Part shown: positions 1 to 64,000 of the stretch, piece by piece
Layout of the letters: every line of letters starts with the position of its first letter
How positions within the stretch are numbered: the stretch's first letter is position 1
Source: Armatimonadota bacterium
GTDB taxonomy: Bacteria > Armatimonadota > UBA5829 > DTJY01
Length of the DNA stretch: 64,000 bases
Assembly (NCBI GenBank): GCA_017993055.1
Contig: JAGONM010000016.1
Span: forward strand, 1-64,000
Direction of reading: 5' to 3'
The notes under the pieces: generated by a model
Told to the model about the DNA's origin: nothing
The model's database searches: none
Seen by the model: only the letters and a program-made list of their open reading frames with translations
Program-made: the position numbers and the translations under genes

Positions 1-2471
1 ACTACGCCACCTACCCGAGCGACTGGACGAGGTGGATGAACTTCATAAAGGACCGCCAGTTCAACCGGCAGGCGATCATCGGGCCCGGGATCTACCTGAA
101 CTCGCTTTCGAACGCGATCCTGGAGATCCAGCAGACCCGGAACGCTTCGCCGGCCGGCAAGTACGCCGCCGGGTTCTGCGGCTACTCATACCGGGTCCCG
201 TACGCCAGCGGCACATGGGCAGGCTTCAGCCCGACGCTGGTCTCGCAGGTGACGCCGACGTGGGACGACGTACCCGACATGCCGTGGAAGAGCAGCCCGA
301 CCAAGGGGCACATCAGCGGTACGGTCACCTACGCGTCCAATGGGAAGTGGGTAGACGGGGCGACCGTCTCGATCACCGGACCGGAGAGCCGCACGATGCT
401 GACCGACGGCACGGGGTTCTACGCTTTCATAGACCTGACCCCCGGGACTTATACGGTGACCGCGAGCAAGTCGGGATATCCGAGCAGCGTAAGATCCGTA
501 GTCGTGGCGCTCGGATCGGTCACAGGCAACATGTACGTGACCGATCTCTCGCTGGGCGAGACCCCGGTGCCTGTAATATCGAACGTGCAGGCCACCGGGC
601 TGACGAGTGCTGCCGCAACGATCACATGGACGACGAACCTGGCCTCGTCGAGCCGCGTTGAGTACGGAACGACCATCGCCTACGGGAGCATGACCCCGTT
701 GGACGGCACGCCGGTGACCTCTCATTCCGTCGCCCTTTCCGGACTCGCCCCGAACACGCCGTACCACTACCGGGTGATTTCGGCGAACGTGAACGGCACG
801 GCAACCTCCGGTGATTACACCTTCACAACACTCGGGCCGCCGACCATAACCAACGGACCCGTGGCAAGCACGACAGCGAGTTCCGCAACGATCACCTGGA
901 CTACAGACTGGCCTTCCAACGGAGTGGTCACCTACGGTCTGACATCCTCCTACGGCAGTCAGGCCTCAGACCTGAACACAAGTACGACCAGCCATTCCGT
1001 GACTATCACAGGGCTGACACCGACGACGCTCTACCACTACACGTGCAGTTCGACCAATGCCTACGGGACAGCGCAGACCGCGGACTTGACATTCAGCACG
1101 GCGGCCGTGTCCAGCGATATCATCGTTGACAACACCGATCCGGGTTGGACAAACACGTCCACCAACCCATCGAATACGTGGACCATCGCTTCGGTGGCCG
1201 GAGTTCCCAAGATCGGGACGAACTATCTCTATCGGAACGGTGACGGTTCGCTGTCGGAGATAGCTTCCACAAGGAAGTGCCGCTGGACCCCGAATATCCC
1301 AGCCGCCGGCACCTACGACGTATATGTGTTCTATCAGTTGGGCACCAACCGAAACGAGAGCGCGCCCTTCAAGGTATGCTACAGCGGTGGGGTCGTAACC
1401 AGCGTACAGAACCAGTATTCGACTCTCGCAAACCAAGGCGACTGGTTCCTTATCGGACAGGATCTGCCGTTCGCGGCCGGCACCGGCGGATACGTCGAGG
1501 TCACTACGATGTCCCTCGACACCAAGTTGGTGAGTGCAGACGCCGCCAAGTGGGTTCTGAAGTCAGCCGCGGACACAACTCCACCGATAATGACCTCGGT
1601 CGAGGACGAGAAGTACACGACTTCCACGACCAGCCTGAATGCTTCCTGGTCGGCGACCGAGCCCGACGGAACGATTGTCCGCTACGACTATGCGGTGGGA
1701 TCGTTCCCGGGGCTTGCCGACCTCAAGGGCTGGACAAGCGCCGGCAACGCAACGTCCGCCACGATCGGCGGTCTGAACCTGGCCGTCGGGGGAACGTATT
1801 TTGTATCAGTACGAGCCGTCAACGACCAGCAACTCGTTTCGGACCCGGTCAACTCGGATGGAGTGACCGTAGCATATTCGGTCTCAAGCATCGCCGAAGC
1901 CAAGGGAATGCCCGATGGGACGCCGGTGGCGATACCCGTCACGAGTGTAAGCGAGAAGTTCGCAACGGCATTCTACATGCAGGGAGCCGACAGGGCGTCC
2001 GGCATCCGCGTCGAATCGAGCAACGCTCCCGGCAAGAACTACACAGTGCAGGTGTTCGGCCGACTTGCCCTGGTCAACAGATGCGAGAGAGCCCTTACAG
2101 ACTGCAAGATAGTCGCCGGCAATATCGCCACGGCCGTCGAGCCGCTCTTCGTGCGGACTACGGCTGCGGGCGGACAGGCCTTCGGGTCCCACACTCCTGG
2201 GATGACCAGCGGGATCGGAGTGCACAACGTCGGTCTTCTGGTGTCCCTCGCCGGTAGAGTGACAGCATTGACGGCGGACGGGTTCTACCTGGATGACGGC
2301 GCAGGGCTCAAGGACGACTCGGGGAACAATGGTATCAAAGTCTGGACAGGCGCGCCGAACTCGGCGACTCTGAATCAGTACTACTTAGTGACCGGTGTCG
2401 TCTCGTGCCGAACCGGCACGGGCGATGCGATCTACGCTCAGATTCTGAGTGGTGATGTCCTTAGCCGCTAG
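1..2471 (+). CDS. Secreted multidomain GHL10-family protein, C-terminal part (5' truncated by window edge)
   Basis: The reading frame is open from the first base, so the start lies outside the window; the first internal ATG at 36 is not the start. About 822 residues are visible. In order they are: the end of a GHL10-type TIM barrel, a carboxypeptidase-regulatory-like beta sandwich (from about nt 300), two fibronectin-III-like repeats (about nt 570 and 837, each with an ATITWTT core), a golvesin-like domain (about nt 1120-1570, starting at the VDNTDPGWTN motif), another Fn3-like module, and a C-terminal region of about 200 residues that looks like paired beta-barrel modules. The next gene aligns along its whole length and supplies the missing N-terminus. 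Family knowledge suggests an extracellular glycan hydrolase or binding protein; the substrate is unknown. Confidence 0.85.
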   Translation, partial: YATYPSDWTRWMNFIKDRQFNRQAIIGPGIYLNSLSNAILEIQQTRNASPAGKYAAGFCGYSYRVPYASGTWAGFSPTLVSQVTPTWDDVPDMPWKSSPTKGHISGTVTYASNGKWVDGATVSITGPESRTMLTDGTGFYAFIDLTPGTYTVTASKSGYPSSVRSVVVALGSVTGNMYVTDLSLGETPVPVISNVQATGLTSAAATITWTTNLASSSRVEYGTTIAYGSMTPLDGTPVTSHSVALSGLAPNTPYHYRVISANVNGTATSGDYTFTTLGPPTITNGPVASTTASSATITWTTDWPSNGVVTYGLTSSYGSQASDLNTSTTSHSVTITGLTPTTLYHYTCSSTNAYGTAQTADLTFSTAAVSSDIIVDNTDPGWTNTSTNPSNTWTIASVAGVPKIGTNYLYRNGDGSLSEIASTRKCRWTPNIPAAGTYDVYVFYQLGTNRNESAPFKVCYSGGVVTSVQNQYSTLANQGDWFLIGQDLPFAAGTGGYVEVTTMSLDTKLVSADAAKWVLKSAADTTPPIMTSVEDEKYTTSTTSLNASWSATEPDGTIVRYDYAVGSFPGLADLKGWTSAGNATSATIGGLNLAVGGTYFVSVRAVNDQQLVSDPVNSDGVTVAYSVSSIAEAKGMPDGTPVAIPVTSVSEKFATAFYMQGADRASGIRVESSNAPGKNYTVQVFGRLALVNRCERALTDCKIVAGNIATAVEPLFVRTTAAGGQAFGSHTPGMTSGIGVHNVGLLVSLAGRVTALTADGFYLDDGAGLKDDSGNNGIKVWTGAPNSATLNQYYLVTGVVSCRTGTGDAIYAQILSGDVLSR

Positions 2472-2508
2472 AATATGAGCCTGACGCGACACTCCTGCTG
2501 AATGACAG

Positions 2509-2539
2509 AGGCAGGCGGTCATCGTACCGCCTGCCTTTT
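2509..2539 (+). terminator. Rho-independent terminator after the first GHL10 gene
   Basis: A perfect 11-bp inverted repeat (AGGCAGGCGGT / ACCGCCTGCCT) with a 6-nt loop runs directly into TTT. It lies 38 bases after the stop codon. The stem core resembles that of the terminator after the paralogous second gene. Confidence 0.85.
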
Positions 2540-2597
2540 CCACGCCGGGTCGCAGTTTCCCATACCCGGTAATAATACCTGAATATCGCCAGCGTCC

Positions 2598-2626
2598 TTG
2601 ACCGGATGGTGTATATCGCCTAGAAT
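2598..2626 (+). promoter_or_regulatory. Sigma-70 promoter for the second GHL10 gene
   Basis: TTGACC (2598-2603), a 17-bp spacer and TAGAAT (2621-2626). The predicted start is near 2633, giving a leader of about 70 nt before the ATG at 2706. Confidence 0.75.
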
Positions 2627-2705
2627 CTTTGTAGGACGTTGGCGGGAGACGGTTCATGCTGACCGTTGTCGTTCCATCCTGATAATCTCTCAAGGGGCAG
2701 AGGAA

Positions 2706-5700
2706 ATGACCAGAACGAGTTCAGTGTTACAGATCATCGTAGTGTCCGCCGTATTAGCGCTCTGCTTGTCCGGAGCATCTACGGCTACGGCCGATGAGTA
2801 CAGAGCATGGTGGGTTGACGCGTGGGGACCCGGCTTCCTCGACCAATCTCAGGTGGACAAGCTGCTGGGAGTCGTAGGCAGCGCCACGCAGAAGGGAGAT
2901 ATTCGAGAGGCCAACTGCAACATGGTGGTGGTGCAGGTGCGTCGGCGCTCCGATGTCTGCTATCCATCCGGAATGGGCGAGCCGTACTTCTCCGGCCTGA
3001 GCCCTGCCAACTTCAACGCGCTGCAGGCTATGATCAACGCCGCGCATGATACCACCGGCGGCAAGCAGCGCATCGAGGTCCACTGCTGGATCGTTCCGTT
3101 CCGAACGGCTGGAGGAGCGGTCTATGAGGCTCACAACGATCCGCCGACCGGCAGCCTGATAAATCTGGACAACTACTGGCCTACTCGTAACTCCTCGGGA
3201 TCAGAGGTAGATGCCGGAGCCTTCGACCCAGGGCATCCGCTGTGCCTCGACTACCTCACCGACGTCTGCATGGACCTTGTGACCAACTTCGACATCGACG
3301 GCCTGCACTATGACTACATTCGTTTCCAAGGGAACACCGAAGGATACAACCCGACGAGTGTAGCCCGGTACAACGCACGCTACAATCTGACCGGTCAACC
3401 CGCATATACAAACGAGCAGTGGCAGCAATGGCGCCGAGATCAGGTGACGGCGCTAGTGCGGCGTGTCTATGCCAAGGTACAATCGGTCAAGCCCCAGGTC
3501 AAGATATCCGGATCCTTCGTCACCTGGAACCCCTCCCCCACGGCCTCGACCCGAGCCGCGTTTATGGCGACGCGTCCGTACTACGATGTCTATTCGGACT
3601 GGGACAGTTGGATGCAGGAAGGCATCGTGGACATGGGCATCCCCATGACCTACTACGATCTCGCTCTCCTTCCTGGCGACTATCTGCGGTGGATCAACTT
3701 CGAGAAGGATCGCAAGTTCAACCGGCATATGATTGTCGGAGTGGGCGTATACCATAACGTGGATGTCAACGATGCCATAGAGGAACTGCTGATGACACGT
3801 ACGGCATCACCTGCCGGAAACTACGCTGACGGTTGGTGCGGCTATTCCTACCGCGCGCCCTGGACGGGCGGCACCTGGGATGCTTGGGAGCCTCTGCTCC
3901 TATCGGAGGTCACACCTGCGTGGGCCAGCATACCGAGCATGCCGTGGAAGACGAGCCCGGCTAAGGGACATGTCAGCGGCACAGTCACCTCTGCGGCGGA
4001 CGGCAAGTGGGTAGACGGCGCGACCGTGACGATCGCAGGCCCCGATAGCAGATCTATGATATGCGACGGCACCGGCTTCTATGCCTTCATCGACCTGATG
4101 CCGGGAAGCTATACGGTTACCGCGAGCAAGTCCGGATATCCCAACGCCCAGTCTCTGGTGACGGTCGCTGTCGGTGAGGTGACGGGCAATATGTACGTCC
4201 GGAATCTGACTCTCGGCGACCAGCCCGTACCGCAGATTTCGAACGTGCAGGCTACAGGCGTCACCAACAATGCCGCCACAATCACCTGGACCACCAACCT
4301 CGTGTCCTCGAGCCAGGTCGAATACGGCACGACATCAGCATACGGTAGCTCGAGTTCCCTGGACATCACTCAGGTGACATCCCACTCCGTGGCGCTCACC
4401 GGGCTGAATCAGAGCACCCTCTATCACTACAGAGTGATCTCGGCCAATGCAAACGGATCCAGCACGTCAGCGGACTACACGTTTACCACCCTCGGTCCCC
4501 CGAGTATCATTGCCACGCCGATGGTCGCGACCACCGCAACGACCGCGACGATCGCGTGGACGACCAACGTGGCGAGCAGCGGACTGGTCAACTACGGCCT
4601 CACGTCCTCATACGGCAGCCAGGCGGCGGATTCAAACTCAAGCACAACCTCGCATGCCGTGACGGTAACCGGCCTCACGCCCTTGACGACATATCACTAC
4701 CAATGTGTCAGCGCCAATACTTACGGAAGCGCGCAGACGATCGACGCCACCTTCATCACGGCCTCCACGACGGAGGACGTCATCATAGACAACCTCGATC
4801 CGGGATGGACCAACACTTCTCCCGGCGGCAACGCCTGGTCGGTCGGGTCGGTCGCCGAGGTGCCCAAGATCGGCACAAACTACCTCTATCGAGCGGGCGA
4901 CGGCTCGTTGACTGAGTCGAGCGTCACCCGCAAGTGTCGGTGGACGCCAAATCTTGCCGTCGCTGGGTACTATGACGTATATGCCTTCTATCAGAAGGGC
5001 ACCAACCGAAACAACGCCGCTCCATACACCACCTACTACCACAACGGCAGCGTGACGAGCTTTCAGGACCAATACTCCGTCACACCGAACCAAGGTGGTT
5101 GGTTTCTCATCGGCCAGCACCTGCCCTTCCAAGCGGGCACCAGCGGATACGTCGAACTCACTACTTTGTCCTTGGATACGAGGTATGTCAGCGCCGATGC
5201 TGTGAAGTGGGTGTTCAAGGGATCCGCCGACTCCACCGCGCCCGTAATGACGTCCGTGAGCGACGATCTGTACACCACATCCACCACAGTCCTGGAGGCA
5301 TCGTGGGCGGCCGCCGAGCCCGAAAGCGGCATCGCGCGGTATGACTATGCCGTAGGCACGTCGCCCGGATCGGTCAACGTAAAGAGCTGGACTAGCTCAG
5401 GTACTGCGACCTCCGCGACTATCACGGGACTTGTACTCACCGTCGGGTCAACCTACTATATCTCGGTGCGTGCCGTGAACGACTTCGGCCTTGTCTCCAA
5501 TCCGATGTCTTCCTCGGGCGTCACCGTCGCGTACGCGGTTTCGAGCATAGCGGAAGCCAAGGGTCTCCCGAATAACACTCCGGTATCGATTCCGACCGCG
5601 AGCGTGAGTTCCAAGTTTGCCGCGGCGTTCTACATGCAGGACTGTAGTCGAGCTTCCGGCATCCGGGTAGAGTCCGCGGTAGGCCCTGCGCCAAACTACA

Positions 5701-6128
5701 CGGTCCAAGTGTCCGGCCGCATCCGACTGGTGAACGCTTGCGAGAGAGCGCTGGTCTTCTGCAAGATCGTGCCCGGGGTCATCGGAGATACCGTCGAGCC
5801 GCTGATGATGAACCACAGGTGGGTCGGCGGCAGTCCGTTCGGCAGCTATGCTCCCGGGATGGCCGGAGCCGCAGGGTTGAACAACGTCGGCCTACTGGTT
5901 TCCGTTGCCGGCAAGGTGACGGCGGTGCTGCCGGACGGCTTCTACCTCGACGATGGGAGCAGACTCCGGGACGATACTGCGAACAGCGGCGTCAAGATCT
6001 GGACAGGCGCAGGGGACTCCGCGGTCCTTGGCCGGTACAGCGTTGTCACCGGAGTAGTCTCGTGCAGAGTCGGAAGCGACTACGGCATCTACCCCCAGAT
6101 CATGGCTAGAGACCTGCAATCTCACTAG
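2706..6128 (+). CDS. Secreted multidomain GHL10 (family-10-like) glycosyl hydrolase with Fn3 and golvesin-like domains
   Basis: 1140 residues. The ATG at 2706 is chosen because it follows AGAGGAA and opens a clear signal peptide (hydrophobic residues 9-24, cleavage near Ala28). The frame is open further upstream, but that part runs through the promoter. Residues 32-370 form the GHL10 (DUF187-like) barrel, with VQVRRRSDVCYPS and the motif DGLHYDYIRF at about 197-206. Next come a carboxypeptidase-regulatory-like domain (about 420-500), two Fn3-like domains (507-688), a golvesin-like domain (689-840), a third Fn3-like module (841-940) and a C-terminal beta-rich region (945-1140). It has its own promoter and terminator. 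It is probably an exported glycan-acting enzyme; the family is poorly characterised, so the substrate cannot be named. Confidence 0.88.
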   Translation: MTRTSSVLQIIVVSAVLALCLSGASTATADEYRAWWVDAWGPGFLDQSQVDKLLGVVGSATQKGDIREANCNMVVVQVRRRSDVCYPSGMGEPYFSGLSPANFNALQAMINAAHDTTGGKQRIEVHCWIVPFRTAGGAVYEAHNDPPTGSLINLDNYWPTRNSSGSEVDAGAFDPGHPLCLDYLTDVCMDLVTNFDIDGLHYDYIRFQGNTEGYNPTSVARYNARYNLTGQPAYTNEQWQQWRRDQVTALVRRVYAKVQSVKPQVKISGSFVTWNPSPTASTRAAFMATRPYYDVYSDWDSWMQEGIVDMGIPMTYYDLALLPGDYLRWINFEKDRKFNRHMIVGVGVYHNVDVNDAIEELLMTRTASPAGNYADGWCGYSYRAPWTGGTWDAWEPLLLSEVTPAWASIPSMPWKTSPAKGHVSGTVTSAADGKWVDGATVTIAGPDSRSMICDGTGFYAFIDLMPGSYTVTASKSGYPNAQSLVTVAVGEVTGNMYVRNLTLGDQPVPQISNVQATGVTNNAATITWTTNLVSSSQVEYGTTSAYGSSSSLDITQVTSHSVALTGLNQSTLYHYRVISANANGSSTSADYTFTTLGPPSIIATPMVATTATTATIAWTTNVASSGLVNYGLTSSYGSQAADSNSSTTSHAVTVTGLTPLTTYHYQCVSANTYGSAQTIDATFITASTTEDVIIDNLDPGWTNTSPGGNAWSVGSVAEVPKIGTNYLYRAGDGSLTESSVTRKCRWTPNLAVAGYYDVYAFYQKGTNRNNAAPYTTYYHNGSVTSFQDQYSVTPNQGGWFLIGQHLPFQAGTSGYVELTTLSLDTRYVSADAVKWVFKGSADSTAPVMTSVSDDLYTTSTTVLEASWAAAEPESGIARYDYAVGTSPGSVNVKSWTSSGTATSATITGLVLTVGSTYYISVRAVNDFGLVSNPMSSSGVTVAYAVSSIAEAKGLPNNTPVSIPTASVSSKFAAAFYMQDCSRASGIRVESAVGPAPNYTVQVSGRIRLVNACERALVFCKIVPGVIGDTVEPLMMNHRWVGGSPFGSYAPGMAGAAGLNNVGLLVSVAGKVTAVLPDGFYLDDGSRLRDDTANSGVKIWTGAGDSAVLGRYSVVTGVVSCRVGSDYGIYPQIMARDLQSH

Positions 6129-6166
6129 GCGCTATCCGAATCACAGGGCTTCTTCGCCGGTCCTAC

Positions 6167-6197
6167 GGCAGGCATCGGACTGCGATGCCTGCCTTTT
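6167..6197 (+). terminator. Rho-independent terminator after the second GHL10 gene
   Basis: An 11-bp perfect stem (GGCAGGCATCG / CGATGCCTGCC), a 5-nt loop and TTTT, 38 bases after the stop codon, the same spacing as for the first paralogue. Confidence 0.87.
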
Positions 6198-6240
6198 GAA
6201 TGTGTGTGCGCCGGATACCGTCTTCCCAGATAGTTCCAGG

Positions 6241-6270
6241 TTGACGCAGCACGGCATGAACCCTTAGAAT
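6241..6270 (+). promoter_or_regulatory. Sigma-70 promoter for the E1 gene
   Basis: TTGACG (6241-6246), an 18-bp spacer and TAGAAT (6265-6270), about 100 nt upstream of the ATG at 6371. It uses the same -10 hexamer as the promoter at 2598. Confidence 0.7.
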
Positions 6271-6370
6271 AGCTCTGTTCCGGCAGCCTGTCGCAACAGC
6301 ACTGCACTGCGGCCGGGCCGTTCTACCGAACCTATTCGCGGCCTCGTTCCGCCGATCAGAGGAGTTCACT

Positions 6371-8602
6371 ATGGCTAAGACACGAAAGAGCACGTCCAGC
6401 GCGTTTGGCGATCTCGGGAAAGAGACTCTCGCTGATTTCCTGCGCCAGATGTATGAGATACGATTCTTCGAAGAGAAAGTCGCCGAGCTGTTGAAACTCG
6501 GCGTGATAAAGGGGGCCTCACACCTGTATGCGGGTGAGGAAGCGGTCGCGGTCGGCGCGATCTCGACGCTGGAGTTGGACGACGTGATCGCCAGCACACA
6601 CCGAGGCCACGGTCATTGCGGCGCGATCGGAGTGAGGCACGCGAAGGACGAGGCCGAGCGCCAGGACCACTGGAACAAGATGATGGCCGAACTCATGGGC
6701 CGCGCGACCGGATACTGTAAGGGGCGCGGAGGCTCGATGCACATCGCGGACGTCGAAAAAGGCAACCTCGGCTCGACCGGGATCGTCGGCGGAAACATAC
6801 CAATCGGGACAGGGGCTGCTCTGGCCGAGAAGCTCAAGGGCACGAACAACGTCGTCCTCTGCTTCTTCGGCGACGGCGCGAGCAACACGGGAAGCTTCCA
6901 TGAGGCGCTCAACATGGGCGCAACAATGCTCGGCGGCCTCCCCATCGTCTACATATGCGAGAACAACCTCTATGGCATGTCAGTCCCGTTCAACGAGAAG
7001 TCGGTGGACGAGGCCGGGACGGCCTCCAGAATACAAGACGTGGCCGACCGCGCCTGCGCCTATGGGATTCCGGGCGAGATAGTGGACGGCATGGACGTCA
7101 TCGCGGTCCGCGAGGCGGTGGGCAAGGCGGTCGAACGGGCCCGCAAGGGCGGTGGACCGACGCTCATCGAGGCAAAGACATACCGCTGGTTCGGGCACTC
7201 GATCAGCGACCAGCGCATCTATCGAACGAAGGACGAAGAGGCCGAGTGGAAGTGCAAGTGCCCCGTGGACTGTTTCCGCGCGAGGCTCCAAGCGGCCGGC
7301 GTTCTGACAGAGGCTGATCTCGACACCATCAAAGACAAGGCGTTCGATGCAATCGAGAAGGCAACCAAGTTTGCTTCGGACAGCCCCTACCCCGATCCCA
7401 GCGAGCTGTACGACGACGTTTACGTGCCGAAGAACGTTGAGGTCTGGGAAGCTCAGAAGGCGCAGGAGAGGCCGATTGCTGAGAAGATCAACGCCATGGA
7501 GACTGATATCCGGCGATTCCTGCGCGAGCAGTCGGACCAGGTTGCGAAGACCGCGCTCCCGAAGCTGAACAAGGATACCACGACCAAGTTCGAGGCCCAG
7601 TTCGGCATGCCGGTGATCACCTTCGGCCAGGCGATAGTTGACGCCCAGAGAGATGAGATGAAGCGCGACAAGACTGTGTTCATAATGGGCGAAGATGTCG
7701 GACTTTACGGCGGCGCATACGCGGCGACCCGAGGGCTCTACGCCGAGTTCGGTCCCGAGCGAGTGATTGACACCGCGATCTCCGAAGCGGCGGTAGCGGG
7801 GGCGGCGGCGGCGGCGGCGATGCGCGGCATGAGGCCGATCTCAGAGATCATGTACATTGACTTTCTAACCATCGCATCCGACCAGATCGTTCACAACATG
7901 GCATACAATCGATACATGTTCGGCGGCAAGACGAAGGTCCCGACGGTTCTGAGAACGGAAGGCGGCGTCGGACGAAGTATAGCGGCCCACCACTCAGAGA
8001 GTCTTGAAGCATGGCTCGTCCACATCCCCGGTCTGTTCGTCGTGATGCCCTCGACACCATACGACGCGAAGGGGCTCCTGAAGGCCGCGATCCGGGACGA
8101 CAATCCTGTGATCTTCATCGAACACAAGGTCCTCTACAGCGGTGTGATGGGTCCGGTCCCGACCGACGACTACATCATTCCGCTTGGCGTGGCCGACATC
8201 AAGCGCAAGGGCACGGACGCGACGATCGTCGCCTACTCGAGGCAGCTTCACTTCGCAATGGATGCGGCGCTCGAACTGGAGAAGGAGGGCATCAGCGTCG
8301 AGGTCATCGACCCGCGTACGCTCAAACCGCTCGATGTCGAGACGATCGCGAACTCGGTGAAGAAGACAGGGCGCCTGATCACCGTCTCCGAGGGGTTCGT
8401 CCGGTGCGGCATCGGCTCGGAAATCGTCCGCGACGTGAGCGAGTACCGATTCGCAGACGGCACGCTCTGCTTCGATTACCTCGATGCCCCGCCGGTAGTC
8501 CTGGCGGGCAAGGACGTCCCGATCCCGATGAGCGAGCCGCTCGAGGACGCTGTCGTCCCCAAGCGGGATGATATCGTCGCGGCGGTCAAGTCGGTCCTGT
8601 AG
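6371..8602 (+). CDS. 2-oxoacid dehydrogenase E1 component, fused alpha and beta subunits
   Basis: 743 residues joining two polypeptides that are usually separate. Residues 20-350 are E1-alpha, with the thiamine-diphosphate/Mg site GDGASNTGSFHEA (about 165-178) and ENNLYGMS (about 197). Residues 410-743 are E1-beta, with the EDVG motif near 440 and a C-terminal transketolase-like domain from about 615. The enzyme would decarboxylate pyruvate, acetoin or a branched-chain 2-oxoacid and pass the acyl group to lipoyl-E2. The ATG follows GAGGAG with a 7-nt gap. A matching E2 lies far away at 60206, and no E3 is seen in the window. The fusion itself is clear; whether the substrate is pyruvate, acetoin or a branched-chain acid cannot be decided from sequence. 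Confidence 0.92.
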   Translation: MAKTRKSTSSAFGDLGKETLADFLRQMYEIRFFEEKVAELLKLGVIKGASHLYAGEEAVAVGAISTLELDDVIASTHRGHGHCGAIGVRHAKDEAERQDHWNKMMAELMGRATGYCKGRGGSMHIADVEKGNLGSTGIVGGNIPIGTGAALAEKLKGTNNVVLCFFGDGASNTGSFHEALNMGATMLGGLPIVYICENNLYGMSVPFNEKSVDEAGTASRIQDVADRACAYGIPGEIVDGMDVIAVREAVGKAVERARKGGGPTLIEAKTYRWFGHSISDQRIYRTKDEEAEWKCKCPVDCFRARLQAAGVLTEADLDTIKDKAFDAIEKATKFASDSPYPDPSELYDDVYVPKNVEVWEAQKAQERPIAEKINAMETDIRRFLREQSDQVAKTALPKLNKDTTTKFEAQFGMPVITFGQAIVDAQRDEMKRDKTVFIMGEDVGLYGGAYAATRGLYAEFGPERVIDTAISEAAVAGAAAAAAMRGMRPISEIMYIDFLTIASDQIVHNMAYNRYMFGGKTKVPTVLRTEGGVGRSIAAHHSESLEAWLVHIPGLFVVMPSTPYDAKGLLKAAIRDDNPVIFIEHKVLYSGVMGPVPTDDYIIPLGVADIKRKGTDATIVAYSRQLHFAMDAALELEKEGISVEVIDPRTLKPLDVETIANSVKKTGRLITVSEGFVRCGIGSEIVRDVSEYRFADGTLCFDYLDAPPVVLAGKDVPIPMSEPLEDAVVPKRDDIVAAVKSVL

Positions 8603-8633
8603 GCGACGACCACACAGAAAGGCAGCCGAAGTC

Positions 8634-8658
8634 GGGGATGGAGTTGTACTCCATCCCC
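8634..8658 (+). other. Intercistronic hairpin between the E1 and GH4 genes
   Basis: A perfect 10-bp inverted repeat GGGGATGGAG / CTCCATCCCC with a 5-nt TTGTA loop, followed by the weakly T-rich TCTATCTT. It lies 31 bases after the E1 stop and 32 bases before the GH4 start. It could be a weak terminator, attenuator or mRNA-processing structure. Confidence 0.6.
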
Positions 8659-8690
8659 TCTATCTTGAACCAGGCATCCAGGAGGGAAGA

Positions 8691-10016
8691 GTGCAGGAGA
8701 AGTACGTTCTCATCGGCGCCGGAAGCGCTATGTTCACGCGAGGGATGGTTGCGGACCTGATCCAGCGCGGCCAGGAGTGCGATCTGGCGCTGGTCGACAT
8801 CGACCCCGAGGCGCTTGAGGTCGCAGAGGGCCTGACCCGCAAGATGATCGAGGCGCGGAAGTCACCGATCACCCTGAGCGCATTCCTCGACCGTCGGGAT
8901 GTCCTCCCCGGCGCGACGGCGGTGATCTGCACCATCGGCGTCGGCGGACGACGCGCGTGGGAGCAGGATGTCTTCATCCCGCGCAAGTACGGCATCTATC
9001 AGCCCGTCGGTGACAGTGTCATGCCCGGTGGGACGTCCCGGGCGCTTAGGATGATCCCCTCGATGGTCTCCATCGCCGAGGACGTGCTCGATCTCGCCCC
9101 GAACGCGCTCCTCTTCAACTACGGCAACCCGATGGGCCCGGTCTGCAGGGGCGTCCGCAAGGCGACCGGCGCGAACATGGTCGGCCTCTGCCACGGCGTC
9201 TTCCACGTCGCGCATCACCTCTCCCAAGTGCTGGGAGCCGATCCCACGCGGATCAACTACGCCGCCGTCGGGATGAACCACCTCACGTGGTTCACCGATG
9301 TCAGGATCGACGGTCAGGACGCAATGCCCAAGCTGCTTCAGATCGCCGATGAGCGGGTCGGGCAACTCGGCGAGCACGGACCGGACGCGATCGACGTGTT
9401 CACCTGGCAGATGATGAAGCTCTTCGGCGCGTTTCCTGCGGTGCTCGACCGGCACATCACCGAGTTTTTCCCGCAGTTCTTCCGCACCGGCGACTACTAT
9501 GGCAAGAAGCTGGGGGGCGATGCATTCAGCTTCGAGGGCACGATCGCCGCTGGTGACCGGATCTTCGACGAGATGAAGGAGGTCGCCGCGTCGAAAGAAC
9601 CGCTCGGGGAGGAGTTCTTCGAGCGGATCGGCGGCGAGCACGAGCAGGTCATGGAGATCATCGAGAGCATCCGGACCGACGCCGGGCGCACCTACTCGGC
9701 CAACCTGCCGAACACCGGACAGGTCCCGAACTTCCCGAAGGATGCCATTGTAGAGGGTCCATGTGTGGCCGATGGCTCGGGTATGCACCCCATCGCCCAG
9801 CCTCCGCTGCCCTCCGGCATCGTCGGCACGCTGGCGACGCGGCTCGCGTGGGTCGAGACGACGGTCGAGGCAGCGCTCGAAGGCAGCCGGGACAAGTTCA
9901 TCCAGGCGCTCGTCCTTGATGGAGCGGTCGAGTCGATGGAGACCGCCGAGAAACTCGCGGACGAACTCCTCGCGACCCAAGCGGAGTACCTGCCCCAGTT
10001 CAGAGAGACTAGATGA
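8691..10016 (+). CDS. Glycoside hydrolase family 4 (alpha-glucosidase/alpha-galacturonidase type)
   Basis: 441 residues. The GTG at 8691 is preceded by GGAGGG with ideal spacing and begins MQEKYVLIGAGSAMFTRG, the GH4 NAD-binding loop. The frame extends upstream into E1, but without a start signal. The metal site fits the family: Cys167 in GLCHGVFH and His197 in GMNHLTWF (compare Cys174/His203 in Thermotoga AglA). GH4 enzymes use NAD+ and Mn2+ to cleave glycosides by a redox elimination mechanism in the cytoplasm. The CHG form is typical of the unphosphorylated alpha-glucoside or uronide group, but the substrate is not settled. The stop overlaps the next start (ATGATAG, 4 bases), so it is translationally coupled to the methyltransferase. 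Confidence 0.9.
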   Translation: MQEKYVLIGAGSAMFTRGMVADLIQRGQECDLALVDIDPEALEVAEGLTRKMIEARKSPITLSAFLDRRDVLPGATAVICTIGVGGRRAWEQDVFIPRKYGIYQPVGDSVMPGGTSRALRMIPSMVSIAEDVLDLAPNALLFNYGNPMGPVCRGVRKATGANMVGLCHGVFHVAHHLSQVLGADPTRINYAAVGMNHLTWFTDVRIDGQDAMPKLLQIADERVGQLGEHGPDAIDVFTWQMMKLFGAFPAVLDRHITEFFPQFFRTGDYYGKKLGGDAFSFEGTIAAGDRIFDEMKEVAASKEPLGEEFFERIGGEHEQVMEIIESIRTDAGRTYSANLPNTGQVPNFPKDAIVEGPCVADGSGMHPIAQPPLPSGIVGTLATRLAWVETTVEAALEGSRDKFIQALVLDGAVESMETAEKLADELLATQAEYLPQFRETR

Positions 10017-11440
10017 TAGCGAGAGTCCTGTCCGAAAGCCAAATCATCCGCGCACACGAGTCATCGCTCTCGATACTCGAGCGGACCGGCGTGCACATTC
10101 CGCATCAGGAAGTGCTGAGCCGATTCGCCGACGCAGGCGCGCAGGTGGACTGGGCAAAGCAGATCGTGCGCATCCCCGCCGATCTCGTCATGCATTCCCT
10201 GGACCAAGCCGGAAAGCAGTTCACCCTCTACGGCCGTGATCTCTCACGCAGAGCGGAGTTCGGGGTCGGCAAGCGGAACTACAACTCGATCGCGGGGGAA
10301 GCCTACTGGGTCGATGAGCTTCACGGACGGCGCCGGTTCGTCACCATGGACGATGTCGCCACCGCCGCCCGCTTCGCCGACGCGCTCGACCAGATTACCA
10401 TGCCAGGCGCGATGGCCGATCCGCACGAGACGCCGGTCAGCTACCGGTGCGTCGAGGTCATGGCGACGATGATCCGCAATACGACCAAGCCGATCCATTT
10501 CTGGTTTCACGACCGGGCATCGGCGAAGTACCTCATCGAGATGATGATCGCGCTCCGTGGCAGCGAATATGAGGCTGCCAAGTTCCCGGTCTGCTACCCG
10601 TTCCTTGAGCCGATCAGCCCGCTGCGGTTCCCCTACAACGGGATCGATCTGCTCTTCGAGACCGCGCGCCTTAACCTCCCGGTGCCGATCGGACCGATGG
10701 CGCAGATGGGCCTCTCCGCGCCGGCTACTATAGCCGGAACGATCGCCCAGGAGAGCGCCGAGATTCTCGCGGGAGTCTGCATAACCCAGCTGATCCGCCC
10801 GGGCATGCCGGTCTGCTACAGCGGAATCTGCCATGCGTTCGACATGCGCACGACCCAGATGATATTCAGCGGCCCCGAGCAGGCAATCTTCGGGGTGGCG
10901 ATGACTCAGATGGGCAAGCACTACGGCCTGCCGGTCTACATCAACGTCGGGCTGACCGACTCGAAGTGCGCCGATGCCCAAGCCGGCATGGAGGCTGGCA
11001 TCACCCTGGCGCTCGGAGCGGCGACAGGAGCGGATGTCTTCGGCCACATGGGGATCAGCGGCGTCGATCAGGCGTCGTCGCTCGACATGCTGATGCTCCA
11101 GCACGAGGTGATCGCCTTCGTGGAGAGCACGATGCGTCCGATCGATCTGAGCGATGAGGCACTCGGCCTCGACGTGATCGATGAAGCAGGTCCGGGCGGG
11201 ACATTCATCGACCGCGAGCACACCGCCGAGCACTTCCGCCGGGAGTTGTACTTCCCACGCCTGCTCGACCGCGACTACTACCAGGCGTGGCTCGATGCCG
11301 GCGCAACCTCGATGCAGGAGCGCTGCCGTGCCCGCAAGGAGGAGATCCTCCGCACGCACGTCCCGGAGCCGGTCTCGCCATATCTGGATCGAGCGATGAA
11401 CGAGATCGTTGCCGCAGCGAAGCAGGAGTTGGATCGATGA
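10013..11440 (+). CDS. MttB-family corrinoid-dependent methyltransferase (non-pyrrolysine type)
   Basis: 475 residues, the usual length for the trimethylamine methyltransferase (MttB) superfamily, with family features such as the N-terminal ILERTGVHIP segment and the GMEAGITLALGAATGADVF region. The frame has no internal TAG, so it lacks the pyrrolysine of true archaeal MttB and belongs with bacterial members such as MtgB, which act on quaternary amines. It would move a methyl group from substrate to the cobalt of a corrinoid protein. It overlaps GH4 upstream and the UROD-family gene downstream by 4 bases each. No corrinoid protein lies in this operon; one is encoded at 33586-34221. The substrate is unknown, but the GH4 neighbour hints at a carbohydrate-linked or sugar-derived methyl donor. 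Confidence 0.88.
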   Translation: MIARVLSESQIIRAHESSLSILERTGVHIPHQEVLSRFADAGAQVDWAKQIVRIPADLVMHSLDQAGKQFTLYGRDLSRRAEFGVGKRNYNSIAGEAYWVDELHGRRRFVTMDDVATAARFADALDQITMPGAMADPHETPVSYRCVEVMATMIRNTTKPIHFWFHDRASAKYLIEMMIALRGSEYEAAKFPVCYPFLEPISPLRFPYNGIDLLFETARLNLPVPIGPMAQMGLSAPATIAGTIAQESAEILAGVCITQLIRPGMPVCYSGICHAFDMRTTQMIFSGPEQAIFGVAMTQMGKHYGLPVYINVGLTDSKCADAQAGMEAGITLALGAATGADVFGHMGISGVDQASSLDMLMLQHEVIAFVESTMRPIDLSDEALGLDVIDEAGPGGTFIDREHTAEHFRRELYFPRLLDRDYYQAWLDAGATSMQERCRARKEEILRTHVPEPVSPYLDRAMNEIVAAAKQELDR

Positions 11441-12486
11441 GCTACGCCCCACTCACTCGACATGAAACCGCCTCGGTAATCGAGGGGTGCTCGGTCGCGC
11501 CGCGCGTGCCGATGATGGTGCACTTCTGGACCGACCCCGCGAGGTTCGGCGTGCAGGAGCGGCGAGCGAGAGACATCCTGGCGACCTACCCGATGGACGT
11601 CCAGACGATCGGAATCCGCATGCCCGGGATGTACGACGCCCCCGAGGACGATCCCGAGTACCGCTGGATGAACTACAGCGACCCCGACATCGACTGCGGC
11701 GGCGCGATCGACTCGAAGATGGCAATCCCCGACTGGTCGCTGCTCGATGCGATTCTGGAGAACTGGCCGAGTCCCGAATACCCCGGGCTGATCCCGGCGG
11801 GGATCGTGTCGGACGGGCGGTATATGCTCGGCAACTTCTGGTTCTGCTACTTCGAGCGCCACTGGTCAATGCGCGGCATGACGAACGCGCTGATGGACTA
11901 CTACACCGATCCGGAGAGCGTCCACCGGCTCTTCCGCGCGCTGACTGACTTCTACCTGCGCATGATGGAGCGCGCGAGGCACGAGGCCGGCATCGACGGC
12001 ATCTTCACAAGCGACGACCTCGGCACTCAGACCGGACCGTTCTTCTCGCCGGAGATCTTCCGCGAGTTCTTCCTGCCCTACTACGCCGAACTGTTTGCCA
12101 AGGCGCACGAGTTGGACATGCATTTCTGGCTGCACTGCTGCGGAAACGTCGAGAAGTTCATCCCGGACTGGATCGACGCGGGGCTCGATGTTCTGCACCC
12201 GATCCAGAAGCACACAATGGATGACCAGGTGATCGCCGAGCGGTTCGGCCAGAACATCTGCGTCTGGGCCGGGCTCGACGTGCAGCAGGTGATCCCCTGG
12301 GGCACACCAGAGGAAGTCCGTGTGGAGATCCGGTATCTCATCGACACCTACTGGCGCCCGAAGGAAGGCCGACTGATGATCACCGCAGGCAACGGCATAA
12401 CCGCCGACTGCCCGATCGAGAGCCTCGAGGCCTTCTGCGACGAGACGTATCACTATGGCCTGAAGAGATGCGCAGCAGATGGTTGA
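11437..12486 (+). CDS. Uroporphyrinogen decarboxylase-family protein, MtaA/MtbA-like methyltransferase II
   Basis: 349 residues. The start is the ATG overlapping the MttB stop (ATGA); the longer open frame lacks a ribosome site. The fold is the UROD barrel. It carries the zinc motif of methylcobamide:thiol methyltransferases, H-x-C...C: His233 and Cys235 in LHCCGN, and Cys325 in TADCP. Family members with this motif take the methyl group from a methylated corrinoid protein to a thiol or another acceptor, so this is a good candidate for the second methyltransferase of the pathway. True HemE enzymes do not carry this zinc triad. The acceptor (coenzyme M, tetrahydrofolate or another compound) is not evident. 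Confidence 0.82.
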   Translation: MSYAPLTRHETASVIEGCSVAPRVPMMVHFWTDPARFGVQERRARDILATYPMDVQTIGIRMPGMYDAPEDDPEYRWMNYSDPDIDCGGAIDSKMAIPDWSLLDAILENWPSPEYPGLIPAGIVSDGRYMLGNFWFCYFERHWSMRGMTNALMDYYTDPESVHRLFRALTDFYLRMMERARHEAGIDGIFTSDDLGTQTGPFFSPEIFREFFLPYYAELFAKAHELDMHFWLHCCGNVEKFIPDWIDAGLDVLHPIQKHTMDDQVIAERFGQNICVWAGLDVQQVIPWGTPEEVRVEIRYLIDTYWRPKEGRLMITAGNGITADCPIESLEAFCDETYHYGLKRCAADG

Positions 12487-12492
12487 TTACCG

Positions 12493-13638
12493 ATGGCCAG
12501 CCTGACTGAGCGAGTGAAGAGTCTGGCGCGGGAGGTCGGCTTCCACGCGGTCGGGATCACGAGCCCAGACCCTTTCTTGGAATCGGAGCAGGTGCTCCGC
12601 GAACGATACGAGCTCGGCCTGCTCGAAGGATCGGACTACGATCTCGACCTCATCCGTCTTCGTACGCATCCCCTGCAGAGCCTGCCCAACGCGAAATCGA
12701 TCCTCGCAGTGGCACTATCGTATCTGTCCGACGAGTCAGACGAGTCCGACAGGTCCGGCGCACCAAAAGGGCGGATGGCCCGATTCTCCCGCGGTCTCGA
12801 CTACCACAAGGTCCTGCAGGAGCGGCTGGGGGTCCTGGCAGCCAGGATTCAGGCGGAGGTCGGCGGACACCCAGAGGTACGCGCGTACGCCGACACCGGG
12901 CCGATCGCCGACCGATCAGCGGCGATCAGAGCGGGAATCGGGTCGCGCGGGAAGAACACATGTGTCTCTGTCGGCAACTACGGCTCATGGGTCGTTCTAG
13001 GAGAACTTGTCACCGATCTCGAGCTCGAGCCGGACGAGCCCGCACCCGTCGACATATGCGGCGATTGCGAAGAGTGTGTGAGGGCATGTCCGACCCGTGC
13101 TATCAGCGCACCGTACACCGTTGATACGCGGATCTGCCTATCGCAGGTCACGCAGTCGAAGGGCTCCATCCCTCATTGGCTGCGAGAGAAGATGGGGACA
13201 CGAATCTACGGGTGCGATAACTGCCAGAGCGAATGTCCGCTTAACCGGCATGCAGAGCCCGGCAACCTCGAGGCATTCCGTCCCACCGCGGGTCTCGGAA
13301 CCCATCCCGATCTGCTCTCACTGCTCAACATCGGACTGGCGGACTTTGCATGCCTCGTGCACCCAACGACCGCGGGGTGGATACGCCGGACCCGATTCCG
13401 CCGCAACGTCGCGGTAGCCTTGGGTAACATCGGCGATCCGATCGCGGTATCCGAACTTAAGAACGCACTGGCCGACCCTGCGCCGATCGTCCGAGGACAC
13501 GCGGCATGGGCTCTCGGACGGATAGGTACCGAGCGGGCAAGACGCCTGCTCGAATCAGCACTCTGCGCTGAGACTGACGCCTCCACACTGCTGGAGTTCA
13601 GGCGGGCGCTCGACATCCCAGGTGTAGCGGGAACCTGA
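12493..13638 (+). CDS. queG: Epoxyqueuosine reductase QueG-like cobalamin/4Fe-4S enzyme
   Basis: 381 residues. QueG reduces epoxyqueuosine to queuosine in tRNA using cobalamin and two [4Fe-4S] clusters. Visible features are the N-terminal flavin-reductase-like/cobalamin domain, the catalytic-Asp motif ADTGPIADR (QueG proteins have VDTGP-like), two cluster motifs CGDCEECVRACP and CDNCQSECP, and C-terminal HEAT-like repeats (LGNIGDPIAVSELKNAL, WALGRIGTERA). It begins 6 bases after the methyltransferase II stop and is almost certainly cotranscribed with it. This is an unusual setting for a tRNA enzyme and may reflect shared cobalamin use. No other queuosine gene is in the window. Confidence 0.88.
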   Translation: MASLTERVKSLAREVGFHAVGITSPDPFLESEQVLRERYELGLLEGSDYDLDLIRLRTHPLQSLPNAKSILAVALSYLSDESDESDRSGAPKGRMARFSRGLDYHKVLQERLGVLAARIQAEVGGHPEVRAYADTGPIADRSAAIRAGIGSRGKNTCVSVGNYGSWVVLGELVTDLELEPDEPAPVDICGDCEECVRACPTRAISAPYTVDTRICLSQVTQSKGSIPHWLREKMGTRIYGCDNCQSECPLNRHAEPGNLEAFRPTAGLGTHPDLLSLLNIGLADFACLVHPTTAGWIRRTRFRRNVAVALGNIGDPIAVSELKNALADPAPIVRGHAAWALGRIGTERARRLLESALCAETDASTLLEFRRALDIPGVAGT

Positions 13639-13684
13639 GGACTCGGTGTGTCCGTCTAACAGCTGAACAACCAGCGTCCAAGCG

Positions 13685-13713
13685 TTGACAATCGCGCACC
13701 CATGAGGTAATAT
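13685..13713 (+). promoter_or_regulatory. Consensus sigma-70 promoter
   Basis: TTGACA (13685-13690), a 17-bp spacer and TAATAT (13708-13713). It is one of the strongest matches in the window and lies about 85 nt upstream of the exported-protein gene at 13800. Confidence 0.8.
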
Positions 13714-13799
13714 GCTCTTGGAATTGCGCTATCAAGTTGCACGGGTTCGACTCTTGCCACGGTAGTTCACATCCAGGACCGACAGGAGGAATAAGAGGA

Positions 13800-14438
13800 A
13801 TGGCATGCAGCATTCGAACGAACTGGGCATGGCTTACGGCGGCTATCGTACTGATAGGCGTCTGCAGTCTGGTGCTTGGGCTTCAGCAGATATCTGCCCA
13901 GCAGCAACCCGTTGAGACGCCCCCTCCCACTGTTGCCGGCGGCACAACTGCTCCCGGGGCGACTCCGGCAGCCGGGGGCAGTCCTGCTGCACCTGCTCAA
14001 GGGGCTCCTGCCGTGGCGGAACCTCAAATATCCTTCTCCAGCGCTATATCAGGATCCGTGGCGACGAGGGTCCGAAGAGCTTGGGACGGCAGGACCTTTG
14101 CCATGATCAAGTTCAGGTACAAAACTGTTGACGGCAACACCATCACCGTAGTGATGCCGTCGGTCTACAAGAACGAGCCGAGGTCCAGGTCGGCCTGGGA
14201 GACTCTCTTCATGGTATACGCCATGGACCGGGAAGTCGCCTTTGAGGCGGCTGAGCGGGCGCGGCCTCCCGATGTATCCAGGTTCATGGCTCAGTTCATG
14301 TCCGAGTTTCGCGGTCAGACACCCGACCGTGTCGCGCCGGATGTCGCCGCTGAAGCCATGGAGAGGGCCAGAGCATACCTGCCAGGAATGGGACTCGGCA
14401 ACGTCAATATGCCGATCATGCTCCCCGGCATGCCGTAG
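13800..14438 (+). CDS. Exported protein of unknown function with Pro/Ala/Gly-rich linker
   Basis: 212 residues, not recognised. The ATG at 13800 follows AGGAGGAATAAGAGGA. Residues 10-30 form a signal peptide or membrane anchor. Residues 36-75 are a low-complexity Pro/Ala/Gly/Thr/Gln linker. The C-terminal part (about 76-212) is a soluble domain with a beta-type start (MIKFRYKTVDGNTITVVMP) and helical segments, ending in a Met/Pro-rich tail. The layout suggests a domain held outside the membrane. It has its own strong promoter and terminator and so is monocistronic. Confidence 0.75.
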   Translation: MACSIRTNWAWLTAAIVLIGVCSLVLGLQQISAQQQPVETPPPTVAGGTTAPGATPAAGGSPAAPAQGAPAVAEPQISFSSAISGSVATRVRRAWDGRTFAMIKFRYKTVDGNTITVVMPSVYKNEPRSRSAWETLFMVYAMDREVAFEAAERARPPDVSRFMAQFMSEFRGQTPDRVAPDVAAEAMERARAYLPGMGLGNVNMPIMLPGMP

Positions 14439-14468
14439 CAGCACCTTGGGCGCACACGCGGTTTCTAA

Positions 14469-14503
14469 GAGCCTCGGCCACTGTCGCCGGGGCTCTTGTC
14501 TTT
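14469..14503 (+). terminator. Rho-independent terminator
   Basis: GAGCCTCGGC / GCCGGGGCTC forms a 10-bp stem with one G-U pair and a 7-nt loop, followed by TTGTCTTT. It ends the exported-protein transcript. Confidence 0.78.
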
Positions 14504-14581
14504 CCCAACACTAAAGAACCGCACCCTCCGGCCCATAATACAACTAGCACTATTCTCTCCGCCGAGAGCAGGGGCGAGCAA

Positions 14582-16066
14582 GTGGAATCCCAACCTTCTC
14601 GGACCGACAAGCCCAGAGCATGCAAACGCAGCGACGCAGGAGAAACGGCGCACCTGCCGTCGCCGCCTGCAGCGACCGCCAAGCGCATCCTATTGCTCAT
14701 CTCAATGCTCGCAGTTGTGTCGGCTGGGGCCATGCTTCTTCATGCCTCCAGGGGGATATACCCCGGTCGCGCCGCGCACGCGTTCTTGGAGGGCTACGGC
14801 GTGCTGCTGGGAATATGCATTCTGTACTGCCTCTGGGTGCAGTTCGGAGTCACCGGTGAGCGGCGGCTCCTGCTTGCCGCACTTGCATTCGGCGGCATCT
14901 CTCTGGGGGGGTTCGTGCACGCCGTCATATCAGCGCTGACCCACGATCCCGATTCCAACGTTCACGTGCTCGCCATGCGCTTTGCCCACAGTTGGAGTAT
15001 TGCCGGGTACGCACTGCTGATGGCCGCGGCGTTCACGACGCGAATCTCGTCCGAACAGGACTACACTCGCGCAGGGAAGCGCACGATCGCGGGCGCGCTT
15101 GTACTCTCCCTGTGCCTCCTTGCCGTGCCGCTCACCGTTGACCCGCATTGGTTCCACCTGCGGATGGTGTTGCCCACTGCGGTCCAGAACTCATTTGCTT
15201 CGTTTCTGCAGATCGCATCCTCCGGTCGCGGGATCGGCCTAGTGACTACCGCGGCCGCCTTGTCTGCCCTGGCCGCTCACGCTCGCAACTACACCCGCAG
15301 AGAGGATGAATTGAGCGCGCGACTGATGCCATTTCTTGGTGTTGCAGTGTTGGCAGGCGCTGCGCAAGGAGTTTCGAGCTCCGCATACGACTCCGCGTGG
15401 TGGTCAGCTCATGCGCTGTTGGCCGTAGGGCTCATGTTCCTGCTGACGGAACTGGGTATCCAGTTCGGTGCCTCATACTCGGATTCGCAGGCACGCATAC
15501 GCCATATGGAAGCTGTTCACTACATGTCTTCGCGCCTGACCAACACCCTGGACCTCCGAGTCGTACTGCTGGCCCTCGTGTCAGACACGGCAAGCATGCT
15601 CTCGGCGAAGTTCGCTTCTGTAATGCTCTCGGACGACAGCGGTGAGACGCTGACTACAGAAGTGACCTACGGCCTTCCTGAATCGCCGCTGAGGCCCAGG
15701 AGTCCCCAGCACGTTGAGGGTGAGGGGCGTCCGGCGTTCTTCGCCGGCCACACCGCCAGGGCGTTCAGAGAGAAGCGCATATGTGTGGTTGATGACGTCC
15801 ATACCGACGTCGAATTCCTGCCGTGGAGGATGCTTGCGCGACATGACGGTTACGCCGTATCCGTACCGCTCGTATATCACGATCTCGCACTCGGCGTACT
15901 GAACCTCTTCTTCGAGAAACACGTTCCACTCAACGACGAGAAGGTCAAACTCTTCCAGACCTTGGCATCGTCCGCATCCGTATCCATAGTTAACGCACAG
16001 TTGTACGACAGGACGCTCAACGATGAATCCGGCGATGTCCCCTTCAGCCTTCGGCTGGTCTCCTAG
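14582..16066 (+). CDS. Polytopic membrane protein with C-terminal GAF domain
   Basis: 494 residues beginning at GTG. About seven hydrophobic segments lie between residues 34 and 300, forming a membrane sensor-like domain. A GAF domain follows at about 310-480 (SSRLTNTLDLRVVLLALV, then ASVMLSDDSG and YAVSVPLVYHDLALGVLNLF). GAF domains bind small ligands or serve in signalling, and in this layout are normally followed by a kinase, GGDEF or phosphatase domain. Here the protein ends about 15 residues after the GAF domain, so no output module is present. No regulator neighbours it. The function is unknown; it may act through a partner. Confidence 0.75.
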   Translation: MESQPSRTDKPRACKRSDAGETAHLPSPPAATAKRILLLISMLAVVSAGAMLLHASRGIYPGRAAHAFLEGYGVLLGICILYCLWVQFGVTGERRLLLAALAFGGISLGGFVHAVISALTHDPDSNVHVLAMRFAHSWSIAGYALLMAAAFTTRISSEQDYTRAGKRTIAGALVLSLCLLAVPLTVDPHWFHLRMVLPTAVQNSFASFLQIASSGRGIGLVTTAAALSALAAHARNYTRREDELSARLMPFLGVAVLAGAAQGVSSSAYDSAWWSAHALLAVGLMFLLTELGIQFGASYSDSQARIRHMEAVHYMSSRLTNTLDLRVVLLALVSDTASMLSAKFASVMLSDDSGETLTTEVTYGLPESPLRPRSPQHVEGEGRPAFFAGHTARAFREKRICVVDDVHTDVEFLPWRMLARHDGYAVSVPLVYHDLALGVLNLFFEKHVPLNDEKVKLFQTLASSASVSIVNAQLYDRTLNDESGDVPFSLRLVS

Positions 16067-16120
16067 AGCCCGCGGCAGCTTGTGAACTCCTCTCGGGGAA
16101 ACCGGCGAAGTCCATCCGTG

Positions 16121-16252
16121 CTACCCGAGCAGCCCTGCGGCCTTCTCCATTGTGTAGACAACCGCCAGGACCAAAGGTATGCCCACAGTTGCCCATCCGA
16201 CGCCCACGCCGAGCCAGCTTACGGCTGACGGCCTCCTAGACTCGACACACAC
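16121..16252 (-). CDS. Probable small single-span membrane protein, resembling MFS-transporter small subunits
   Basis: A possible 43-residue protein whose C-terminal two thirds (WLGVGVGWATVGIPLVLAVV, then YTMEKAAGLLG) form one membrane span. From memory this resembles the small subunits that accompany some MFS transporters (WxxVGIPLxWGV followed by a T-x-x-K-A-x-x-L end). The GTG at 16252 is the nearest in-frame start but lacks a Shine-Dalgarno sequence. An AGGAGG lies a few codons further in, without a good start after it. Codon third positions are G/C-rich like real genes here. No MFS gene is near, so if real it is an orphan. Confidence 0.4.
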   Translation of the reverse strand: MCVESRRPSAVSWLGVGVGWATVGIPLVLAVVYTMEKAAGLLG

Positions 16253-16267
16253 TCGGTGGAGCGCGTA

Positions 16268-16276
16268 TGATATAAT
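16268..16276 (+). promoter_or_regulatory. Extended -10 promoter giving a leaderless rqcH mRNA
   Basis: TGATATAAT: an extended -10 (TG, one base, TATAAT at 16271-16276). The ATG of the next gene is at 16282, only five bases after the hexamer, so transcription should begin at or next to the start codon. No convincing -35 is present, as is usual for extended -10 promoters. Confidence 0.7.
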
Positions 16277-16281
16277 GTCGC

Positions 16282-17994
16282 ATGCTGACGTACGACAGCG
16301 TGATCCTCGCCGCCATCGCTTCGGAGTTGAGCACCCGACTCGCAAACGGCCGAACCGACCACATACATCAACCCGAACCGCTGGATCTGGTGCTGGGAAT
16401 CAGGGCGGGAGGGAGCAATCAGAGCCTCCTGATTTCCGCGGACGCCCGTTTCCCGAGAGTGCATCTTACGGCTACTAAGCGCCAGAACCCAAAGACGCCG
16501 CCAGACTTCGTTATGATTCTTCGAAAGCACCTCGAGGGTTCGCGGCTTACCAACGTTGAACAAGTAGATTTCGACCGCATCCTGCACCTCAAGTTCAGAG
16601 CCTTCAACGATGAGAAACTGACGCTGATCATAGAGATAATGGGCAGGCACAGCAACATTATCTTGGTTAACGGTGATGGCCGCATTCTCGGCGCCATCAA
16701 GCACATCGGGAAGTCGAGAAACCGTTACCGGGAAATCCTGCCCGGGCGAATCTACATACCACCGCCGCCGCAAAACAAGATCAACCCGCTCGAAACCACT
16801 GGGCAGGCCCTTGCGGACCTGTTCGCGGCCGCCTTCCCGAGCGATTCAGAACTCTCACCTCAAGCTGTATCCAAGTGGCTCGCCGCGACCTTCACAGGGG
16901 TGAGCCCGTTCGTCGCGCGTGAAATCCTCGCCCGGGCCGCTGATGTCGGCCTGCCGGACGCCTTCCAAGGACTGTGCTCCTCGGTGACAGATGCCGCCTT
17001 CGATCCTGTGATCATCACCGACGATCATGGGCAGACGGTTGGTTTCTACCCGCTACCCAGCGCGCAGTATCCGGCGGCCAATCAGCACGAGCGTCCTTCG
17101 GTCAACCTTGTGGCGGACGTCTTCTACATGTCTGAGTTGCCGAGAGATGAGTTCGAGCACACCAAGGAGGCGATCTTCGCCGCGCTCAGACATCATACCG
17201 AATCGAAGGAGCGCACCATCCGCACCTTAGAGCAGAGCATTGCCGAGGCCGGAAATGCCGAGCGCTTGAAGCAAGCCGCAGAGCTTCTCCTCTCCCAGCC
17301 AGACTCCGTCGAGGATGGGGCATCGGAAGCAACGCTCACTGACTACTACGATCCCTCGGCCGCCTTCGTCACGTTTCCTCTGGACCCGACTCTGAGCCGA
17401 ATCGAGAATGCCGAGGCATATTTCCGGAGGTATCGCAAGGCGGTTTCAGGCGCGGACGCCCTACGCGACCGGCTTAAGGAAGCGCGCGATGAGATGGCGC
17501 TGCTCTCGTCATTTGGCGAACGTGCGGATAGCTGCACATCAGGCGAGGCGATTCGAGATCTCGCCCAGGAGTTGGAGACAAGGGGCATCTCCGTAAGACC
17601 TCAGCAGGTTAAGCAGGCCGCCAAGCAGAAGCCTCTCTTCGAAGGCCATCGCATAAGGGTGCTCCAGTACGGCGAGTGGGAGATTCTCGTGGGTGGGAAC
17701 AGCATGGCAAATGACTACCTGCTCACCCGGGCGGCCAAGCCAAACGACATCTGGGTGCACGCCAAGGCCATTACAAGCGCCCACGTGATCATCCGTACGA
17801 AAAACAGACCCGACGCCGTACCCCAGTCAGTGCTCCACGCAGCGGCCGAGCAGGCAGCACGTCACAGCGCGGCCAAGCATTCGTCGTTAGTCCCGGTGGA
17901 CTACACCTTGCGCAAGTATGTCCGCAAACCAAGAGGTGCTCCGGCCGGCAAGGCGATCTACCAGAACGAGAAAACCATCTACATCACTCCCTGA
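16282..17994 (+). CDS. rqcH: RqcH/NFACT-family ribosome quality control protein
   Basis: 570 residues, typical length. RqcH binds stalled 50S subunits with peptidyl-tRNA and drives C-terminal alanine tailing of the nascent chain. The NFACT-N domain contains the FDRI motif with Asp98-Arg99, matching the Asp-Arg pair that B. subtilis RqcH needs for tRNA(Ala) binding. A coiled-coil region lies around 280-420. The C-terminal NFACT-R domain (about 455-565) contains NDIWVHAKAITSAHVII and ends KAIYQNEKTIYITP. An older name is fibronectin-binding protein. The ATG immediately follows a TATAAT, with no Shine-Dalgarno sequence, so the mRNA is probably leaderless. The 3' end overlaps a convergent small gene by 11 bases. 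Confidence 0.93.
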   Translation: MLTYDSVILAAIASELSTRLANGRTDHIHQPEPLDLVLGIRAGGSNQSLLISADARFPRVHLTATKRQNPKTPPDFVMILRKHLEGSRLTNVEQVDFDRILHLKFRAFNDEKLTLIIEIMGRHSNIILVNGDGRILGAIKHIGKSRNRYREILPGRIYIPPPPQNKINPLETTGQALADLFAAAFPSDSELSPQAVSKWLAATFTGVSPFVAREILARAADVGLPDAFQGLCSSVTDAAFDPVIITDDHGQTVGFYPLPSAQYPAANQHERPSVNLVADVFYMSELPRDEFEHTKEAIFAALRHHTESKERTIRTLEQSIAEAGNAERLKQAAELLLSQPDSVEDGASEATLTDYYDPSAAFVTFPLDPTLSRIENAEAYFRRYRKAVSGADALRDRLKEARDEMALLSSFGERADSCTSGEAIRDLAQELETRGISVRPQQVKQAAKQKPLFEGHRIRVLQYGEWEILVGGNSMANDYLLTRAAKPNDIWVHAKAITSAHVIIRTKNRPDAVPQSVLHAAAEQAARHSAAKHSSLVPVDYTLRKYVRKPRGAPAGKAIYQNEKTIYITP

Positions 17995-18223
17995 TGTCCA
18001 CCTCAATGATCACCTCGCGAATGCCCGGCTTCGTGCGCAGGACGCGGTTGATCACCTCGAGTTCGTGTCTCAGGTCAGTGGGATGCCCGCGCAGGCACTT
18101 GATGTAACCGCGCAGATAGACGACACCGTGCGTCGCGTGAACATCGAGCCCCGACGTATCAATGGATCGCCGGCCGATCTCCCTCTGTGCCAGTCTCGTG
18201 GTCTCGGCATCTCCAGTCGGCAT
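17984..18223 (-). CDS. Small BON-domain-like protein
   Basis: 79 residues from an ATG at 18223, preceded by AAGGAG. The core (GLDVHATHGVVYLRGYIKCL, then a helix and REVIIEVDIRE) has the alpha-beta pattern of BON domains: a beta strand with a VVYLRG motif, a helix of the LEVINRVLRTKPG type, then a last strand. BON domains are found in envelope and stress proteins and may bind lipids or ligands. There is no signal peptide. The gene converges on rqcH with an 11-base overlap. Confidence 0.6.
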   Translation of the reverse strand: MPTGDAETTRLAQREIGRRSIDTSGLDVHATHGVVYLRGYIKCLRGHPTDLRHELEVINRVLRTKPGIREVIIEVDIRE

Positions 18224-18341
18224 ATCTTGCCACTCCTTTGCTCCCGCAAAAACACCAGACAGACGGCAGCGCTGCCTGACGCGCATGCACGCTCTCCCTG
18301 TCCTATTCGCCGCAGTGAGCGGGACTCCTGCTTGAGCCAAG

Positions 18342-18370
18342 TTGACGCGTGATGCCCCACACGGTATACT
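18342..18370 (+). promoter_or_regulatory. Sigma-70 promoter of the lar operon
   Basis: TTGACG (18342-18347), a 17-bp spacer and TATACT (18365-18370). It overlaps the upstream part of the larE open frame, which rules out the far upstream ATG codons as starts. Confidence 0.78.
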
Positions 18371-18414
18371 TCCCCTGTGAACTGGATGGCGCAGCGCAGG
18401 TTGGGGGTTCCCGT

Positions 18415-19248
18415 GTGTCCCAAGAGAAACTGGAACGTCTGAGACAGATCATCCGCGAGATGGGCAGCGTGCTCGTCGCCTACTCGGGCGGCGTAGACTC
18501 CACGTTTCTGATGAAGATCGCGTACGACACCCTCGGGAAACGGGCGCTCGCAGTTCTCGCTGCTTCCGAAATCTATCCGGCTTCCGAGATGGAGGAGGCC
18601 GAAGAACTCGCCCGGGACTTGAGTTTCCCGCTGGTCGTCATCCGTACCGATGAACTCAATGATGAGGAGTTTGCCCGCAACTCCAGAGACCGATGCTATT
18701 ACTGCAAATCGGAGCTGATCCGCAAGCTACAGGAAATCGCACTGCAGCGCGGACTTACGGTCGTCGCACACGGTGCGAACGCAGACGACGTCAATGACTA
18801 CCGCCCGGGCGCCAGGGCCGCAGCTGAACTTGGTGCCCGTGCCCCGCTCCAAGAGGCCGGATTCACCAAGGCCGAGATTCGCCAAATGTCCAAGCGGCTG
18901 GGATTGCCGACCTGGGACAAGCCGTCCTATGCGTGCCTTGCGTCGAGATTTCCATACGGCGCAGCTATCACCGGCGAAGCTCTCAAGAGGGTTGACGAGG
19001 CGGAGAGTTTCCTGCGGGGACTCGGCTTCCGCCAGCTCAGAGTCAGGCACTACGATGATACGGCAAGAATCGAGGTCGAGCCGGCGAACCTGACCCGGAT
19101 CACTTCGGAAGAGATCCGAGGACGGATAGTACCGCGATTCAAGCAACTCGGGTATCTCTACGTAACACTCGACCTGGAGGGCTACCGCATGGGAAGCATG
19201 AACGCAGTGCTCGAAGAAGTTGAGAAAGATGCGACCAACAGGGCCTGA
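18415..19248 (+). CDS. larE: ATP-dependent sacrificial sulfur transferase LarE
   Basis: 277 residues from GTG 18415, preceded by GGGGG with 7-nt spacing; upstream ATGs lie inside the promoter. LarE adenylates the pyridinium carboxylates made by LarB and donates sulfur to build the nickel-pincer cofactor. The PP-loop is [14 protein letters not shown] (SGGVDS). Three cysteines stand out: Cys94 and Cys97 in RCYYCK, and Cys174 in [11 protein letters not shown]. Lactobacillus LarE has only the last and sacrifices its sulfur, whereas three-cysteine LarE proteins are reported to hold a [4Fe-4S] cluster and turn over repeatedly. This one is probably of the cluster type. It is first in the operon, 3 bases before larB. 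Confidence 0.9.
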
Positions 19249-19251
19249 AAC

Positions 19252-20010
19252 ATGAAGCACAACGACCAGTTGGAACAGATACTCTCGGACGTGCAGTCGG
19301 GGCAGTTGACCATCCACGAGGCTATGATGCGCCTTCGCGGACTCCCCTACGAGGACCTGGAGTATGCAAAGATTGACCACCATCGGCCTCTGCGGACGGG
19401 ATTTCCGGAGGTCGTCTTCTGCCAGGGGAAGACGGTCGAGCAGGTAGTCGAGATTCTCGCCCGCCTCTCGGCGCACCATCCTTCGGTACTGGCCACTCGC
19501 GCCACTCCCGAGATGGCCGACGCCGTAGCGCGGGCGATCCCGCAGGCGCGATACCATGGATCCGCGCGATGCATTACCGTCTGCCGGGATGAGTCAGCTC
19601 ATGCCGAGGACAGAGACGGCAAGTACGTACTTGTCGTCTCAGCCGGGACTGCCGACATACCAGTGGCCGAGGAAGCCGCAGTAACTGCCGAGATCATGGG
19701 AAGCCGCGTCGAGCGCGTTTACGACGTCGGGGTTGCCGGACTGCACCGCCTTCTCGACCAGAAGTCGAGGTTGGAAGACGCGAACGTAATCATCGTCTGC
19801 GCGGGAATGGAGGGTGCGCTGCCGAGCGTCGTGGGCGGACTGGTCGATTGCCCCGTCATCGCAGTCCCGACGAGCATCGGGTACGGGGCGAGTTTTCAGG
19901 GACTGGCGGCCCTCCTCTCGATGTTGAACACCTGTGCGGAGGGCGTGGCTGTCGTGAACATAGATAACGGCTTCGGCGCGGGGTACTTTGCTCACTTGAT
20001 CAACAGGTGA
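19252..20010 (+). CDS. larB: Nickel pincer cofactor biosynthesis protein LarB
   Basis: 252 residues, usual length. LarB carboxylates and hydrolyses nicotinic acid adenine dinucleotide to pyridine-3,5-dicarboxylate mononucleotide, the first step of nickel-pincer cofactor synthesis. The C-terminal half is PurE-like, with VSAGTADIPVAEEAAVTAE and VIIVCAGMEGALPSVVGGL; the N-terminus (QLTIHEAMMRLRGLPYEDL) is also typical. It starts 3 bases after larE and is followed 4 bases later by a small membrane-protein gene. Confidence 0.93.
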   Translation: MKHNDQLEQILSDVQSGQLTIHEAMMRLRGLPYEDLEYAKIDHHRPLRTGFPEVVFCQGKTVEQVVEILARLSAHHPSVLATRATPEMADAVARAIPQARYHGSARCITVCRDESAHAEDRDGKYVLVVSAGTADIPVAEEAAVTAEIMGSRVERVYDVGVAGLHRLLDQKSRLEDANVIIVCAGMEGALPSVVGGLVDCPVIAVPTSIGYGASFQGLAALLSMLNTCAEGVAVVNIDNGFGAGYFAHLINR

Positions 20011-20014
20011 TCTG

Positions 20015-20224
20015 ATGCCGACACGAGTGCCTTCATCGTCGGGTGCTGGCGCGATATTACTGGTCGTAGTCATGATAGCAGGCGGAGCAGCAATGCTCGG
20101 TCGCGGCTTGCCGCGCAGGAACAAGCTCGAGATCGCCTGCGGAGCGGTCATCGCGGCAAGCGGACTGACGACAGTAGCCATGTACGCATCGCGCGCGTTC
20201 GGGTGGTGGAAGGGCTGGAGATGA
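20015..20224 (+). CDS. Small membrane protein inserted in the lar operon
   Basis: 69 residues with two probable membrane spans (ILLVVVMIAGGAAMLG and ACGAVIAASGLTTVAMY) joined by a short basic loop RGLPRRNKLE. The ATG follows AGGTGA. It overlaps the larC start by 4 bases, so it is coupled to both lar neighbours. I do not recognise the family. Position suggests a role linked to the nickel-pincer pathway, such as nickel uptake or anchoring, but nothing in the sequence shows this. Confidence 0.65.
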   Translation: MPTRVPSSSGAGAILLVVVMIAGGAAMLGRGLPRRNKLEIACGAVIAASGLTTVAMYASRAFGWWKGWR

Positions 20225-21387
20225 GAATCGCATACTTCGACTGTTTCGCCGGGGTCAGCGGCGACATGACGCTGGCGGCGCTCCTGGACGCGGGCATCGA
20301 GGAGCAGGCATTCCGCGAGGAGATCGCCAAACTCGGCGACCTCGGATTCGATCTGCGGATATCAAAGGTCATGAAGCGCGGCATCGAGGCGACCGACGTT
20401 GATGTCGTCATCGCGGAGAACCACCATCACCGAAAACTCAACGCCATCCGACGCATCATCGAGGGAAGCCTTCTATCCGACGGGGTCAAGGCACAGGCGG
20501 TGGAGATGTTCACTCGACTGGCCGAGGCCGAGGGCAAGGTCCACGGACACTCGCCGGAAGAGGTCCACTTCCACGAGGTCGGCGCAGTCGATGCGATAGT
20601 CGACATCGTCGGCGCGTGCATCGGCATTGAACTGCTCGGCGTGTCGAAGGTCTACTCCTCGGCGCTTCCAATGGGCAGCGGCTTCGTGGATGCCGCTCAC
20701 GGCCGGATTCCCCTGCCCGCTCCAGCCACCGTTGAGATACTGAAAGGCGTCCCGATATACGCGGCCGGCATCGAGGGAGAGACTGTCACCCCCACCGGTG
20801 CGGCGATCCTGCGCACTCTGGCGGTGGACTTCCTGGCGATGCCATCAATGAGGATCGAGACCATCGGTTACGGAGCCGGCAAACGCGAATCCGATCCACC
20901 GAATGTCCTCCGCATACTGGTCGGAGACTCCGAGGAGGCTGAACATCCCGCGCCGCGGGTCTCAATCGTTGAGACAAATATCGACGACATGAACCCCGAG
21001 CTGTACGAGCCCACCTCGGAACGGCTATTCCAGGCCGGCGCGCTCGATGTATACCTGACTCCAATCCAGATGAAAAAGGGCCGCCCTGCGGTACTCCTCA
21101 CCGCAGTATGTCCGATCGGTCGAACGGACGAGGTTGCCAACGCCGTACTCAGCGAGACGACATCCTTCGGCGTTCGCATATCCGCCGCGACCCGTAAGTG
21201 CCTCGACAGGCGATGGGAGACGGTCACAACGCCCTACGGCGAAATACGGGTGAAGGTCGGCCGCATCGGCGACCTCGAAACGGCCTCCCCGGAGTATGAG
21301 GACTGCAGGACGGCCGCCGCAAGCCACGGTGTCCCGACACGCCTCGTCTATGACCTGTCGCTTGCTGCATACCACTCCCGGGCATGA
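20221..21387 (+). CDS. larC: Nickel insertion protein LarC (single polypeptide)
   Basis: 388 residues from ATG 20221, which overlaps the previous stop. LarC is a CTP-dependent nickel insertase that puts Ni into the pincer cofactor. Motifs include the N-terminal YFDCFAGVSGDMTLAALLDAG, HFHEVGAVDAIVDIVG (histidine-rich metal region) and the C-terminal TNIDDMNPELYEP segment. In Lactobacillus plantarum the gene is split into larC1 and larC2 and needs a programmed frameshift; here it is one continuous frame. No lactate racemase (larA) is found nearby, so the cofactor user lies elsewhere. Confidence 0.93.
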   Translation: MRIAYFDCFAGVSGDMTLAALLDAGIEEQAFREEIAKLGDLGFDLRISKVMKRGIEATDVDVVIAENHHHRKLNAIRRIIEGSLLSDGVKAQAVEMFTRLAEAEGKVHGHSPEEVHFHEVGAVDAIVDIVGACIGIELLGVSKVYSSALPMGSGFVDAAHGRIPLPAPATVEILKGVPIYAAGIEGETVTPTGAAILRTLAVDFLAMPSMRIETIGYGAGKRESDPPNVLRILVGDSEEAEHPAPRVSIVETNIDDMNPELYEPTSERLFQAGALDVYLTPIQMKKGRPAVLLTAVCPIGRTDEVANAVLSETTSFGVRISAATRKCLDRRWETVTTPYGEIRVKVGRIGDLETASPEYEDCRTAAASHGVPTRLVYDLSLAAYHSRA

Positions 21388-22283
21388 ACGCGCCTGCGCC
21401 TGCAGTCAGACTATCGCTCGACGCGATGGCGACCCGCTTCGAGGTGGCCCTACACGGAGACACACCATCCAGACTGCGGGCCGCCGGCGAGGAAGCCCTC
21501 GCCGAGATCAAACGACTCGACGCTCAGCTGAGTTTCTACAATCCCGCGAGCGAGGTCAGCCGCATCAACATCCTTGCCGCCGGCGGGCCGGTTCGCGTAG
21601 ACCCGAGGGTGTTTCGGCTCGTCAGATACTGCGCCGAGTTGAGACGCCGCACGGAGGGGCTTTTCGACGTCGCCATAGTGCCGCTGCTCCGGCTGTGGGG
21701 CTTCACCGGCACCGAGGGGCGCGTTCCCGACCCGGAAGCCATTAGCAGAGCGCTCGAGGTGTCCGGAATGGACCAGGTCACGTTCGACACGAAGAACCTC
21801 ACCTTGCGGTTCGCTCGCCCGGGCTCCGCTATAGATCTCGGCGCGATCGCCAAGGGATACGCCGTCGGGTGCGCGAAGGATATTCTCAAGGACTGCGGCG
21901 TCACGAGCGCACTGATCCACGGTGGCACGAGTTCGGTCTACGGCATCGGCGCGCCGCCCGGCCAAGATACCTGGCGCGTAGCGATCCGAGACCCTCGCCA
22001 TGAGAACCAGGCGCTGGAGGTCGTGGGACTGCACGACTGTGCACTCGGGGTTTCCGCCGTGCACGGCAAGTCATTTGTCGTGGGCGGCTCCGAGTACGGC
22101 CACGTCATTGATCCGAACACGGGTTGCGCCGTCGCCGGAGTGAGGCTTGCTGCGGTAACCGGCCCGTCGGCGACCGATTGCGACGCACTCTCCACTGCGC
22201 TGCTCATCACTGGCGAGCAGTGGATTCCCACGTTTCGTGAGAGATTCCCGGGTTACCGAGCAATCTTCACACCGATTACTTGA
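21384..22283 (+). CDS. apbE: FAD:protein FMN transferase (ApbE family)
   Basis: 299 residues; its ATG overlaps the larC stop (ATGA). ApbE proteins link FMN from FAD to a Thr or Ser in target flavoproteins. Family features are MATRFEVALHG, LDAQLSFYNPASEVSRIN, the FAD-binding RPGSAIDLGAIAKGYAVG, HGGTSSVYGIG and the C-terminal TDCDALSTALLI. No signal peptide or lipobox is seen, unlike many exported ApbE proteins, so it should act in the cytoplasm. Coupling to lar genes is unusual and hints that a flavinylated protein and the nickel-pincer enzyme share a pathway. Confidence 0.9.
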   Translation: MNAPAPAVRLSLDAMATRFEVALHGDTPSRLRAAGEEALAEIKRLDAQLSFYNPASEVSRINILAAGGPVRVDPRVFRLVRYCAELRRRTEGLFDVAIVPLLRLWGFTGTEGRVPDPEAISRALEVSGMDQVTFDTKNLTLRFARPGSAIDLGAIAKGYAVGCAKDILKDCGVTSALIHGGTSSVYGIGAPPGQDTWRVAIRDPRHENQALEVVGLHDCALGVSAVHGKSFVVGGSEYGHVIDPNTGCAVAGVRLAAVTGPSATDCDALSTALLITGEQWIPTFRERFPGYRAIFTPIT

Positions 22284-22301
22284 CCGTATTGGAGACGAGC
22301 C

Positions 22302-23669
22302 GTGTTCAAGACCATCATCTCAATTGCGATATGCATCCCTTCTGTCTGCACTCCGGCGACAAGAGACCCGTTCGCCCGGTCCGTGCAGGTGGATTCCAGC
22401 TTCGTCTACTACCAGAACCGCAGCAAGCAGAGCATCGCCTCGGAAATAGGATTGAACGGCTACCGATGCATACGCCTCATTGTGACCGACGACACCTCTC
22501 CCGACGCCGAACTGGTCAACGCCTGTCACGATGCAGGAACTGCCGTCTGGTACACCTCCTTCGGCAATGGCAAGTACGGCACTGCGGGACTTCCCGCCGG
22601 CTGGGAGCACTGGAAGATGGTGCTGCGAGCGAGCCAGCCCGACAGCGTCGCCGGCGGATACGTCTACCTCTGTCTCAACAATCCCGACTACCGCGCCTGG
22701 AAGATCCGTAGGGTTACCGAGACCCTGCAGTCGGCGCCCTTCGACGGATTTGAGATGGCTGAGCCGTTCTGGCCCGCCTACAGAGGACCCGAGAGCGTGG
22801 CGTATGGATGCCTCTGCGGCTCTTGTCGGTCCGCGTTTCTAGCGGCGAATCCCGAAGAAAGCGATATCCCTGATTTTCAGGATCAATCAAGTCCTCGGTA
22901 CTACAAGACCGACCGGGACCTGTACCGTAAGTGGGTGGATTTCCGCGCCGAGAGCGTCCTCGCGTTCCACAAAGAGATAATAGATGCGGTCCGTAAGGCG
23001 CGCCCGGAGGTCAGGATTGCCGTCTGGGGGATTGCCGACGATGTGCCGAACCCAATCGAGTCCCTTCGCGAGTGGGAAGGCATTGACGGGAAGGCACTGG
23101 CCAGCGGGATCAAACCGGATGTCTACGTGATCCAGACCGACTGGCCCGAATGGACGAAGCCCGAACTTCCAGCCGACTATCCGCTGAAGTACAGGCCGTT
23201 CGTCACCGCGGTGAAGTCCGCCTCCCCGAGGACGCGCATCATCCTGCAGACCGATATCGGCTCGCGAGAGGACTGCCGACGAGGATCGGCGTGGATCGCC
23301 GAGTGTGAGAAGGCGGCGGTAGAGGCCGGGATGACTGGCATCACCGCTTACGAATATCACCTATCAGCAGACATCTATGACCGCCCGCCGCGACTGCTGG
23401 CAACTGACGTCTCCGCCGGTCTCATCAGCCTTAAGTTCGACAAGCGCCTCGATTCTGCCGGAGCCGCCGACCCTGCCAACTACAGCCCCAATGCGGGACG
23501 TGTCGTAGCCGCGAAGGCTGACGGAAGCATCGTCCAACTGACCATTGAGGGCCGACCGACGAAGATCATCGTCCGTGACCTGTCGGATGACCCGTCGCGC
23601 CGTCTTTTCAAGGGCTACCCTGCCCTGGCTATGTCCGAGACATCCACGGTGTTCCTCGAGTGGAAGTAA
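22302..23669 (+). CDS. Exported TIM-barrel protein, putative glycoside hydrolase
   Basis: 455 residues from a GTG preceded by GGAG (7-nt spacing). A signal peptide occupies about residues 1-20. The rest resembles uncharacterised family-10-like or DUF4015-like sugar hydrolase barrels: GLNGYRCIRLIVTDD, FDGFEMAEPFWP (strand-end acidic residue), CLCGSCRSAFLA, WGIADDVPNPIE, and a small C-terminal beta domain from about residue 365 (Fn3- or Big-like). The CxCxxC cluster after the barrel strand occurs in related bacterial proteins. The exact family and substrate are unclear. It follows apbE by 18 bases and may be cotranscribed. Confidence 0.65.
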   Translation: MFKTIISIAICIPSVCTPATRDPFARSVQVDSSFVYYQNRSKQSIASEIGLNGYRCIRLIVTDDTSPDAELVNACHDAGTAVWYTSFGNGKYGTAGLPAGWEHWKMVLRASQPDSVAGGYVYLCLNNPDYRAWKIRRVTETLQSAPFDGFEMAEPFWPAYRGPESVAYGCLCGSCRSAFLAANPEESDIPDFQDQSSPRYYKTDRDLYRKWVDFRAESVLAFHKEIIDAVRKARPEVRIAVWGIADDVPNPIESLREWEGIDGKALASGIKPDVYVIQTDWPEWTKPELPADYPLKYRPFVTAVKSASPRTRIILQTDIGSREDCRRGSAWIAECEKAAVEAGMTGITAYEYHLSADIYDRPPRLLATDVSAGLISLKFDKRLDSAGAADPANYSPNAGRVVAAKADGSIVQLTIEGRPTKIIVRDLSDDPSRRLFKGYPALAMSETSTVFLEWK

Positions 23670-23764
23670 TCACGTAGACTATCATTGGCGGCGGAGGAAG
23701 TTCGTACCAGCGTAGTGAACAAGCGTACAGTGAGATCGCGCTGAAGGGAGCCATTTACATTCGC

Positions 23765-24844
23765 ATGTACACCGTGTTCAGTTCTTGTCTCCTCTGTTGC
23801 CTCACGGCAGCGACCCTACACGCTACTGATCTGTCACCAACAAGGCAGTGGAGAGTCATCCCAGCGGCGCTCTGCACGTCAAGCAACGAAGCTGATCCGG
23901 CACCCGCCAGCAGAGGCATTGACGCCTCTTGGAGCCCCGAACCGTCGCGCAGCGAATGGTTCGCCCTCAAGCTTCCCCACGGTGGCCGATTCCTACTCAC
24001 GTTCGCCGTCTCCAAGACGGACACGCCGGTCTATGCCGTTCTCGAGCGCTCGACGGATTCCGCAGGTAAGGCTTGGGAGCAGGTCGCCGTCCAACTCCCA
24101 AGGGGCAAACTCGACAAGTTCATTCTGGACAGTCGCAAGGCCGGGTGGTGGCGGATCAGATTCACATTCAGGCAGAAGACGGAGCCGTCAGAGGTCAAGG
24201 TGAGTGACATCGGACTCTACGACCTCGATGTCGCGCGGCCCGACTACTGGCTCACCGTGGGCGCGAGCATCCAAGCCCAGAGCATCAGGAACAGCGTGTT
24301 CAAGCGGATGGTGAAGGAGCGATTCACCGGCTTCGACCCCGTGATGTTCAGTCTCGCCGTCGGCGGCTGGAACTCGACGCACCTCCGAGAGGCGCTCCCC
24401 GGCTTCCTAAAGGATCACCCCGACGCGCAATACGTCTGCATTCACATCGGAGGGAACAACGTCACGCCGAACCGACCCTACCCCGGCGGCGCGGACCAAC
24501 TGAGGGATGATCTCGTCACCATATTGACGATGATCAAGGATTCCGGCAAGATTCCCATCCTCTCACGCCTGTCATACCGAGCCTACAAAGGCGCGAAGCC
24601 CGTCCCGCCCGAGGAGAACGGCTCCGGCCCTTACGTGACGGCGATCTACGACCCGCTCATCAAGGAGTACTGCCCCGACTTCTTCGACGAGGCGACCGGC
24701 AAGGGAATCGTGGACGCGTATAACTGGTTCAAGGAGCATCCCGAGGAGCTCTCCGCGGACGGCGTCCATGTGAACCCGACCGGCGCGGAGTCCTGGAACC
24801 GTCTGTGGGCCGAGCGCGCTGGTGAAGTCATCTACGCCAGGTGA
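23765..24844 (+). CDS. Exported SGNH/GDSL hydrolase
   Basis: 359 residues with an N-terminal signal peptide (about 1-21). A beta-sandwich region (25-155) precedes an SGNH domain. The four blocks are visible: Ser168 in LTVGASIQ, Gly in VGGWNSTH, Asn231 in HIGGNN, and Asp332/His335 in SADGVHVN. The class includes carbohydrate esterases, lipases and acetyl esterases; exported carbohydrate-active neighbours make a sugar acetyl esterase likely. The start has only a distant GGGAG, so the true start could differ slightly. Confidence 0.82.
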   Translation: MYTVFSSCLLCCLTAATLHATDLSPTRQWRVIPAALCTSSNEADPAPASRGIDASWSPEPSRSEWFALKLPHGGRFLLTFAVSKTDTPVYAVLERSTDSAGKAWEQVAVQLPRGKLDKFILDSRKAGWWRIRFTFRQKTEPSEVKVSDIGLYDLDVARPDYWLTVGASIQAQSIRNSVFKRMVKERFTGFDPVMFSLAVGGWNSTHLREALPGFLKDHPDAQYVCIHIGGNNVTPNRPYPGGADQLRDDLVTILTMIKDSGKIPILSRLSYRAYKGAKPVPPEENGSGPYVTAIYDPLIKEYCPDFFDEATGKGIVDAYNWFKEHPEELSADGVHVNPTGAESWNRLWAERAGEVIYAR

Positions 24845-24923
24845 CCGGCCGACGGGATTCCTTGAGCTCGCTCGAACATGCCGGGCGGTCCTGCCGCATC
24901 CGTGCTTCCGAGCAGCGGTGATG

Positions 24924-26891
24924 CTAGCGGACCGGGGCGCCCGGGGGGACTTCCTTGTCGGGGGCGAGAAGGACCGCCGTGCCATCGAGGTCGGCGGCGA
25001 GGAGCATCCCCTGGGACTCTACACCTCTGACCGCTCTCGGGGCGAGGTTCGCCACCAGCACGATCTCCCGCCCGATCAGTTCCTCGGAGGTGTACCACTG
25101 AGCGATCCCGGCGACGACCTGGCGCTCCTCGGCGCCGAGGTCGACTCTCAGCTTGAGGAGCTTGTCCGCGCCCTCGACCTTCTCTGCGGCAATGATCTTC
25201 GCGACCTTCAGCTCGATCTTCTTGAACTCGTCGAATGTGAGGTAGGTCTTCTCTTGTACTTGCTCTTCCACTGTCTTCTCCTCCTTGGCGGTGGGAATAT
25301 GGGACTCATGGGACGGATGAGACGCTAGCTGGAGCCTCGTGTCTATCCTCGGAAAGATCGGCTTTGGCTCGGCGGTCCTGGTGCCGGGCTTGAGCTTGCC
25401 GACGGTTCGGGCGTCTTCCCACGTCTGATCGGCTAGCGGCTCTTCGATGCCGAGTTGCTCCCAGATCGCCTGGGCGACGCAGGGCATGAACGGCTGGATC
25501 ATGATCGCCACCGAGCGCACGGTGTCGAGCACGGTGTAGAGGACAGTGTCGAGCCGGGCCGCGCATGACTCGTCCTTAGCCAGCTTCCATGGGGCCTCGA
25601 CCTCCATGTACTTGTTCCCGCGACCGATCACCGCCCAGATCGCGCCGAGGGCCTCGCTGAACTCCAGCCTGTCCATGTGCTCGACGACGGCATCCGCCTC
25701 GGACTCGAGGAGGTCCGTCAGCACGTTGACCGGTGAGGGCACGATTCCGCCGCGGTGCTTGTGCAGGAGGGGAAGCGTGCGGTTCAGCAGATTACCGAGA
25801 TCGTTAGCGAGGTCGGCGTTGAAGCGGCCGATCAACGCATTCACCGAGAAATCTGCGTCGAGGCCGAAGGTCGCCTCGCGCATCATGAAGTATCGGAGGG
25901 CGTCCATCGCGATGTCGAACTCCGCGCCGGATCGGAAGGCGACATCCTCCGCCACTTCGTCGGGGGAGATCGAGTTGCCCTTCGATTTGGAGATCTTTTG
26001 GCCATCAATCGTCCAGAACCCGTGCGCGAAAACCCTTTTCGGCAACTGAAGCCCGAGGCCCATCAGCATCGCAGGCCACATCGTCGCGTGGAAGCGGACG
26101 AATATCTCCTTCGCCATGAGCTGCAGGTCGGGCGGCCACATCTCAGTGAGCAGCGCATCGTCCTGGAGGTAGCCGGCGACTGTGAGGTAGTTGAGGAGCG
26201 CGTCGAACCAGACGTAGATCACCTTGTCGGGATCGCCGGGGACGGGGATTCCCCACCCGTATGCCTTGCGGCTTATGCAGGCGTCCTTCAGTCCGGACTT
26301 GATGAAGCTGAGCACCTCGTTGCGCCGGAAGTCAGGGCCAAGCGCGTCGGGGTTCGCCTCGAAGTACTCCAGGAGGCGATCACCATACGCGGAGAGTCGG
26401 AAGAAGTAGTTCTCCTCCTCGACCCAGCGGACCTCCTTGCGGCATTCGGCGTTCGGGCAGAGGCCGTCGGTCACCTCGGACTCCCGGAAGAAGGTCTCGT
26501 CGGAGACGCAGTACCAGCCGTGGTAGGAGTCCTTGTATATGTCGCCGCGTTCCATCAGCGTGCGGAAGACGTGCTCGGTCACCATCCGATGGCGCTCCTC
26601 CGTCGTGCGGATGAATGCGTCGTAAGTGACGTGCATGCGCTTCCACACCTCGATCCACCGGGGCACGATACCGTCAACGAAGCCCTGTGGGGATATACCC
26701 TGCGACTGCGCCATCTCCGCAACTTTGATGGCATTCTCGTCCGTGCCAGTCGCGAAGAGGACCTTGCGGCCCTGCAGTCGCTTGAATCGGGCGACGACAT
26801 CCGCCGCAATCGTCGTGGAAGCATTGCCTACGTGCGGCATGTCGGTCACGTAGTATATGGGCGTTGTGATGTAGAAGGCCTTCTCGGGCAC
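24924..26891 (-). CDS. metG: Methionyl-tRNA synthetase with C-terminal tRNA-binding domain
   Basis: 655 residues from GTG 26891, which sits after AGGGGG and just beyond the upstream gene's stop. The longer open frame overlaps the FmdB-like gene and is rejected. Class I motifs: HVGN (His20, the HIGH motif) and KISKS (299-303, KMSKS). The zinc-knuckle region reads YCVSDETF and LCPNAEC, so one of the usual cysteines is Asp. The helical anticodon domain follows, and residues about 545-655 are an EMAPII/OB tRNA-binding domain (LKVAKIIAAEKVEGADKLL). It charges methionine to tRNA. It is the last gene of the ECF-RicT operon. Confidence 0.95.
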   Translation of the reverse strand: MPEKAFYITTPIYYVTDMPHVGNASTTIAADVVARFKRLQGRKVLFATGTDENAIKVAEMAQSQGISPQGFVDGIVPRWIEVWKRMHVTYDAFIRTTEERHRMVTEHVFRTLMERGDIYKDSYHGWYCVSDETFFRESEVTDGLCPNAECRKEVRWVEEENYFFRLSAYGDRLLEYFEANPDALGPDFRRNEVLSFIKSGLKDACISRKAYGWGIPVPGDPDKVIYVWFDALLNYLTVAGYLQDDALLTEMWPPDLQLMAKEIFVRFHATMWPAMLMGLGLQLPKRVFAHGFWTIDGQKISKSKGNSISPDEVAEDVAFRSGAEFDIAMDALRYFMMREATFGLDADFSVNALIGRFNADLANDLGNLLNRTLPLLHKHRGGIVPSPVNVLTDLLESEADAVVEHMDRLEFSEALGAIWAVIGRGNKYMEVEAPWKLAKDESCAARLDTVLYTVLDTVRSVAIMIQPFMPCVAQAIWEQLGIEEPLADQTWEDARTVGKLKPGTRTAEPKPIFPRIDTRLQLASHPSHESHIPTAKEEKTVEEQVQEKTYLTFDEFKKIELKVAKIIAAEKVEGADKLLKLRVDLGAEERQVVAGIAQWYTSEELIGREIVLVANLAPRAVRGVESQGMLLAADLDGTAVLLAPDKEVPPGAPVR

Positions 26892-26902
26892 GCTCTTTCC
26901 CC

Positions 26903-27130
26903 CTAGTGATGACATCCAGAGCAACTCGACTTGCTGCATCCTCCGCAGGAGCACGACGAGGATGACGAGAACGACCCGTCCGACCCGCGGCTGACCGAAG
27001 AGAAAAGCGAGATCAGCTTCCTGACATCGTTCTTCCCGCACTTGGAGCAGTTGATATCAGTCGCGCTGACGCCGCACAGCTTCTCGAACCTCGTCCCGCA
27101 CTCTCGGCATTCGAACTCGTATATCGGCAT
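26903..27130 (-). CDS. FmdB-type zinc ribbon protein with Ser/Cys-rich tail
   Basis: 75 residues starting MPIYEFECRECG, the hallmark of the FmdB/CxxC putative regulatory family; the ATG is at 27130, 5 bases after the ricT stop. A zinc ribbon is formed by CRECG and CSKCG. After residue 50 the chain becomes a Ser/Gly/Cys-rich tail with six cysteines and two terminal histidines, probably metal binding. The function of the family is not established. Confidence 0.85.
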   Translation of the reverse strand: MPIYEFECRECGTRFEKLCGVSATDINCSKCGKNDVRKLISLFSSVSRGSDGSFSSSSSCSCGGCSKSSCSGCHH

Positions 27131-27135
27131 TGCGG

Positions 27136-28077
27136 TTACGACTCCTCGCCCTCTTCCAACCGCAGGAGATCCCGCGCAGTAACTCTTCCGGAGCAGTCGT
27201 CGCAGCCGCATTCGCCATCGCATACCGCGTCGGGAAGATCCGTCTCGTGATCCTCATCGGCATGGTCTCTCCGAGCGTTAGCCGGAAAATCGAGATGAAC
27301 CGCCGCGAAGTGAACAACGACGCCATTCTCCAGCTCAACCCCAACGCTTTCCCTGATGACGTTGACGTCCACAACCTTGCCCGGTCCCCGCGGCGTAGCA
27401 ACCACAGCGTTCACCTTCGGAAGGCGGCTTTTCGCTTCGCGGTAGGTCGGGTACTCGTACTTCAGGCAGCACATCAGCTTGCCGCAGACGCCCGAAAACT
27501 TAATGGGATTCAGGAAGAGGCACTGCTCCTTCGCCATACGCATCGAGACCGGCTCGAATCCGGCGAGGAACGAGGCACAACAGAGCGGACGCCCGCATGG
27601 GCCGAGACCTCCGAACAGCTTCGCCTCGTCTCTGACACCGACCTGGTGCAACTGAACCTTCGTCTTGAAGGTCTGAGCAAGATCTTTGACCAGATCCCGA
27701 AAGTCCACCCTAGACTCGGCAGAGAAGAAGAAGACTATCTGCGAACCGTCGAAGCAGTATTCGGCATCGATCAGCTTCATCGGCAGTTTGTGCTCCAGAA
27801 CTTTCTGCTGGCAGATTTCAAAGGCATCCTTCTCCTTGCGCCGGTTCAAGTCCTCACGCTCGAAGTCCTCGATGCTTGCCTTGCGGACGATCTTCTTAAG
27901 CTGAGCTACGAGTTCCTCCTGCGGCACCTCCTTCGGCTCAGACATGACTTCGCCGAACTCGATGCCGCGCGAGGTCGCGGCGATGACGAAATCTCCCTCA
28001 CGCAGCTCGATGCCGTTGGGATCGAAATAGTATACTTTTCCGACTTTCTTGAAGCTGATACCGACTACAACGGGCAT
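27136..28077 (-). CDS. ricT: PSP1/RicT-family protein (YaaT-like)
   Basis: 313 residues. The family includes B. subtilis RicT (YaaT), part of the iron-sulfur Ric complex that works with RNase Y in mRNA maturation. Six cysteines match the cluster pattern: Cys161, 166 and 167 in CGRPLCC, and 198, 203 and 204 in CGKLMCC. The PSP1 core (KVGKVYYFDPNG, RGIEFGEV) is also typical. An extra C-terminal Cys/Asp-rich stretch (CDGECGCDDC, about 287-296) is not part of the usual domain and may bind metal. It is third in the operon after the sigma factor and a small protein. No other Ric gene is seen. Confidence 0.9.
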   Translation of the reverse strand: MPVVVGISFKKVGKVYYFDPNGIELREGDFVIAATSRGIEFGEVMSEPKEVPQEELVAQLKKIVRKASIEDFEREDLNRRKEKDAFEICQQKVLEHKLPMKLIDAEYCFDGSQIVFFFSAESRVDFRDLVKDLAQTFKTKVQLHQVGVRDEAKLFGGLGPCGRPLCCASFLAGFEPVSMRMAKEQCLFLNPIKFSGVCGKLMCCLKYEYPTYREAKSRLPKVNAVVATPRGPGKVVDVNVIRESVGVELENGVVVHFAAVHLDFPANARRDHADEDHETDLPDAVCDGECGCDDCSGRVTARDLLRLEEGEES

Positions 28078-28106
28078 TAATGATCCTCAAGGAGTGAGCA
28101 AAACGA

Positions 28107-28415
28107 TCAAGGTTCAATTCTCAGGAGACGGCGGAGAGCCAGCAAGATGCGCCGCCGGAACGATGGTGGACCAACCGCTATCCGTTCCGGATCTCCGACG
28201 GCGTGTTCCGACATCGCATCGATCCTACCCGCTGATCGCTCGAAGGCCGCGTCGGGCACCTCGGGTCCAAGGAGGGCGGCCCTTGCCATAGCGGCCGCCG
28301 CCATCTCGGACGCGGGCAGCCCCTTCCTGGTGTATTTCTCGATCAGGTCGCGCGGGGCTGGCTCGCTTCGCTTATTCAATTCTTCTATGAACTCGGACAG
28401 AATCTCCTCGGACAT
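28107..28415 (-). CDS. Small protein overlapping the ECF sigma factor gene
   Basis: 102 residues, starting MSEEILSEFIEELNKR with an acidic helical N-terminus and ending in a basic helix (FRRRILLALRRLLRIEP). It overlaps the sigma gene end by 44 bases in another frame, so translation should be coupled. No membrane span or zinc motif of anti-sigma factors is visible. The position suggests a regulator of the sigma factor, but this is inference. I do not recognise the family. Confidence 0.6.
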   Translation of the reverse strand: MSEEILSEFIEELNKRSEPAPRDLIEKYTRKGLPASEMAAAAMARAALLGPEVPDAAFERSAGRIDAMSEHAVGDPERIAVGPPSFRRRILLALRRLLRIEP

Positions 28416-29046
28416 CCGTCTTCTCCTCCGAGCGGCCGATCACATCGGTTCGCCCGATCTTGCCAAGACGATCGACCACCTCCTTGCGGAGCGCGATCAT
28501 CGCCCTATGGAGCAGCGATTTCACGGCGCCCTCGCTTCTCTGCATGGCCCCCGCTATCTCATTGATCGTCATGTCGGCAAGGAATCGGTACACCACGGCG
28601 TCGCGCTGATCCTCCACAAGAGCCGATATCGCCTGGCGGACGAGTTCCTGCACCTCCATGCGCTCAAGGATCTCTTCAGGGCGCGGCTCAACCGACTCGA
28701 GACTCTCCAGTATGCTTCGGGCACCCTCAATCGTCGGAGTGTCGAGCGAAACAGCAGAGTGCGCGATGCGATCCCTGCAGAGATCAACGCAGAGGTTAAC
28801 CGCAATGCGATGCAGCCACGGATAGAGACTGTCGCACTGCCTGAAACCGAAGTGTCCGATACGATGGTATGCGCGGCAGAAAGTCTCCGAAGCGATATCC
28901 TCGGCATCGGCGTGGTTGCTCGCCTGCATGTATGCCAGCCGGTAGATAGCCTGATAGTAGCGGCGATGAAGTGTCTCAAACGCCGCCCGATCGCCGGAAA
29001 CCGTGCGCGCTACAAGAGCCCGATCGCTCTCGGATTCGTAGGGCAT
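28372..29046 (-). CDS. ECF-type RNA polymerase sigma factor
   Basis: 224 residues. Region 2 spans about residues 25-95 (FETLHRRYYQAIYRLAYM, then DAEDIASETFCRAYHRI). Region 4 spans about 155-205 (LVEDQRDAVVYRFLADMTINE, and a helix-turn-helix with SEGAVKSLLHRAMIALRK). It would direct transcription of a stress- or signal-responsive regulon. It is the first gene of an operon with a 102-residue protein, RicT, an FmdB-like protein and MetG. The promoter upstream looks housekeeping (sigma-70), so it is probably not solely autoregulated. The family subgroup is not clear. Confidence 0.9.
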   Translation of the reverse strand: MPYESESDRALVARTVSGDRAAFETLHRRYYQAIYRLAYMQASNHADAEDIASETFCRAYHRIGHFGFRQCDSLYPWLHRIAVNLCVDLCRDRIAHSAVSLDTPTIEGARSILESLESVEPRPEEILERMEVQELVRQAISALVEDQRDAVVYRFLADMTINEIAGAMQRSEGAVKSLLHRAMIALRKEVVDRLGKIGRTDVIGRSEEKTDVRGDSVRVHRRIE

Positions 29047-29078
29047 CGTACTCCGTTCCTGTCTGCGCGTAACGAGTC

Positions 29079-29108
29079 ATTCTATCACACAGCGCTCGCG
29101 GCATTCAA
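29079..29108 (-). promoter_or_regulatory. Sigma-70-like promoter of the ECF-ricT-metG operon
   Basis: On the minus strand: TTGAAT (29108-29103), an 18-bp spacer and TAGAAT (29084-29079). It lies in the 77-bp gap before the sigma gene and gives a leader of about 25-30 nt. It shares TAGAAT with the promoters at 2598 and 6241. Confidence 0.65.
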
Positions 29109-29123
29109 GGCGCATCGCTTCAT

Positions 29124-30686
29124 TCACCGCGCTCGATACACCGTAACAGCATCGCTACGGAACGCCGCGACGAATCCGAGCAGGGCCAACCTGTCGTCCA
29201 GCGACGGAATCCGGTGGCAATCCATAATAAAAGCAATACGATGTTGCTTAATAAACTCGTCGTCTACGTCCAAGTCGCGCGAGCCCTCGAAGAACGCCAG
29301 CGTTTCGCGAAGTTTCTCCCCGAATCGGGCGGTCTCGCCCCAATGCCCGCAGTATACGGGTAGGCCCGTCCAGGCCGGAATGAGCGATGCCGTCCAGGGC
29401 TCGGCAAGGACGACCTCTCCCGGATTCGAGTGCCCTCTCAGCCAATCCAGAGCCGCCAGTTCGTCCGCCGCTATGAAAGGCGGGTGAGCCGTCGTGTGCG
29501 CCTCGTCAATAGCGATTCGATGCATGTCTCTGCCCAGGAACGACAGATTTGACAGAGCGAGAACCGCCACCCACCCGGCAGTCAACACGCCGAACCACCG
29601 CTTCTTCGGCCAACGCACGACCGTCGCCAAGCCGATGCCGCCCAAGATGCTCAGGGGAATGTGGATGCCCATGATAAGCTTCCGCTGAAAAGCTACTGGC
29701 AGGTAAGCGGAGATTATGGCTGCAAGCGCCCAAGAGACCAACAACCGAAAGTCTCCACCTTCCGTTCGCAGTCGCCGGATTCCGGCGACGGTCAACGGCA
29801 CCAGCAGGCCGAGTCCCACCAGATAGAACCATGATGCCGGACTGAGGGTCGGCACATCCGCTCGCAGCCGAAAGACCGGCTCCCGCGCATACAGATACGC
29901 CTGATAGGCAACGGATGGCGATGCGATCAGTCCCGCAATCAACCCTCCGACGATGGGCCGCGCACTTCTCGGCGGTTTCGTGAGACTCGACAGTGCGAAG
30001 GCGGCCCATGCGATTGCCACTGCAACCAGATCGTAGCTGTGAACGTTGCCCAGGATCAACAGCAGGACTCCCGAGCCTATCGCGAACCTGAGTCTCCCGC
30101 TGACAGCGTGCAGATAGAGAAGCCATAGACCTCCCAGAATCAGAATGAGCGAGAAGGCAAACAGCGGGCTGAGATAGATGCTCAGAAACGTGATCGCCTC
30201 AGGCTGCCAGAGATCAACCGGCCTGTTGACGCCTTCACCAGCGGGGACAAGCCACCCAAGCCCGGACGAGAGCCCTGCTACCAAGAGCACAAGGCGTCTA
30301 GTGGTGAGGTCGGCGGTCCAGGAACCCGAGAAGGCGTAGATCAGCAGCAGCAGCCCCAATCCAAGGACTGCTCTCGCGACGTGAAAGACCGCGACCAGAG
30401 ACAAGTGCGTCAACCCCGCGAACCGTCCAAGGGCGTAGAATAGCAGGTTGAAGTTCCTCGCTGCCTGAGGCTCGGTCGTGAACAGGTTTCGCAAAAAGAA
30501 ACTACCGTCAGCGGATTGGCGCATCCATGACAGATAGACCAAGGCATCGTCAGCGTTATGCGTGAGACCCAGGAAGGAGTAGCCCGAAGGCGCAATTGCA
30601 TAGCCGAACATGTAGGGTACGCTTGCGAGGCACACAATCCCCGCAGACACGAGCAGCACCCATGTCCACTCACCACCGACCTTCAC
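29124..30686 (-). CDS. Polytopic membrane protein, probable glycosyltransferase-like
   Basis: 520 residues with about eleven hydrophobic spans between residue 8 and 385 and a soluble C-terminal region (about 400-520). The first large loop contains HNADDALVYLSWMRQSADG, resembling the acidic first loop of GT-C-fold glycosyltransferases that use lipid-linked sugars. The ATG overlaps the end of the YfhO gene by 4 bases, so both are coupled and probably act together in cell-surface glycan or lipoglycan decoration. I do not recognise a named family with certainty. Confidence 0.65.
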   Translation of the reverse strand: MKVGGEWTWVLLVSAGIVCLASVPYMFGYAIAPSGYSFLGLTHNADDALVYLSWMRQSADGSFFLRNLFTTEPQAARNFNLLFYALGRFAGLTHLSLVAVFHVARAVLGLGLLLLIYAFSGSWTADLTTRRLVLLVAGLSSGLGWLVPAGEGVNRPVDLWQPEAITFLSIYLSPLFAFSLILILGGLWLLYLHAVSGRLRFAIGSGVLLLILGNVHSYDLVAVAIAWAAFALSSLTKPPRSARPIVGGLIAGLIASPSVAYQAYLYAREPVFRLRADVPTLSPASWFYLVGLGLLVPLTVAGIRRLRTEGGDFRLLVSWALAAIISAYLPVAFQRKLIMGIHIPLSILGGIGLATVVRWPKKRWFGVLTAGWVAVLALSNLSFLGRDMHRIAIDEAHTTAHPPFIAADELAALDWLRGHSNPGEVVLAEPWTASLIPAWTGLPVYCGHWGETARFGEKLRETLAFFEGSRDLDVDDEFIKQHRIAFIMDCHRIPSLDDRLALLGFVAAFRSDAVTVYRAR

Positions 30687-33046
30687 AGTCTGCCCCCTCG
30701 CGAACGCAGTCCGCTCACGAGAGCGGTACTAGCCACAATGAGCAATCCCGAAAAGGCCAGGAGTAGACCGTTCCTCAACGAGCGGGGCTCGAAAGAGAAC
30801 ACGACCGTATACCGACCCTTCGGCACTACTACACCTCGGAAGCAGTAGTTGACACGGTGCACCGTGACCAGCTTTCCCTCTATACGAGCGACCCATCCCG
30901 GATAATGCTGATCGGTCAGCACGAGCAAGCCGGGCGCATCCGGGTTGTCAACGTCAATGACCACTCGGTTACAAGTGTGGTTACGAATCCGAGCGGAGCC
31001 GGATGCCGCCTGCGCCAGAGGCCGCATACTGTCGTACACCAGCGCTTCCGAACGAAGGTCCACTTCCCCTCGCACGATAAGACCCAGCGATTCCGGGTCG
31101 GTAGTCCGACGCACCCGACGCACGACAAACACCCTCGGAAGCGCTGTTTCGTTTTCGTATGCGTAACAGCCGCGAGCAAGTTCCAGAGCGCCAGAGGATC
31201 TCTCCGAGGAGAGCAGCCACCGCACCCCCAGCAGGTCACGCGTGGAGGGCGATATTCCCGAGGCAAACACCATGTTGCCGTTCTCCGGCGGGCTCGAGTC
31301 ACGTCCTGCGGCGCCATCCAGTAGACGCTTGTACCGCACTGGATAGAGTGAATCGTATCCTTGAACATCGAGCAACCCGTACGCCGTGGCTGCGTTTGGA
31401 GGAAAGACGGTCGAGGGAAAGCTCCGTAGCTTCCACTCTAAGTTGATCGGCATGATGCGCCCTTCCCCGGCAAGAGATCTCAACCTGACGACGGCGTCAG
31501 TTTCAGGGTAGATTTCGCTCCTGGTACTGTAGAGGTTGTACCCGATGCCGAAGAACAGAAGATCAGCGGCGAGCAGTCCGACCGCAACCCCCCCTACCAG
31601 CTGAGCTCTTACTCGCCCCGCAGCCGCCAGGAAGGCCACCGCCAAGCCGATCATCAACAACGCAGCCGCCGTCACTACAGGCGAAAATGCCGATACCAGC
31701 AGATCAACCGCAGACACCAATGCGATGCTCCGCACCCAGGCCGCATTTGCGAGGAAGAGGGTCACACACGCAAGCAGTAGTGCCGCGCCTGAAGCAAGGC
31801 AGACGTGTCCCACGCGTACAAGCCGTCGAGCTTCAGGATCTAGGAGACGGTCAAGACCCGTCGCTCCGAGAACGGCGACGGCGAAGGTGTACAGGTACAG
31901 GGCTCTGGCAGGCGAGCCAGAATGTGCGAACCCCGGAATCCCGAAGTAGAGAAGGCGGTTGACTCCCGTTCCCGTCGCCATCAGCAGCGCCGTTGCCGCA
32001 CACGCCGCAAAGAACGCGGAGTTGCGCCTTCGCTCTCCAGTAAGGGACAGTGGGATCAGAATCAGCGGAAGCATGCCCACGTAGCCACAAAACTCGGCGT
32101 ATTCGCCGCTGCCCCAGTAGCTACCGCGGGCCGGACTCCCGTAGAAGTCGGGCACCAGGAGTCCAATCATGTGTCGGAACGGCATCGAGAGCGCTCTATA
32201 TGCCTGGTAACCCTCCTCCGTGGGAACGCCACCTCCGCGGTGGGACAAAGAGGCTAACTCCATGGTTGGCAGAAGTTGAGGCGCTGCAAGCAGGAAGCCG
32301 ACGACTAACATCGAGACGGCCAATCGAGCCGACCAGATGATCGGAGTGGTCTTGCGTCTGCAGATCGCAAGGAACATCGAGTACGAGGCAACGGCCATCA
32401 CTCCGTAGAACCAGATCTGAGGATGCCCTCCGAGCAAGGACAATGCCATCGCCCCACCGGCGAGTGACGCATGGAGAGGCGAGCGCCGCTCCCAGGCAAT
32501 AGAAACGAGATAGAGTGTCAGCGGCAGCCATACTCCGCTTGCCAGCAGAGCCGGAAGTTCCAGCCACACCACACTCCAACCGCTCAGCATGAAGGCAGTC
32601 CCGCCGAAGATACAGGCAATAGACCCCAGTCCGACGCTGCGCAGGAAGAGGTATGTGAATGACCCGGCGGCGAGCAGATGGAGGAACGCCAGAAGCCCGA
32701 ACGTCAGGTCCACTGGCAGGACGGCGAAGAGCCAGTTCGGGGGATAGAGAACCGCGGACTGCGGACTGGCAAGGAACGGCATGCCGCACATCTGGTAGGG
32801 ATTCCAGAGCGGAAGTTCTCCACCCTCGAGAGACCTGGCCAGCAGTTGTCTAGAGGGATAGAAATAGGCGATTCCGTCCCATCTCAGTGCATCCCAGTGC
32901 ACCGAGCCAGCCGCAACCTCCGCGCCCCAGGGCGACATGCGGCCCAGCATTGGTGCCGGCAGAAGGCTGTCTCCCATCGCTAGAGGCCAGAGCAGAATCA
33001 CGGCCAGTACCGCAAAGAAGACGAATGGCATCACCCGTCGGAGCAT
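30683..33046 (-). CDS. YfhO-family membrane protein
   Basis: 787 residues. About a dozen membrane spans and a C-terminal soluble domain fit the bacterial YfhO family, thought to be GT-C-type glycosyltransferases that modify lipoteichoic acid or other surface polymers. Family-like features are the first extracytoplasmic loop ending in the WNPYQMCGMPFLASPQSAVL motif and the C-terminal DQHYPGWVARIEG region. It is the middle gene of a three-gene surface polymer operon: it starts 6 bases after the small EamA-like gene and overlaps the next gene by 4 bases. Confidence 0.85.
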   Translation of the reverse strand: MLRRVMPFVFFAVLAVILLWPLAMGDSLLPAPMLGRMSPWGAEVAAGSVHWDALRWDGIAYFYPSRQLLARSLEGGELPLWNPYQMCGMPFLASPQSAVLYPPNWLFAVLPVDLTFGLLAFLHLLAAGSFTYLFLRSVGLGSIACIFGGTAFMLSGWSVVWLELPALLASGVWLPLTLYLVSIAWERRSPLHASLAGGAMALSLLGGHPQIWFYGVMAVASYSMFLAICRRKTTPIIWSARLAVSMLVVGFLLAAPQLLPTMELASLSHRGGGVPTEEGYQAYRALSMPFRHMIGLLVPDFYGSPARGSYWGSGEYAEFCGYVGMLPLILIPLSLTGERRRNSAFFAACAATALLMATGTGVNRLLYFGIPGFAHSGSPARALYLYTFAVAVLGATGLDRLLDPEARRLVRVGHVCLASGAALLLACVTLFLANAAWVRSIALVSAVDLLVSAFSPVVTAAALLMIGLAVAFLAAAGRVRAQLVGGVAVGLLAADLLFFGIGYNLYSTRSEIYPETDAVVRLRSLAGEGRIMPINLEWKLRSFPSTVFPPNAATAYGLLDVQGYDSLYPVRYKRLLDGAAGRDSSPPENGNMVFASGISPSTRDLLGVRWLLSSERSSGALELARGCYAYENETALPRVFVVRRVRRTTDPESLGLIVRGEVDLRSEALVYDSMRPLAQAASGSARIRNHTCNRVVIDVDNPDAPGLLVLTDQHYPGWVARIEGKLVTVHRVNYCFRGVVVPKGRYTVVFSFEPRSLRNGLLLAFSGLLIVASTALVSGLRSRGGRL

Positions 33047-33052
33047 CGTGAC

Positions 33053-33454
33053 CTACCGGTTCTGGCTGTAGCCCAGCCCAATCAGGCTGACGCCGATGCA
33101 GATCATGAGCAGGCCGGCGATCGTCACCGGGCTGACCTTCTCCTTGAGCAGCACGGACGATAGAAGCACGACGACGACATAACTCAGGCTTATCATCGGA
33201 TAGGCGATGCTGAGGCGCACATGGCTCAGGATGTTAAGCCAGATGATCGCACTGATACCGTATAGCGCGAATCCCATGAAGACATAGGGCGTCAATATGG
33301 CCCTCAGTGATCCGATCAGCAGACCCGGGATGCCTGGGCCCGCACTGAGCCCCCCAAGGGTGTTCACACCGTGCTTCAATGAGAGCTGACCCATCGAGCC
33401 TAGCATGACGTTCACCAGGATCATCAGTATGGGGATGTAGGACGGCTTCGGCAC
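33053..33454 (-). CDS. Small EamA/SMR-type membrane transporter
   Basis: 133 residues from GTG 33454, preceded by GGGAGAG; an in-frame GTG at 33487 is a weaker choice. Four membrane spans. The sequence fits the single-unit EamA/SMR family (VNVMLGSMGQLSLKHG, SIAYPMISLSYVVVVLLS, LKEKVSPVTIAGLLMICIG). Similar small proteins such as ArnE/ArnF flip undecaprenyl-phosphate sugars. Its place before YfhO supports a role as flippase for a lipid-linked sugar donor. Confidence 0.78.
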   Translation of the reverse strand: MPKPSYIPILMILVNVMLGSMGQLSLKHGVNTLGGLSAGPGIPGLLIGSLRAILTPYVFMGFALYGISAIIWLNILSHVRLSIAYPMISLSYVVVVLLSSVLLKEKVSPVTIAGLLMICIGVSLIGLGYSQNR

Positions 33455-33585
33455 CGTATCTCTCCCAAGAAGAGAAGCCCCGCTCACCGCACGCGAGGCA
33501 TCGCACGCGCTGATGTGCGCCTCCGACCGGCCTCCACGCGCCCGGTGTCCGGGGCTCTAGTCTGTGATTATGACTCGCGCGCCAA

Positions 33586-34221
33586 TCAGTTGATGCTGAG
33601 CAAGGCCTTCGCGGCGTCCACCGCGCTTGCCGCATCGGGAGCATACCCATCAGCCCCGATCTCGTCCGCATAGTTCTGCGTGACGGGAGCCCCGCCGATC
33701 ATTATTCTGCAGTTGCCGCGCGCGCCTGCATCCTTCAGAGCGTTGATCGTCTCCCCCATAGCAGGCATCGTCGTAGTCAGAAGCGCTGACAGGCACACCA
33801 GTCCGGCACCGCTCTTGACCGCCTCAACAAACTGCTCCGGCTTGACGTCCACACCGAGGTCCATGATGTCGAACCCTGCGCCCTCCATCATCATGGCGAC
33901 GAGATTCTTGCCGATGTCGTGCAGGTCGCCCCGAACCGTGCCGATGGCAACAGTCGCAACCGGCTGCACTCCAGTTTCGACCAGCTTGGGCCGCAGGACT
34001 TCCATACCGTTCTTCATCGCTCTCGCCGCGATCAACACTTCCGGAACGTAGAACTCATTGTTCTTGAAGCGCTGCCCAACGACGTTCATGCCCGCCACAA
34101 GGCCCTTGGTCAGAACGTCCTGCGGACTCTCACCCTCGGCCAGCGCCCTCTCTGTCAATTCCTTGACGATCGGCGCCTTTCCACTGATCAGCGCGTTGGT
34201 CAGTTCCTCATAGTCGAACAT
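33586..34221 (-). CDS. Methyltransferase cognate corrinoid protein
   Basis: 211 residues. Residues 1-85 are a helical cap, and 88-211 a Rossmann-like B12-binding domain with DLHDIGKNLV: His101 is the lower cobalt ligand of the DxHxxG motif. The SALLTTTMPAM and GGAPV motifs also fit. It resembles MtmC/MtbC/MttC and carries a methyl group between the substrate methyltransferase and the second methyltransferase. It is 39 bases downstream of RACo in one operon. The partner methyltransferases are probably those at 10013 and 11437, since no other is in the window, though others may exist elsewhere. Confidence 0.92.
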   Translation of the reverse strand: MFDYEELTNALISGKAPIVKELTERALAEGESPQDVLTKGLVAGMNVVGQRFKNNEFYVPEVLIAARAMKNGMEVLRPKLVETGVQPVATVAIGTVRGDLHDIGKNLVAMMMEGAGFDIMDLGVDVKPEQFVEAVKSGAGLVCLSALLTTTMPAMGETINALKDAGARGNCRIMIGGAPVTQNYADEIGADGYAPDAASAVDAAKALLSIN

Positions 34222-34260
34222 CTAGATACCCCCTGTTTATCTTTCATGCAAACCGGAAAC

Positions 34261-36120
34261 TCACGCGTCAGCCGAACAGCCGAACATGAGTTCCTCGGAA
34301 AATCTGTCCTGAAAACCCGGATGAATAGTGAGTTCGATGTACTCCACCGATTCGGCGATCTCATCCGCCTCCGCGAAAATCTCGGTCGAGAGCAGGGCCA
34401 GTTTCGCGCCCTCGCCGGCCGCGTTGCCTATCGAGTGCACCAGACCAAGCGGCACATCGGGAATCAGGCCGAGCGCCACTGCGCTCTCCTTGCGCATGTA
34501 GTTTCCAAAAGCGCCGGCGAGAACTACGCTCCCCAAGTCCTCCGGTCCGACACCTCCGCACTCCATCAATGTGCGGATTCCCGTGGCGATCGCACCCTTT
34601 GCCAACTGGACTTCCCGAACATCGCGCTGCGTAACTACTATAGGCTTGCCGTTCGCCGATTCCTCGGCCCTCACCAGCAGGAAGTCACTACCCCGCTCGC
34701 CTTGAACTACCCTATCCCTCAGATGGTGTCCTTTCGGCAACTCGGTCGAATCTACTATTCGCCCATTCGATTCGACAATTCCTGCCTGGCACATGCAAAC
34801 GACGGCATCGAGAAGACCCGACCCGCATATTCCGATGGGACTCACACACCCGACCGTGCTGAAGCTAATCTCGCCGGACTCCATGCAGACAGTGTCAACT
34901 GCTCCCGGGGCAGCTCTCATGCCGTGCCGGATATGGGCACCCTCTAAGGCGGGACCCGCCGCCGTCGAGCATGCGAGCATACGGCCGCCCAATCCTAGCA
35001 CAATCTCCCCGTTTGTGCCAATATCCACAGCAAGCATCGGCACATCTGATTCCCTCAGGCGGGATGAGAGGATCATCCCCACGGTGTCCGCACCGACGAA
35101 TCCCGCGATGCTTGGCAGTACCCGAACCGTGCCTGACCTGCTGATACGAATACCTGAGTCCCCCGCCACAAGACAGAGACTGCTACTAACGGCAGGTACA
35201 TAGGGCGAAGCCGCGAGATGCCTCGGGTCAATACCAAGGAAGAGATGGCTCATACAGGTGTTGCCCACGATCGCGACATCGTAGACCGACGACCTCTTGA
35301 CCCCGGAAGCGCGAAGCAGCACGTCAAGCAGGCGGTTGATCTCACCGACGACATCCCGTCGCATTCGCGCGAGGCCTTTCGGTTCCTGCATCGTGTAGTT
35401 GATGCGGCTGATGACGTCATCTCCTATCCGCGTCTGAGGGTTCATGCCGGAAGCGACCGAGAGCTGACGTCCACTCGACAGGTCCATCAGGTATCCCGCG
35501 ATTGTCGTAGTGCCGATATCGAATGCCGCTCCGAAGCAATAGTCCGTGGTGTCTCCCTCCTCGATACCGATCAGGTCTCCCAGCGAAAACACCCCTGTGA
35601 CCGAGAACCCTGATCGGCGAACTCGCCTGCCCAGACTGCGGAGTTGTGGAAGAGGCATTTTCACCCGCTCAGGGCCGGATCCGAGTTCGTCGACAATTCG
35701 TGTCAAATCCGATCTCAGATCCGACGTGCTCGGTGCGGGCACTATCGCGTGTCTCTTCGTTATCCGCGGCGCGATGCGAATCTCCCGCTTGGCGCCGGAG
35801 GCGAGTACATGAGCATCGAGCAAGCCACGGGTTTCGTCTACGCGAACAACTGCGTCCTCAGGCAGTAGAGCATCACAGCCGAGGCGGTATCCCGCCGCAA
35901 TCTCTGCTTCAGTCAGCTTGGCATCCTCGTTGGGAGTAGCCGGCGGTGCGCCTTCCTCGAACAGCACCTTGCACTTTCCGCATCGCCCCTTGCCACCGCA
36001 CGGAAACGCCAGGCCGATGTCATGTTCCTCAATCGCCTGGCGTAGTGCAGAGCCTCTGCCGACCGATACGGATTTCCCGCCCGGTTGAAATACGATGCTA
36101 ATGTTTTCAGATGAACTCAA
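34261..36120 (-). CDS. RACo-type reductive activator of corrinoid proteins (2Fe-2S ferredoxin plus ASKHA ATPase)
   Basis: 619 residues. The N-terminal ferredoxin domain has the [2Fe-2S] pattern Cys41, Cys47, Cys50 and Cys82 (FPCGGKGRCGKC...GCDALL). After a linker, residues about 195-619 form an ASKHA-like ATPase (FGAAFDIGTTTIAGYLMDL, LAVDIGTNGEIVLG, and a late ICGSGLLDAVV segment). RACo reduces inactive Co(II) to Co(I) using ATP, which every corrinoid methyl transfer system needs. It is located directly upstream of its probable target, the corrinoid protein. The length and architecture match the Carboxydothermus and RamA-like activators. Confidence 0.9.
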   Translation of the reverse strand: MSSSENISIVFQPGGKSVSVGRGSALRQAIEEHDIGLAFPCGGKGRCGKCKVLFEEGAPPATPNEDAKLTEAEIAAGYRLGCDALLPEDAVVRVDETRGLLDAHVLASGAKREIRIAPRITKRHAIVPAPSTSDLRSDLTRIVDELGSGPERVKMPLPQLRSLGRRVRRSGFSVTGVFSLGDLIGIEEGDTTDYCFGAAFDIGTTTIAGYLMDLSSGRQLSVASGMNPQTRIGDDVISRINYTMQEPKGLARMRRDVVGEINRLLDVLLRASGVKRSSVYDVAIVGNTCMSHLFLGIDPRHLAASPYVPAVSSSLCLVAGDSGIRISRSGTVRVLPSIAGFVGADTVGMILSSRLRESDVPMLAVDIGTNGEIVLGLGGRMLACSTAAGPALEGAHIRHGMRAAPGAVDTVCMESGEISFSTVGCVSPIGICGSGLLDAVVCMCQAGIVESNGRIVDSTELPKGHHLRDRVVQGERGSDFLLVRAEESANGKPIVVTQRDVREVQLAKGAIATGIRTLMECGGVGPEDLGSVVLAGAFGNYMRKESAVALGLIPDVPLGLVHSIGNAAGEGAKLALLSTEIFAEADEIAESVEYIELTIHPGFQDRFSEELMFGCSADA

Positions 36121-36154
36121 GATATGCCCACTCCACTATCAGAAACTCCCCAGT

Positions 36155-36502
36155 TCAGAAATAGACCATGTTCTTGAGCGCAGTCTCGTTGCTAGGGTCC
36201 CGACTCAACACCGCCTCAAACTCGGCCTTTGCCTCGTCCATCATCCCGAGCATGCAATAGGTGAGACCAAGATCGTTGCGTGCGTCCACACTCTCAGGAT
36301 CGAGTTCGACGGCCCTTCGCAGTTCCTCCACAGACTCATCGAACAGGCCTTGGAAGCAGTAGACAAGCCCCAACTGCCTGTGAGCCTCGACGTGAGAGCA
36401 GTCGTGCGACAACACCGTCTGAAGCTCCGCGGTTGCTTCGTCGTACTTGCCCTCGACTTTGTATGCAATACCCTGACGGAGGCGATCCTCGATCTCGCTC
36501 AT
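36155..36502 (-). CDS. Tetratricopeptide repeat protein
   Basis: 115 residues, essentially three TPR units: KVEGKYDEATAELQTVL, YCFQGLFDESVEELRRAVEL and YCMLGMMDEAKAEFEAVLSR. It has no signal peptide. It is the first gene of the RACo-corrinoid operon, 34 bases before RACo. TPRs mediate protein contacts, so it might assist assembly or activation of the methyl transfer proteins; this is inference. Confidence 0.8.
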   Translation of the reverse strand: MSEIEDRLRQGIAYKVEGKYDEATAELQTVLSHDCSHVEAHRQLGLVYCFQGLFDESVEELRRAVELDPESVDARNDLGLTYCMLGMMDEAKAEFEAVLSRDPSNETALKNMVYF

Positions 36503-36628
36503 AGCCCAACTCTTGACGCCTGTGCGTTATGCAATATGAAGTATAGAAGTATGGCAGTTACCTCGGTCCACACCAGGCAGACGAGCCACAGGCTAGAGCG
36601 GATACTTCCCTCCCGGGATTCAAACGCG

Positions 36629-36657
36629 AGTATACCACTGTTGCACGGCGATATCAA
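36629..36657 (-). promoter_or_regulatory. Sigma-70 promoter of the TPR-RACo-corrinoid operon
   Basis: On the minus strand: TTGATA (36657-36652), a 17-bp spacer and TATACT (36634-36629). The -35 hexamer overlaps the fmt stop codon. It gives a leader of about 120 nt before the TPR gene, long enough for regulation, but I found no B12-box-like sequence in it. Confidence 0.72.
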
Positions 36658-37589
36658 TCTCCATCAGGCCCGAAACGCGACCCCACAGACACCGCGTAGC
36701 CCCGAGCGAAATCAGCGGCGCGCATCACCTTCCGGTTCTCGGGCTGAAGCTCTCTTACGAGCACCGCCCCGGCGCCGGCTGACACGGTAATACCATCGCT
36801 CTCCACGCTCAGAACGTCACCGGGGCGACCATCGCCGTCTCGCGCCGAGCAGGACCAGAGTTTGGCGGGAGTACCGGCACAGACAGTCACTGCTCCCGGT
36901 CGAGGTATGCAACCGCGCACGAGATTGACGATCTCAGGTGCCGGTCGCCGCCAGTCCACCACGCAGTCCTGCCTCTTGATTGAAGGCGCGTAGCTTGACT
37001 GTGCATCATCCTGCGGTGTCGGGGTGATAGTGCCATCCTCCAGACCATCGAGGGTCCGCAACAGCAGAGGGGCACCGATCACAGAGAGGCGGTCCTCGAG
37101 ACTGCCCGTATCTTCGTTCGGCTCGATCTCCATCTCCTCCTGCAGGAGTATAGGCCCTGTGTCCAGCCCAGAATCCATGAGCATGGTGGTGACGCCGGTT
37201 CTCGCCTCACCGTTGAACAACGCGTACTGGATTGGTGCAGCACCGCGGTACTTCGGCAGGAGCGAGGCATGGACGTTGACGCTGCCGTACCTCGGCATGT
37301 CGAGCAATGACTTGGGTATGATCTGCCCGAATGCTACCACCACAAATATGTCCGGGGCGATCGCTCGGACCAGATCCAGCACCTCATCAACGCGAACACT
37401 CTCCGGCTGGTAGACCGGCACGCCGTACCTCACCGCGAACTGCTTGATCGCCGACTCCTGTAGCGAGCGCCCCCGGCCTTTCGGACGATCCGGTTGGGTA
37501 ACCACCCCAAGCAATTCGTGCTTGGAATCGAGAAGCGACAAGAACGTGCATACGCCGAAGCTCGCTGTGCCCATGAACAGCACGCGCAT
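36654..37589 (-). CDS. fmt: Methionyl-tRNA formyltransferase
   Basis: 311 residues. It formylates Met-tRNA(fMet) with 10-formyl-THF for translation start. Catalytic features: NVHASLLPKYRGAAPIQ (Asn-His) and GLDTGPILL (Asp). The N-terminal MGTASFGVCTFL differs from the common MGTPEFAVP but keeps the fold. The C-terminal OB-like domain runs from about residue 205. It is the last gene of the gmk operon, 3 bases after def. Confidence 0.95.
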   Translation of the reverse strand: MRVLFMGTASFGVCTFLSLLDSKHELLGVVTQPDRPKGRGRSLQESAIKQFAVRYGVPVYQPESVRVDEVLDLVRAIAPDIFVVVAFGQIIPKSLLDMPRYGSVNVHASLLPKYRGAAPIQYALFNGEARTGVTTMLMDSGLDTGPILLQEEMEIEPNEDTGSLEDRLSVIGAPLLLRTLDGLEDGTITPTPQDDAQSSYAPSIKRQDCVVDWRRPAPEIVNLVRGCIPRPGAVTVCAGTPAKLWSCSARDGDGRPGDVLSVESDGITVSAGAGAVLVRELQPENRKVMRAADFARGYAVSVGSRFGPDGD

Positions 37590-37592
37590 GCG

Positions 37593-38072
37593 CTATTCCT
37601 CCGCCTCGTCGTCAGTAATATACTCAAGAGTGCGAGGATCGGCTCGGTCTATAAACAGCTTGCCCTCAAGATGGTCAATCTCATGCTGGAGGATGCGCGC
37701 CAGAAGGCCCTCCGCCTTGATCTTCACCGCCCTACCGTCGGCGTCAATGCCCTTCACAACGATCCTCTCGGCCCGGCACACCTCGCCCTGGAGGCCTGGA
37801 ACGCTCAGACATCCTTCGAATCCCCTCTGCTCGCCCTCCGCCGTTACAATCTTCGGGTTGATCAGCACCCCCAAGCCGCTGCCGTCATCATATACAAGGA
37901 TCTTTTGTAGGACGCCGACCTGATTCGCCGCCAGCCCCAGGCCACGCTGATCACGCATCGTGCTTACCATATCTTCGATGAGGGACTTGAGCGCAGCATC
38001 GACCTTCGCGATGGACTTGGCCTGCTGCTTCAACCTGGGGTCAGGGTAAGTCACAACTTCACGGCTTGCCAT
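37593..38072 (-). CDS. def: Peptide deformylase
   Basis: 159 residues. It removes the N-formyl group from new proteins. All three metal-site motifs are intact: GLGLAANQVG, EGCLSVPG (Cys ligand) and HEIDHLEG (two His ligands and catalytic Glu). It is coupled to fmt 3 bases downstream, as in many bacteria. Confidence 0.97.
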   Translation of the reverse strand: MASREVVTYPDPRLKQQAKSIAKVDAALKSLIEDMVSTMRDQRGLGLAANQVGVLQKILVYDDGSGLGVLINPKIVTAEGEQRGFEGCLSVPGLQGEVCRAERIVVKGIDADGRAVKIKAEGLLARILQHEIDHLEGKLFIDRADPRTLEYITDDEAEE

Positions 38073-38111
38073 ACGATCACCTCGAGCGCCAATTCGCTTC
38101 TTACGGCCCGA

Positions 38112-40535
38112 TTATAGCATCGCAACGGGGTCAACGTCGATAGATAGACCGGGCCCGCTCACTTCGCGACCATGAATCATATCTCGAAGACAGGCTCTAG
38201 GATCTGCTCCCTGGTCGCCGCGAACGATCAGATGCCAACGATAGAGGCCCCGCAGCCGGGACAGCGGCGCAGGTGCCGGACCGACGACCTCGAGTCCCGT
38301 GAGAGCCTTGCTGCGCAGGATGTCCGCCACGCGCTGAAGTCGCTCCCTTGCAGTATCGTCAATCGGATCGCTGGAAACAATGTTGACCAACCTCGAAAAC
38401 GGAGGATATCCGAGTTCCCGGCGATACGCAATCTCCTGACCGTAGAAGCCGAGGTAGTCCTGACGCACAGCCGACCTTATCGCGTAATGCTCGGGCGAGA
38501 ACGACTGCACCACGACCTCTCCAGGTCTGTCCCCCCTGCCGGCTCGTCCGCTGACCTGAGTCAAGAGCTGAAACGTCCGTTCAGCAGAGCGAAAATCCGG
38601 CACATGCAGCATGGTGTCCGCGCTTACGACACCGACGAGAGTGACATTGGGGAAATCAAGTCCCTTGGCGATCATCTGTGTACCGACGAGCACGTTCGCC
38701 CTGCCCTCGCGGAACGCGCCAAGCATCTGCTGATAGGCATTCTTTCGCCCGGTCGTGTCACTGTCCATGCGGATAACCCGGGCATCAGCAAAAGCATTGC
38801 GGACCTCTTCCTCGACCTTCTCGGTACCGAGTCCAAACTGCCGGATATGAACGCCTCCGCAATGTGGACAGGCGATGGGGGCCGAAATAGACTCCCCGCA
38901 GTGATGACACCTCAGCCTCTTGGCCGCAGCATGATAGGTCAGAGAGACGTCGCAATGCGGGCAACTCGGCGTGTGCCCGCAGGACCTGCAGAGAACGAAC
39001 GACGCGTATCCTCGCCTGTTTACGAACAGGATCACCTGCTCGCCCCGGCTGAGCCTCTCCGTAATCCGCTCCACCAGCAGGTCGCTAAACACAGCGCGTC
39101 GCCCAGCGTCAAACTCCTCTCGCTGATCCACGAGGGCGACCTCCGGCATCGGCCTGTCGTCAATCCGCGTCTTCAGGACGGCAAGCTGGACATCCCCCAA
39201 TGAAGCACGGTAGAAGCTCTCAACCGCAGGCGTAGCACTTCCCAGTATCACGGACGCATCCGACTCACGAGCCCGTTCCTCGGCGGCGGCCCGAGCGCTA
39301 TACCGGGGCGAATGATCCTGCTTATACGAAGGTTCGTGCTCTTCGTCAACCACAACGAGGCCGAGATCGGCGACCGGAGCGAAGACGGCCGACCGGGCGC
39401 CCAGTACGATTCTCGCCTCACCGCTCTCGATTCGCCGCCACTCGTCGTGTCGCTCCCCGGCCGACAGCCTGCTGTGCAGAACAGCTACCTGATCGCCGAA
39501 GCGCGACTTGTAGTGCTCGAGAAGATGCGTGGTCAGGGAGATTTCCGGTACGAGGTTGATACAGCCTCGCCCCTGCTCGACTGCGGTCGCGATGCTCTGA
39601 AGGTAGACCTCAGTCTTGCCGCTGCCCGTAACCCCGTATAGGAGAGTGGTTTGGGGCAACTCCGCCACAAGGCCCTGCCGGATCATGTTGATAGCGTCGG
39701 CCTGTTCTCTGGTCGGAGTCTTCGGTTCGGATGGGGCAACACCTTCGACCTTGAAGGGGTCGCGCCTCACAACGAGTCTCGACTTGTTCACCAACCCCTT
39801 CCGCAGAAGCGCTCTGGCAGAGCCCGATGAGCTGGAGGTCTTGCGCAGTACGTCCGACTGGAGGACCGCGTCCCCCGACTCCCGAAGCTCTCTAAGGATC
39901 GCGGCCTGTTTGGGCGCGCGGGACTCGAGGGTTTCGAGCGGTATTTCCTCCAGGTCATGCGTGATAGTCAACGCCTGCGCGGTCAGCGGTCGCGACCTCG
40001 GGAGTTCCAACACCCTCAGAACCTCGACGGCACCTCGCTCCCTTAACTGCCGGAGGACAGCCCCGAAGCCTCGCAGTCGGGCCTTCGCTTTTAAGACGTC
40101 CTGGTCGGACTCGCCTCCGAGCGAAATCAATGCCTCCACAAGCCTTTTCTGATTCGGCGACGCGCTGGAGACTTTCTCCTGGCTGATAAGCCTGACAAGC
40201 GTGGAGACCGACGCGTTCATAATCTCCGGCACGATCGCCCGGATGGAGTGTTCGAGGGAGGCGACATACTCATCGGAGATCCACCGAGCGAGGTTGACGA
40301 GCGGTCGGCTGAGCCGGATGGAATCGGGGATGACGGCGAGGATGTCCCTCAGACCCGAGAGCTCGGGTACTTGGTCACTTAGAGCTATGACGTAGCCTGT
40401 CAACTCACGGCCGGCGAAGGAGACGGCGACGCATACCCCTTCACCGACCGATTTCGCGAGTTCATCCGGGACGCGATACGTGAAGGGCTGCCTGAGCCGG
40501 GGCGCATCCGCGTCCACGACTACGTCAGCATACAA
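38112..40535 (-). CDS. priA: Primosomal helicase PriA
   Basis: 807 residues. PriA restarts stalled replication forks. Walker A is YGVTGSGKTEVYLQ and Walker B VVDEEHEPSYKQ (DEEH box). Zinc-binding cysteine pairs: CRSCGHTPSCPHC and CHHCGE...CPHCGG. The N-terminal DNA-binding domain begins YADVVVDADAPRLRQPFTY. The predicted start is TTG at 40535, directly after the metK stop; the metK 3' end (GAGGCGGGG) can serve as its ribosome site. Confidence 0.95.
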   Translation of the reverse strand: MYADVVVDADAPRLRQPFTYRVPDELAKSVGEGVCVAVSFAGRELTGYVIALSDQVPELSGLRDILAVIPDSIRLSRPLVNLARWISDEYVASLEHSIRAIVPEIMNASVSTLVRLISQEKVSSASPNQKRLVEALISLGGESDQDVLKAKARLRGFGAVLRQLRERGAVEVLRVLELPRSRPLTAQALTITHDLEEIPLETLESRAPKQAAILRELRESGDAVLQSDVLRKTSSSSGSARALLRKGLVNKSRLVVRRDPFKVEGVAPSEPKTPTREQADAINMIRQGLVAELPQTTLLYGVTGSGKTEVYLQSIATAVEQGRGCINLVPEISLTTHLLEHYKSRFGDQVAVLHSRLSAGERHDEWRRIESGEARIVLGARSAVFAPVADLGLVVVDEEHEPSYKQDHSPRYSARAAAEERARESDASVILGSATPAVESFYRASLGDVQLAVLKTRIDDRPMPEVALVDQREEFDAGRRAVFSDLLVERITERLSRGEQVILFVNRRGYASFVLCRSCGHTPSCPHCDVSLTYHAAAKRLRCHHCGESISAPIACPHCGGVHIRQFGLGTEKVEEEVRNAFADARVIRMDSDTTGRKNAYQQMLGAFREGRANVLVGTQMIAKGLDFPNVTLVGVVSADTMLHVPDFRSAERTFQLLTQVSGRAGRGDRPGEVVVQSFSPEHYAIRSAVRQDYLGFYGQEIAYRRELGYPPFSRLVNIVSSDPIDDTARERLQRVADILRSKALTGLEVVGPAPAPLSRLRGLYRWHLIVRGDQGADPRACLRDMIHGREVSGPGLSIDVDPVAML

Positions 40536-41684
40536 CTACAGCCCCGCCTCTTTCCGAAGCGTATCGGCCATATCCGTCGCTTCCCACGGGACCGCGAGGT
40601 CCGTCCGGCCGAAATGACCGTAGGCCGCAGTCTGCCGGTAGATCGGGCGGCGAAGATCAAGCTTGCGGATGATCTCGCCGGGAGTCAGATCGAAATACCT
40701 GTTCACAAGCTCACATATCCGTTCATCCGGCACCTTGCCGGTCCCGAAAGTAGCGACGTTGACCGACAGGGGTTCCTTCTCGCCGATGGCATAGGCGATC
40801 TGGAGTTCACACCGGTCGGCGAGACCAGATGCAACGACGTTCTTCGCGATGTAGCGCATCATGTACGCTGCCGAACGATCAACCTTTGTCGGATCCTTAC
40901 CGCTGAATGCCCCACCTCCGTGCCTGGCCGTCCCACCGTAGGTATCGACGATAATCTTCCGACCCGTGAGACCGGTATCACCCCTCGGGCCGCCGATCGC
41001 GAATACTCCCGTGGGGTTGACAAGGTATTTCGTGTTCTTGTCCAGCATCTCGGCAGGCATAGTCGGCTTGATCACCCGCTCGACGATATCCTCGTAGATG
41101 GTACTCTGCGGCACCGTCGGCTGATGCTGGGCCGCGATCAGGACTTTGTCAACCCGAACCGGCTTGAAGCCGTCGTATTCCACAGTTACCTGACTCTTAC
41201 CGTCGGGGCGAAGGTAGTTCAGTTCACCATCCTTGCGCGCGTTTGCCAGGTGTCTTGCCAACTTGTGAGCCAACATTATGGGAGCCGGCATCAGTTCCTC
41301 GGTCTCGTTGCACGCGAAACCGAACATCATCCCCTGGTCGCCCGCACCGCCGGTGTCCACCCCAGCGGCGATATCAGGCGACTGCGACTGGATGGCGGTC
41401 ATCACCCCGATGGTGTCGTAGTCGAAACCGGATCTCGCGCTGGTGTAGCCGACCTCCTCGACGGTCTTGCGGACGATCGCCGGTATCTCAATGTAGGTGT
41501 CGGTCGTGATCTCTCCCGCCACTAAAGCAAAACCCGTGCTGACCATCGTCTCGCAGGCTACGCGACCCCGGGGGTCTTTGTCCAGAATCGCATCCAGCAC
41601 CGCATCCGAGATCTGGTCGGCCAGTTTGTCAGGATGTCCCTCCGTCACGGACTCGGACGTAAACATGTATCTATTCTTGCTCAA
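40536..41684 (-). CDS. metK: S-adenosylmethionine synthase
   Basis: 382 residues. It makes SAM from ATP and methionine. Typical motifs: [47 protein letters not shown]. The start is taken as TTG 41684, because GGAGG stands 6 bases upstream; an in-frame ATG six codons later has no such site. It lies between coaBC and priA in the gmk operon. SAM-dependent metabolism may be connected to the cobalamin methyl transfer theme, but metK here is a housekeeping gene. Confidence 0.95.
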
Positions 41685-41721
41685 CTGATTCCTCCAACTG
41701 CCCGCAATTCAGCAGGCCCTT

Positions 41722-42936
41722 TCATGCCGCGCCGGATGTCACCAGCGCTTTTTTGAGATGATCCAGGATTCTCTCCGCAACTTCCGACTTTGGAAGCTTG
41801 GGCAGATGTTCCTCACTCCCCGGCTCGATGATCGTCACCTGATTCTCATCGGCGCCGAAACCTATGTCACTGCGAGAGACGTCGTTCGCGACTATCATAT
41901 CAGCGTTCTTGGCCCTCAGTTTCTCCCGCGCATTGTCAAGCAGATCATCGGTCTCGGCGGCAAAGGCGATCAGGATGCGGTCGCCCTTCTGCTTCCCTAC
42001 CTCGGCGACGATATCAGCCGTAGCCACAAGCTGCACGGAAATCTGCCTCGACGTCTTCTTCAATTTCCCAGAAGCAGGCGACACCGGCGTGTAGTCCGCA
42101 ACTGCCGCCGCCCCGACAACGCATCGGACCCTGGGAAGGCTCACCATGACTGAGTTCAACATCTCCGCCGCGGTGCGCACCGAGATGAACTCCACGTCGG
42201 CTGGCGGCGTCAGTGACGTCGGCCCTGAGACCAGGATCACGTCTGCACCTCGACGGGACGCCGCCTGCGCAATCGCATACCCCATCTTGCCCGACGAGCG
42301 GTTGGCGATGAAACGCACGGCGTCAATCGGTTCCTCGGTCGGTCCGGCCGTCACGAGGATAGAGATTCCCTCCAAGTCGCGCCGCCCGACGAGAACACGC
42401 GCAACCTCCGCCAGTATATCCCGACAATCCGACATTCTCCCGGCGCCAACCTCACCACACGCGAGGCGGCCGCTGATCGGACCTACGAATCGGTATCCCA
42501 CAGACTCCAGTTTCTTTACGTTCTCTCGGACGACCGCGTTCCCCCACATTCGCGCGTTCATCGCAGGCGCCAGGATGACAGGACAGGTGGCAGCCATCAC
42601 GGTAGTCGAGAGCATGTCGTCGGCAATCCCGGAGGCCATCTTGCCGATGATGTTCGCAGTCGCAGGCGCGATCAGCATGACGTCGGCTCGCTCTGAGAGC
42701 GACACATGCTGGATTTCGTACTTCTCCGGCTCCTCAAAGAGCCCGGTAACGACACGATTGTGCGTGAGTGCACTGAACGTGGCCGGTGCGACGAACCGTC
42801 TTGCGTGTCTGGTCATGATGACGTGGACATCGGCGCCACTCTTGACAAGCGTGCTGCAGACCTCCGCCGCCTTGTACGCCGCGATTCCTCCCGTGATCCC
42901 CATCACAACCGTCTTGCCGTTCAGCTCAGCCCTCAT
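41722..42936 (-). CDS. coaBC: Bifunctional phosphopantothenoylcysteine decarboxylase/phosphopantothenate-cysteine ligase
   Basis: 404 residues. Two domains of coenzyme A synthesis: the flavoprotein CoaC (1-185; PAMNARMW and LACGEVGAGRM with the catalytic Cys), then the CTP-dependent CoaB (190-404; GPTEEPIDAVRFIANRSSG). Its ATG overlaps the gmk gene by 11 bases. Confidence 0.96.
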   Translation of the reverse strand: MRAELNGKTVVMGITGGIAAYKAAEVCSTLVKSGADVHVIMTRHARRFVAPATFSALTHNRVVTGLFEEPEKYEIQHVSLSERADVMLIAPATANIIGKMASGIADDMLSTTVMAATCPVILAPAMNARMWGNAVVRENVKKLESVGYRFVGPISGRLACGEVGAGRMSDCRDILAEVARVLVGRRDLEGISILVTAGPTEEPIDAVRFIANRSSGKMGYAIAQAASRRGADVILVSGPTSLTPPADVEFISVRTAAEMLNSVMVSLPRVRCVVGAAAVADYTPVSPASGKLKKTSRQISVQLVATADIVAEVGKQKGDRILIAFAAETDDLLDNAREKLRAKNADMIVANDVSRSDIGFGADENQVTIIEPGSEEHLPKLPKSEVAERILDHLKKALVTSGAA

Positions 42937-43540
42937 ACGACCGAATCCTCACCCGCTCCGCCATAACGATTGCGTGAACCGTCGCAACCGCATCTTTGAT
43001 GCGGTCGTTAATGACCAAGTACTCGTATCTCGGAATCTGCTCGATCTCCCTGCCGGCGTCCTCAAGTCGCCTGGCGATCGCCGAATCACTGTCCGACTCC
43101 CGACCCCGGAGCCGACGCTCCAGCTCGTCCAGCGACGGCGGCCCGACAAAGATCATCACTGCATCGGGAAGTCGCTCCTTGACGGCCAACCCGCCTTGCA
43201 CGTCTATCTTGAGCAGGACGTCCCCGCCTGATTCGCGAATCTCCCGTACCTGACCCAGCGACGACCCGTAGAGATTCCCGTGAACTTCGGCATGCTCGAG
43301 AAACTCGTTCCGAGCTATCATCGCACGGAACTCATCCTCGGACACGAAAAAGTAGTCAACGCCGTGCTGTTCGCCGGGCCTCGGTTTCCTTGTGGTGAAG
43401 GTCACCGACCTATGTACACCCGGGCATACGGCGCACAGGCCGTGTAGAACAGTGTCCTTGCCGACACCCGACGGGCCGGAGAAGACTATGAGCAATCCGG
43501 ACCGCCGGTTGAGAATTTCGAGGTTGTTCGGTGTGCCCAA
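42926..43540 (-). CDS. gmk: Guanylate kinase
   Basis: 204 residues. It phosphorylates GMP to GDP. P-loop: FSGPSGVGKDTVL (the usual GKGTV is GKDTV). Other motifs: TTRKPRPGEQHGVDYFF, LKIDVQGG. The only plausible start is TTG 43540, preceded by GGAG with a 7-nt gap; no ATG or GTG precedes the P-loop in this frame. It is the first gene of the six-gene operon. rpoZ, often found next, is absent; coaBC overlaps instead. Confidence 0.94.
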   Translation of the reverse strand: MGTPNNLEILNRRSGLLIVFSGPSGVGKDTVLHGLCAVCPGVHRSVTFTTRKPRPGEQHGVDYFFVSEDEFRAMIARNEFLEHAEVHGNLYGSSLGQVREIRESGGDVLLKIDVQGGLAVKERLPDAVMIFVGPPSLDELERRLRGRESDSDSAIARRLEDAGREIEQIPRYEYLVINDRIKDAVATVHAIVMAERVRIRSYEG

Positions 43541-43583
43541 GTCGCGGCTCCATGACCCGGAAGAGAAGGCTGATGGACGCGAG

Positions 43584-43613
43584 ATTGTAGCATCGGAAGC
43601 CCATGTCTGTCAA
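43584..43613 (-). promoter_or_regulatory. Consensus sigma-70 promoter of the gmk-coaBC-metK-priA-def-fmt operon
   Basis: On the minus strand: TTGACA (43613-43608), an 18-bp spacer and TACAAT (43589-43584), with a leader of about 37 nt to the TTG start of gmk. Confidence 0.8.
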
Positions 43614-43626
43614 CGAATCCGCCTGA

Positions 43627-43667
43627 AGGGAAGAGAGGGTGCGGGAGACTCCCCGAACCCTCTCTCC
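43627..43667 (-). terminator. Hairpin downstream of araB, probable terminator
   Basis: Inverted repeat GGGAGAGAGGGT / ACCCTCTCTTCCC on the minus strand (one bulged base), enclosing a smaller GGGGAG/CTCCCG hairpin. It lies 100 bases after the araB stop and just before the gmk promoter. The U-tract is poor (TTCAGG), so it may be Rho-assisted or a transcription barrier. Confidence 0.45.
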
Positions 43668-43766
43668 CGATAAGGGGGAAACAGATGCCCAGCCTGCTCT
43701 GCAGGGACTGGTAACACCATTATCGGCTCACATCGGCAATGTCCGCAGGAACTGGCGCATCATTGC

Positions 43767-45491
43767 CTACCCGACCCTTCGCTTGGTCCTGAGCAGTTCC
43801 TTCATCACGTCAGAGAGCGACCCGGAGTAGCCCTTGGTCCCGAACGCATCATGAAGGCGGCGGTAGAGAGCGTAGAGCCTGTCGTAGACCGCCTTGGCCT
43901 CGGGTTTCGGGGTGTATACGAAGTCCTTCAGGCCGCCCATCGCACGTTGAGCCTCCTCGACCTTCCGGTAGCGTCCGCCAACAACTGCGCCGAACATCGC
44001 CGAGCCGAGCGCGCAGGTCTGGCCCGATCGCGAGACCTTCATCGGCCGGCCGGTCACGTCGGCGTAGATCTGCATCAGGAACGGGTTCTTCTCCGCCAGC
44101 CCGCCGCACGTGATGACGTCGTTGACCTCAACGTCGTACTCCTCGAGGCGCTCCATGATCACACGCGCGCCGAACGCCGTAGCCTCGATCAGCGCGCGGA
44201 AGATCTCTTCCGGCCGCGTCCCGAGTGTCAGTCCGAGGATCATGCCGGTCAGGTTCACGTCTACCAGGATCGTGCGGTTGCCGTTCAGCCAGTCGAGCGC
44301 GAGGAGCCCGGACTGTCCGGGCTTGGTGTTCGCGGCAAGATCGGTTAGGATCGGAAGAGCGTTCGCCTTGGCATGATTGGACATATCGGACACATGGGAC
44401 TCATGGCAAAACAGATTCTCGATCGGCCAGCGCATCTGGTCGCGGTACCAGGCGAAGATGTCGCCGACCGCCGACTGCCCGGCCTCGAAGCCGATCATGC
44501 CGGGGACGATGCTGCCGTCGACCTGGCCGCAGATGCCCTTGATCGTGCCATCGACCTCCGCCGGCGGGGCAACCATCATGTCGCAGGAGGAGGTACCCAT
44601 GATCTTGACGAGCGTGCCGGGCTTGACCCCCGCGCCGACCGCGCCGATGTGCGCGTCGAACGCTCCGGCGGCGACGGGAATCCCCTCCGGCAGGCCGAGC
44701 TTCGCCGCCCACTCCGCGCAGAGTCCGCCAACCTTCGTGTCGGCGGTGCAGGTGTCCGTGTAGAGCTTGTCAATCAGACCGCAGAGCTTCGGGCTGACAT
44801 CAGACCAGAACGACTGCTTCGGGAGTCCGCCCCACTCCACGTTCCAGAGCGTCTTGTGACCTGCCGAGCACCGACCCCGGCAGATGCGCTTCGGATCGGT
44901 ATCGCCGACGAGCAACGCGGGCATCCAGTCGCAGTGCTCGACGAAGCTGGCGGCCGCGTTGTACACCGCCGGATCGACGTTCGCGAGGTGGAGCACCTTG
45001 GCGAAGAACCACTCCGACGAGTAGATCCCGCCGCAGTACTTGGTGTAGTCGGGGTCGTGCTCGTGCGCCTTCTCGGTGATGAGCTCGGCTTCCGCGTGGC
45101 TGGTGTGATCCTTCCAGAGCCAGGCCATCGCGTTCGGGTTGTCCTTGAACTCGTCGTGGAATGCGAGGGGCACGCCGGTCGCGTCGACAGGCATCGGGGT
45201 GCTGCCGGTGGTGTCGACACCGATGCCGATGATCCGGTCGGCGCTGAACCCCGGTTTGCCCGCCGCGTCCTCCATCGCACCCCGGACCGACGTCTCCAGG
45301 CCCTCGACGTAGTCGGCGGGGTGCTGGCGGGCGAGGTTGGAGTCGCGCTCGTCGAGGATGATGCCGTCGCACCCCCTGACGTAGTTGTGGACGTGCGTGC
45401 CGATCTCCTCCCCGGTTTCGACATCCGCGATCAGCGCGCGGACGGAATTGGTGCCGTAGTCTATTCCAAGTGCAAACTTGCGATCTGACAT
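43767..45491 (-). CDS. araB: Ribulokinase
   Basis: 574 residues. FGGY-family kinase that phosphorylates L-ribulose. The start ATG at 45491 has GGAGG 5 bases upstream, inside the 15-base ATGGAGGTTACCATG; the frame extends further but without a start signal. Features: N-terminal GIDYGTNSVRALI phosphate loop, GIGVDTTGSTPMPV, GTSSCDMMVAP and the C-terminal ITCGGLAEKNPFLMQIYADV motif. It follows araD in the operon after a 98-base gap. No araA (isomerase) is seen, so L-ribulose may come from another route or from an araA elsewhere. Confidence 0.93.
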   Translation of the reverse strand: MSDRKFALGIDYGTNSVRALIADVETGEEIGTHVHNYVRGCDGIILDERDSNLARQHPADYVEGLETSVRGAMEDAAGKPGFSADRIIGIGVDTTGSTPMPVDATGVPLAFHDEFKDNPNAMAWLWKDHTSHAEAELITEKAHEHDPDYTKYCGGIYSSEWFFAKVLHLANVDPAVYNAAASFVEHCDWMPALLVGDTDPKRICRGRCSAGHKTLWNVEWGGLPKQSFWSDVSPKLCGLIDKLYTDTCTADTKVGGLCAEWAAKLGLPEGIPVAAGAFDAHIGAVGAGVKPGTLVKIMGTSSCDMMVAPPAEVDGTIKGICGQVDGSIVPGMIGFEAGQSAVGDIFAWYRDQMRWPIENLFCHESHVSDMSNHAKANALPILTDLAANTKPGQSGLLALDWLNGNRTILVDVNLTGMILGLTLGTRPEEIFRALIEATAFGARVIMERLEEYDVEVNDVITCGGLAEKNPFLMQIYADVTGRPMKVSRSGQTCALGSAMFGAVVGGRYRKVEEAQRAMGGLKDFVYTPKPEAKAVYDRLYALYRRLHDAFGTKGYSGSLSDVMKELLRTKRRVG

Positions 45492-45589
45492 GGTAACCTC
45501 CATCGGGCTTTGAATCTCTGAGGTACTAAAGGACTGAGACGCAGTCTGCATGTTCAGCGCTTCACCCTTCGAGCGGCTCACCGATTCAA

Positions 45590-46231
45590 TCACTGCCCGT
45601 ACTTCTCGACATATCTCCTGTGCGCTCGCTCGACTTCATCGGCGGGGATCTCAATCGGACGGCCCATGGAGCGTGCGATGTAGACCGTCTTTGCCACGTC
45701 CTCGAGCATCACCGCCGCCTTGAAGGCATCGGCGACAGTGCGCCCGACGGTGAAGACGCCGTGGCTCTTGATGAGGATGGCAGGGCACGCGCCGATCTTC
45801 TCGACGATCTCCCGGCCGATCTCCTCCTCGCCGATCCGCGCATAGGCCGAGATCGGGATCGGGCCGCCGAACTCGTCGGCGATGGCGGTCAGGCAGCACG
45901 GAATCCCCTCCCCGAGCGCGGCGAAGGCGGTCGCATAGTTGGAGTGGGTGTGGATCACGCTCCCGACGTTCGGCATGTGGCGATAGACATACAGATGGGT
46001 CGCGGTATCGACGGACGGCTTGAAGTGCCCCCCGACGGCATTGCCGTCGAGGTCGACAACCGACATGACCTCGGGCGTCAGATCCTCGAAACTCACGCCG
46101 CTCGGCTTGATCACCACGCAACCGGACTCCGGATCATGGCCACTCACGTTGCCGCTCGTCATCCTGACGAGACCGTGCGTTGGCAAGAGCTTGTTGTAGT
46201 CGCAGACCATCTCCTTCAGTCTATGCAGCAT
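45590..46231 (-). CDS. araD: L-ribulose-5-phosphate 4-epimerase/class II aldolase-like protein
   Basis: 213 residues, class II aldolase family. The zinc ligands His94 and His96 are in HTHSNYATAF, with SGNVSGHDP (phosphate loop) and KPSVDTATHL. It probably epimerises L-ribulose 5-phosphate to D-xylulose 5-phosphate, which follows the AraB reaction. Related fuculose-phosphate aldolases are the alternative; the pairing with araB favours AraD. It begins 3 bases after the lipoprotein gene. Confidence 0.87.
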   Translation of the reverse strand: MLHRLKEMVCDYNKLLPTHGLVRMTSGNVSGHDPESGCVVIKPSGVSFEDLTPEVMSVVDLDGNAVGGHFKPSVDTATHLYVYRHMPNVGSVIHTHSNYATAFAALGEGIPCCLTAIADEFGGPIPISAYARIGEEEIGREIVEKIGACPAILIKSHGVFTVGRTVADAFKAAVMLEDVAKTVYIARSMGRPIEIPADEVERAHRRYVEKYGQ

Positions 46232-46234
46232 CGG

Positions 46235-47263
46235 TTACTCTCCCCTCGAATAGCGGCCGATGACCTCCCAGAACTTCGGGTCCTCATCGCCGAGACGCCA
46301 CGCGGCCACTCCGCCGACGTCGAGCTTCCGGCAGACGTCAAGTTTCGCCTGAACGCTGCGGACGTCCTCGAACCAGACCTCGTGCTTGACACCGTTCTCG
46401 GCGTAGGTGAAGAAGGGGGTCGCCCACTCCTCGCTCCACTCGATCTTCGGCGGCTTGATGCGGTCGATCAGGGCCAACGCCTTCTTGTGCGTCAGGCTCG
46501 TTGCGGGCGGCTTCTCCGGCCAGTCGTAGCCGTAGAACGGGATGCCGGCAATGACCTTTTCTTTGGGCATGCACTCGCACGCGTACTTCACGCATGCCTC
46601 GAACCAGTCGATCGCGGCGCACGGTCCCGGAACCCCGCCCTTCCAATGCTGGTTGTAGGTCATCAGGATGACGAAATCGGAGTACTTGCCGATCTCCTTG
46701 TAGTCGAACGCGCGGGTCCACATCGCCTTGGGGATGTCGACCTCCTTCGGGCCGACGACGGTGAAGACCTTGAAGCCCTTCGGGTTGAGTGCCTCGTACA
46801 TCCGGCGGATGAATGCCGAGTAGTGATCGCGGTCGGTCGGCGAGGTATTCTCGATGTCAATGACGACGCCCTTGTATCTCGGCTCGCCTTCGAGCAGCCT
46901 GAGCGTGCCCTCGACCATTCTCTTCTGGGCCGACGGGCTGAAGAGCGACCACTTGGCAATCTGCTTGTCGAAGTTGTAGTTGCGGATCAGCGGCGAGATC
47001 ATCGTCGTCTTGTCGTCCGCCAAGATGTCGAGGTACTTGGTCTCAGGTGTGACCTCGACCTTACCGAGGCCATCCATGACCTCGATTATTGTCGGCGAGA
47101 GGTCGGTGATGACGCTCTTGTAGGCCATCAGCGCCTCGTCAGCCGACCGATCGAGCGCCGGGACCTGATAGTAGGCGAAGACGCGCTTCAGCTCGGCAGC
47201 CGAGCATGACACCGCCATGAGCGCGATGAGTAGGATGAGCAAGACCGTTCTGAATCGAATCAT
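46235..47263 (-). CDS. GH18-like lipoprotein
   Basis: 342 residues from ATG 47263 (GGAGG 5 bases upstream). The N-terminal hydrophobic segment ends with AVSC, a lipobox-like site. The body is a GH18-type TIM barrel close to the YaaH/YdhD spore-hydrolase class: VVIDIENTSPTDRDHY (catalytic DxE region), FVILMTYNQHWKG, AGIPFYGYDWPE. Such enzymes cut N-acetylglucosamine polymers. It lies in an arabinose-type operon, so it may act at the cell surface on the glycan that feeds it. The DxE is intact, but the activity is inferred only. Confidence 0.75.
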   Translation of the reverse strand: MIRFRTVLLILLIALMAVSCSAAELKRVFAYYQVPALDRSADEALMAYKSVITDLSPTIIEVMDGLGKVEVTPETKYLDILADDKTTMISPLIRNYNFDKQIAKWSLFSPSAQKRMVEGTLRLLEGEPRYKGVVIDIENTSPTDRDHYSAFIRRMYEALNPKGFKVFTVVGPKEVDIPKAMWTRAFDYKEIGKYSDFVILMTYNQHWKGGVPGPCAAIDWFEACVKYACECMPKEKVIAGIPFYGYDWPEKPPATSLTHKKALALIDRIKPPKIEWSEEWATPFFTYAENGVKHEVWFEDVRSVQAKLDVCRKLDVGGVAAWRLGDEDPKFWEVIGRYSRGE

Positions 47264-47299
47264 GGTAACCTCCATGCTCAGTCGAACGTGTCGGACCGG

Positions 47300-48880
47300 T
47301 CAGACCTGCCGAATGCTGACCGTGAGCAACCCGGACTGGCACAGACCTTCCACGTCCAGATATGAGCTGCCCTCTATCTTCGAAACCCTATGCTCCACCG
47401 GCTGCTCCTGCCAGCTGGCAGAGACAACACGCGCTCCCTGCGGGAGCATCAGGTGGACGGCCAAGCTGCCGTCCCCGGTGCATTCGATCGTGATGCGCTC
47501 GGAGTCCGCCGTATACCGGTAACTGAACGCCTTCTTAGACGCCGGGTATCCCGCAGCGATGGTCGCCGACGAGACGTCGGCCGAAGCCCACCGAGGAGAG
47601 AGCAAGACGTCACTCATCGCAACGCCGCGATCCTTCACACCTGCCAAGCCTTCGATCATCGCCGAGACAACCGCCCCCCCACACCATCCCGACGGTCCGC
47701 CGCCGAATGGTCGTCCGTCCGGCCACCACATAAACCGGACCTCGCCCCACTCCCGGATGAGCGCATGGTATCGCCGGAGGATGTCAACCGCATATGCCTC
47801 GCGGCCGTGACGGAACGCAGCCTTCGAGAGCTCACCGGCTACCGCGCCGAAGAGCCCACCATTGACGTACTCGCCGGGCACGTACCAACTGAACCTCGGC
47901 TCGTAAGGTGGGTCGATGGTGAACCACTCGGCGATGTGGGTGTCCTTCCGGAGCTTCCATCGCTTGGGGTAAGCATCGATGATCGACACGGCCATCGCAT
48001 GCGTCGGCATGCCGCGGTTGATGTCGTAGGGGTTGCTCAGGCTCAGACGTGAGCGCTCGTTGTGCAGCGCGAACATCTCGCGGTCGAGGTGCAACTGGTG
48101 GACATAGAACCCATCGCCCCAGAGCAGGCGGTTCGCCCGCTCGCGGATGTGCTCGCCGAACTCGGCCCAGTCAGTCACCTCTGGCGACGAGTCTGCCTGC
48201 GCCATCCCAGCCATCATCATGCAAGCCGAGTAGAGGCCGCTGTTGTCGCCGTGGAAGAGGCAGAACGGGATGGTGTCGTCCATCCGGCGGATCTCGCAGT
48301 TGGTCCTGAAGTGATCATCCGGATCGTACCAGTTGATGAAGTCCCAAGTATCGGGCGTGAACGGCCGTTTGACCAGTCCATACTCTTCCGACCAGCGCCA
48401 TTTGTGCGAGGTCAGGTGGCTAAGGCCCTTCTTGAGGATCGGGAGCTGCCGAGACATCCACTCAGTATCGCCGGTTGCCTGCCATGCCTGGTAGACTCCC
48501 TCGACCGCCAGGTATTCGAGATCCGCCTCGACCGGCACGCGGATGAAGACTCGGTTTTGCGACGGGTCTTCCTGCTCAAAGTCGGGATGCACGAACTTCT
48601 GATGCTGGTCGCCGATCGGGACGAAGAAGTCGGGGAACTGGCCGTCCGGAAACTGGTGTCGTAAGAAGAACTCGAGGCCGCTCGTCATGTCCTCGACGAG
48701 ATACTTGTATGCCTTCATTTCGTGCACGTGATCCCGCAGCCACGGAGGGCCCATCGCCACGTCCCTGCCGTCCATCCTGGAGCAGCCGAAGTCGTTCAGC
48801 GCTGAGTCGACTACCCAACGCCAGAGGTCGTTCAGGTTCTCGTCGGAGCAGTAGAAGGACGTTCGCGACACGGTCTTCAC
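47300..48880 (-). CDS. Putative cytoplasmic (alpha/alpha)6-barrel glycoside hydrolase
   Basis: 526 residues without a signal peptide. The sequence is Trp-rich and repetitive in helices, as in six-hairpin glycosidases (GH78/GH63/GH37-like). Likely barrel segments: CSRMDGRDVAMGPPWLRDHVHE (N-terminal half), YDPDDHF and FMWWPDGRPFGGGPSGWCGG, with a short C-terminal beta domain from about 430. The first part (DGRD) and the late EWGEVRFMWWPDG could carry acidic catalytic residues, but I cannot fix them. It is the first gene of the arabinose-type operon. The exact family is unsure. Confidence 0.65.
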   Translation of the reverse strand: MKTVSRTSFYCSDENLNDLWRWVVDSALNDFGCSRMDGRDVAMGPPWLRDHVHEMKAYKYLVEDMTSGLEFFLRHQFPDGQFPDFFVPIGDQHQKFVHPDFEQEDPSQNRVFIRVPVEADLEYLAVEGVYQAWQATGDTEWMSRQLPILKKGLSHLTSHKWRWSEEYGLVKRPFTPDTWDFINWYDPDDHFRTNCEIRRMDDTIPFCLFHGDNSGLYSACMMMAGMAQADSSPEVTDWAEFGEHIRERANRLLWGDGFYVHQLHLDREMFALHNERSRLSLSNPYDINRGMPTHAMAVSIIDAYPKRWKLRKDTHIAEWFTIDPPYEPRFSWYVPGEYVNGGLFGAVAGELSKAAFRHGREAYAVDILRRYHALIREWGEVRFMWWPDGRPFGGGPSGWCGGAVVSAMIEGLAGVKDRGVAMSDVLLSPRWASADVSSATIAAGYPASKKAFSYRYTADSERITIECTGDGSLAVHLMLPQGARVVSASWQEQPVEHRVSKIEGSSYLDVEGLCQSGLLTVSIRQV

Positions 48881-48923
48881 CCAAATGTAGCATTCGCCAG
48901 CGGGGTCGCGGTTTTCCTCCGAG

Positions 48924-48953
48924 TTGACCGGAGCACTTCCGGCATGCTAAGTT
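48924..48953 (+). promoter_or_regulatory. Possible sigma-70 promoter of the histidine phosphatase gene
   Basis: TTGACC (48924-48929), an 18-bp spacer and TAAGTT (48948-48953), about 30 bases before the ATG at 48983. The -10 is weak. Confidence 0.45.
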
Positions 48954-48982
48954 CTAGACATACTGATCTCAGGTGAGCAGCA

Positions 48983-49594
48983 ATGGGCAGGATATACCTC
49001 ATACGGCACGGACAAACGACCTGGAACAGCGCAGCTTCATACGCAGGCTCGACCGACGTGCCCCTCAATGACCAGGGCATCGCTCAAGCCGTCACGGTCG
49101 CGGATCGCCTCGAATCACTTCCGATCAAGGCGGTCTTTTCGAGCGGACTATCTCGCGCGGTAGACACCGCCAGGATAATCGCAGAGCGCTTCGGCCTGAT
49201 CGTAACTCAAATCCCGGAGCTGAACGAACTGGACTACGGTGATTGGGAGGGCATGCCTGAGATCGAGGTGCCCGTACGCTACCCCCGCCTCTTTACGGCG
49301 TGGAGGGCGAACCCGGCCGAGATCAGTACTCCGGGCGGCGAGACGTTCGGCCAACTCTGCGAGAGGGCCCTCCCTGCGCTTCTGCGAATCGCGGAGGAGA
49401 ACAGGGGTCGCGATATCGTGGTCGTGGCACACAAGAGCACAAATCGCGCGCTCATCTGCTGCCTCACGGGCAGGAACGTCAACGAGTACAGGCAGGTCGG
49501 ACAGGATAATACCGCCATCAACATTCTGGAGAGCGGTGAGGACGGTCGGGTTAGAGTCGAGCAGGTGAACCTGACTGATCACCTGTCGTCGTGA
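48983..49594 (+). CDS. Histidine phosphatase (phosphoglycerate mutase) family protein
   Basis: 203 residues. The phosphohistidine motif LIRHGQTTWN (His9) and FSSGLSRAVDTARII are clear, with VVAHKST near the end. The family covers cofactor-dependent phosphoglycerate mutases and alpha-ribazole phosphatase (CobC/CobZ-like), among others. The size and ELDYGDWEGM motif resemble alpha-ribazole phosphatases and broad phosphatases. With so many cobalamin-using proteins around, alpha-ribazole phosphatase is possible but not proven. The 3' end overlaps a convergent gene by 44 bases. Confidence 0.85.
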   Translation: MGRIYLIRHGQTTWNSAASYAGSTDVPLNDQGIAQAVTVADRLESLPIKAVFSSGLSRAVDTARIIAERFGLIVTQIPELNELDYGDWEGMPEIEVPVRYPRLFTAWRANPAEISTPGGETFGQLCERALPALLRIAEENRGRDIVVVAHKSTNRALICCLTGRNVNEYRQVGQDNTAINILESGEDGRVRVEQVNLTDHLSS

Positions 49595-51617
49595 GGCGGG
49601 ACTCGATCCTGGCTCCGATGGCCTCAATCTGCGACTCGAGTTCAGGGTCGCGGGTACCCATCTGTTCCATGACCGGTCCCATCTCGCGAACCGATTCTCG
49701 AAACCGCCGAACTCGGTCGAGGGCAATGCGATAGTGTATCCGTGTCTCCTCGCTGTCTCCGCGGCGGTCCGCATCCTCAGCTAGAGCCTCGCGAGCAATC
49801 ACGTAGCGCGGCTCAACAAGTTCCGGAACCGCTCTTAAGCGCTCATAGACTGAATCCTCGATATCGGCCATTCGCCTATAGACTCTCAGAGCGTCATCGT
49901 GGCGCCCCATCCTCTCATAGGCCTGTGCGAGGGGAAGAAGCACGTGCAGGGCATGCGAATCTCGATCCAGTGCGGCATGGAGAGCCCAGACCGCTCGGCG
50001 ATCGTCGTGGAGCCCGTCGGCATAGAACTTGCCCAGTTGATACCATGACTTCGCCGAGGCAGATTCGAGTTCCGTAGCCCTCTTGAACTGCCTCTCAGCA
50101 TCGCGAAGCAGGGCCTCATCGCCGGACTCAGCGCCGACGTGCAATAGAAGGCCTCCCAGCTTCCGACGGAGATCGGCATTCAGCGGATCGAATCGGGCCG
50201 CCATCCGGAAGGCTCTGACAGCATCGTCCCGCTCGCCCGAACTGAGGAGCTTCCACCCGTCCGCGTAGTATGCCTGGGCGATTAGCACCGACAGCAGCCA
50301 TACGACAATCAGACCGAGCGCCCCGATCTTCGACCACCGCCTCCAGACCGGCATCGAGAACCGCACCCCATCTCGATCCGATAGGGCGACAGACGCTCCG
50401 AGCACGAGCCAGAAAGCCGTCCCGATTGCAGCGACGTACCAGTCGGAATCGACCATATTCCGAGCCATCGATGCCGCCGTGCCGCCTAGGAGTCCGCTTA
50501 TCACCAGCGACCGATTCGGCATCCAGTCGGACGGTGCATCGTCCTGACGCCCGCGCACGCCGATCGCAGCCGGAACGACGACCGTGCCGATGAGGACAAG
50601 CAGCACGAGCGGCATCGCCACGCCGCCCTCGGCCGCGAGTTGGAGGTAGCTATTGTGTGCGAGTCGGGTCCAGCCGACCTCGGCGTACTTGGGATAGGCA
50701 TCCTCGAACGTGCCCAGCCCGGTGCCGGTGAACGGATGCGCCCGAACCATGCGTACCGTTCCCCTCCACGTGTGGACGCGGAATCCGCCGGAGTGCGACT
50801 CGGCCTTCACCGAGGCCATGCGGTTAGTCAGCGTGCCTCCTACCAATATGACCGTGAGGACGCACGGGATCAGTATGACTCCCAGCCGCGCCAACTGCGG
50901 CCGACGGATCGCCTTGGAGACGAGCGCCAGGGCCAGAGAGACCAGCAGTCCGACCGCAGCGGCCGCCGCACCGAACCGCGACCCACTCAGCAACAGGTTC
51001 GCCAGGGACAGGACAACGGCCAGCCCTGCGACCAGCGAGATACCGAGCGAGGTCTCGGACAAGTACCATGCCAAGGCAACCGGCAGCACCAAGACCACGA
51101 AACCCGCAAGGAAGTCAGGGTTGAAGAAGGTCGAAAAGACGCGCCAGTCCGGCATCGTGGTCAGCAGGCGCTCCTTGATGCCGATCGTGCCGACGATGAT
51201 CGCCGAAATAAGCAGAGCGCCTATCACCGCGTACACAGCAGATCGGCTCGCCCTCAGGCTGCCGATCATCAGCATGACGATCACGCAGCAGATCAGAGCG
51301 ACCAGATCAAGCAGCGAAACATGCATGTTTACCGTCTTGGCCAGCGAAACTAAGCCGAGCATGATGAGCGCCGCCGCGAGCCCCGCGAGACCCTTCGACG
51401 GCAGTTCGATTGATCCCTGACGCCCGGATCGAACCACCCATACGATCGCCGACAGGAGCACGAGCAACTGCATGCTGATCTCCGGCACGTGGGTATGGCT
51501 CAGTCCGGCGGCCACAAGCGGAGATAGAAACACAGCCACTGCGATCAGGCCAAGTTGGACGACACGCAGGCGGTCTCGTTCGGTCTGCGCTAGACTCGGA
51601 GCGAGCTTCCGGCTCAT
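49551..51617 (-). CDS. O-antigen ligase/Wzy-like polymerase with C-terminal TPRs
   Basis: 688 residues. The start is ATG 51617, after GGTAGC/GAGG with correct spacing; upstream codons are inside the GT2 gene. About twelve membrane spans (25-425) with the Wzy_C-like periplasmic loop (GGFRVHTWRGTVRMVRAHP, GLGTFEDAYPKY). C-terminal TPRs (about 450-620: GERDDAVRAFRMAARFDP, ERQFKRATELESASA). Proteins of this kind join or polymerise lipid-linked O-antigen or exopolysaccharide. It is the last gene of the HAD-GT2-GT2 operon. Confidence 0.85.
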   Translation of the reverse strand: MSRKLAPSLAQTERDRLRVVQLGLIAVAVFLSPLVAAGLSHTHVPEISMQLLVLLSAIVWVVRSGRQGSIELPSKGLAGLAAALIMLGLVSLAKTVNMHVSLLDLVALICCVIVMLMIGSLRASRSAVYAVIGALLISAIIVGTIGIKERLLTTMPDWRVFSTFFNPDFLAGFVVLVLPVALAWYLSETSLGISLVAGLAVVLSLANLLLSGSRFGAAAAAVGLLVSLALALVSKAIRRPQLARLGVILIPCVLTVILVGGTLTNRMASVKAESHSGGFRVHTWRGTVRMVRAHPFTGTGLGTFEDAYPKYAEVGWTRLAHNSYLQLAAEGGVAMPLVLLVLIGTVVVPAAIGVRGRQDDAPSDWMPNRSLVISGLLGGTAASMARNMVDSDWYVAAIGTAFWLVLGASVALSDRDGVRFSMPVWRRWSKIGALGLIVVWLLSVLIAQAYYADGWKLLSSGERDDAVRAFRMAARFDPLNADLRRKLGGLLLHVGAESGDEALLRDAERQFKRATELESASAKSWYQLGKFYADGLHDDRRAVWALHAALDRDSHALHVLLPLAQAYERMGRHDDALRVYRRMADIEDSVYERLRAVPELVEPRYVIAREALAEDADRRGDSEETRIHYRIALDRVRRFRESVREMGPVMEQMGTRDPELESQIEAIGARIESRLTTTGDQSGSPARL

Positions 51618-51618
51618 G

Positions 51619-52572
51619 TCAGCTACCTCTCCTCTTGAGCAGTCTGAACACCCTGTTGTGCGCGATGAGCAGCACGGTTCGAAAGACCAGGCCGAGCGGC
51701 ACAATCGCCCGCGTCACCAACAATGACCTTTCCGCATAGTGTTTGTCAAAGAACGCGTACATGCTCCGGTGGAAAGCAACGATCATCGGCACGGGGTTCT
51801 GGTCACTGCTCCGGGCCCTGAGATGCATGACGGCGGCATCGGGGTAGTACATCACGCGCCAGTTCCTCTCCTTCGCTCGGTACGCGATGTCCACGTCCTC
51901 GCAGTACATGAAGAACCTCTCGTCGAGCCGGCCGATGTCCTCGAGCAGTTCGCGCCGCATGACGAGGGCCGCACCCGAAACCCAATCGACCTCTCTGGCC
52001 GTATCGTGATTCCAGTCGGCCATCAGATACTCTCTGGTATACGGGTTGTTCGGAAAGAGCCGCGCAAGTATCGCGTTTCGAAACACACCCGCTGCGAGAG
52101 TCGGGAACCGGCGGCATGACTCGAATACCGAGCCGTCAGGATTCAGTATGCGAAGCCCGAATATCCCGACATCCGGGTTGGCATCCCCGAATTGCACGAT
52201 CTGCGAGAACGCGCCGGGATAAACAATGCAGTCAGGGTTCAGCAACAGCACGTACCGCCCCCTGGACGCCTCAATCCCCTGGTTGCTCGCCTTCGCGAAC
52301 CCCAGGTTCTTCTCATTTCGGATGATCCTGACCAGCGGAAACTCACCCTGCACCACCGCGACGCTTCCATCGCAGGAAGCATTGTCCACAACGATGATCT
52401 CAGGCACGATCGCATCCGAGGCCAGCACCGACGTCAGGCAGTCGGACAGTTCATCCCTGGTGTTCCAGTTGACGATAACCACGGAGACGTCACGACGAGG
52501 CTGCGAGGTAGAGAGCTCAACCCCCAGTTCATCATCACGAACCGCGATCAGTTCGCTGTTCTTACGGCCCAC
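51619..52572 (-). CDS. Glycosyltransferase family 2
   Basis: 317 residues. GT-A fold: VSVVIVNWNTRDELSDCL, IIVVDNASCDGSVAVV and LLNPDCIVYP (DxD-like). A hydrophobic C-terminal helix (LLVTRAIVPLGLVFRTVLLI) suggests membrane attachment. It resembles rhamnosyltransferases of O-antigen synthesis (WbbL-like). It overlaps the first GT2 by 11 bases and is directly followed by the O-antigen ligase. Confidence 0.92.
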   Translation of the reverse strand: MGRKNSELIAVRDDELGVELSTSQPRRDVSVVIVNWNTRDELSDCLTSVLASDAIVPEIIVVDNASCDGSVAVVQGEFPLVRIIRNEKNLGFAKASNQGIEASRGRYVLLLNPDCIVYPGAFSQIVQFGDANPDVGIFGLRILNPDGSVFESCRRFPTLAAGVFRNAILARLFPNNPYTREYLMADWNHDTAREVDWVSGAALVMRRELLEDIGRLDERFFMYCEDVDIAYRAKERNWRVMYYPDAAVMHLRARSSDQNPVPMIVAFHRSMYAFFDKHYAERSLLVTRAIVPLGLVFRTVLLIAHNRVFRLLKRRGS

Positions 52573-53440
52573 GCTCTCCGCCTTTCGACATCAGTGACGC
52601 CCGGCATGAGGCCAGCACTGAATTGATGGAGATAGCAGCGACTACGAACCAATATGCAGGAGCCACTATCCGCCCCCGGTAGTGTCTGCTGTAGAAAAGC
52701 TTCATCGAGCGGTGCGACTCACGAACCATAGCGGGCTTCCGCTGCCGAGTGCTCGCACCACCGACATGAACCATTTCCGCCGCCGGAGTGAAGTAGGACT
52801 TCCAGCCCTTCTCGCGAGCGCGGTAGAGCCAATCAACTTCATTAAAGAATACTGGAAATTCATTTGCAAACATGCCTATATCTTCTATCGCACCACGCCT
52901 GATCAACAGACACGACCCCATCGGTTGGTCTACCTCGATCTCGCGATCGTAGTCAAACCAGCTCATCCGGTAGCCCGCAAGCCACCTGCTTCGAGGAAAG
53001 AGCTTACTCAACTTAGTATACTCGCAAAACACCCCCCACGGTTCCGGAAACGAACGCAGGGAACGCTGAACGCACCCGTCTCTCCCAACAAGACGGCATC
53101 CCACAGCGGCCGCGTCCGGATGGCTCTTCGCACATGCCAGGAGTGCGTCAACTGAGCCAGGACTAACCTCGACATCAGGGTTGAGCAGAAGCATGTACTC
53201 CCCGTCTGCCTCCTCAAAACCCTGGTTGTTTCCCTGCGCATACCCCCTGTTCTCCGGGTTGGCGATCAGGCGTACCTCGGGAAACTCCTCACGCACCAAA
53301 TCGGCGCTGCGATCCGGCGAGGCGTTGTCGATCACGATGATCTCGTGATCCACCGCAGGCGGATTCGCCCTAACGGAGAGAAGGCATCGGCGAAGGTATT
53401 CGCGGGTGTTCCAATTCACTATGATGAACGAGAGAATCAT
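52562..53440 (-). CDS. Glycosyltransferase family 2
   Basis: 292 residues. The start is ATG 53440, overlapping the HAD stop (ATGA). GT-A motifs: LSFIIVNWNTREYLRRCL, EIIVIDNASPDRSADLV, LLNPDVEVSPGSVDALL. It also has a GWKSYFTPAAEMVHVGGAS acceptor region and a C-terminal hydrophobic helix. It is paralogous to the following gene and likely adds a different sugar to the same polymer. Confidence 0.92.
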   Translation of the reverse strand: MILSFIIVNWNTREYLRRCLLSVRANPPAVDHEIIVIDNASPDRSADLVREEFPEVRLIANPENRGYAQGNNQGFEEADGEYMLLLNPDVEVSPGSVDALLACAKSHPDAAAVGCRLVGRDGCVQRSLRSFPEPWGVFCEYTKLSKLFPRSRWLAGYRMSWFDYDREIEVDQPMGSCLLIRRGAIEDIGMFANEFPVFFNEVDWLYRAREKGWKSYFTPAAEMVHVGGASTRQRKPAMVRESHRSMKLFYSRHYRGRIVAPAYWFVVAAISINSVLASCRASLMSKGGERGP

Positions 53441-54126
53441 TCCCGGACACCTCGACATCTCGCAACGCGGGGAATCAATTCGCGCAGATCACTGACAATG
53501 ACATCCGGAGGGCAACAGTCGAAGAGTCCATCCGGGCGCCCCGCCCTCAGAAAGCCGACGGTGCGAACGGAAGCGGCCCTGCCGGACTGCACGTCCATCC
53601 AGTGGTCGCCAATCATGACCGCCTCACCGACGCCCGCACCCAGCATTCGCAGGGCCTGCAGAAGGTGGTCGGCGTGGGGTTTGACGTTCTCGACGTCATC
53701 GCGGGTCAGCAGCACATCGCAGACAATGCCGGCGCGGTCGAGAGATACCTGCGCCGCCTTCCGGCAGTTGCGAGTGACGATGCCAATACCGATCGCGGCA
53801 TCGCGGAGTGCGCCGAGGAGTTCCCGCGCCCCTGGGATCGCGCGCGCCGAGGCGCTGTGAGTAAGCTCTATCCGCTCCAGGATATCTAGCGCCTCCCTAC
53901 GTATCCGTATCGCATCGTCCGGGACGCCCCGGTCGGCAAACGACCTGACCACGGCGTTCACGATGGAGAGGATATCGAGTGACTGAAGACCGAATGGTGA
54001 GACGCCCTCACGCTCTGCGAATGCAAGCATCTCCCGCTTCATAAGGGCAAAGTCTATCTCGGTCTCGACTAGGGTGCCGTCGAGGTCGAACAGGATAGCG
54101 CGCACACCAGCAAGCAAATCTGCCAT
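53437..54126 (-). CDS. HAD-family phosphatase from a leaderless transcript
   Basis: 229 residues. HAD motifs I: ILFDLDGTLVETEIDF, II: IVTRNCRKAA, III/IV: VKPHADHLLQALRML and MIGDHWMDVQSGRAA. It may dephosphorylate a sugar phosphate, fitting the polysaccharide operon, or act as a phosphoglycolate phosphatase. The start is ATG 54126: an upstream in-frame ATG overlaps the TATAAT of the promoter, and TATAAT ends only 7 bases before ATG 54126, so the mRNA should be leaderless. Confidence 0.9.
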   Translation of the reverse strand: MADLLAGVRAILFDLDGTLVETEIDFALMKREMLAFAEREGVSPFGLQSLDILSIVNAVVRSFADRGVPDDAIRIRREALDILERIELTHSASARAIPGARELLGALRDAAIGIGIVTRNCRKAAQVSLDRAGIVCDVLLTRDDVENVKPHADHLLQALRMLGAGVGEAVMIGDHWMDVQSGRAASVRTVGFLRAGRPDGLFDCCPPDVIVSDLRELIPRVARCRGVRE

Positions 54127-54133
54127 TTGGGTC

Positions 54134-54162
54134 ATTATAGGAGACCCAACCAACCGGGTCAA
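54134..54162 (-). promoter_or_regulatory. Consensus promoter of the HAD-GT2-GT2-ligase operon
   Basis: On the minus strand: TTGACC (54162-54157), a 17-bp spacer and perfect TATAAT (54139-54134). The transcription start is predicted at or next to the ATG at 54126. Confidence 0.82.
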
Positions 54163-54214
54163 CGGCAGTACGCCGGGGTAACGAGTGCCATGTCCTGCAG
54201 TAACCCTTGACGCA

Positions 54215-56191
54215 TTACTGCCAGAACATGTAAGTGGGCAGTTCAAGGATCACGCCGATGATGTTCATCAGGCTGCCGATGACGAACTGGCCGAGTATCA
54301 GTCCGTAGAAGAAAGGCAGGCCGTTCCGGAAACCTCTCAGTCCTCCGTACCGCAGTATCAGAATCTTTAGGAACCAGGCGATGAAGAGCGGCATCCACAC
54401 GAGGTTCATCTCCCAGGATGACGCCACGGCAAATCCGAGCGGATGGAAGGGCCACCATGGAAGCCTGGTGCGCATGTACTGAAGAGAGAAAGCCGATCCA
54501 AGACCCACCAAGACTGCGGCCGAAGCCAACGCGTTGGGGCCCTTCGGATCCACGAGCCATCCGGCGAGCCTGTTGTACGCCTCCCAACCGAAGCGATGTT
54601 GAGCCTTCGCCACCGCACCGTACTGGTAGTTGAGATGGAGCATTGCCCAGAATGCCGCACCCGTCGCAATGACTCCCGCAAAAATCATCCCCCAGAACCA
54701 CGCCCTCTGGCTCGACCGAGTGCGTTCGGCCAGCTTGAAGCCTTCCAACTGCATCGGCATCGGGTGACACCGATAGGCGCGGTTGAACCAGTACAACAAC
54801 GAGAAACCAATGAGATTCGACCCGCTGAAGGCCCGCTGTCCAATAATGTCAGGTAGTACCCAGTCCGGCCCCGTAAAATGAAGGTCGTGAACAGGCGATC
54901 CGAGCTCGGCCCTCATGCGGGTGATGGCCACCGCGAGAAGAAAGTAGATTGCCATGAAGACCAGCCCGAGAGTCCAGCTAAGTCCGACCAGCGTACAGAA
55001 CCAAGAGAGAAAAACCGTGCCGACCGCTATGCCCAGAAGAGCCCATCGATATCGGATCGGTTCATCGCTGTCGTCCAGGTCCGAGGTTTGCCCCATCGCA
55101 CATCTCCAGACCTGCGCCAGATACTTGCGACTGAGCCAGAGGCTGAAGAGAAAGAACGCGACATAAGCTCCGAAGGCCTGGTTACTGACATAGGGAATCC
55201 GAGGGTCAATATCGTATGCCATGGTAACCGCGGCGACTGTCTCCAGCTTCCAGAAGATGTAGAAGAACCAGCAGGAGAATAGCAGATCCACGGGAAGAAG
55301 CATTCCGAAACCGACGATGAACGGGTACCATGAGATGGGAGTCCATCCGATCGCGTTCCAGGGCTTCGTGGTCACCAGCGGCCCCAGGTCAAAGAAGCTC
55401 ACGCCGGAGCCGGGCACGAGTATTCGCGGAATGCTGGGATAGTAAAGGTTGAGCCCGTTCACGATGTCCATCATCCCGGCGGCTGCGAATGCCAACCAGA
55501 ACAGCCTGCTGCGAAGAATCTTGGGGAGCCTTCCCTGAGCCGTCCCTTCGGTGATTTCCATCGGGACCTGCGCCACAGGGTATGCGAGCTTCTCATGCTC
55601 CGTCCATTGCTTGCGAAGGACAGCATTGATGCACTGCCCGACGAACAGGATTCCCAGAATGAATATCCCCCACATCAGCACCGGCTTGGCCCACGCCGCC
55701 AGCACCTTCGGATCATAGAGGGAACTATTCCCATAGAAGTACCCCCGGATAACCTCCGGGTCAGAGACCATCAACCACTTCGGTAGGCTCTCTACGAACT
55801 TGTCACTTGCATAGTTGGGAAACTGGAACGGCCAGGCAAGCATCGGAACGAGCACCTGCACCATATCGTGTCCGACGACCGCCGAGGAGATCATCATCAT
55901 GATGTAGATGACCATCAACTCACCCTGCGTCAGCGCCCACCCCGGCCGCCTGCGTGCAACAGCCATGTTCAGGAGACTGACTACGAGGATTATGAAGATC
56001 GCGTTGAACAGGATAGATATCGTCGTCGGATGGGCGGAGTAGCGGATGCACTCCATCTGTACGATCCAGTAGGCGTTGGCCGGCACGAGCAGCGTACCGA
56101 CAAGCAACGATCGCCACGTAACTGCCCTAGCGCGATCCGTTGCGGCAGGCACTCTCTCTCCGTTACCGGGGACTTTGTCCTGAGTCTGCAT
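54215..56191 (-). CDS. DUF6785-like polytopic membrane protein
   Basis: 658 residues with about fifteen hydrophobic spans along the length. It matches large uncharacterised membrane proteins common in Planctomycetes, Verrucomicrobia and Armatimonadetes: early ANAYWIVQMECIRYSAHPT, QGELMVIYIMMMISSAVVGH, a proline-rich NYASDKFVESLPKWLM loop, RKQWTEHEKLAYPVAQVPME, and DIIGQRAFSGSNLIGF. The architecture resembles OPT-type transporters, but a substrate is not known. The start is the first ATG; its only GGAG is 14 bases away, so it is uncertain. It is divergent to smpB, with about 130 bases between start codons. Confidence 0.75.
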   Translation of the reverse strand: MQTQDKVPGNGERVPAATDRARAVTWRSLLVGTLLVPANAYWIVQMECIRYSAHPTTISILFNAIFIILVVSLLNMAVARRRPGWALTQGELMVIYIMMMISSAVVGHDMVQVLVPMLAWPFQFPNYASDKFVESLPKWLMVSDPEVIRGYFYGNSSLYDPKVLAAWAKPVLMWGIFILGILFVGQCINAVLRKQWTEHEKLAYPVAQVPMEITEGTAQGRLPKILRSRLFWLAFAAAGMMDIVNGLNLYYPSIPRILVPGSGVSFFDLGPLVTTKPWNAIGWTPISWYPFIVGFGMLLPVDLLFSCWFFYIFWKLETVAAVTMAYDIDPRIPYVSNQAFGAYVAFFLFSLWLSRKYLAQVWRCAMGQTSDLDDSDEPIRYRWALLGIAVGTVFLSWFCTLVGLSWTLGLVFMAIYFLLAVAITRMRAELGSPVHDLHFTGPDWVLPDIIGQRAFSGSNLIGFSLLYWFNRAYRCHPMPMQLEGFKLAERTRSSQRAWFWGMIFAGVIATGAAFWAMLHLNYQYGAVAKAQHRFGWEAYNRLAGWLVDPKGPNALASAAVLVGLGSAFSLQYMRTRLPWWPFHPLGFAVASSWEMNLVWMPLFIAWFLKILILRYGGLRGFRNGLPFFYGLILGQFVIGSLMNIIGVILELPTYMFWQ

Positions 56192-56285
56192 GGCGAGAGC
56201 GTGATCTCCTGGAAGCGAAGGTCGGACACCAGTGAGTTGGCCGGAGCGGGCGGCTTATCCTCCCTGTGCGGTAGACGCGGCTATC

Positions 56286-56294
56286 TGGTATAAT
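56286..56294 (+). promoter_or_regulatory. Extended -10 promoter of smpB
   Basis: TGGTATAAT: TG one base before TATAAT (56289-56294), 28 nt before the ATG at 56323. No good -35 is seen. Confidence 0.6.
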
Positions 56295-56322
56295 CCTCAC
56301 TGTGTGCATGCGGGAGAAGACG

Positions 56323-56781
56323 ATGGCTGAGAAGGGCCGAAAGGTCATAGCCCACAACCGAAGAGCGCGACACGAGTACTTTATCGAGGAGACCTGCGAT
56401 GCAGGGGTCGCGCTTGCCGGCACGGAAGTCAAGAGCATCCGCGCGGGCAAGGTAAGCCTCCAAGACGCCTTTGCGCGTGTTGAGAATGGCGAGGTATGGC
56501 TTCACGGCATGTACGTTGCTCCCTACGAGTTCGGCAGCCGGTTCAACCTCGAGGCGAAACGCCCGCGGAAGATGCTGCTCCACAAGCATGAGATAGAGCG
56601 CCTCCGCGCGGCGACCGAGCAGAAGGGCCTCACGCTCATACCGCTTCAAATCTACTTCCAGCGCGGATATGCCAAGATCGAGATAGGCATCGCCCGCGGT
56701 AAGAAGCTGTATGACAAACGCCAGGCCATCGCCGAGCGTGACGTCGAGCGTGAGGCACGCCGCGACCTGTCCGAGAGATAG
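56323..56781 (+). CDS. smpB: SsrA-binding protein SmpB
   Basis: 152 residues from ATG 56323, preceded by GGGAG with a 6-nt gap (upstream in-frame GTG/ATG lack a ribosome site). SmpB binds tmRNA and enables rescue of stalled ribosomes. Motifs: VIAHNRRARHEYFIEET, GVALAGTEVKSIR, KRPRKMLLHKHEI, and a basic C-terminal tail. With RqcH also in the window, both major rescue routes are represented. No ssrA gene was recognised nearby. Confidence 0.96.
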   Translation: MAEKGRKVIAHNRRARHEYFIEETCDAGVALAGTEVKSIRAGKVSLQDAFARVENGEVWLHGMYVAPYEFGSRFNLEAKRPRKMLLHKHEIERLRAATEQKGLTLIPLQIYFQRGYAKIEIGIARGKKLYDKRQAIAERDVEREARRDLSER

Positions 56782-56909
56782 GCTCCGGCCCGATGAACTG
56801 GGCGCGCCCGATGGCTTCGCTGAGCACTCGGCGGAAGAGGCGCCTTCTTGCGGACGCACTGTCTGCCGATAATGACGCATAGCAACCTTCTCTGGGTGAG
56901 GTATGCCCC

Positions 56910-59900
56910 GTGAACACTCGCGTGCTGATCTTCAAGGAACGAGACTTTCCGTTCGCCGACACAACCCCGATCGAGAACCAGTGGATTCTCGAAGCGCTGC
57001 CGCCGGTTCAGGAGGTTCGCTCGGTCGGTGTGTCTGATATGCGAGAACGGCTTCGGGCCGATTCAGTGAACCTGTTCATAAACCCTTACGGTTCGGCATT
57101 CCCGAAGGAAGCCTGGCCGGCGATCTATGGCTACCTCGCGGCCGGCGGAAACATGATCAACATCGGAGGCGCGCCGTTCAGCGTGCCGGTCTGCCGGGAC
57201 GCCGATGGGTGGCATCAGGAGATTCCGCAGACGCAGTACCACCGCAAGTTAGGTGTCAACCGGGTCTACGAGGTCGAAACGAGAGCGATCTCACGATACG
57301 ATACGACCGACACGGCGCCCCTGCTCTCAGGCCTGACCGAGGGCTTCTCGTGCGAAAGAGCCTTCGAACTGCAGATGAGCCACACCAGTACCGCCGATCC
57401 ACTGGACGGACTTAGATCATGGGCAGGTCGGGAAGTAGTTCTCCGACCCCTACTCTACGCATGTGACTCCGATGGACGGAGGATCTCCGCACCGATACTC
57501 GCCCTTGACCATATTCGCGACGAGTTCATGGGCGGCCGCTGGGTTTTCATGAACTATCACTCCGAGTGTCCGCCGCGGAAGGAGGCATTCCGACGACTTG
57601 CCGCCTACGCCACTCTCGGCGCCTGCGATATCCAGATAAAGCCGTCATTCGCCTGCTACCAACCGGACGAGCGCGCCAGTCTCGTTCTGCGTGCCAACCG
57701 ATTCAGGGACTGCGGAGAGAACGTCTTTCTGACCGTAACGATTCGCAAGGAGAACAGCGTCCGTACCGAGGAGATCGAGATTGTTGACTTCGCTTCTCCT
57801 TACTACCTGACTATCCCCGTCCCGCAGCCGCTAACCGCCGGCCTGTACACCGTCGAGGCCAGGCTTTCACAGGATGATCTTGAACTGACAGACAAGTTCG
57901 CTGATTGCGCCTCAAGCGGCTTCCGCTGCTACGACAAGGCCCTTGTCGGCATGACCCAGTCCCTATCTGCAGGGCAAGACTACTTCACGCGGGACGGCAA
58001 GCCCGTTCCGCTCATAGGCACCACCTACACGGCATCCGATGCGCAGAGCAACCTCCTCTTAGAACCGAACCCGTCGGCATGGTACCGCGATCTAGCTGAC
58101 ATGAGGGAGATCGGCATCAACGTCGTGCGCATCGGCGTCTGCACAGACTTCGGCCGCGCGATACCCGGACCCGCAACTCCGACCGAGTGTATGCTGCGGG
58201 CCTTCGAGGCGTTCATGTTGACCGCCGCAGAGCACGACATGCCAGTGATCTGTTCTCTATTCACGTTCGATCCTGAGAGCCGCGAGGAAACTCGTTTCTA
58301 CCGCGATCCACGCTGCATTGAGGCGCATAAGGAGTACGCGGCCGCGTTTGCGCGCAGATGCGCTAGGTTTGACAACCTAATATGGGAACTGATCAACGAG
58401 CCGCCTCTCCGGCATCCCGGACAGGACGACTTCGAGCAGAGGGTTTGCGGGGAGCGGCCCCTCCACGGGCACTTGTCGCACATCGCTCTCGAAGAGGCTC
58501 GTCGAGCGACTCCCCTCGAAGCCGAGTGCCTTCCCGATGCGCAGGGCCTCGAAGACCTCTACGTCTCAGAGAATGAGCGTCCTGTGCGCGAACTTGACTA
58601 CGCGCTGTCCGTCCAAGATATGTTCAGCCAGTGGGTGCGCCAAATGGCGGCCGTCATCAGGCAGAACGGCAACCCGAAGCAGCTTGTCACCGCAGGGCAT
58701 TTCGGGAGCGGAGCCGGACTACAGCCGAATCCTCAGGTGCACTGGAACGATGTGGATTTCACCAGCGCCTGGACGCGGTGGGTGGTCGACGAACTTCTCT
58801 TGGATGGTCTCGCAACCAAGACACCCGAGAGGCCGAACTTGATCCAGGCTACCCGTGTCATGTCTGCCCAGGACCATGACAGTTCACCACGATGCACCGA
58901 AGAGGATTCCCGGAACGTGCTCGAGCGCAGATTGGTGACGGCGTTTGCGTCCGGTGGTGCCGGAGCAGTCGTGTCTCTCTGGAACGCTTACGGCGGCATG
59001 CCCAGCGGCGACGAGGTGCCGGTCGGATTTCACCGTGCCGACCTCGCATGCACACTGGAAATGGACATCATCCGTCCACTATCGGACTTTCTAAAGCAAG
59101 CCCGCCGTCACATGATTGACCGCCGGCCGGAGGAGACTTGCATGGTGATCCCGCATTCCTCCCTGTTCTCAAACCGCGACACAGCGACACTGTCCTCACG
59201 CGTATGCGCCAGGGTTATGAGCTACCATCTCGACATCCCGATGCGAGCGGTCGGCGAGTACGCGCTCGAGAACCTCGGCAACCCGCCGCTTATCGTGCTT
59301 CCTTCTCCGCACAGGCTGAGTCAGGACGCATGGGAGACGATCCTGCGGTCGGTCGAGGCGGGCTCGACCCTACTTGTCACTGGAACGGTCAACTTCGATG
59401 AGCACCACCAACCTGTTGACCGCTTGGCAAGATTCGGCATCGAGAGCGACACACGACAAGTCGCTCGTGAGGAGGAAGCTATCATCTTCGGCACGGAACA
59501 TCGTGTCAGCTACGTGGACAACAGAATCGCGCGCGTGGACAGAGCCGTGCTGGGGGGCAAGGGAGGCTCGGTCCGAACCGAGAAGGTCGGCTCGGGTAAG
59601 CTGGTCTACTGTGCCCTGCCGATCGAACTAGCCGACAATATCGAGCCGACGATCGCACTGTACCGGTTCGCACTCAAGCAAGCAGTGGTTCAACCTCCCT
59701 TCCTTACGGAGACGCCGGACCCAGGGGTGCTCATCCGGCCGCTGTTCTTCAAAGATGCGATCCTCTACTGCTTCGTTTCGGAGACGGACTCGGACAAGGA
59801 CCTGTCGTTGACCGACAATGCGACCGGCAAGACGATAATCGTGACCGTCCCAGCATACCGCGCACTGATGCTCCTTATCGGCAGGCAGGACGGGAAGGTT

Positions 59901-59939
59901 CTGGCCCGATACGGGATCACCAGGCTTGAAGATTGCTAG
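56910..59939 (+). CDS. Large TIM-barrel glycosidase-like protein with flanking GAT-like domains
   Basis: 1009 residues from a GTG, preceded by GGGTGAGG. The first 240 residues are a ThuA/GAT-like alpha-beta domain (VNLFINPYGSAFP, YLAAGGNMINIGG). A beta-sandwich follows (about 245-335). Residues about 355-770 form a GH clan-A type barrel: the acid/base position is intact as Asn496-Glu497 in WELINEPP. The later strand that usually holds the nucleophile Glu reads LIQATRVMS (Ala647 in place of Glu), so hydrolysis may be lost or changed. A second GAT-like domain lies at about 775-880 (PPLIVLPSPHRLSQDAWETI), then a short C-terminal sandwich. No signal peptide. Confidence 0.7.
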   Translation: MNTRVLIFKERDFPFADTTPIENQWILEALPPVQEVRSVGVSDMRERLRADSVNLFINPYGSAFPKEAWPAIYGYLAAGGNMINIGGAPFSVPVCRDADGWHQEIPQTQYHRKLGVNRVYEVETRAISRYDTTDTAPLLSGLTEGFSCERAFELQMSHTSTADPLDGLRSWAGREVVLRPLLYACDSDGRRISAPILALDHIRDEFMGGRWVFMNYHSECPPRKEAFRRLAAYATLGACDIQIKPSFACYQPDERASLVLRANRFRDCGENVFLTVTIRKENSVRTEEIEIVDFASPYYLTIPVPQPLTAGLYTVEARLSQDDLELTDKFADCASSGFRCYDKALVGMTQSLSAGQDYFTRDGKPVPLIGTTYTASDAQSNLLLEPNPSAWYRDLADMREIGINVVRIGVCTDFGRAIPGPATPTECMLRAFEAFMLTAAEHDMPVICSLFTFDPESREETRFYRDPRCIEAHKEYAAAFARRCARFDNLIWELINEPPLRHPGQDDFEQRVCGERPLHGHLSHIALEEARRATPLEAECLPDAQGLEDLYVSENERPVRELDYALSVQDMFSQWVRQMAAVIRQNGNPKQLVTAGHFGSGAGLQPNPQVHWNDVDFTSAWTRWVVDELLLDGLATKTPERPNLIQATRVMSAQDHDSSPRCTEEDSRNVLERRLVTAFASGGAGAVVSLWNAYGGMPSGDEVPVGFHRADLACTLEMDIIRPLSDFLKQARRHMIDRRPEETCMVIPHSSLFSNRDTATLSSRVCARVMSYHLDIPMRAVGEYALENLGNPPLIVLPSPHRLSQDAWETILRSVEAGSTLLVTGTVNFDEHHQPVDRLARFGIESDTRQVAREEEAIIFGTEHRVSYVDNRIARVDRAVLGGKGGSVRTEKVGSGKLVYCALPIELADNIEPTIALYRFALKQAVVQPPFLTETPDPGVLIRPLFFKDAILYCFVSETDSDKDLSLTDNATGKTIIVTVPAYRALMLLIGRQDGKVLARYGITRLEDC

Positions 59940-60126
59940 CCGTCTTTCTCGGATCGCTCGCGAACTTCTAACGGAGAACCACTGTTCTCGCCTCGGCGTT
60001 GAGACAGAATGCCACGGAGCTAACAGGCCGAAGCTCACGCCCCTGACACGCAAGGCAGCGCGATCAGGTTTCGTCGACAGGCAACCACCGAGTCCGCTGG
60101 TAACAGTCGTCAACCCTCTTCGCCGC

Positions 60127-60156
60127 TTGCACCGCAGACCACTTTTCGTGTATCCT
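60127..60156 (+). promoter_or_regulatory. Possible promoter of the E2-pyrE transcript
   Basis: TTGCAC (60127-60132), an 18-bp spacer and TATCCT (60151-60156), about 50 nt before the E2 ATG. The rest of the 266-base gap (59940-60205) holds only a short GAGAAC/GTTCTC hairpin. Confidence 0.4.
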
Positions 60157-60205
60157 ATGGTAACGATTTGGGCGATGCTCCGGTTGACGGAACTGAGGTG
60201 TAGCT

Positions 60206-61564
60206 ATGGCCACGAAGATCATACTGCCCATGCTGGGCCAGACTATGGAAGAGGGCACCATCATCCAATGGTTCAAGCAGGAGGGTGAGAGCATCCGGAA
60301 GGGTGAGCCGCTTCTCGAGGTGATGACGGACAAGGTCAACATGGAGGTGGAATCGCCTGAGTCCGGCACCATCCGCAAGATCATCGCGCAGCCCGACGAG
60401 ACCGTCCCTATCATGGCCCCAATTGCGATAATCGGTACGCCAGACGAGATGATAGACGACCTCCTAGCCGATGACACCCCTGTGCAGATTTCGGCTGCCC
60501 AGACCGCCGAGATCGAAGAGGCGGCACCCGCGTTGGGTTCCGCTCCGAACGCCTCGACCGGAGTGACTCCTGCGTCACCATCGCGAGTGTTCATCTCGCC
60601 GCGTGCACGGAGGCTCGCTCATGATCACGACGTCCCGATCGACTCACTCGCAGGCCGAGGGACGGGGCCCAAGGGCCGGATTGTCGAGAAGGACGTCCAG
60701 GCGTACGTCGCGCAGATCAAGTCAGGCACCGTCAAGGCCTCGCCGCTTGCGGCGAAGGTCGCCGATGACATGGGGATTGACCTTCGAGAGATAATCGGCA
60801 CCGGCCCTCAGGGCAAAGTGATGCGCGAGGACGTTCTGCAGGCAGGCGCGCCCGGCACGGACGTCCCAGTTCTACAGATGCGCAGTATCCCGTTCGCTGG
60901 GATGCGGAGAATGGTCGCCGACGCCGTCACCAAGAGCTACCAGACCGCCCCACACGTCACCCTCACCACCGAGGTGGACATGACCGAGACGGTCAAGGTT
61001 CGGAGCCACATCCTCGCCGAGTTCGAGCGCAAATACGGCGCCAGGATATCATACACCGACTTCATCGTGAAGGCAGCGGCTCGCGCGATTCTCGACCACC
61101 CAATGGTGAACGGCAGCCTGCACGGGAATGAGATACGAATCGCAGGATCGGTCAACATCGGCGTCGCAGTAGCGCTCGACGACGGACTGATCGTCCCCGT
61201 CGTCAAGAATGCCGATGGCAGGAGTCTCGCGGAGATATCTATAGACCTCAAGCGGCTCGTTGACAAGGCACGCAACAGCGCCCTCGCCCAAGATGACATT
61301 TCCGGAGGTACGTTCAGCATCACGAACCTCGGCGCGTACGGCATAGACGTCTTCGACCCGATCATCACGCCCGGGCAGAGTGCAATCCTCGGCGTGTGCC
61401 GGATTGCGGAAAAGCCAGTCGTTATCGAGAGGCAAATCATGATCCACTCCATGATGAACCTCTGCCTTTCCTTTGACCACAGGGTGATGGACGGTGCGCC
61501 CGCGGCTCAGTATCTGCGGCGCGTCAAGGAACTTCTCGAGTCCCCGTACCAGCTTCTCATCTAG
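60206..61564 (+). CDS. 2-oxoacid dehydrogenase E2 component with two E1/E3-binding domains
   Basis: 452 residues. Lipoyl domain 1-75 with lipoyl-Lys43 in MTDKVNMEV. Then two peripheral subunit-binding domains: SPRARRLAHDHDVPIDSL...KGRIVEKDVQAYV (about 129-170) and SPLAAKVADDMGIDLREI...GKVMREDVLQA (about 177-214). The catalytic acyltransferase domain is about 225-452, with FDHRVMDG (His425, Asp429). It transfers the acyl group from the lipoyl arm to CoA. The matching E1 fusion is probably at 6371. Two PSBDs are unusual. Followed by pyrE after 13 bases. Confidence 0.93.
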   Translation: MATKIILPMLGQTMEEGTIIQWFKQEGESIRKGEPLLEVMTDKVNMEVESPESGTIRKIIAQPDETVPIMAPIAIIGTPDEMIDDLLADDTPVQISAAQTAEIEEAAPALGSAPNASTGVTPASPSRVFISPRARRLAHDHDVPIDSLAGRGTGPKGRIVEKDVQAYVAQIKSGTVKASPLAAKVADDMGIDLREIIGTGPQGKVMREDVLQAGAPGTDVPVLQMRSIPFAGMRRMVADAVTKSYQTAPHVTLTTEVDMTETVKVRSHILAEFERKYGARISYTDFIVKAAARAILDHPMVNGSLHGNEIRIAGSVNIGVAVALDDGLIVPVVKNADGRSLAEISIDLKRLVDKARNSALAQDDISGGTFSITNLGAYGIDVFDPIITPGQSAILGVCRIAEKPVVIERQIMIHSMMNLCLSFDHRVMDGAPAAQYLRRVKELLESPYQLLI

Positions 61565-61577
61565 GAGGCAAGCAGTC

Positions 61578-62138
61578 ATGCTTAGCCAAGACCAGGTCTT
61601 GCAGATATTCGAGGATTCGGGCGCGCTGCTGAACGGCCACTTCAAGTATACCAGCGGGATGCACGGTGATATCTACTTCGAGAAGTTCCAGGTGCTGCAG
61701 CATCCCAGGTACGTGGAACTCCTGTGCACCGATCTGGCCGAGCGATTTCAAGGCGACGACATCCAACTAGTGCTTGGACCCACAACCGGCGGGGTCATCC
61801 TGGCCTACGAGATCGGGAAGCAGCTCGGCACCCGTGGAATATTCGCGGAGAAGGGCGAGTCGGGGCGGGTCCTCAAGCGCGGGTTTGCCGTTGACCCCGG
61901 CACGCGTGTCCTCGTCGTTGACGACGTTATGACCACCGGCGGCTCGATCTGGGACACGATTGACATCGTGCGCCGCAGTCAGGCGGTCCTTGCGGGAGTC
62001 GCCCTGCTGGTCGACCGGACCGGCGGGGAGACCGACTTCGGCGCGAGGACCGAGGCACTCATCAGCATGAAGGTAGTGAAGTACGATCCAGAGGAATGCC
62101 CCCTCTGCAAGGCAGGAGTCTCGCTCACGGAAACATAG
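61578..62138 (+). CDS. pyrE: Orotate phosphoribosyltransferase
   Basis: 186 residues from ATG 61578 (AGGAGG nine bases upstream). It joins orotate to PRPP to form OMP in pyrimidine synthesis. The PRPP-binding motif VLVVDDVMTTGGSIWD is intact, and ALLNGHFKYTSGMHGDIYF is typical. The C-terminal CPLCKAG occurs in one PyrE subgroup. No other pyr gene is adjacent. Confidence 0.92.
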   Translation: MLSQDQVLQIFEDSGALLNGHFKYTSGMHGDIYFEKFQVLQHPRYVELLCTDLAERFQGDDIQLVLGPTTGGVILAYEIGKQLGTRGIFAEKGESGRVLKRGFAVDPGTRVLVVDDVMTTGGSIWDTIDIVRRSQAVLAGVALLVDRTGGETDFGARTEALISMKVVKYDPEECPLCKAGVSLTET

Positions 62139-62155
62139 GAAGGAAGGGGTGGGCG

Positions 62156-62213
62156 CGAGGGCGCAGGGTATGCCCGGATCAGACGAACACGATCCGCTCG
62201 CCCTTGGCCCTCG
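62156..62213. repeat. Nested inverted repeat between pyrE and the PHP gene
   Basis: An outer arm CGAGGGC (62156-62162, with a further AGGG at 62165) pairs with CCCT plus GCCCTCG (62201-62213). An inner arm CGGATC (62175-62180) pairs with GATCCG (62191-62196). No T-run follows on either strand, so it is not a standard terminator. It may be an RNA structure or a small repeat element. Confidence 0.45.
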
Positions 62214-62234
62214 ATCCTTGCCCCTGCTGTCGTC

Positions 62235-62984
62235 ATGAACCTTGACACTGATCTTCACACGCACACACGTCACTCGCCGTGCGGGCACCCGGAAATGCGC
62301 CCTGCCGAGATGGTTCGCGTCGCGGCACGAAAGGGTATCACCCGAATGGCGATCACCGATCATTACTACACGTTCACCGCTCACGACATTCTGGACGATA
62401 TCCGGGCCGAGGTGACGGAGGCTCGCCGCACAACACCGAACGCGCCTGAGGTCTTCTTCGGCTGCGAAGCCGAGGTCATGACGCCGGGGACGACTGCCGG
62501 AAGCCAGGAGCTTGCGGACAGCCTCGACTTCGTGATGGCGGCCGCGACGCACTTCCAGAATACGGGGATCACCGATCTACCCCCCGGCGACGTCGAGTCC
62601 CGCGCCCGCCATTATCTCGCGATGTTCGAATACGCCGTGAGCCTCCCCTGGGTAGATACTATCGCCCACCCGTTTCTGGTCGTTCCGAGCGTGTGCTCGC
62701 CCGCGGTGCTCGACCACCTGAAGGATTCTGACCTGCTTCCGGCGGTTGAACTGGCAAACGAGAATGGCGTGGCGATGGAGATCAGCCGCCGGGCGCTCTG
62801 GCCGAATCAGGCGGAGTTCTCCGTCCGCTTCTACAGGCTGTGCAAGGAAGTGGGCCTGAGATTTACTATCGGGAGCGATGCCCACGAGTTGAAGGACATC
62901 GGCAACGTCCATGTCGTGCGGCCTCTGCTGAATGAGCTCGGCGTGACCGAGGCTGACGTCTGGCTGCCGAGCAAGAGGCACTGA
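62235..62984 (+). CDS. PHP-domain phosphoesterase
   Basis: 249 residues. The metal-binding PHP motifs are DLHTHTRHSPCG, TDHYYTF, DTIAHPF and IGSDAHELKD. The superfamily includes histidinol phosphatase HisK and 3',5'-nucleotide phosphatases; the specific substrate is not clear. It precedes the Gfo/Idh/MocA gene by 33 bases. The ATG lacks a clear Shine-Dalgarno sequence. Confidence 0.85.
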   Translation: MNLDTDLHTHTRHSPCGHPEMRPAEMVRVAARKGITRMAITDHYYTFTAHDILDDIRAEVTEARRTTPNAPEVFFGCEAEVMTPGTTAGSQELADSLDFVMAAATHFQNTGITDLPPGDVESRARHYLAMFEYAVSLPWVDTIAHPFLVVPSVCSPAVLDHLKDSDLLPAVELANENGVAMEISRRALWPNQAEFSVRFYRLCKEVGLRFTIGSDAHELKDIGNVHVVRPLLNELGVTEADVWLPSKRH

Positions 62985-63017
62985 ACGAGACAAAGTCTCA
63001 CTATCAGGAGGATACTT

Positions 63018-64000
63018 ATGCAGAAGGTTGCCATTGTTGGCGCAGGGCACATGGCGAAGGTGCATGGAGCCGCCTATGCGGAGATGACGAATGCCGCGCC
63101 TGTCGCCGTCGTTGACATCCGCAGGGATGCCGCGGACGAACTTGCCGCTTCGATCGGCTCGCAGGCGTTCACCGATTTTGACGCGATGCTGTCCGCCGTA
63201 GGACCCGACGTGATTGACGTCTGCGTCCCCACCCCGTTCCACAAGGACTACGTGATCGAGGCCGCGCGCGCCGGGAAACACGTCGTTACCGAGAAGCCGA
63301 TGGGCCGCTCCGTGGAGGAGTGCCGGGAGATGATCGCCGCGACGGAGAAGGCTGGCGTAAAGTTCATGGTCGCCCACGTGCTCCGTTTCTTCCCGGAGTT
63401 CGCGGCTGCCAAGGCCCAACTCGATGCCGGGGCCGTTGGTAAGCCCGCCATCGCCCGCACGACGCGAGGCGGAGGCTTCCCCGTGGCCTGGAACGACTGG
63501 TACGCAAACGTCGAGATGAGCGGCGGTCTGGTGCTCGATCTCATCATCCACGACTTCGACTGGCTCCGATGGTGCTTTGGCGAGGCCGAACGCGTCTATG
63601 CCAAGGGACTCGTCGGGAGAGGACTGGATCACCTCGATTACGCCCTGGTCACCATTCGCTTCAAGAGCGGCGTCATCGCCCACGTCGAGGGCACGTGGGC
63701 GAATCCCTCCGGCTTCACCGTCAAGTTCGAGGTCGCGGGCGACGGCGGACTGATTGACTTCCACAACAAGGAAGCCGTGCCGCTTAGCGTCGCCAAGAAG
63801 GAGACCGGCGAGGGCGGGAAGCCGGGGGTCGCTATCCCGGAGAGCCCGACCGCGCAGAACCCCTACTTCCTCGAACTGCAGCATTTCATTGACTGCATCG
63901 AGGCCGACCGCGCCCCGAGCATCACCCCCGAGGACGGGATGCGCGCCGTCGAGATATCGCTCGCCGCGCTCGAGTCAATCAAGACCGGGAAGCCCGTCGA
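63018..64000 (+). CDS. Gfo/Idh/MocA-family oxidoreductase (3' truncated by window edge)
   Basis: The ATG at 63018 has AGGAGGA with a 5-nt gap. The open frame runs to the last base (327 residues visible). N-terminal NAD(P)-binding motif VAIVGAGHMAKVHG, the VTEKPMG motif (catalytic-site Lys) and the C-terminal substrate domain with GGLVLDLIIHDFDWLRW are typical. These enzymes oxidise sugars, inositols or related polyols; in this glycan-rich window a sugar is likely. The stop lies outside the window. Confidence 0.92.
   Translation, partial: MQKVAIVGAGHMAKVHGAAYAEMTNAAPVAVVDIRRDAADELAASIGSQAFTDFDAMLSAVGPDVIDVCVPTPFHKDYVIEAARAGKHVVTEKPMGRSVEECREMIAATEKAGVKFMVAHVLRFFPEFAAAKAQLDAGAVGKPAIARTTRGGGFPVAWNDWYANVEMSGGLVLDLIIHDFDWLRWCFGEAERVYAKGLVGRGLDHLDYALVTIRFKSGVIAHVEGTWANPSGFTVKFEVAGDGGLIDFHNKEAVPLSVAKKETGEGGKPGVAIPESPTAQNPYFLELQHFIDCIEADRAPSITPEDGMRAVEISLAALESIKTGKPV

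Follow-up and report, generated by a model that had tools for sequence, protein, structure and literature searches.

The corrinoid protein and the reductive activator of corrinoid proteins (RACo) encoded together in the window, by which we mean the whole analysed stretch of 64,000 nucleotides from an Armatimonadota bacterium, are likely to be components of a split cobalamin-dependent methionine synthase, namely its carrier and its reductive reactivase. The best reading of the sequence data is that of a shared carrier, whose core job would be methionine synthesis and which would have an MttB-family methyltransferase as an optional second client. The whole bacterial class probably makes methionine by such a split enzyme, in which ATP-driven repair by RACo replaces the built-in activation domain of MetH. 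Our case is built on gene content, co-occurrence, gene order and promoter conservation, from which we infer every reaction, the contacts between the proteins and the role of the TPR protein described below. The window genome is designated G000 and its contigs carry C-numbers (C3, C4, C21, C31); G-numbers denote genomes of the class.

The corrinoid carrier, RACo and TPR genes

The block lies at 33586-36657 on the minus strand, where a promoter is followed in turn by the genes for a TPR protein, RACo and the corrinoid protein. The last of these (33586-34221, minus strand) is a stand-alone carrier of 211 aa and of the MtgC/MetH-module type, in which a domain search identified a B12-binding_2 cap (PF02607, E 1.8e-22) and a B12-binding domain (PF02310, E 5.5e-25). 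His101, counted with the start methionine, lies within the motif DLHDIGKN, which is invariant (DLHDIGKN/DLHDIGK) across 14 aligned sequences, and the original prediction that the sole corrinoid protein of the window carries this histidine in a DxHxxG motif is thereby borne out. The protein can be aligned to the cap and B12 modules of MetH, including those of the Escherichia coli enzyme, and it matches NCBIfam MtgC (209 bits where 370 are required, and 185 where 310 are) and the NCBIfam metH model, each time below the cut-off. In a search of the whole genome it was the single carrier of the PF02607 family, and another such carrier elsewhere in G000 was rejected as a candidate. An alignment of the carrier, searched against genome contigs, retrieved relatives of at most 65% identity, among them Ca. 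Zipacnadia and Chthonomonadales; the Ca. Zipacnadia carriers have RACo and fmt/def/priA nearby. The RACo protein, used as a query against the genome contigs collection, gave no matches.

RACo (34261-36120, minus strand; 619 aa; Fer2, RACo_linker, Raco_middle and RACo_C_ter) is a predicted ATP-dependent reductive activator of corrinoid proteins of the DUF4445/RamA-like type, consisting of a [2Fe-2S] ferredoxin domain, a linker, a middle domain and a C-terminal ASKHA ATPase domain. The corrinoid/iron-sulfur protein that RACo of Carboxydothermus hydrogenoformans activates belongs to the acetyl-CoA pathway, whereas the predicted target of the window protein is a MetH-type carrier. The two proteins are alike in all four domains (solved structures 3zyy and 4c1n) and align over their whole length (E 3.5e-114 for 3zyy). 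The four cysteines of the ferredoxin domain (C-x5-C-x2-C...C) are retained in the alignment to 3zyy, in agreement with the four-cysteine [2Fe-2S] domain that had been proposed, and a genome-wide search found only this one RACo in G000.

It is extremely improbable that carrier and RACo instead serve a Wood-Ljungdahl-type methyl transfer, with RACo acting as AcsV. Among NCBIfam models RACo matches AcsV best, and among solved structures it is closest to C. hydrogenoformans RACo, yet the AcsV score of 407 bits is far under the cut-off of 800, and such a role was rejected. A distinct, second RACo that is AcsV-like, with about 329-348 bits against the model of the C-terminal domain, also speaks against it, as this copy occurs in seven class genomes (G006, G007, G013, G023, G024, G026, G027) and is missing from G000. 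In at least G006, G007 and G013 the second copy lies near a pterin methyltransferase, and part of the class may possess an acetyl-CoA pathway.

The promoter of the block is of the sigma-70 type (TTGATA-17-TATACT, with TG before the -10 element) and lies at 36657-36629 on the minus strand, at the end of fmt and the start of the gap between fmt and the TPR gene. Taken alone, this motif is not significant, with 3 occurrences found against 1.6 +/- 1.4 expected. The same position upstream of the TPR or RACo gene is, however, occupied by TTGATT-17-TATACT in eight relatives (G005, G006, G007, G009, G010, G012, G014, G026) and by the same core with a spacing of 18 in a ninth (G008), so that the core across relatives reads TTGAT[T/A]-N17-TATACT. 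Because this core is kept while the sequence flanking it cannot be aligned among relatives, the earlier claim that the block has its own promoter holds. Read-through from upstream is also possible, since the block is placed head-to-tail behind priA (38112-40535), def (37593-38072) and the methionyl-tRNA formyltransferase gene fmt (36654-37589), all on the minus strand, in a gene order (priA-def-fmt-TPR-RACo-corrinoid-EamA) that relatives share. The immediate upstream neighbour, fmt, is not part of the carrier system; downstream of the corrinoid gene, EamA and membrane-protein genes follow on the same strand. RACo and corrinoid genes lie side by side in 13/28 class genomes and within about 1.3 kb of each other in 3 more, a proximity that spans four families, with MttB present or absent. 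A SAM or cobalamin riboswitch was rejected as a regulator, as the window gave no Rfam match and only tRNAs were found in 11 related loci.

The first gene after the promoter encodes the TPR protein (36155-36502, minus strand; 115 aa), which had been correctly placed in one operon with RACo and the corrinoid gene. Its orthologues in 14 further genomes are 54-64% identical and have an invariant C-terminal Tyr-Phe. The TPR protein remains with RACo where the carrier has been relocated (G012, G015, G017, G025) and with the carrier where RACo has been relocated (G001), and in more distant families it is better conserved than RACo, which is about 40% identical there. It is perhaps a scaffold for the separate subunits, and a role as an adaptor is possible.

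Separate pieces of a probable methionine synthase

No full-length MetH was found in G000, where the metH model matches separate pieces only, namely homocysteine methyltransferases on C3 and C21, a pterin methyltransferase on C31 and the corrinoid protein of the window; MetE (PF01717) and the MetH activation domain (PF02965) are likewise absent from this genome. The pterin methyltransferase gene lies 58 bp behind metF, and its product scores above the cut-off of NCBIfam PRK07535, the methyl-THF:corrinoid methyltransferase, and a further metF homologue comes after the homocysteine methyltransferase gene on C3. The homocysteine, pterin and corrinoid modules each have a gene of their own in this genome, which also encodes both a Fer2-DUF4445 (RamA-like) and a DUF1638 reactivation protein. 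Since the pieces lie on different contigs, it is their co-occurrence that points to cooperation; a counterpoint to a split synthase is that betaine or S-methylmethionine could be direct methyl donors for the homocysteine methyltransferases.

The split methionine synthase is already known from Phaeobacter inhibens, and G000 is a clean new example. In fitness assays of P. inhibens, Price and colleagues identified three separate MetH pieces, along with Fer2-DUF4445 (RamA-like) and DUF1638 proteins for B12 reactivation (PGA1_c13370, c16040, MtbC c13350, DUF4445 c15200 and DUF1638 c13340), and mutants in all of these were rescued by methionine (PMC5764234). All five components are present in G000, although the two organisms belong to different, distant bacterial classes, and they share the separate homocysteine, pterin and corrinoid proteins, the absence of PF02965, the Fer2-DUF4445 reactivase and DUF1638. 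Unlike in P. inhibens, RACo of G000 adjoins the carrier, in a block that follows priA-def-fmt and has its own conserved promoter and a TPR gene; metF precedes the pterin piece, and DUF1638 is found elsewhere, behind a gene for an aldo/keto reductase with 4Fe-4S domain. MetH of E. coli, in contrast, is a fusion of these modules with its own activation domain, in place of which G000 has RACo.

In the mechanism that we propose, MetF would provide methyl-THF, as its family suggests, and the stand-alone pterin-binding methyltransferase of C31 would methylate the cob(I)alamin bound to the corrinoid protein, from which the homocysteine methyltransferase of C3, C21 or both would transfer the methyl group to homocysteine, yielding methionine. 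Cob(I)alamin accidentally oxidised to the cob(II) state would be reduced by RACo with ATP and the [2Fe-2S] cluster, RACo thus standing in for the activation domain of ordinary MetH, and DUF1638 (on C3) would probably aid RACo in this rescue of oxidised cobalamin; for both proteins the assignment draws on genetics elsewhere. When its substrate is present, MttB would probably methylate the same carrier, because this is the only carrier of its kind in G000, and the pterin methyltransferase would then run in reverse to THF. Such a reverse methyl flow through the pterin methyltransferase has been proposed from genetics for MtgBCD of Ruegeria pomeroyi (PMC12478193).

In the window genome (L109:4867-6830, corresponding to G000:C3:90866-92829), the DUF1638 gene overlaps the end of an aldo/keto reductase gene by 4 bases; this reductase has a double 4Fe-4S domain and is a candidate electron donor. 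In G006, G007 and G015, DUF1638 likewise shares 4 bases with a gene on its own strand that encodes 317-363 aa, and in seven class genomes (L102 of G009 and L103-L108) DUF1638 is found in open frames of 935-996 aa. The frame of G009 (L102:135-2942), the only one of these that was scanned, is fused to an ASKHA ATPase domain of the hydantoinase/oxoprolinase type, a fusion that may bear on the function of DUF1638 in B12 reactivation. We regard as rather unlikely the combined proposal that the TPR protein is a dedicated adaptor, linking the carrier with its homocysteine, folate and RACo partners in lieu of fusion, and that DUF1638 forms, next to RACo, a further ATP-driven machine for corrinoid reactivation.

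Distribution in the class, the phylum and beyond

Across 28 genomes of the class, representing 17 genera and 5 families, RACo is universal (28/28), as is a stand-alone corrinoid piece among the matches to the metH model (28/28); DUF1638 occurs in 26/28, and a MetE-type PF01717 protein in none (0/28). The partners co-occurring with carrier and RACo are the other MetH pieces and DUF1638, with MetE absent. PF01717 is also the domain common to the core synthases of the Mes families (PMC7857596), so that its absence argues against these as well. Full-length MetH is present in two class genomes (G001, G003) and fragments of it in two others (G002, G004), all four of them members of family f2, and only separate metH pieces are found in the 24/24 genomes outside that family.

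In a sample of 201 genomes of the phylum, RACo tends to take the place of the MetH activation domain, as it is present in 74/86 genomes without that domain versus 44/115 with it (Fisher p 3e-12, in a test that ignores the relatedness of the genomes and with six weak partial matches to the domain scored as absent). This exchange between RACo and the activation domain, together with the conserved TPR gene, opens a way to test what keeps split synthases together and how they are repaired. Among 80 related corrinoid loci, most of them in other phyla, a pterin or homocysteine piece lies near 28, RACo near 33, URO-D near 27 and MttB near 6.

MttB as a possible second client

The MttB-family methyltransferase (10013-11440, plus strand), which has no in-frame pyrrolysine codon, is encoded 22 kb from the block and is a possible second client of the carrier. 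Its best solved match is glycine betaine methyltransferase (9yce, 2qne), and comparison with the structure database marks it as MtgB-like. As had been claimed, its operon is devoid of a corrinoid gene: there is none beside MttB at 10013, none in the 15 MttB neighbourhoods of the class (0/15), and none at the locus of a second MttB of G000 (L001; G000:C4:75321-76706), which is about 30% identical to the first and lies near a sugar-phosphate isomerase/epimerase-like gene. The genome-wide search suggested along with the original prediction yielded this second MttB and no other PF02607 carrier, and neither another corrinoid gene coupled to an MttB nor an MttB cotranscribed with the carrier was encountered. 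With a single PF02607 carrier, a single RACo and no corrinoid gene near any MttB, it follows that MttB, if active, most likely draws on the window carrier.

The original prediction combined the two operons into one complete cycle, of which one part stands, namely that no other carrier is visible for MttB. That carrier and RACo work for the MttB operon alone, forming one catabolic demethylation system over two operons in which the URO-D-family protein encoded next to MttB (11437-12486, plus strand) is the acceptor, is very unlikely. Besides the sole carrier, the sole RACo and the MtgB-like character of MttB, the 4-base overlap between the start of the URO-D gene and the end of mttB and the URO-D genes near the related corrinoid loci would fit such a system. 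That the two belong to MttB is nevertheless not supported, as 17/28 class genomes keep carrier and RACo without MttB, and an MttB-dedicated carrier was rejected. A dedicated system would moreover leave methionine synthesis unexplained, since MetE is absent and 24/28 genomes lack a full MetH. The acceptor role fares no better: none of the four close orthologues of MttB (65-79% identical) has a URO-D neighbour, GH4 adjoins three of them, and URO-D matches solved MtaA only at E 0.0096. The case for URO-D as the acceptor methyltransferase is therefore weak, and the conserved methyl-THF:corrinoid methyltransferase on C31 is the likelier acceptor. More generally, caution is advised that a distant corrinoid gene should not be assigned to the sole MttB in sight.

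A shared carrier has a counterpart in R. pomeroyi, in which, according to Mausz and colleagues, MtgC and MtgD serve both methionine synthesis and glycine betaine demethylation by an MttB-family enzyme, the mtgC and mtgD mutants being methionine auxotrophs that also fail on glycine betaine (PMC12478193). Like the MtgBCD/MtgE system, G000 combines one corrinoid carrier with an MttB-family demethylase, pterin and homocysteine methyltransferases and RamA, and it holds a pyrrolysine-free MttB, a corrinoid carrier and a methyl-THF methyltransferase in one genome, the gene content of an MtgBC system. In contrast to R. pomeroyi, MttB is optional in the class of the window. The double service of MtgC and MtgD joins both readings, in that a shared carrier can have methionine synthesis as its core function.

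How much weight MttB deserves is a question of degree, and we would give slightly less than an even chance to equal dual use, with the carrier as a hub for methionine as well as a major demethylation flux by both MttB proteins and with a bidirectional folate methyltransferase. This possibility is compatible with a split synthase and differs in the weight given to MttB; the R. pomeroyi genetics agree with it, as do the two MttB proteins per single carrier in G000 and the finding that every MttB-bearing class genome also has carrier and RACo. Family f2 points in the same direction, as full-length MetH with its own activation domain coexists there with the stand-alone corrinoid protein and RACo, so that the persisting pair must do something else in f2, a point that counts against the split-synthase reading. 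This pattern is as expected if carrier and RACo also serve other methyltransferases; MttB is present in 3/4 f2 genomes, and in the remaining one, G003, carrier and RACo are separated by a URO-D-like gene. Against equal use, however, MttB is patchy (11/28) where the carrier is universal, and the recurrent neighbours of the window MttB, GH4 and an E1-type dehydrogenase, are not betaine genes. Methionine synthesis as the core job of a shared carrier is the reading that we retain.

The MttB operon (6371-13638) encodes an E1-type dehydrogenase with fused alpha/beta parts (743 aa), a GH4 glycosidase, MttB, URO-D and QueG. The pairing of GH4 with MttB recurs in relatives, and an E1-sized gene is also present in G008 and G012. 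These neighbours suggest that the substrate of MttB may be glycoside- or sugar-linked rather than plain betaine.
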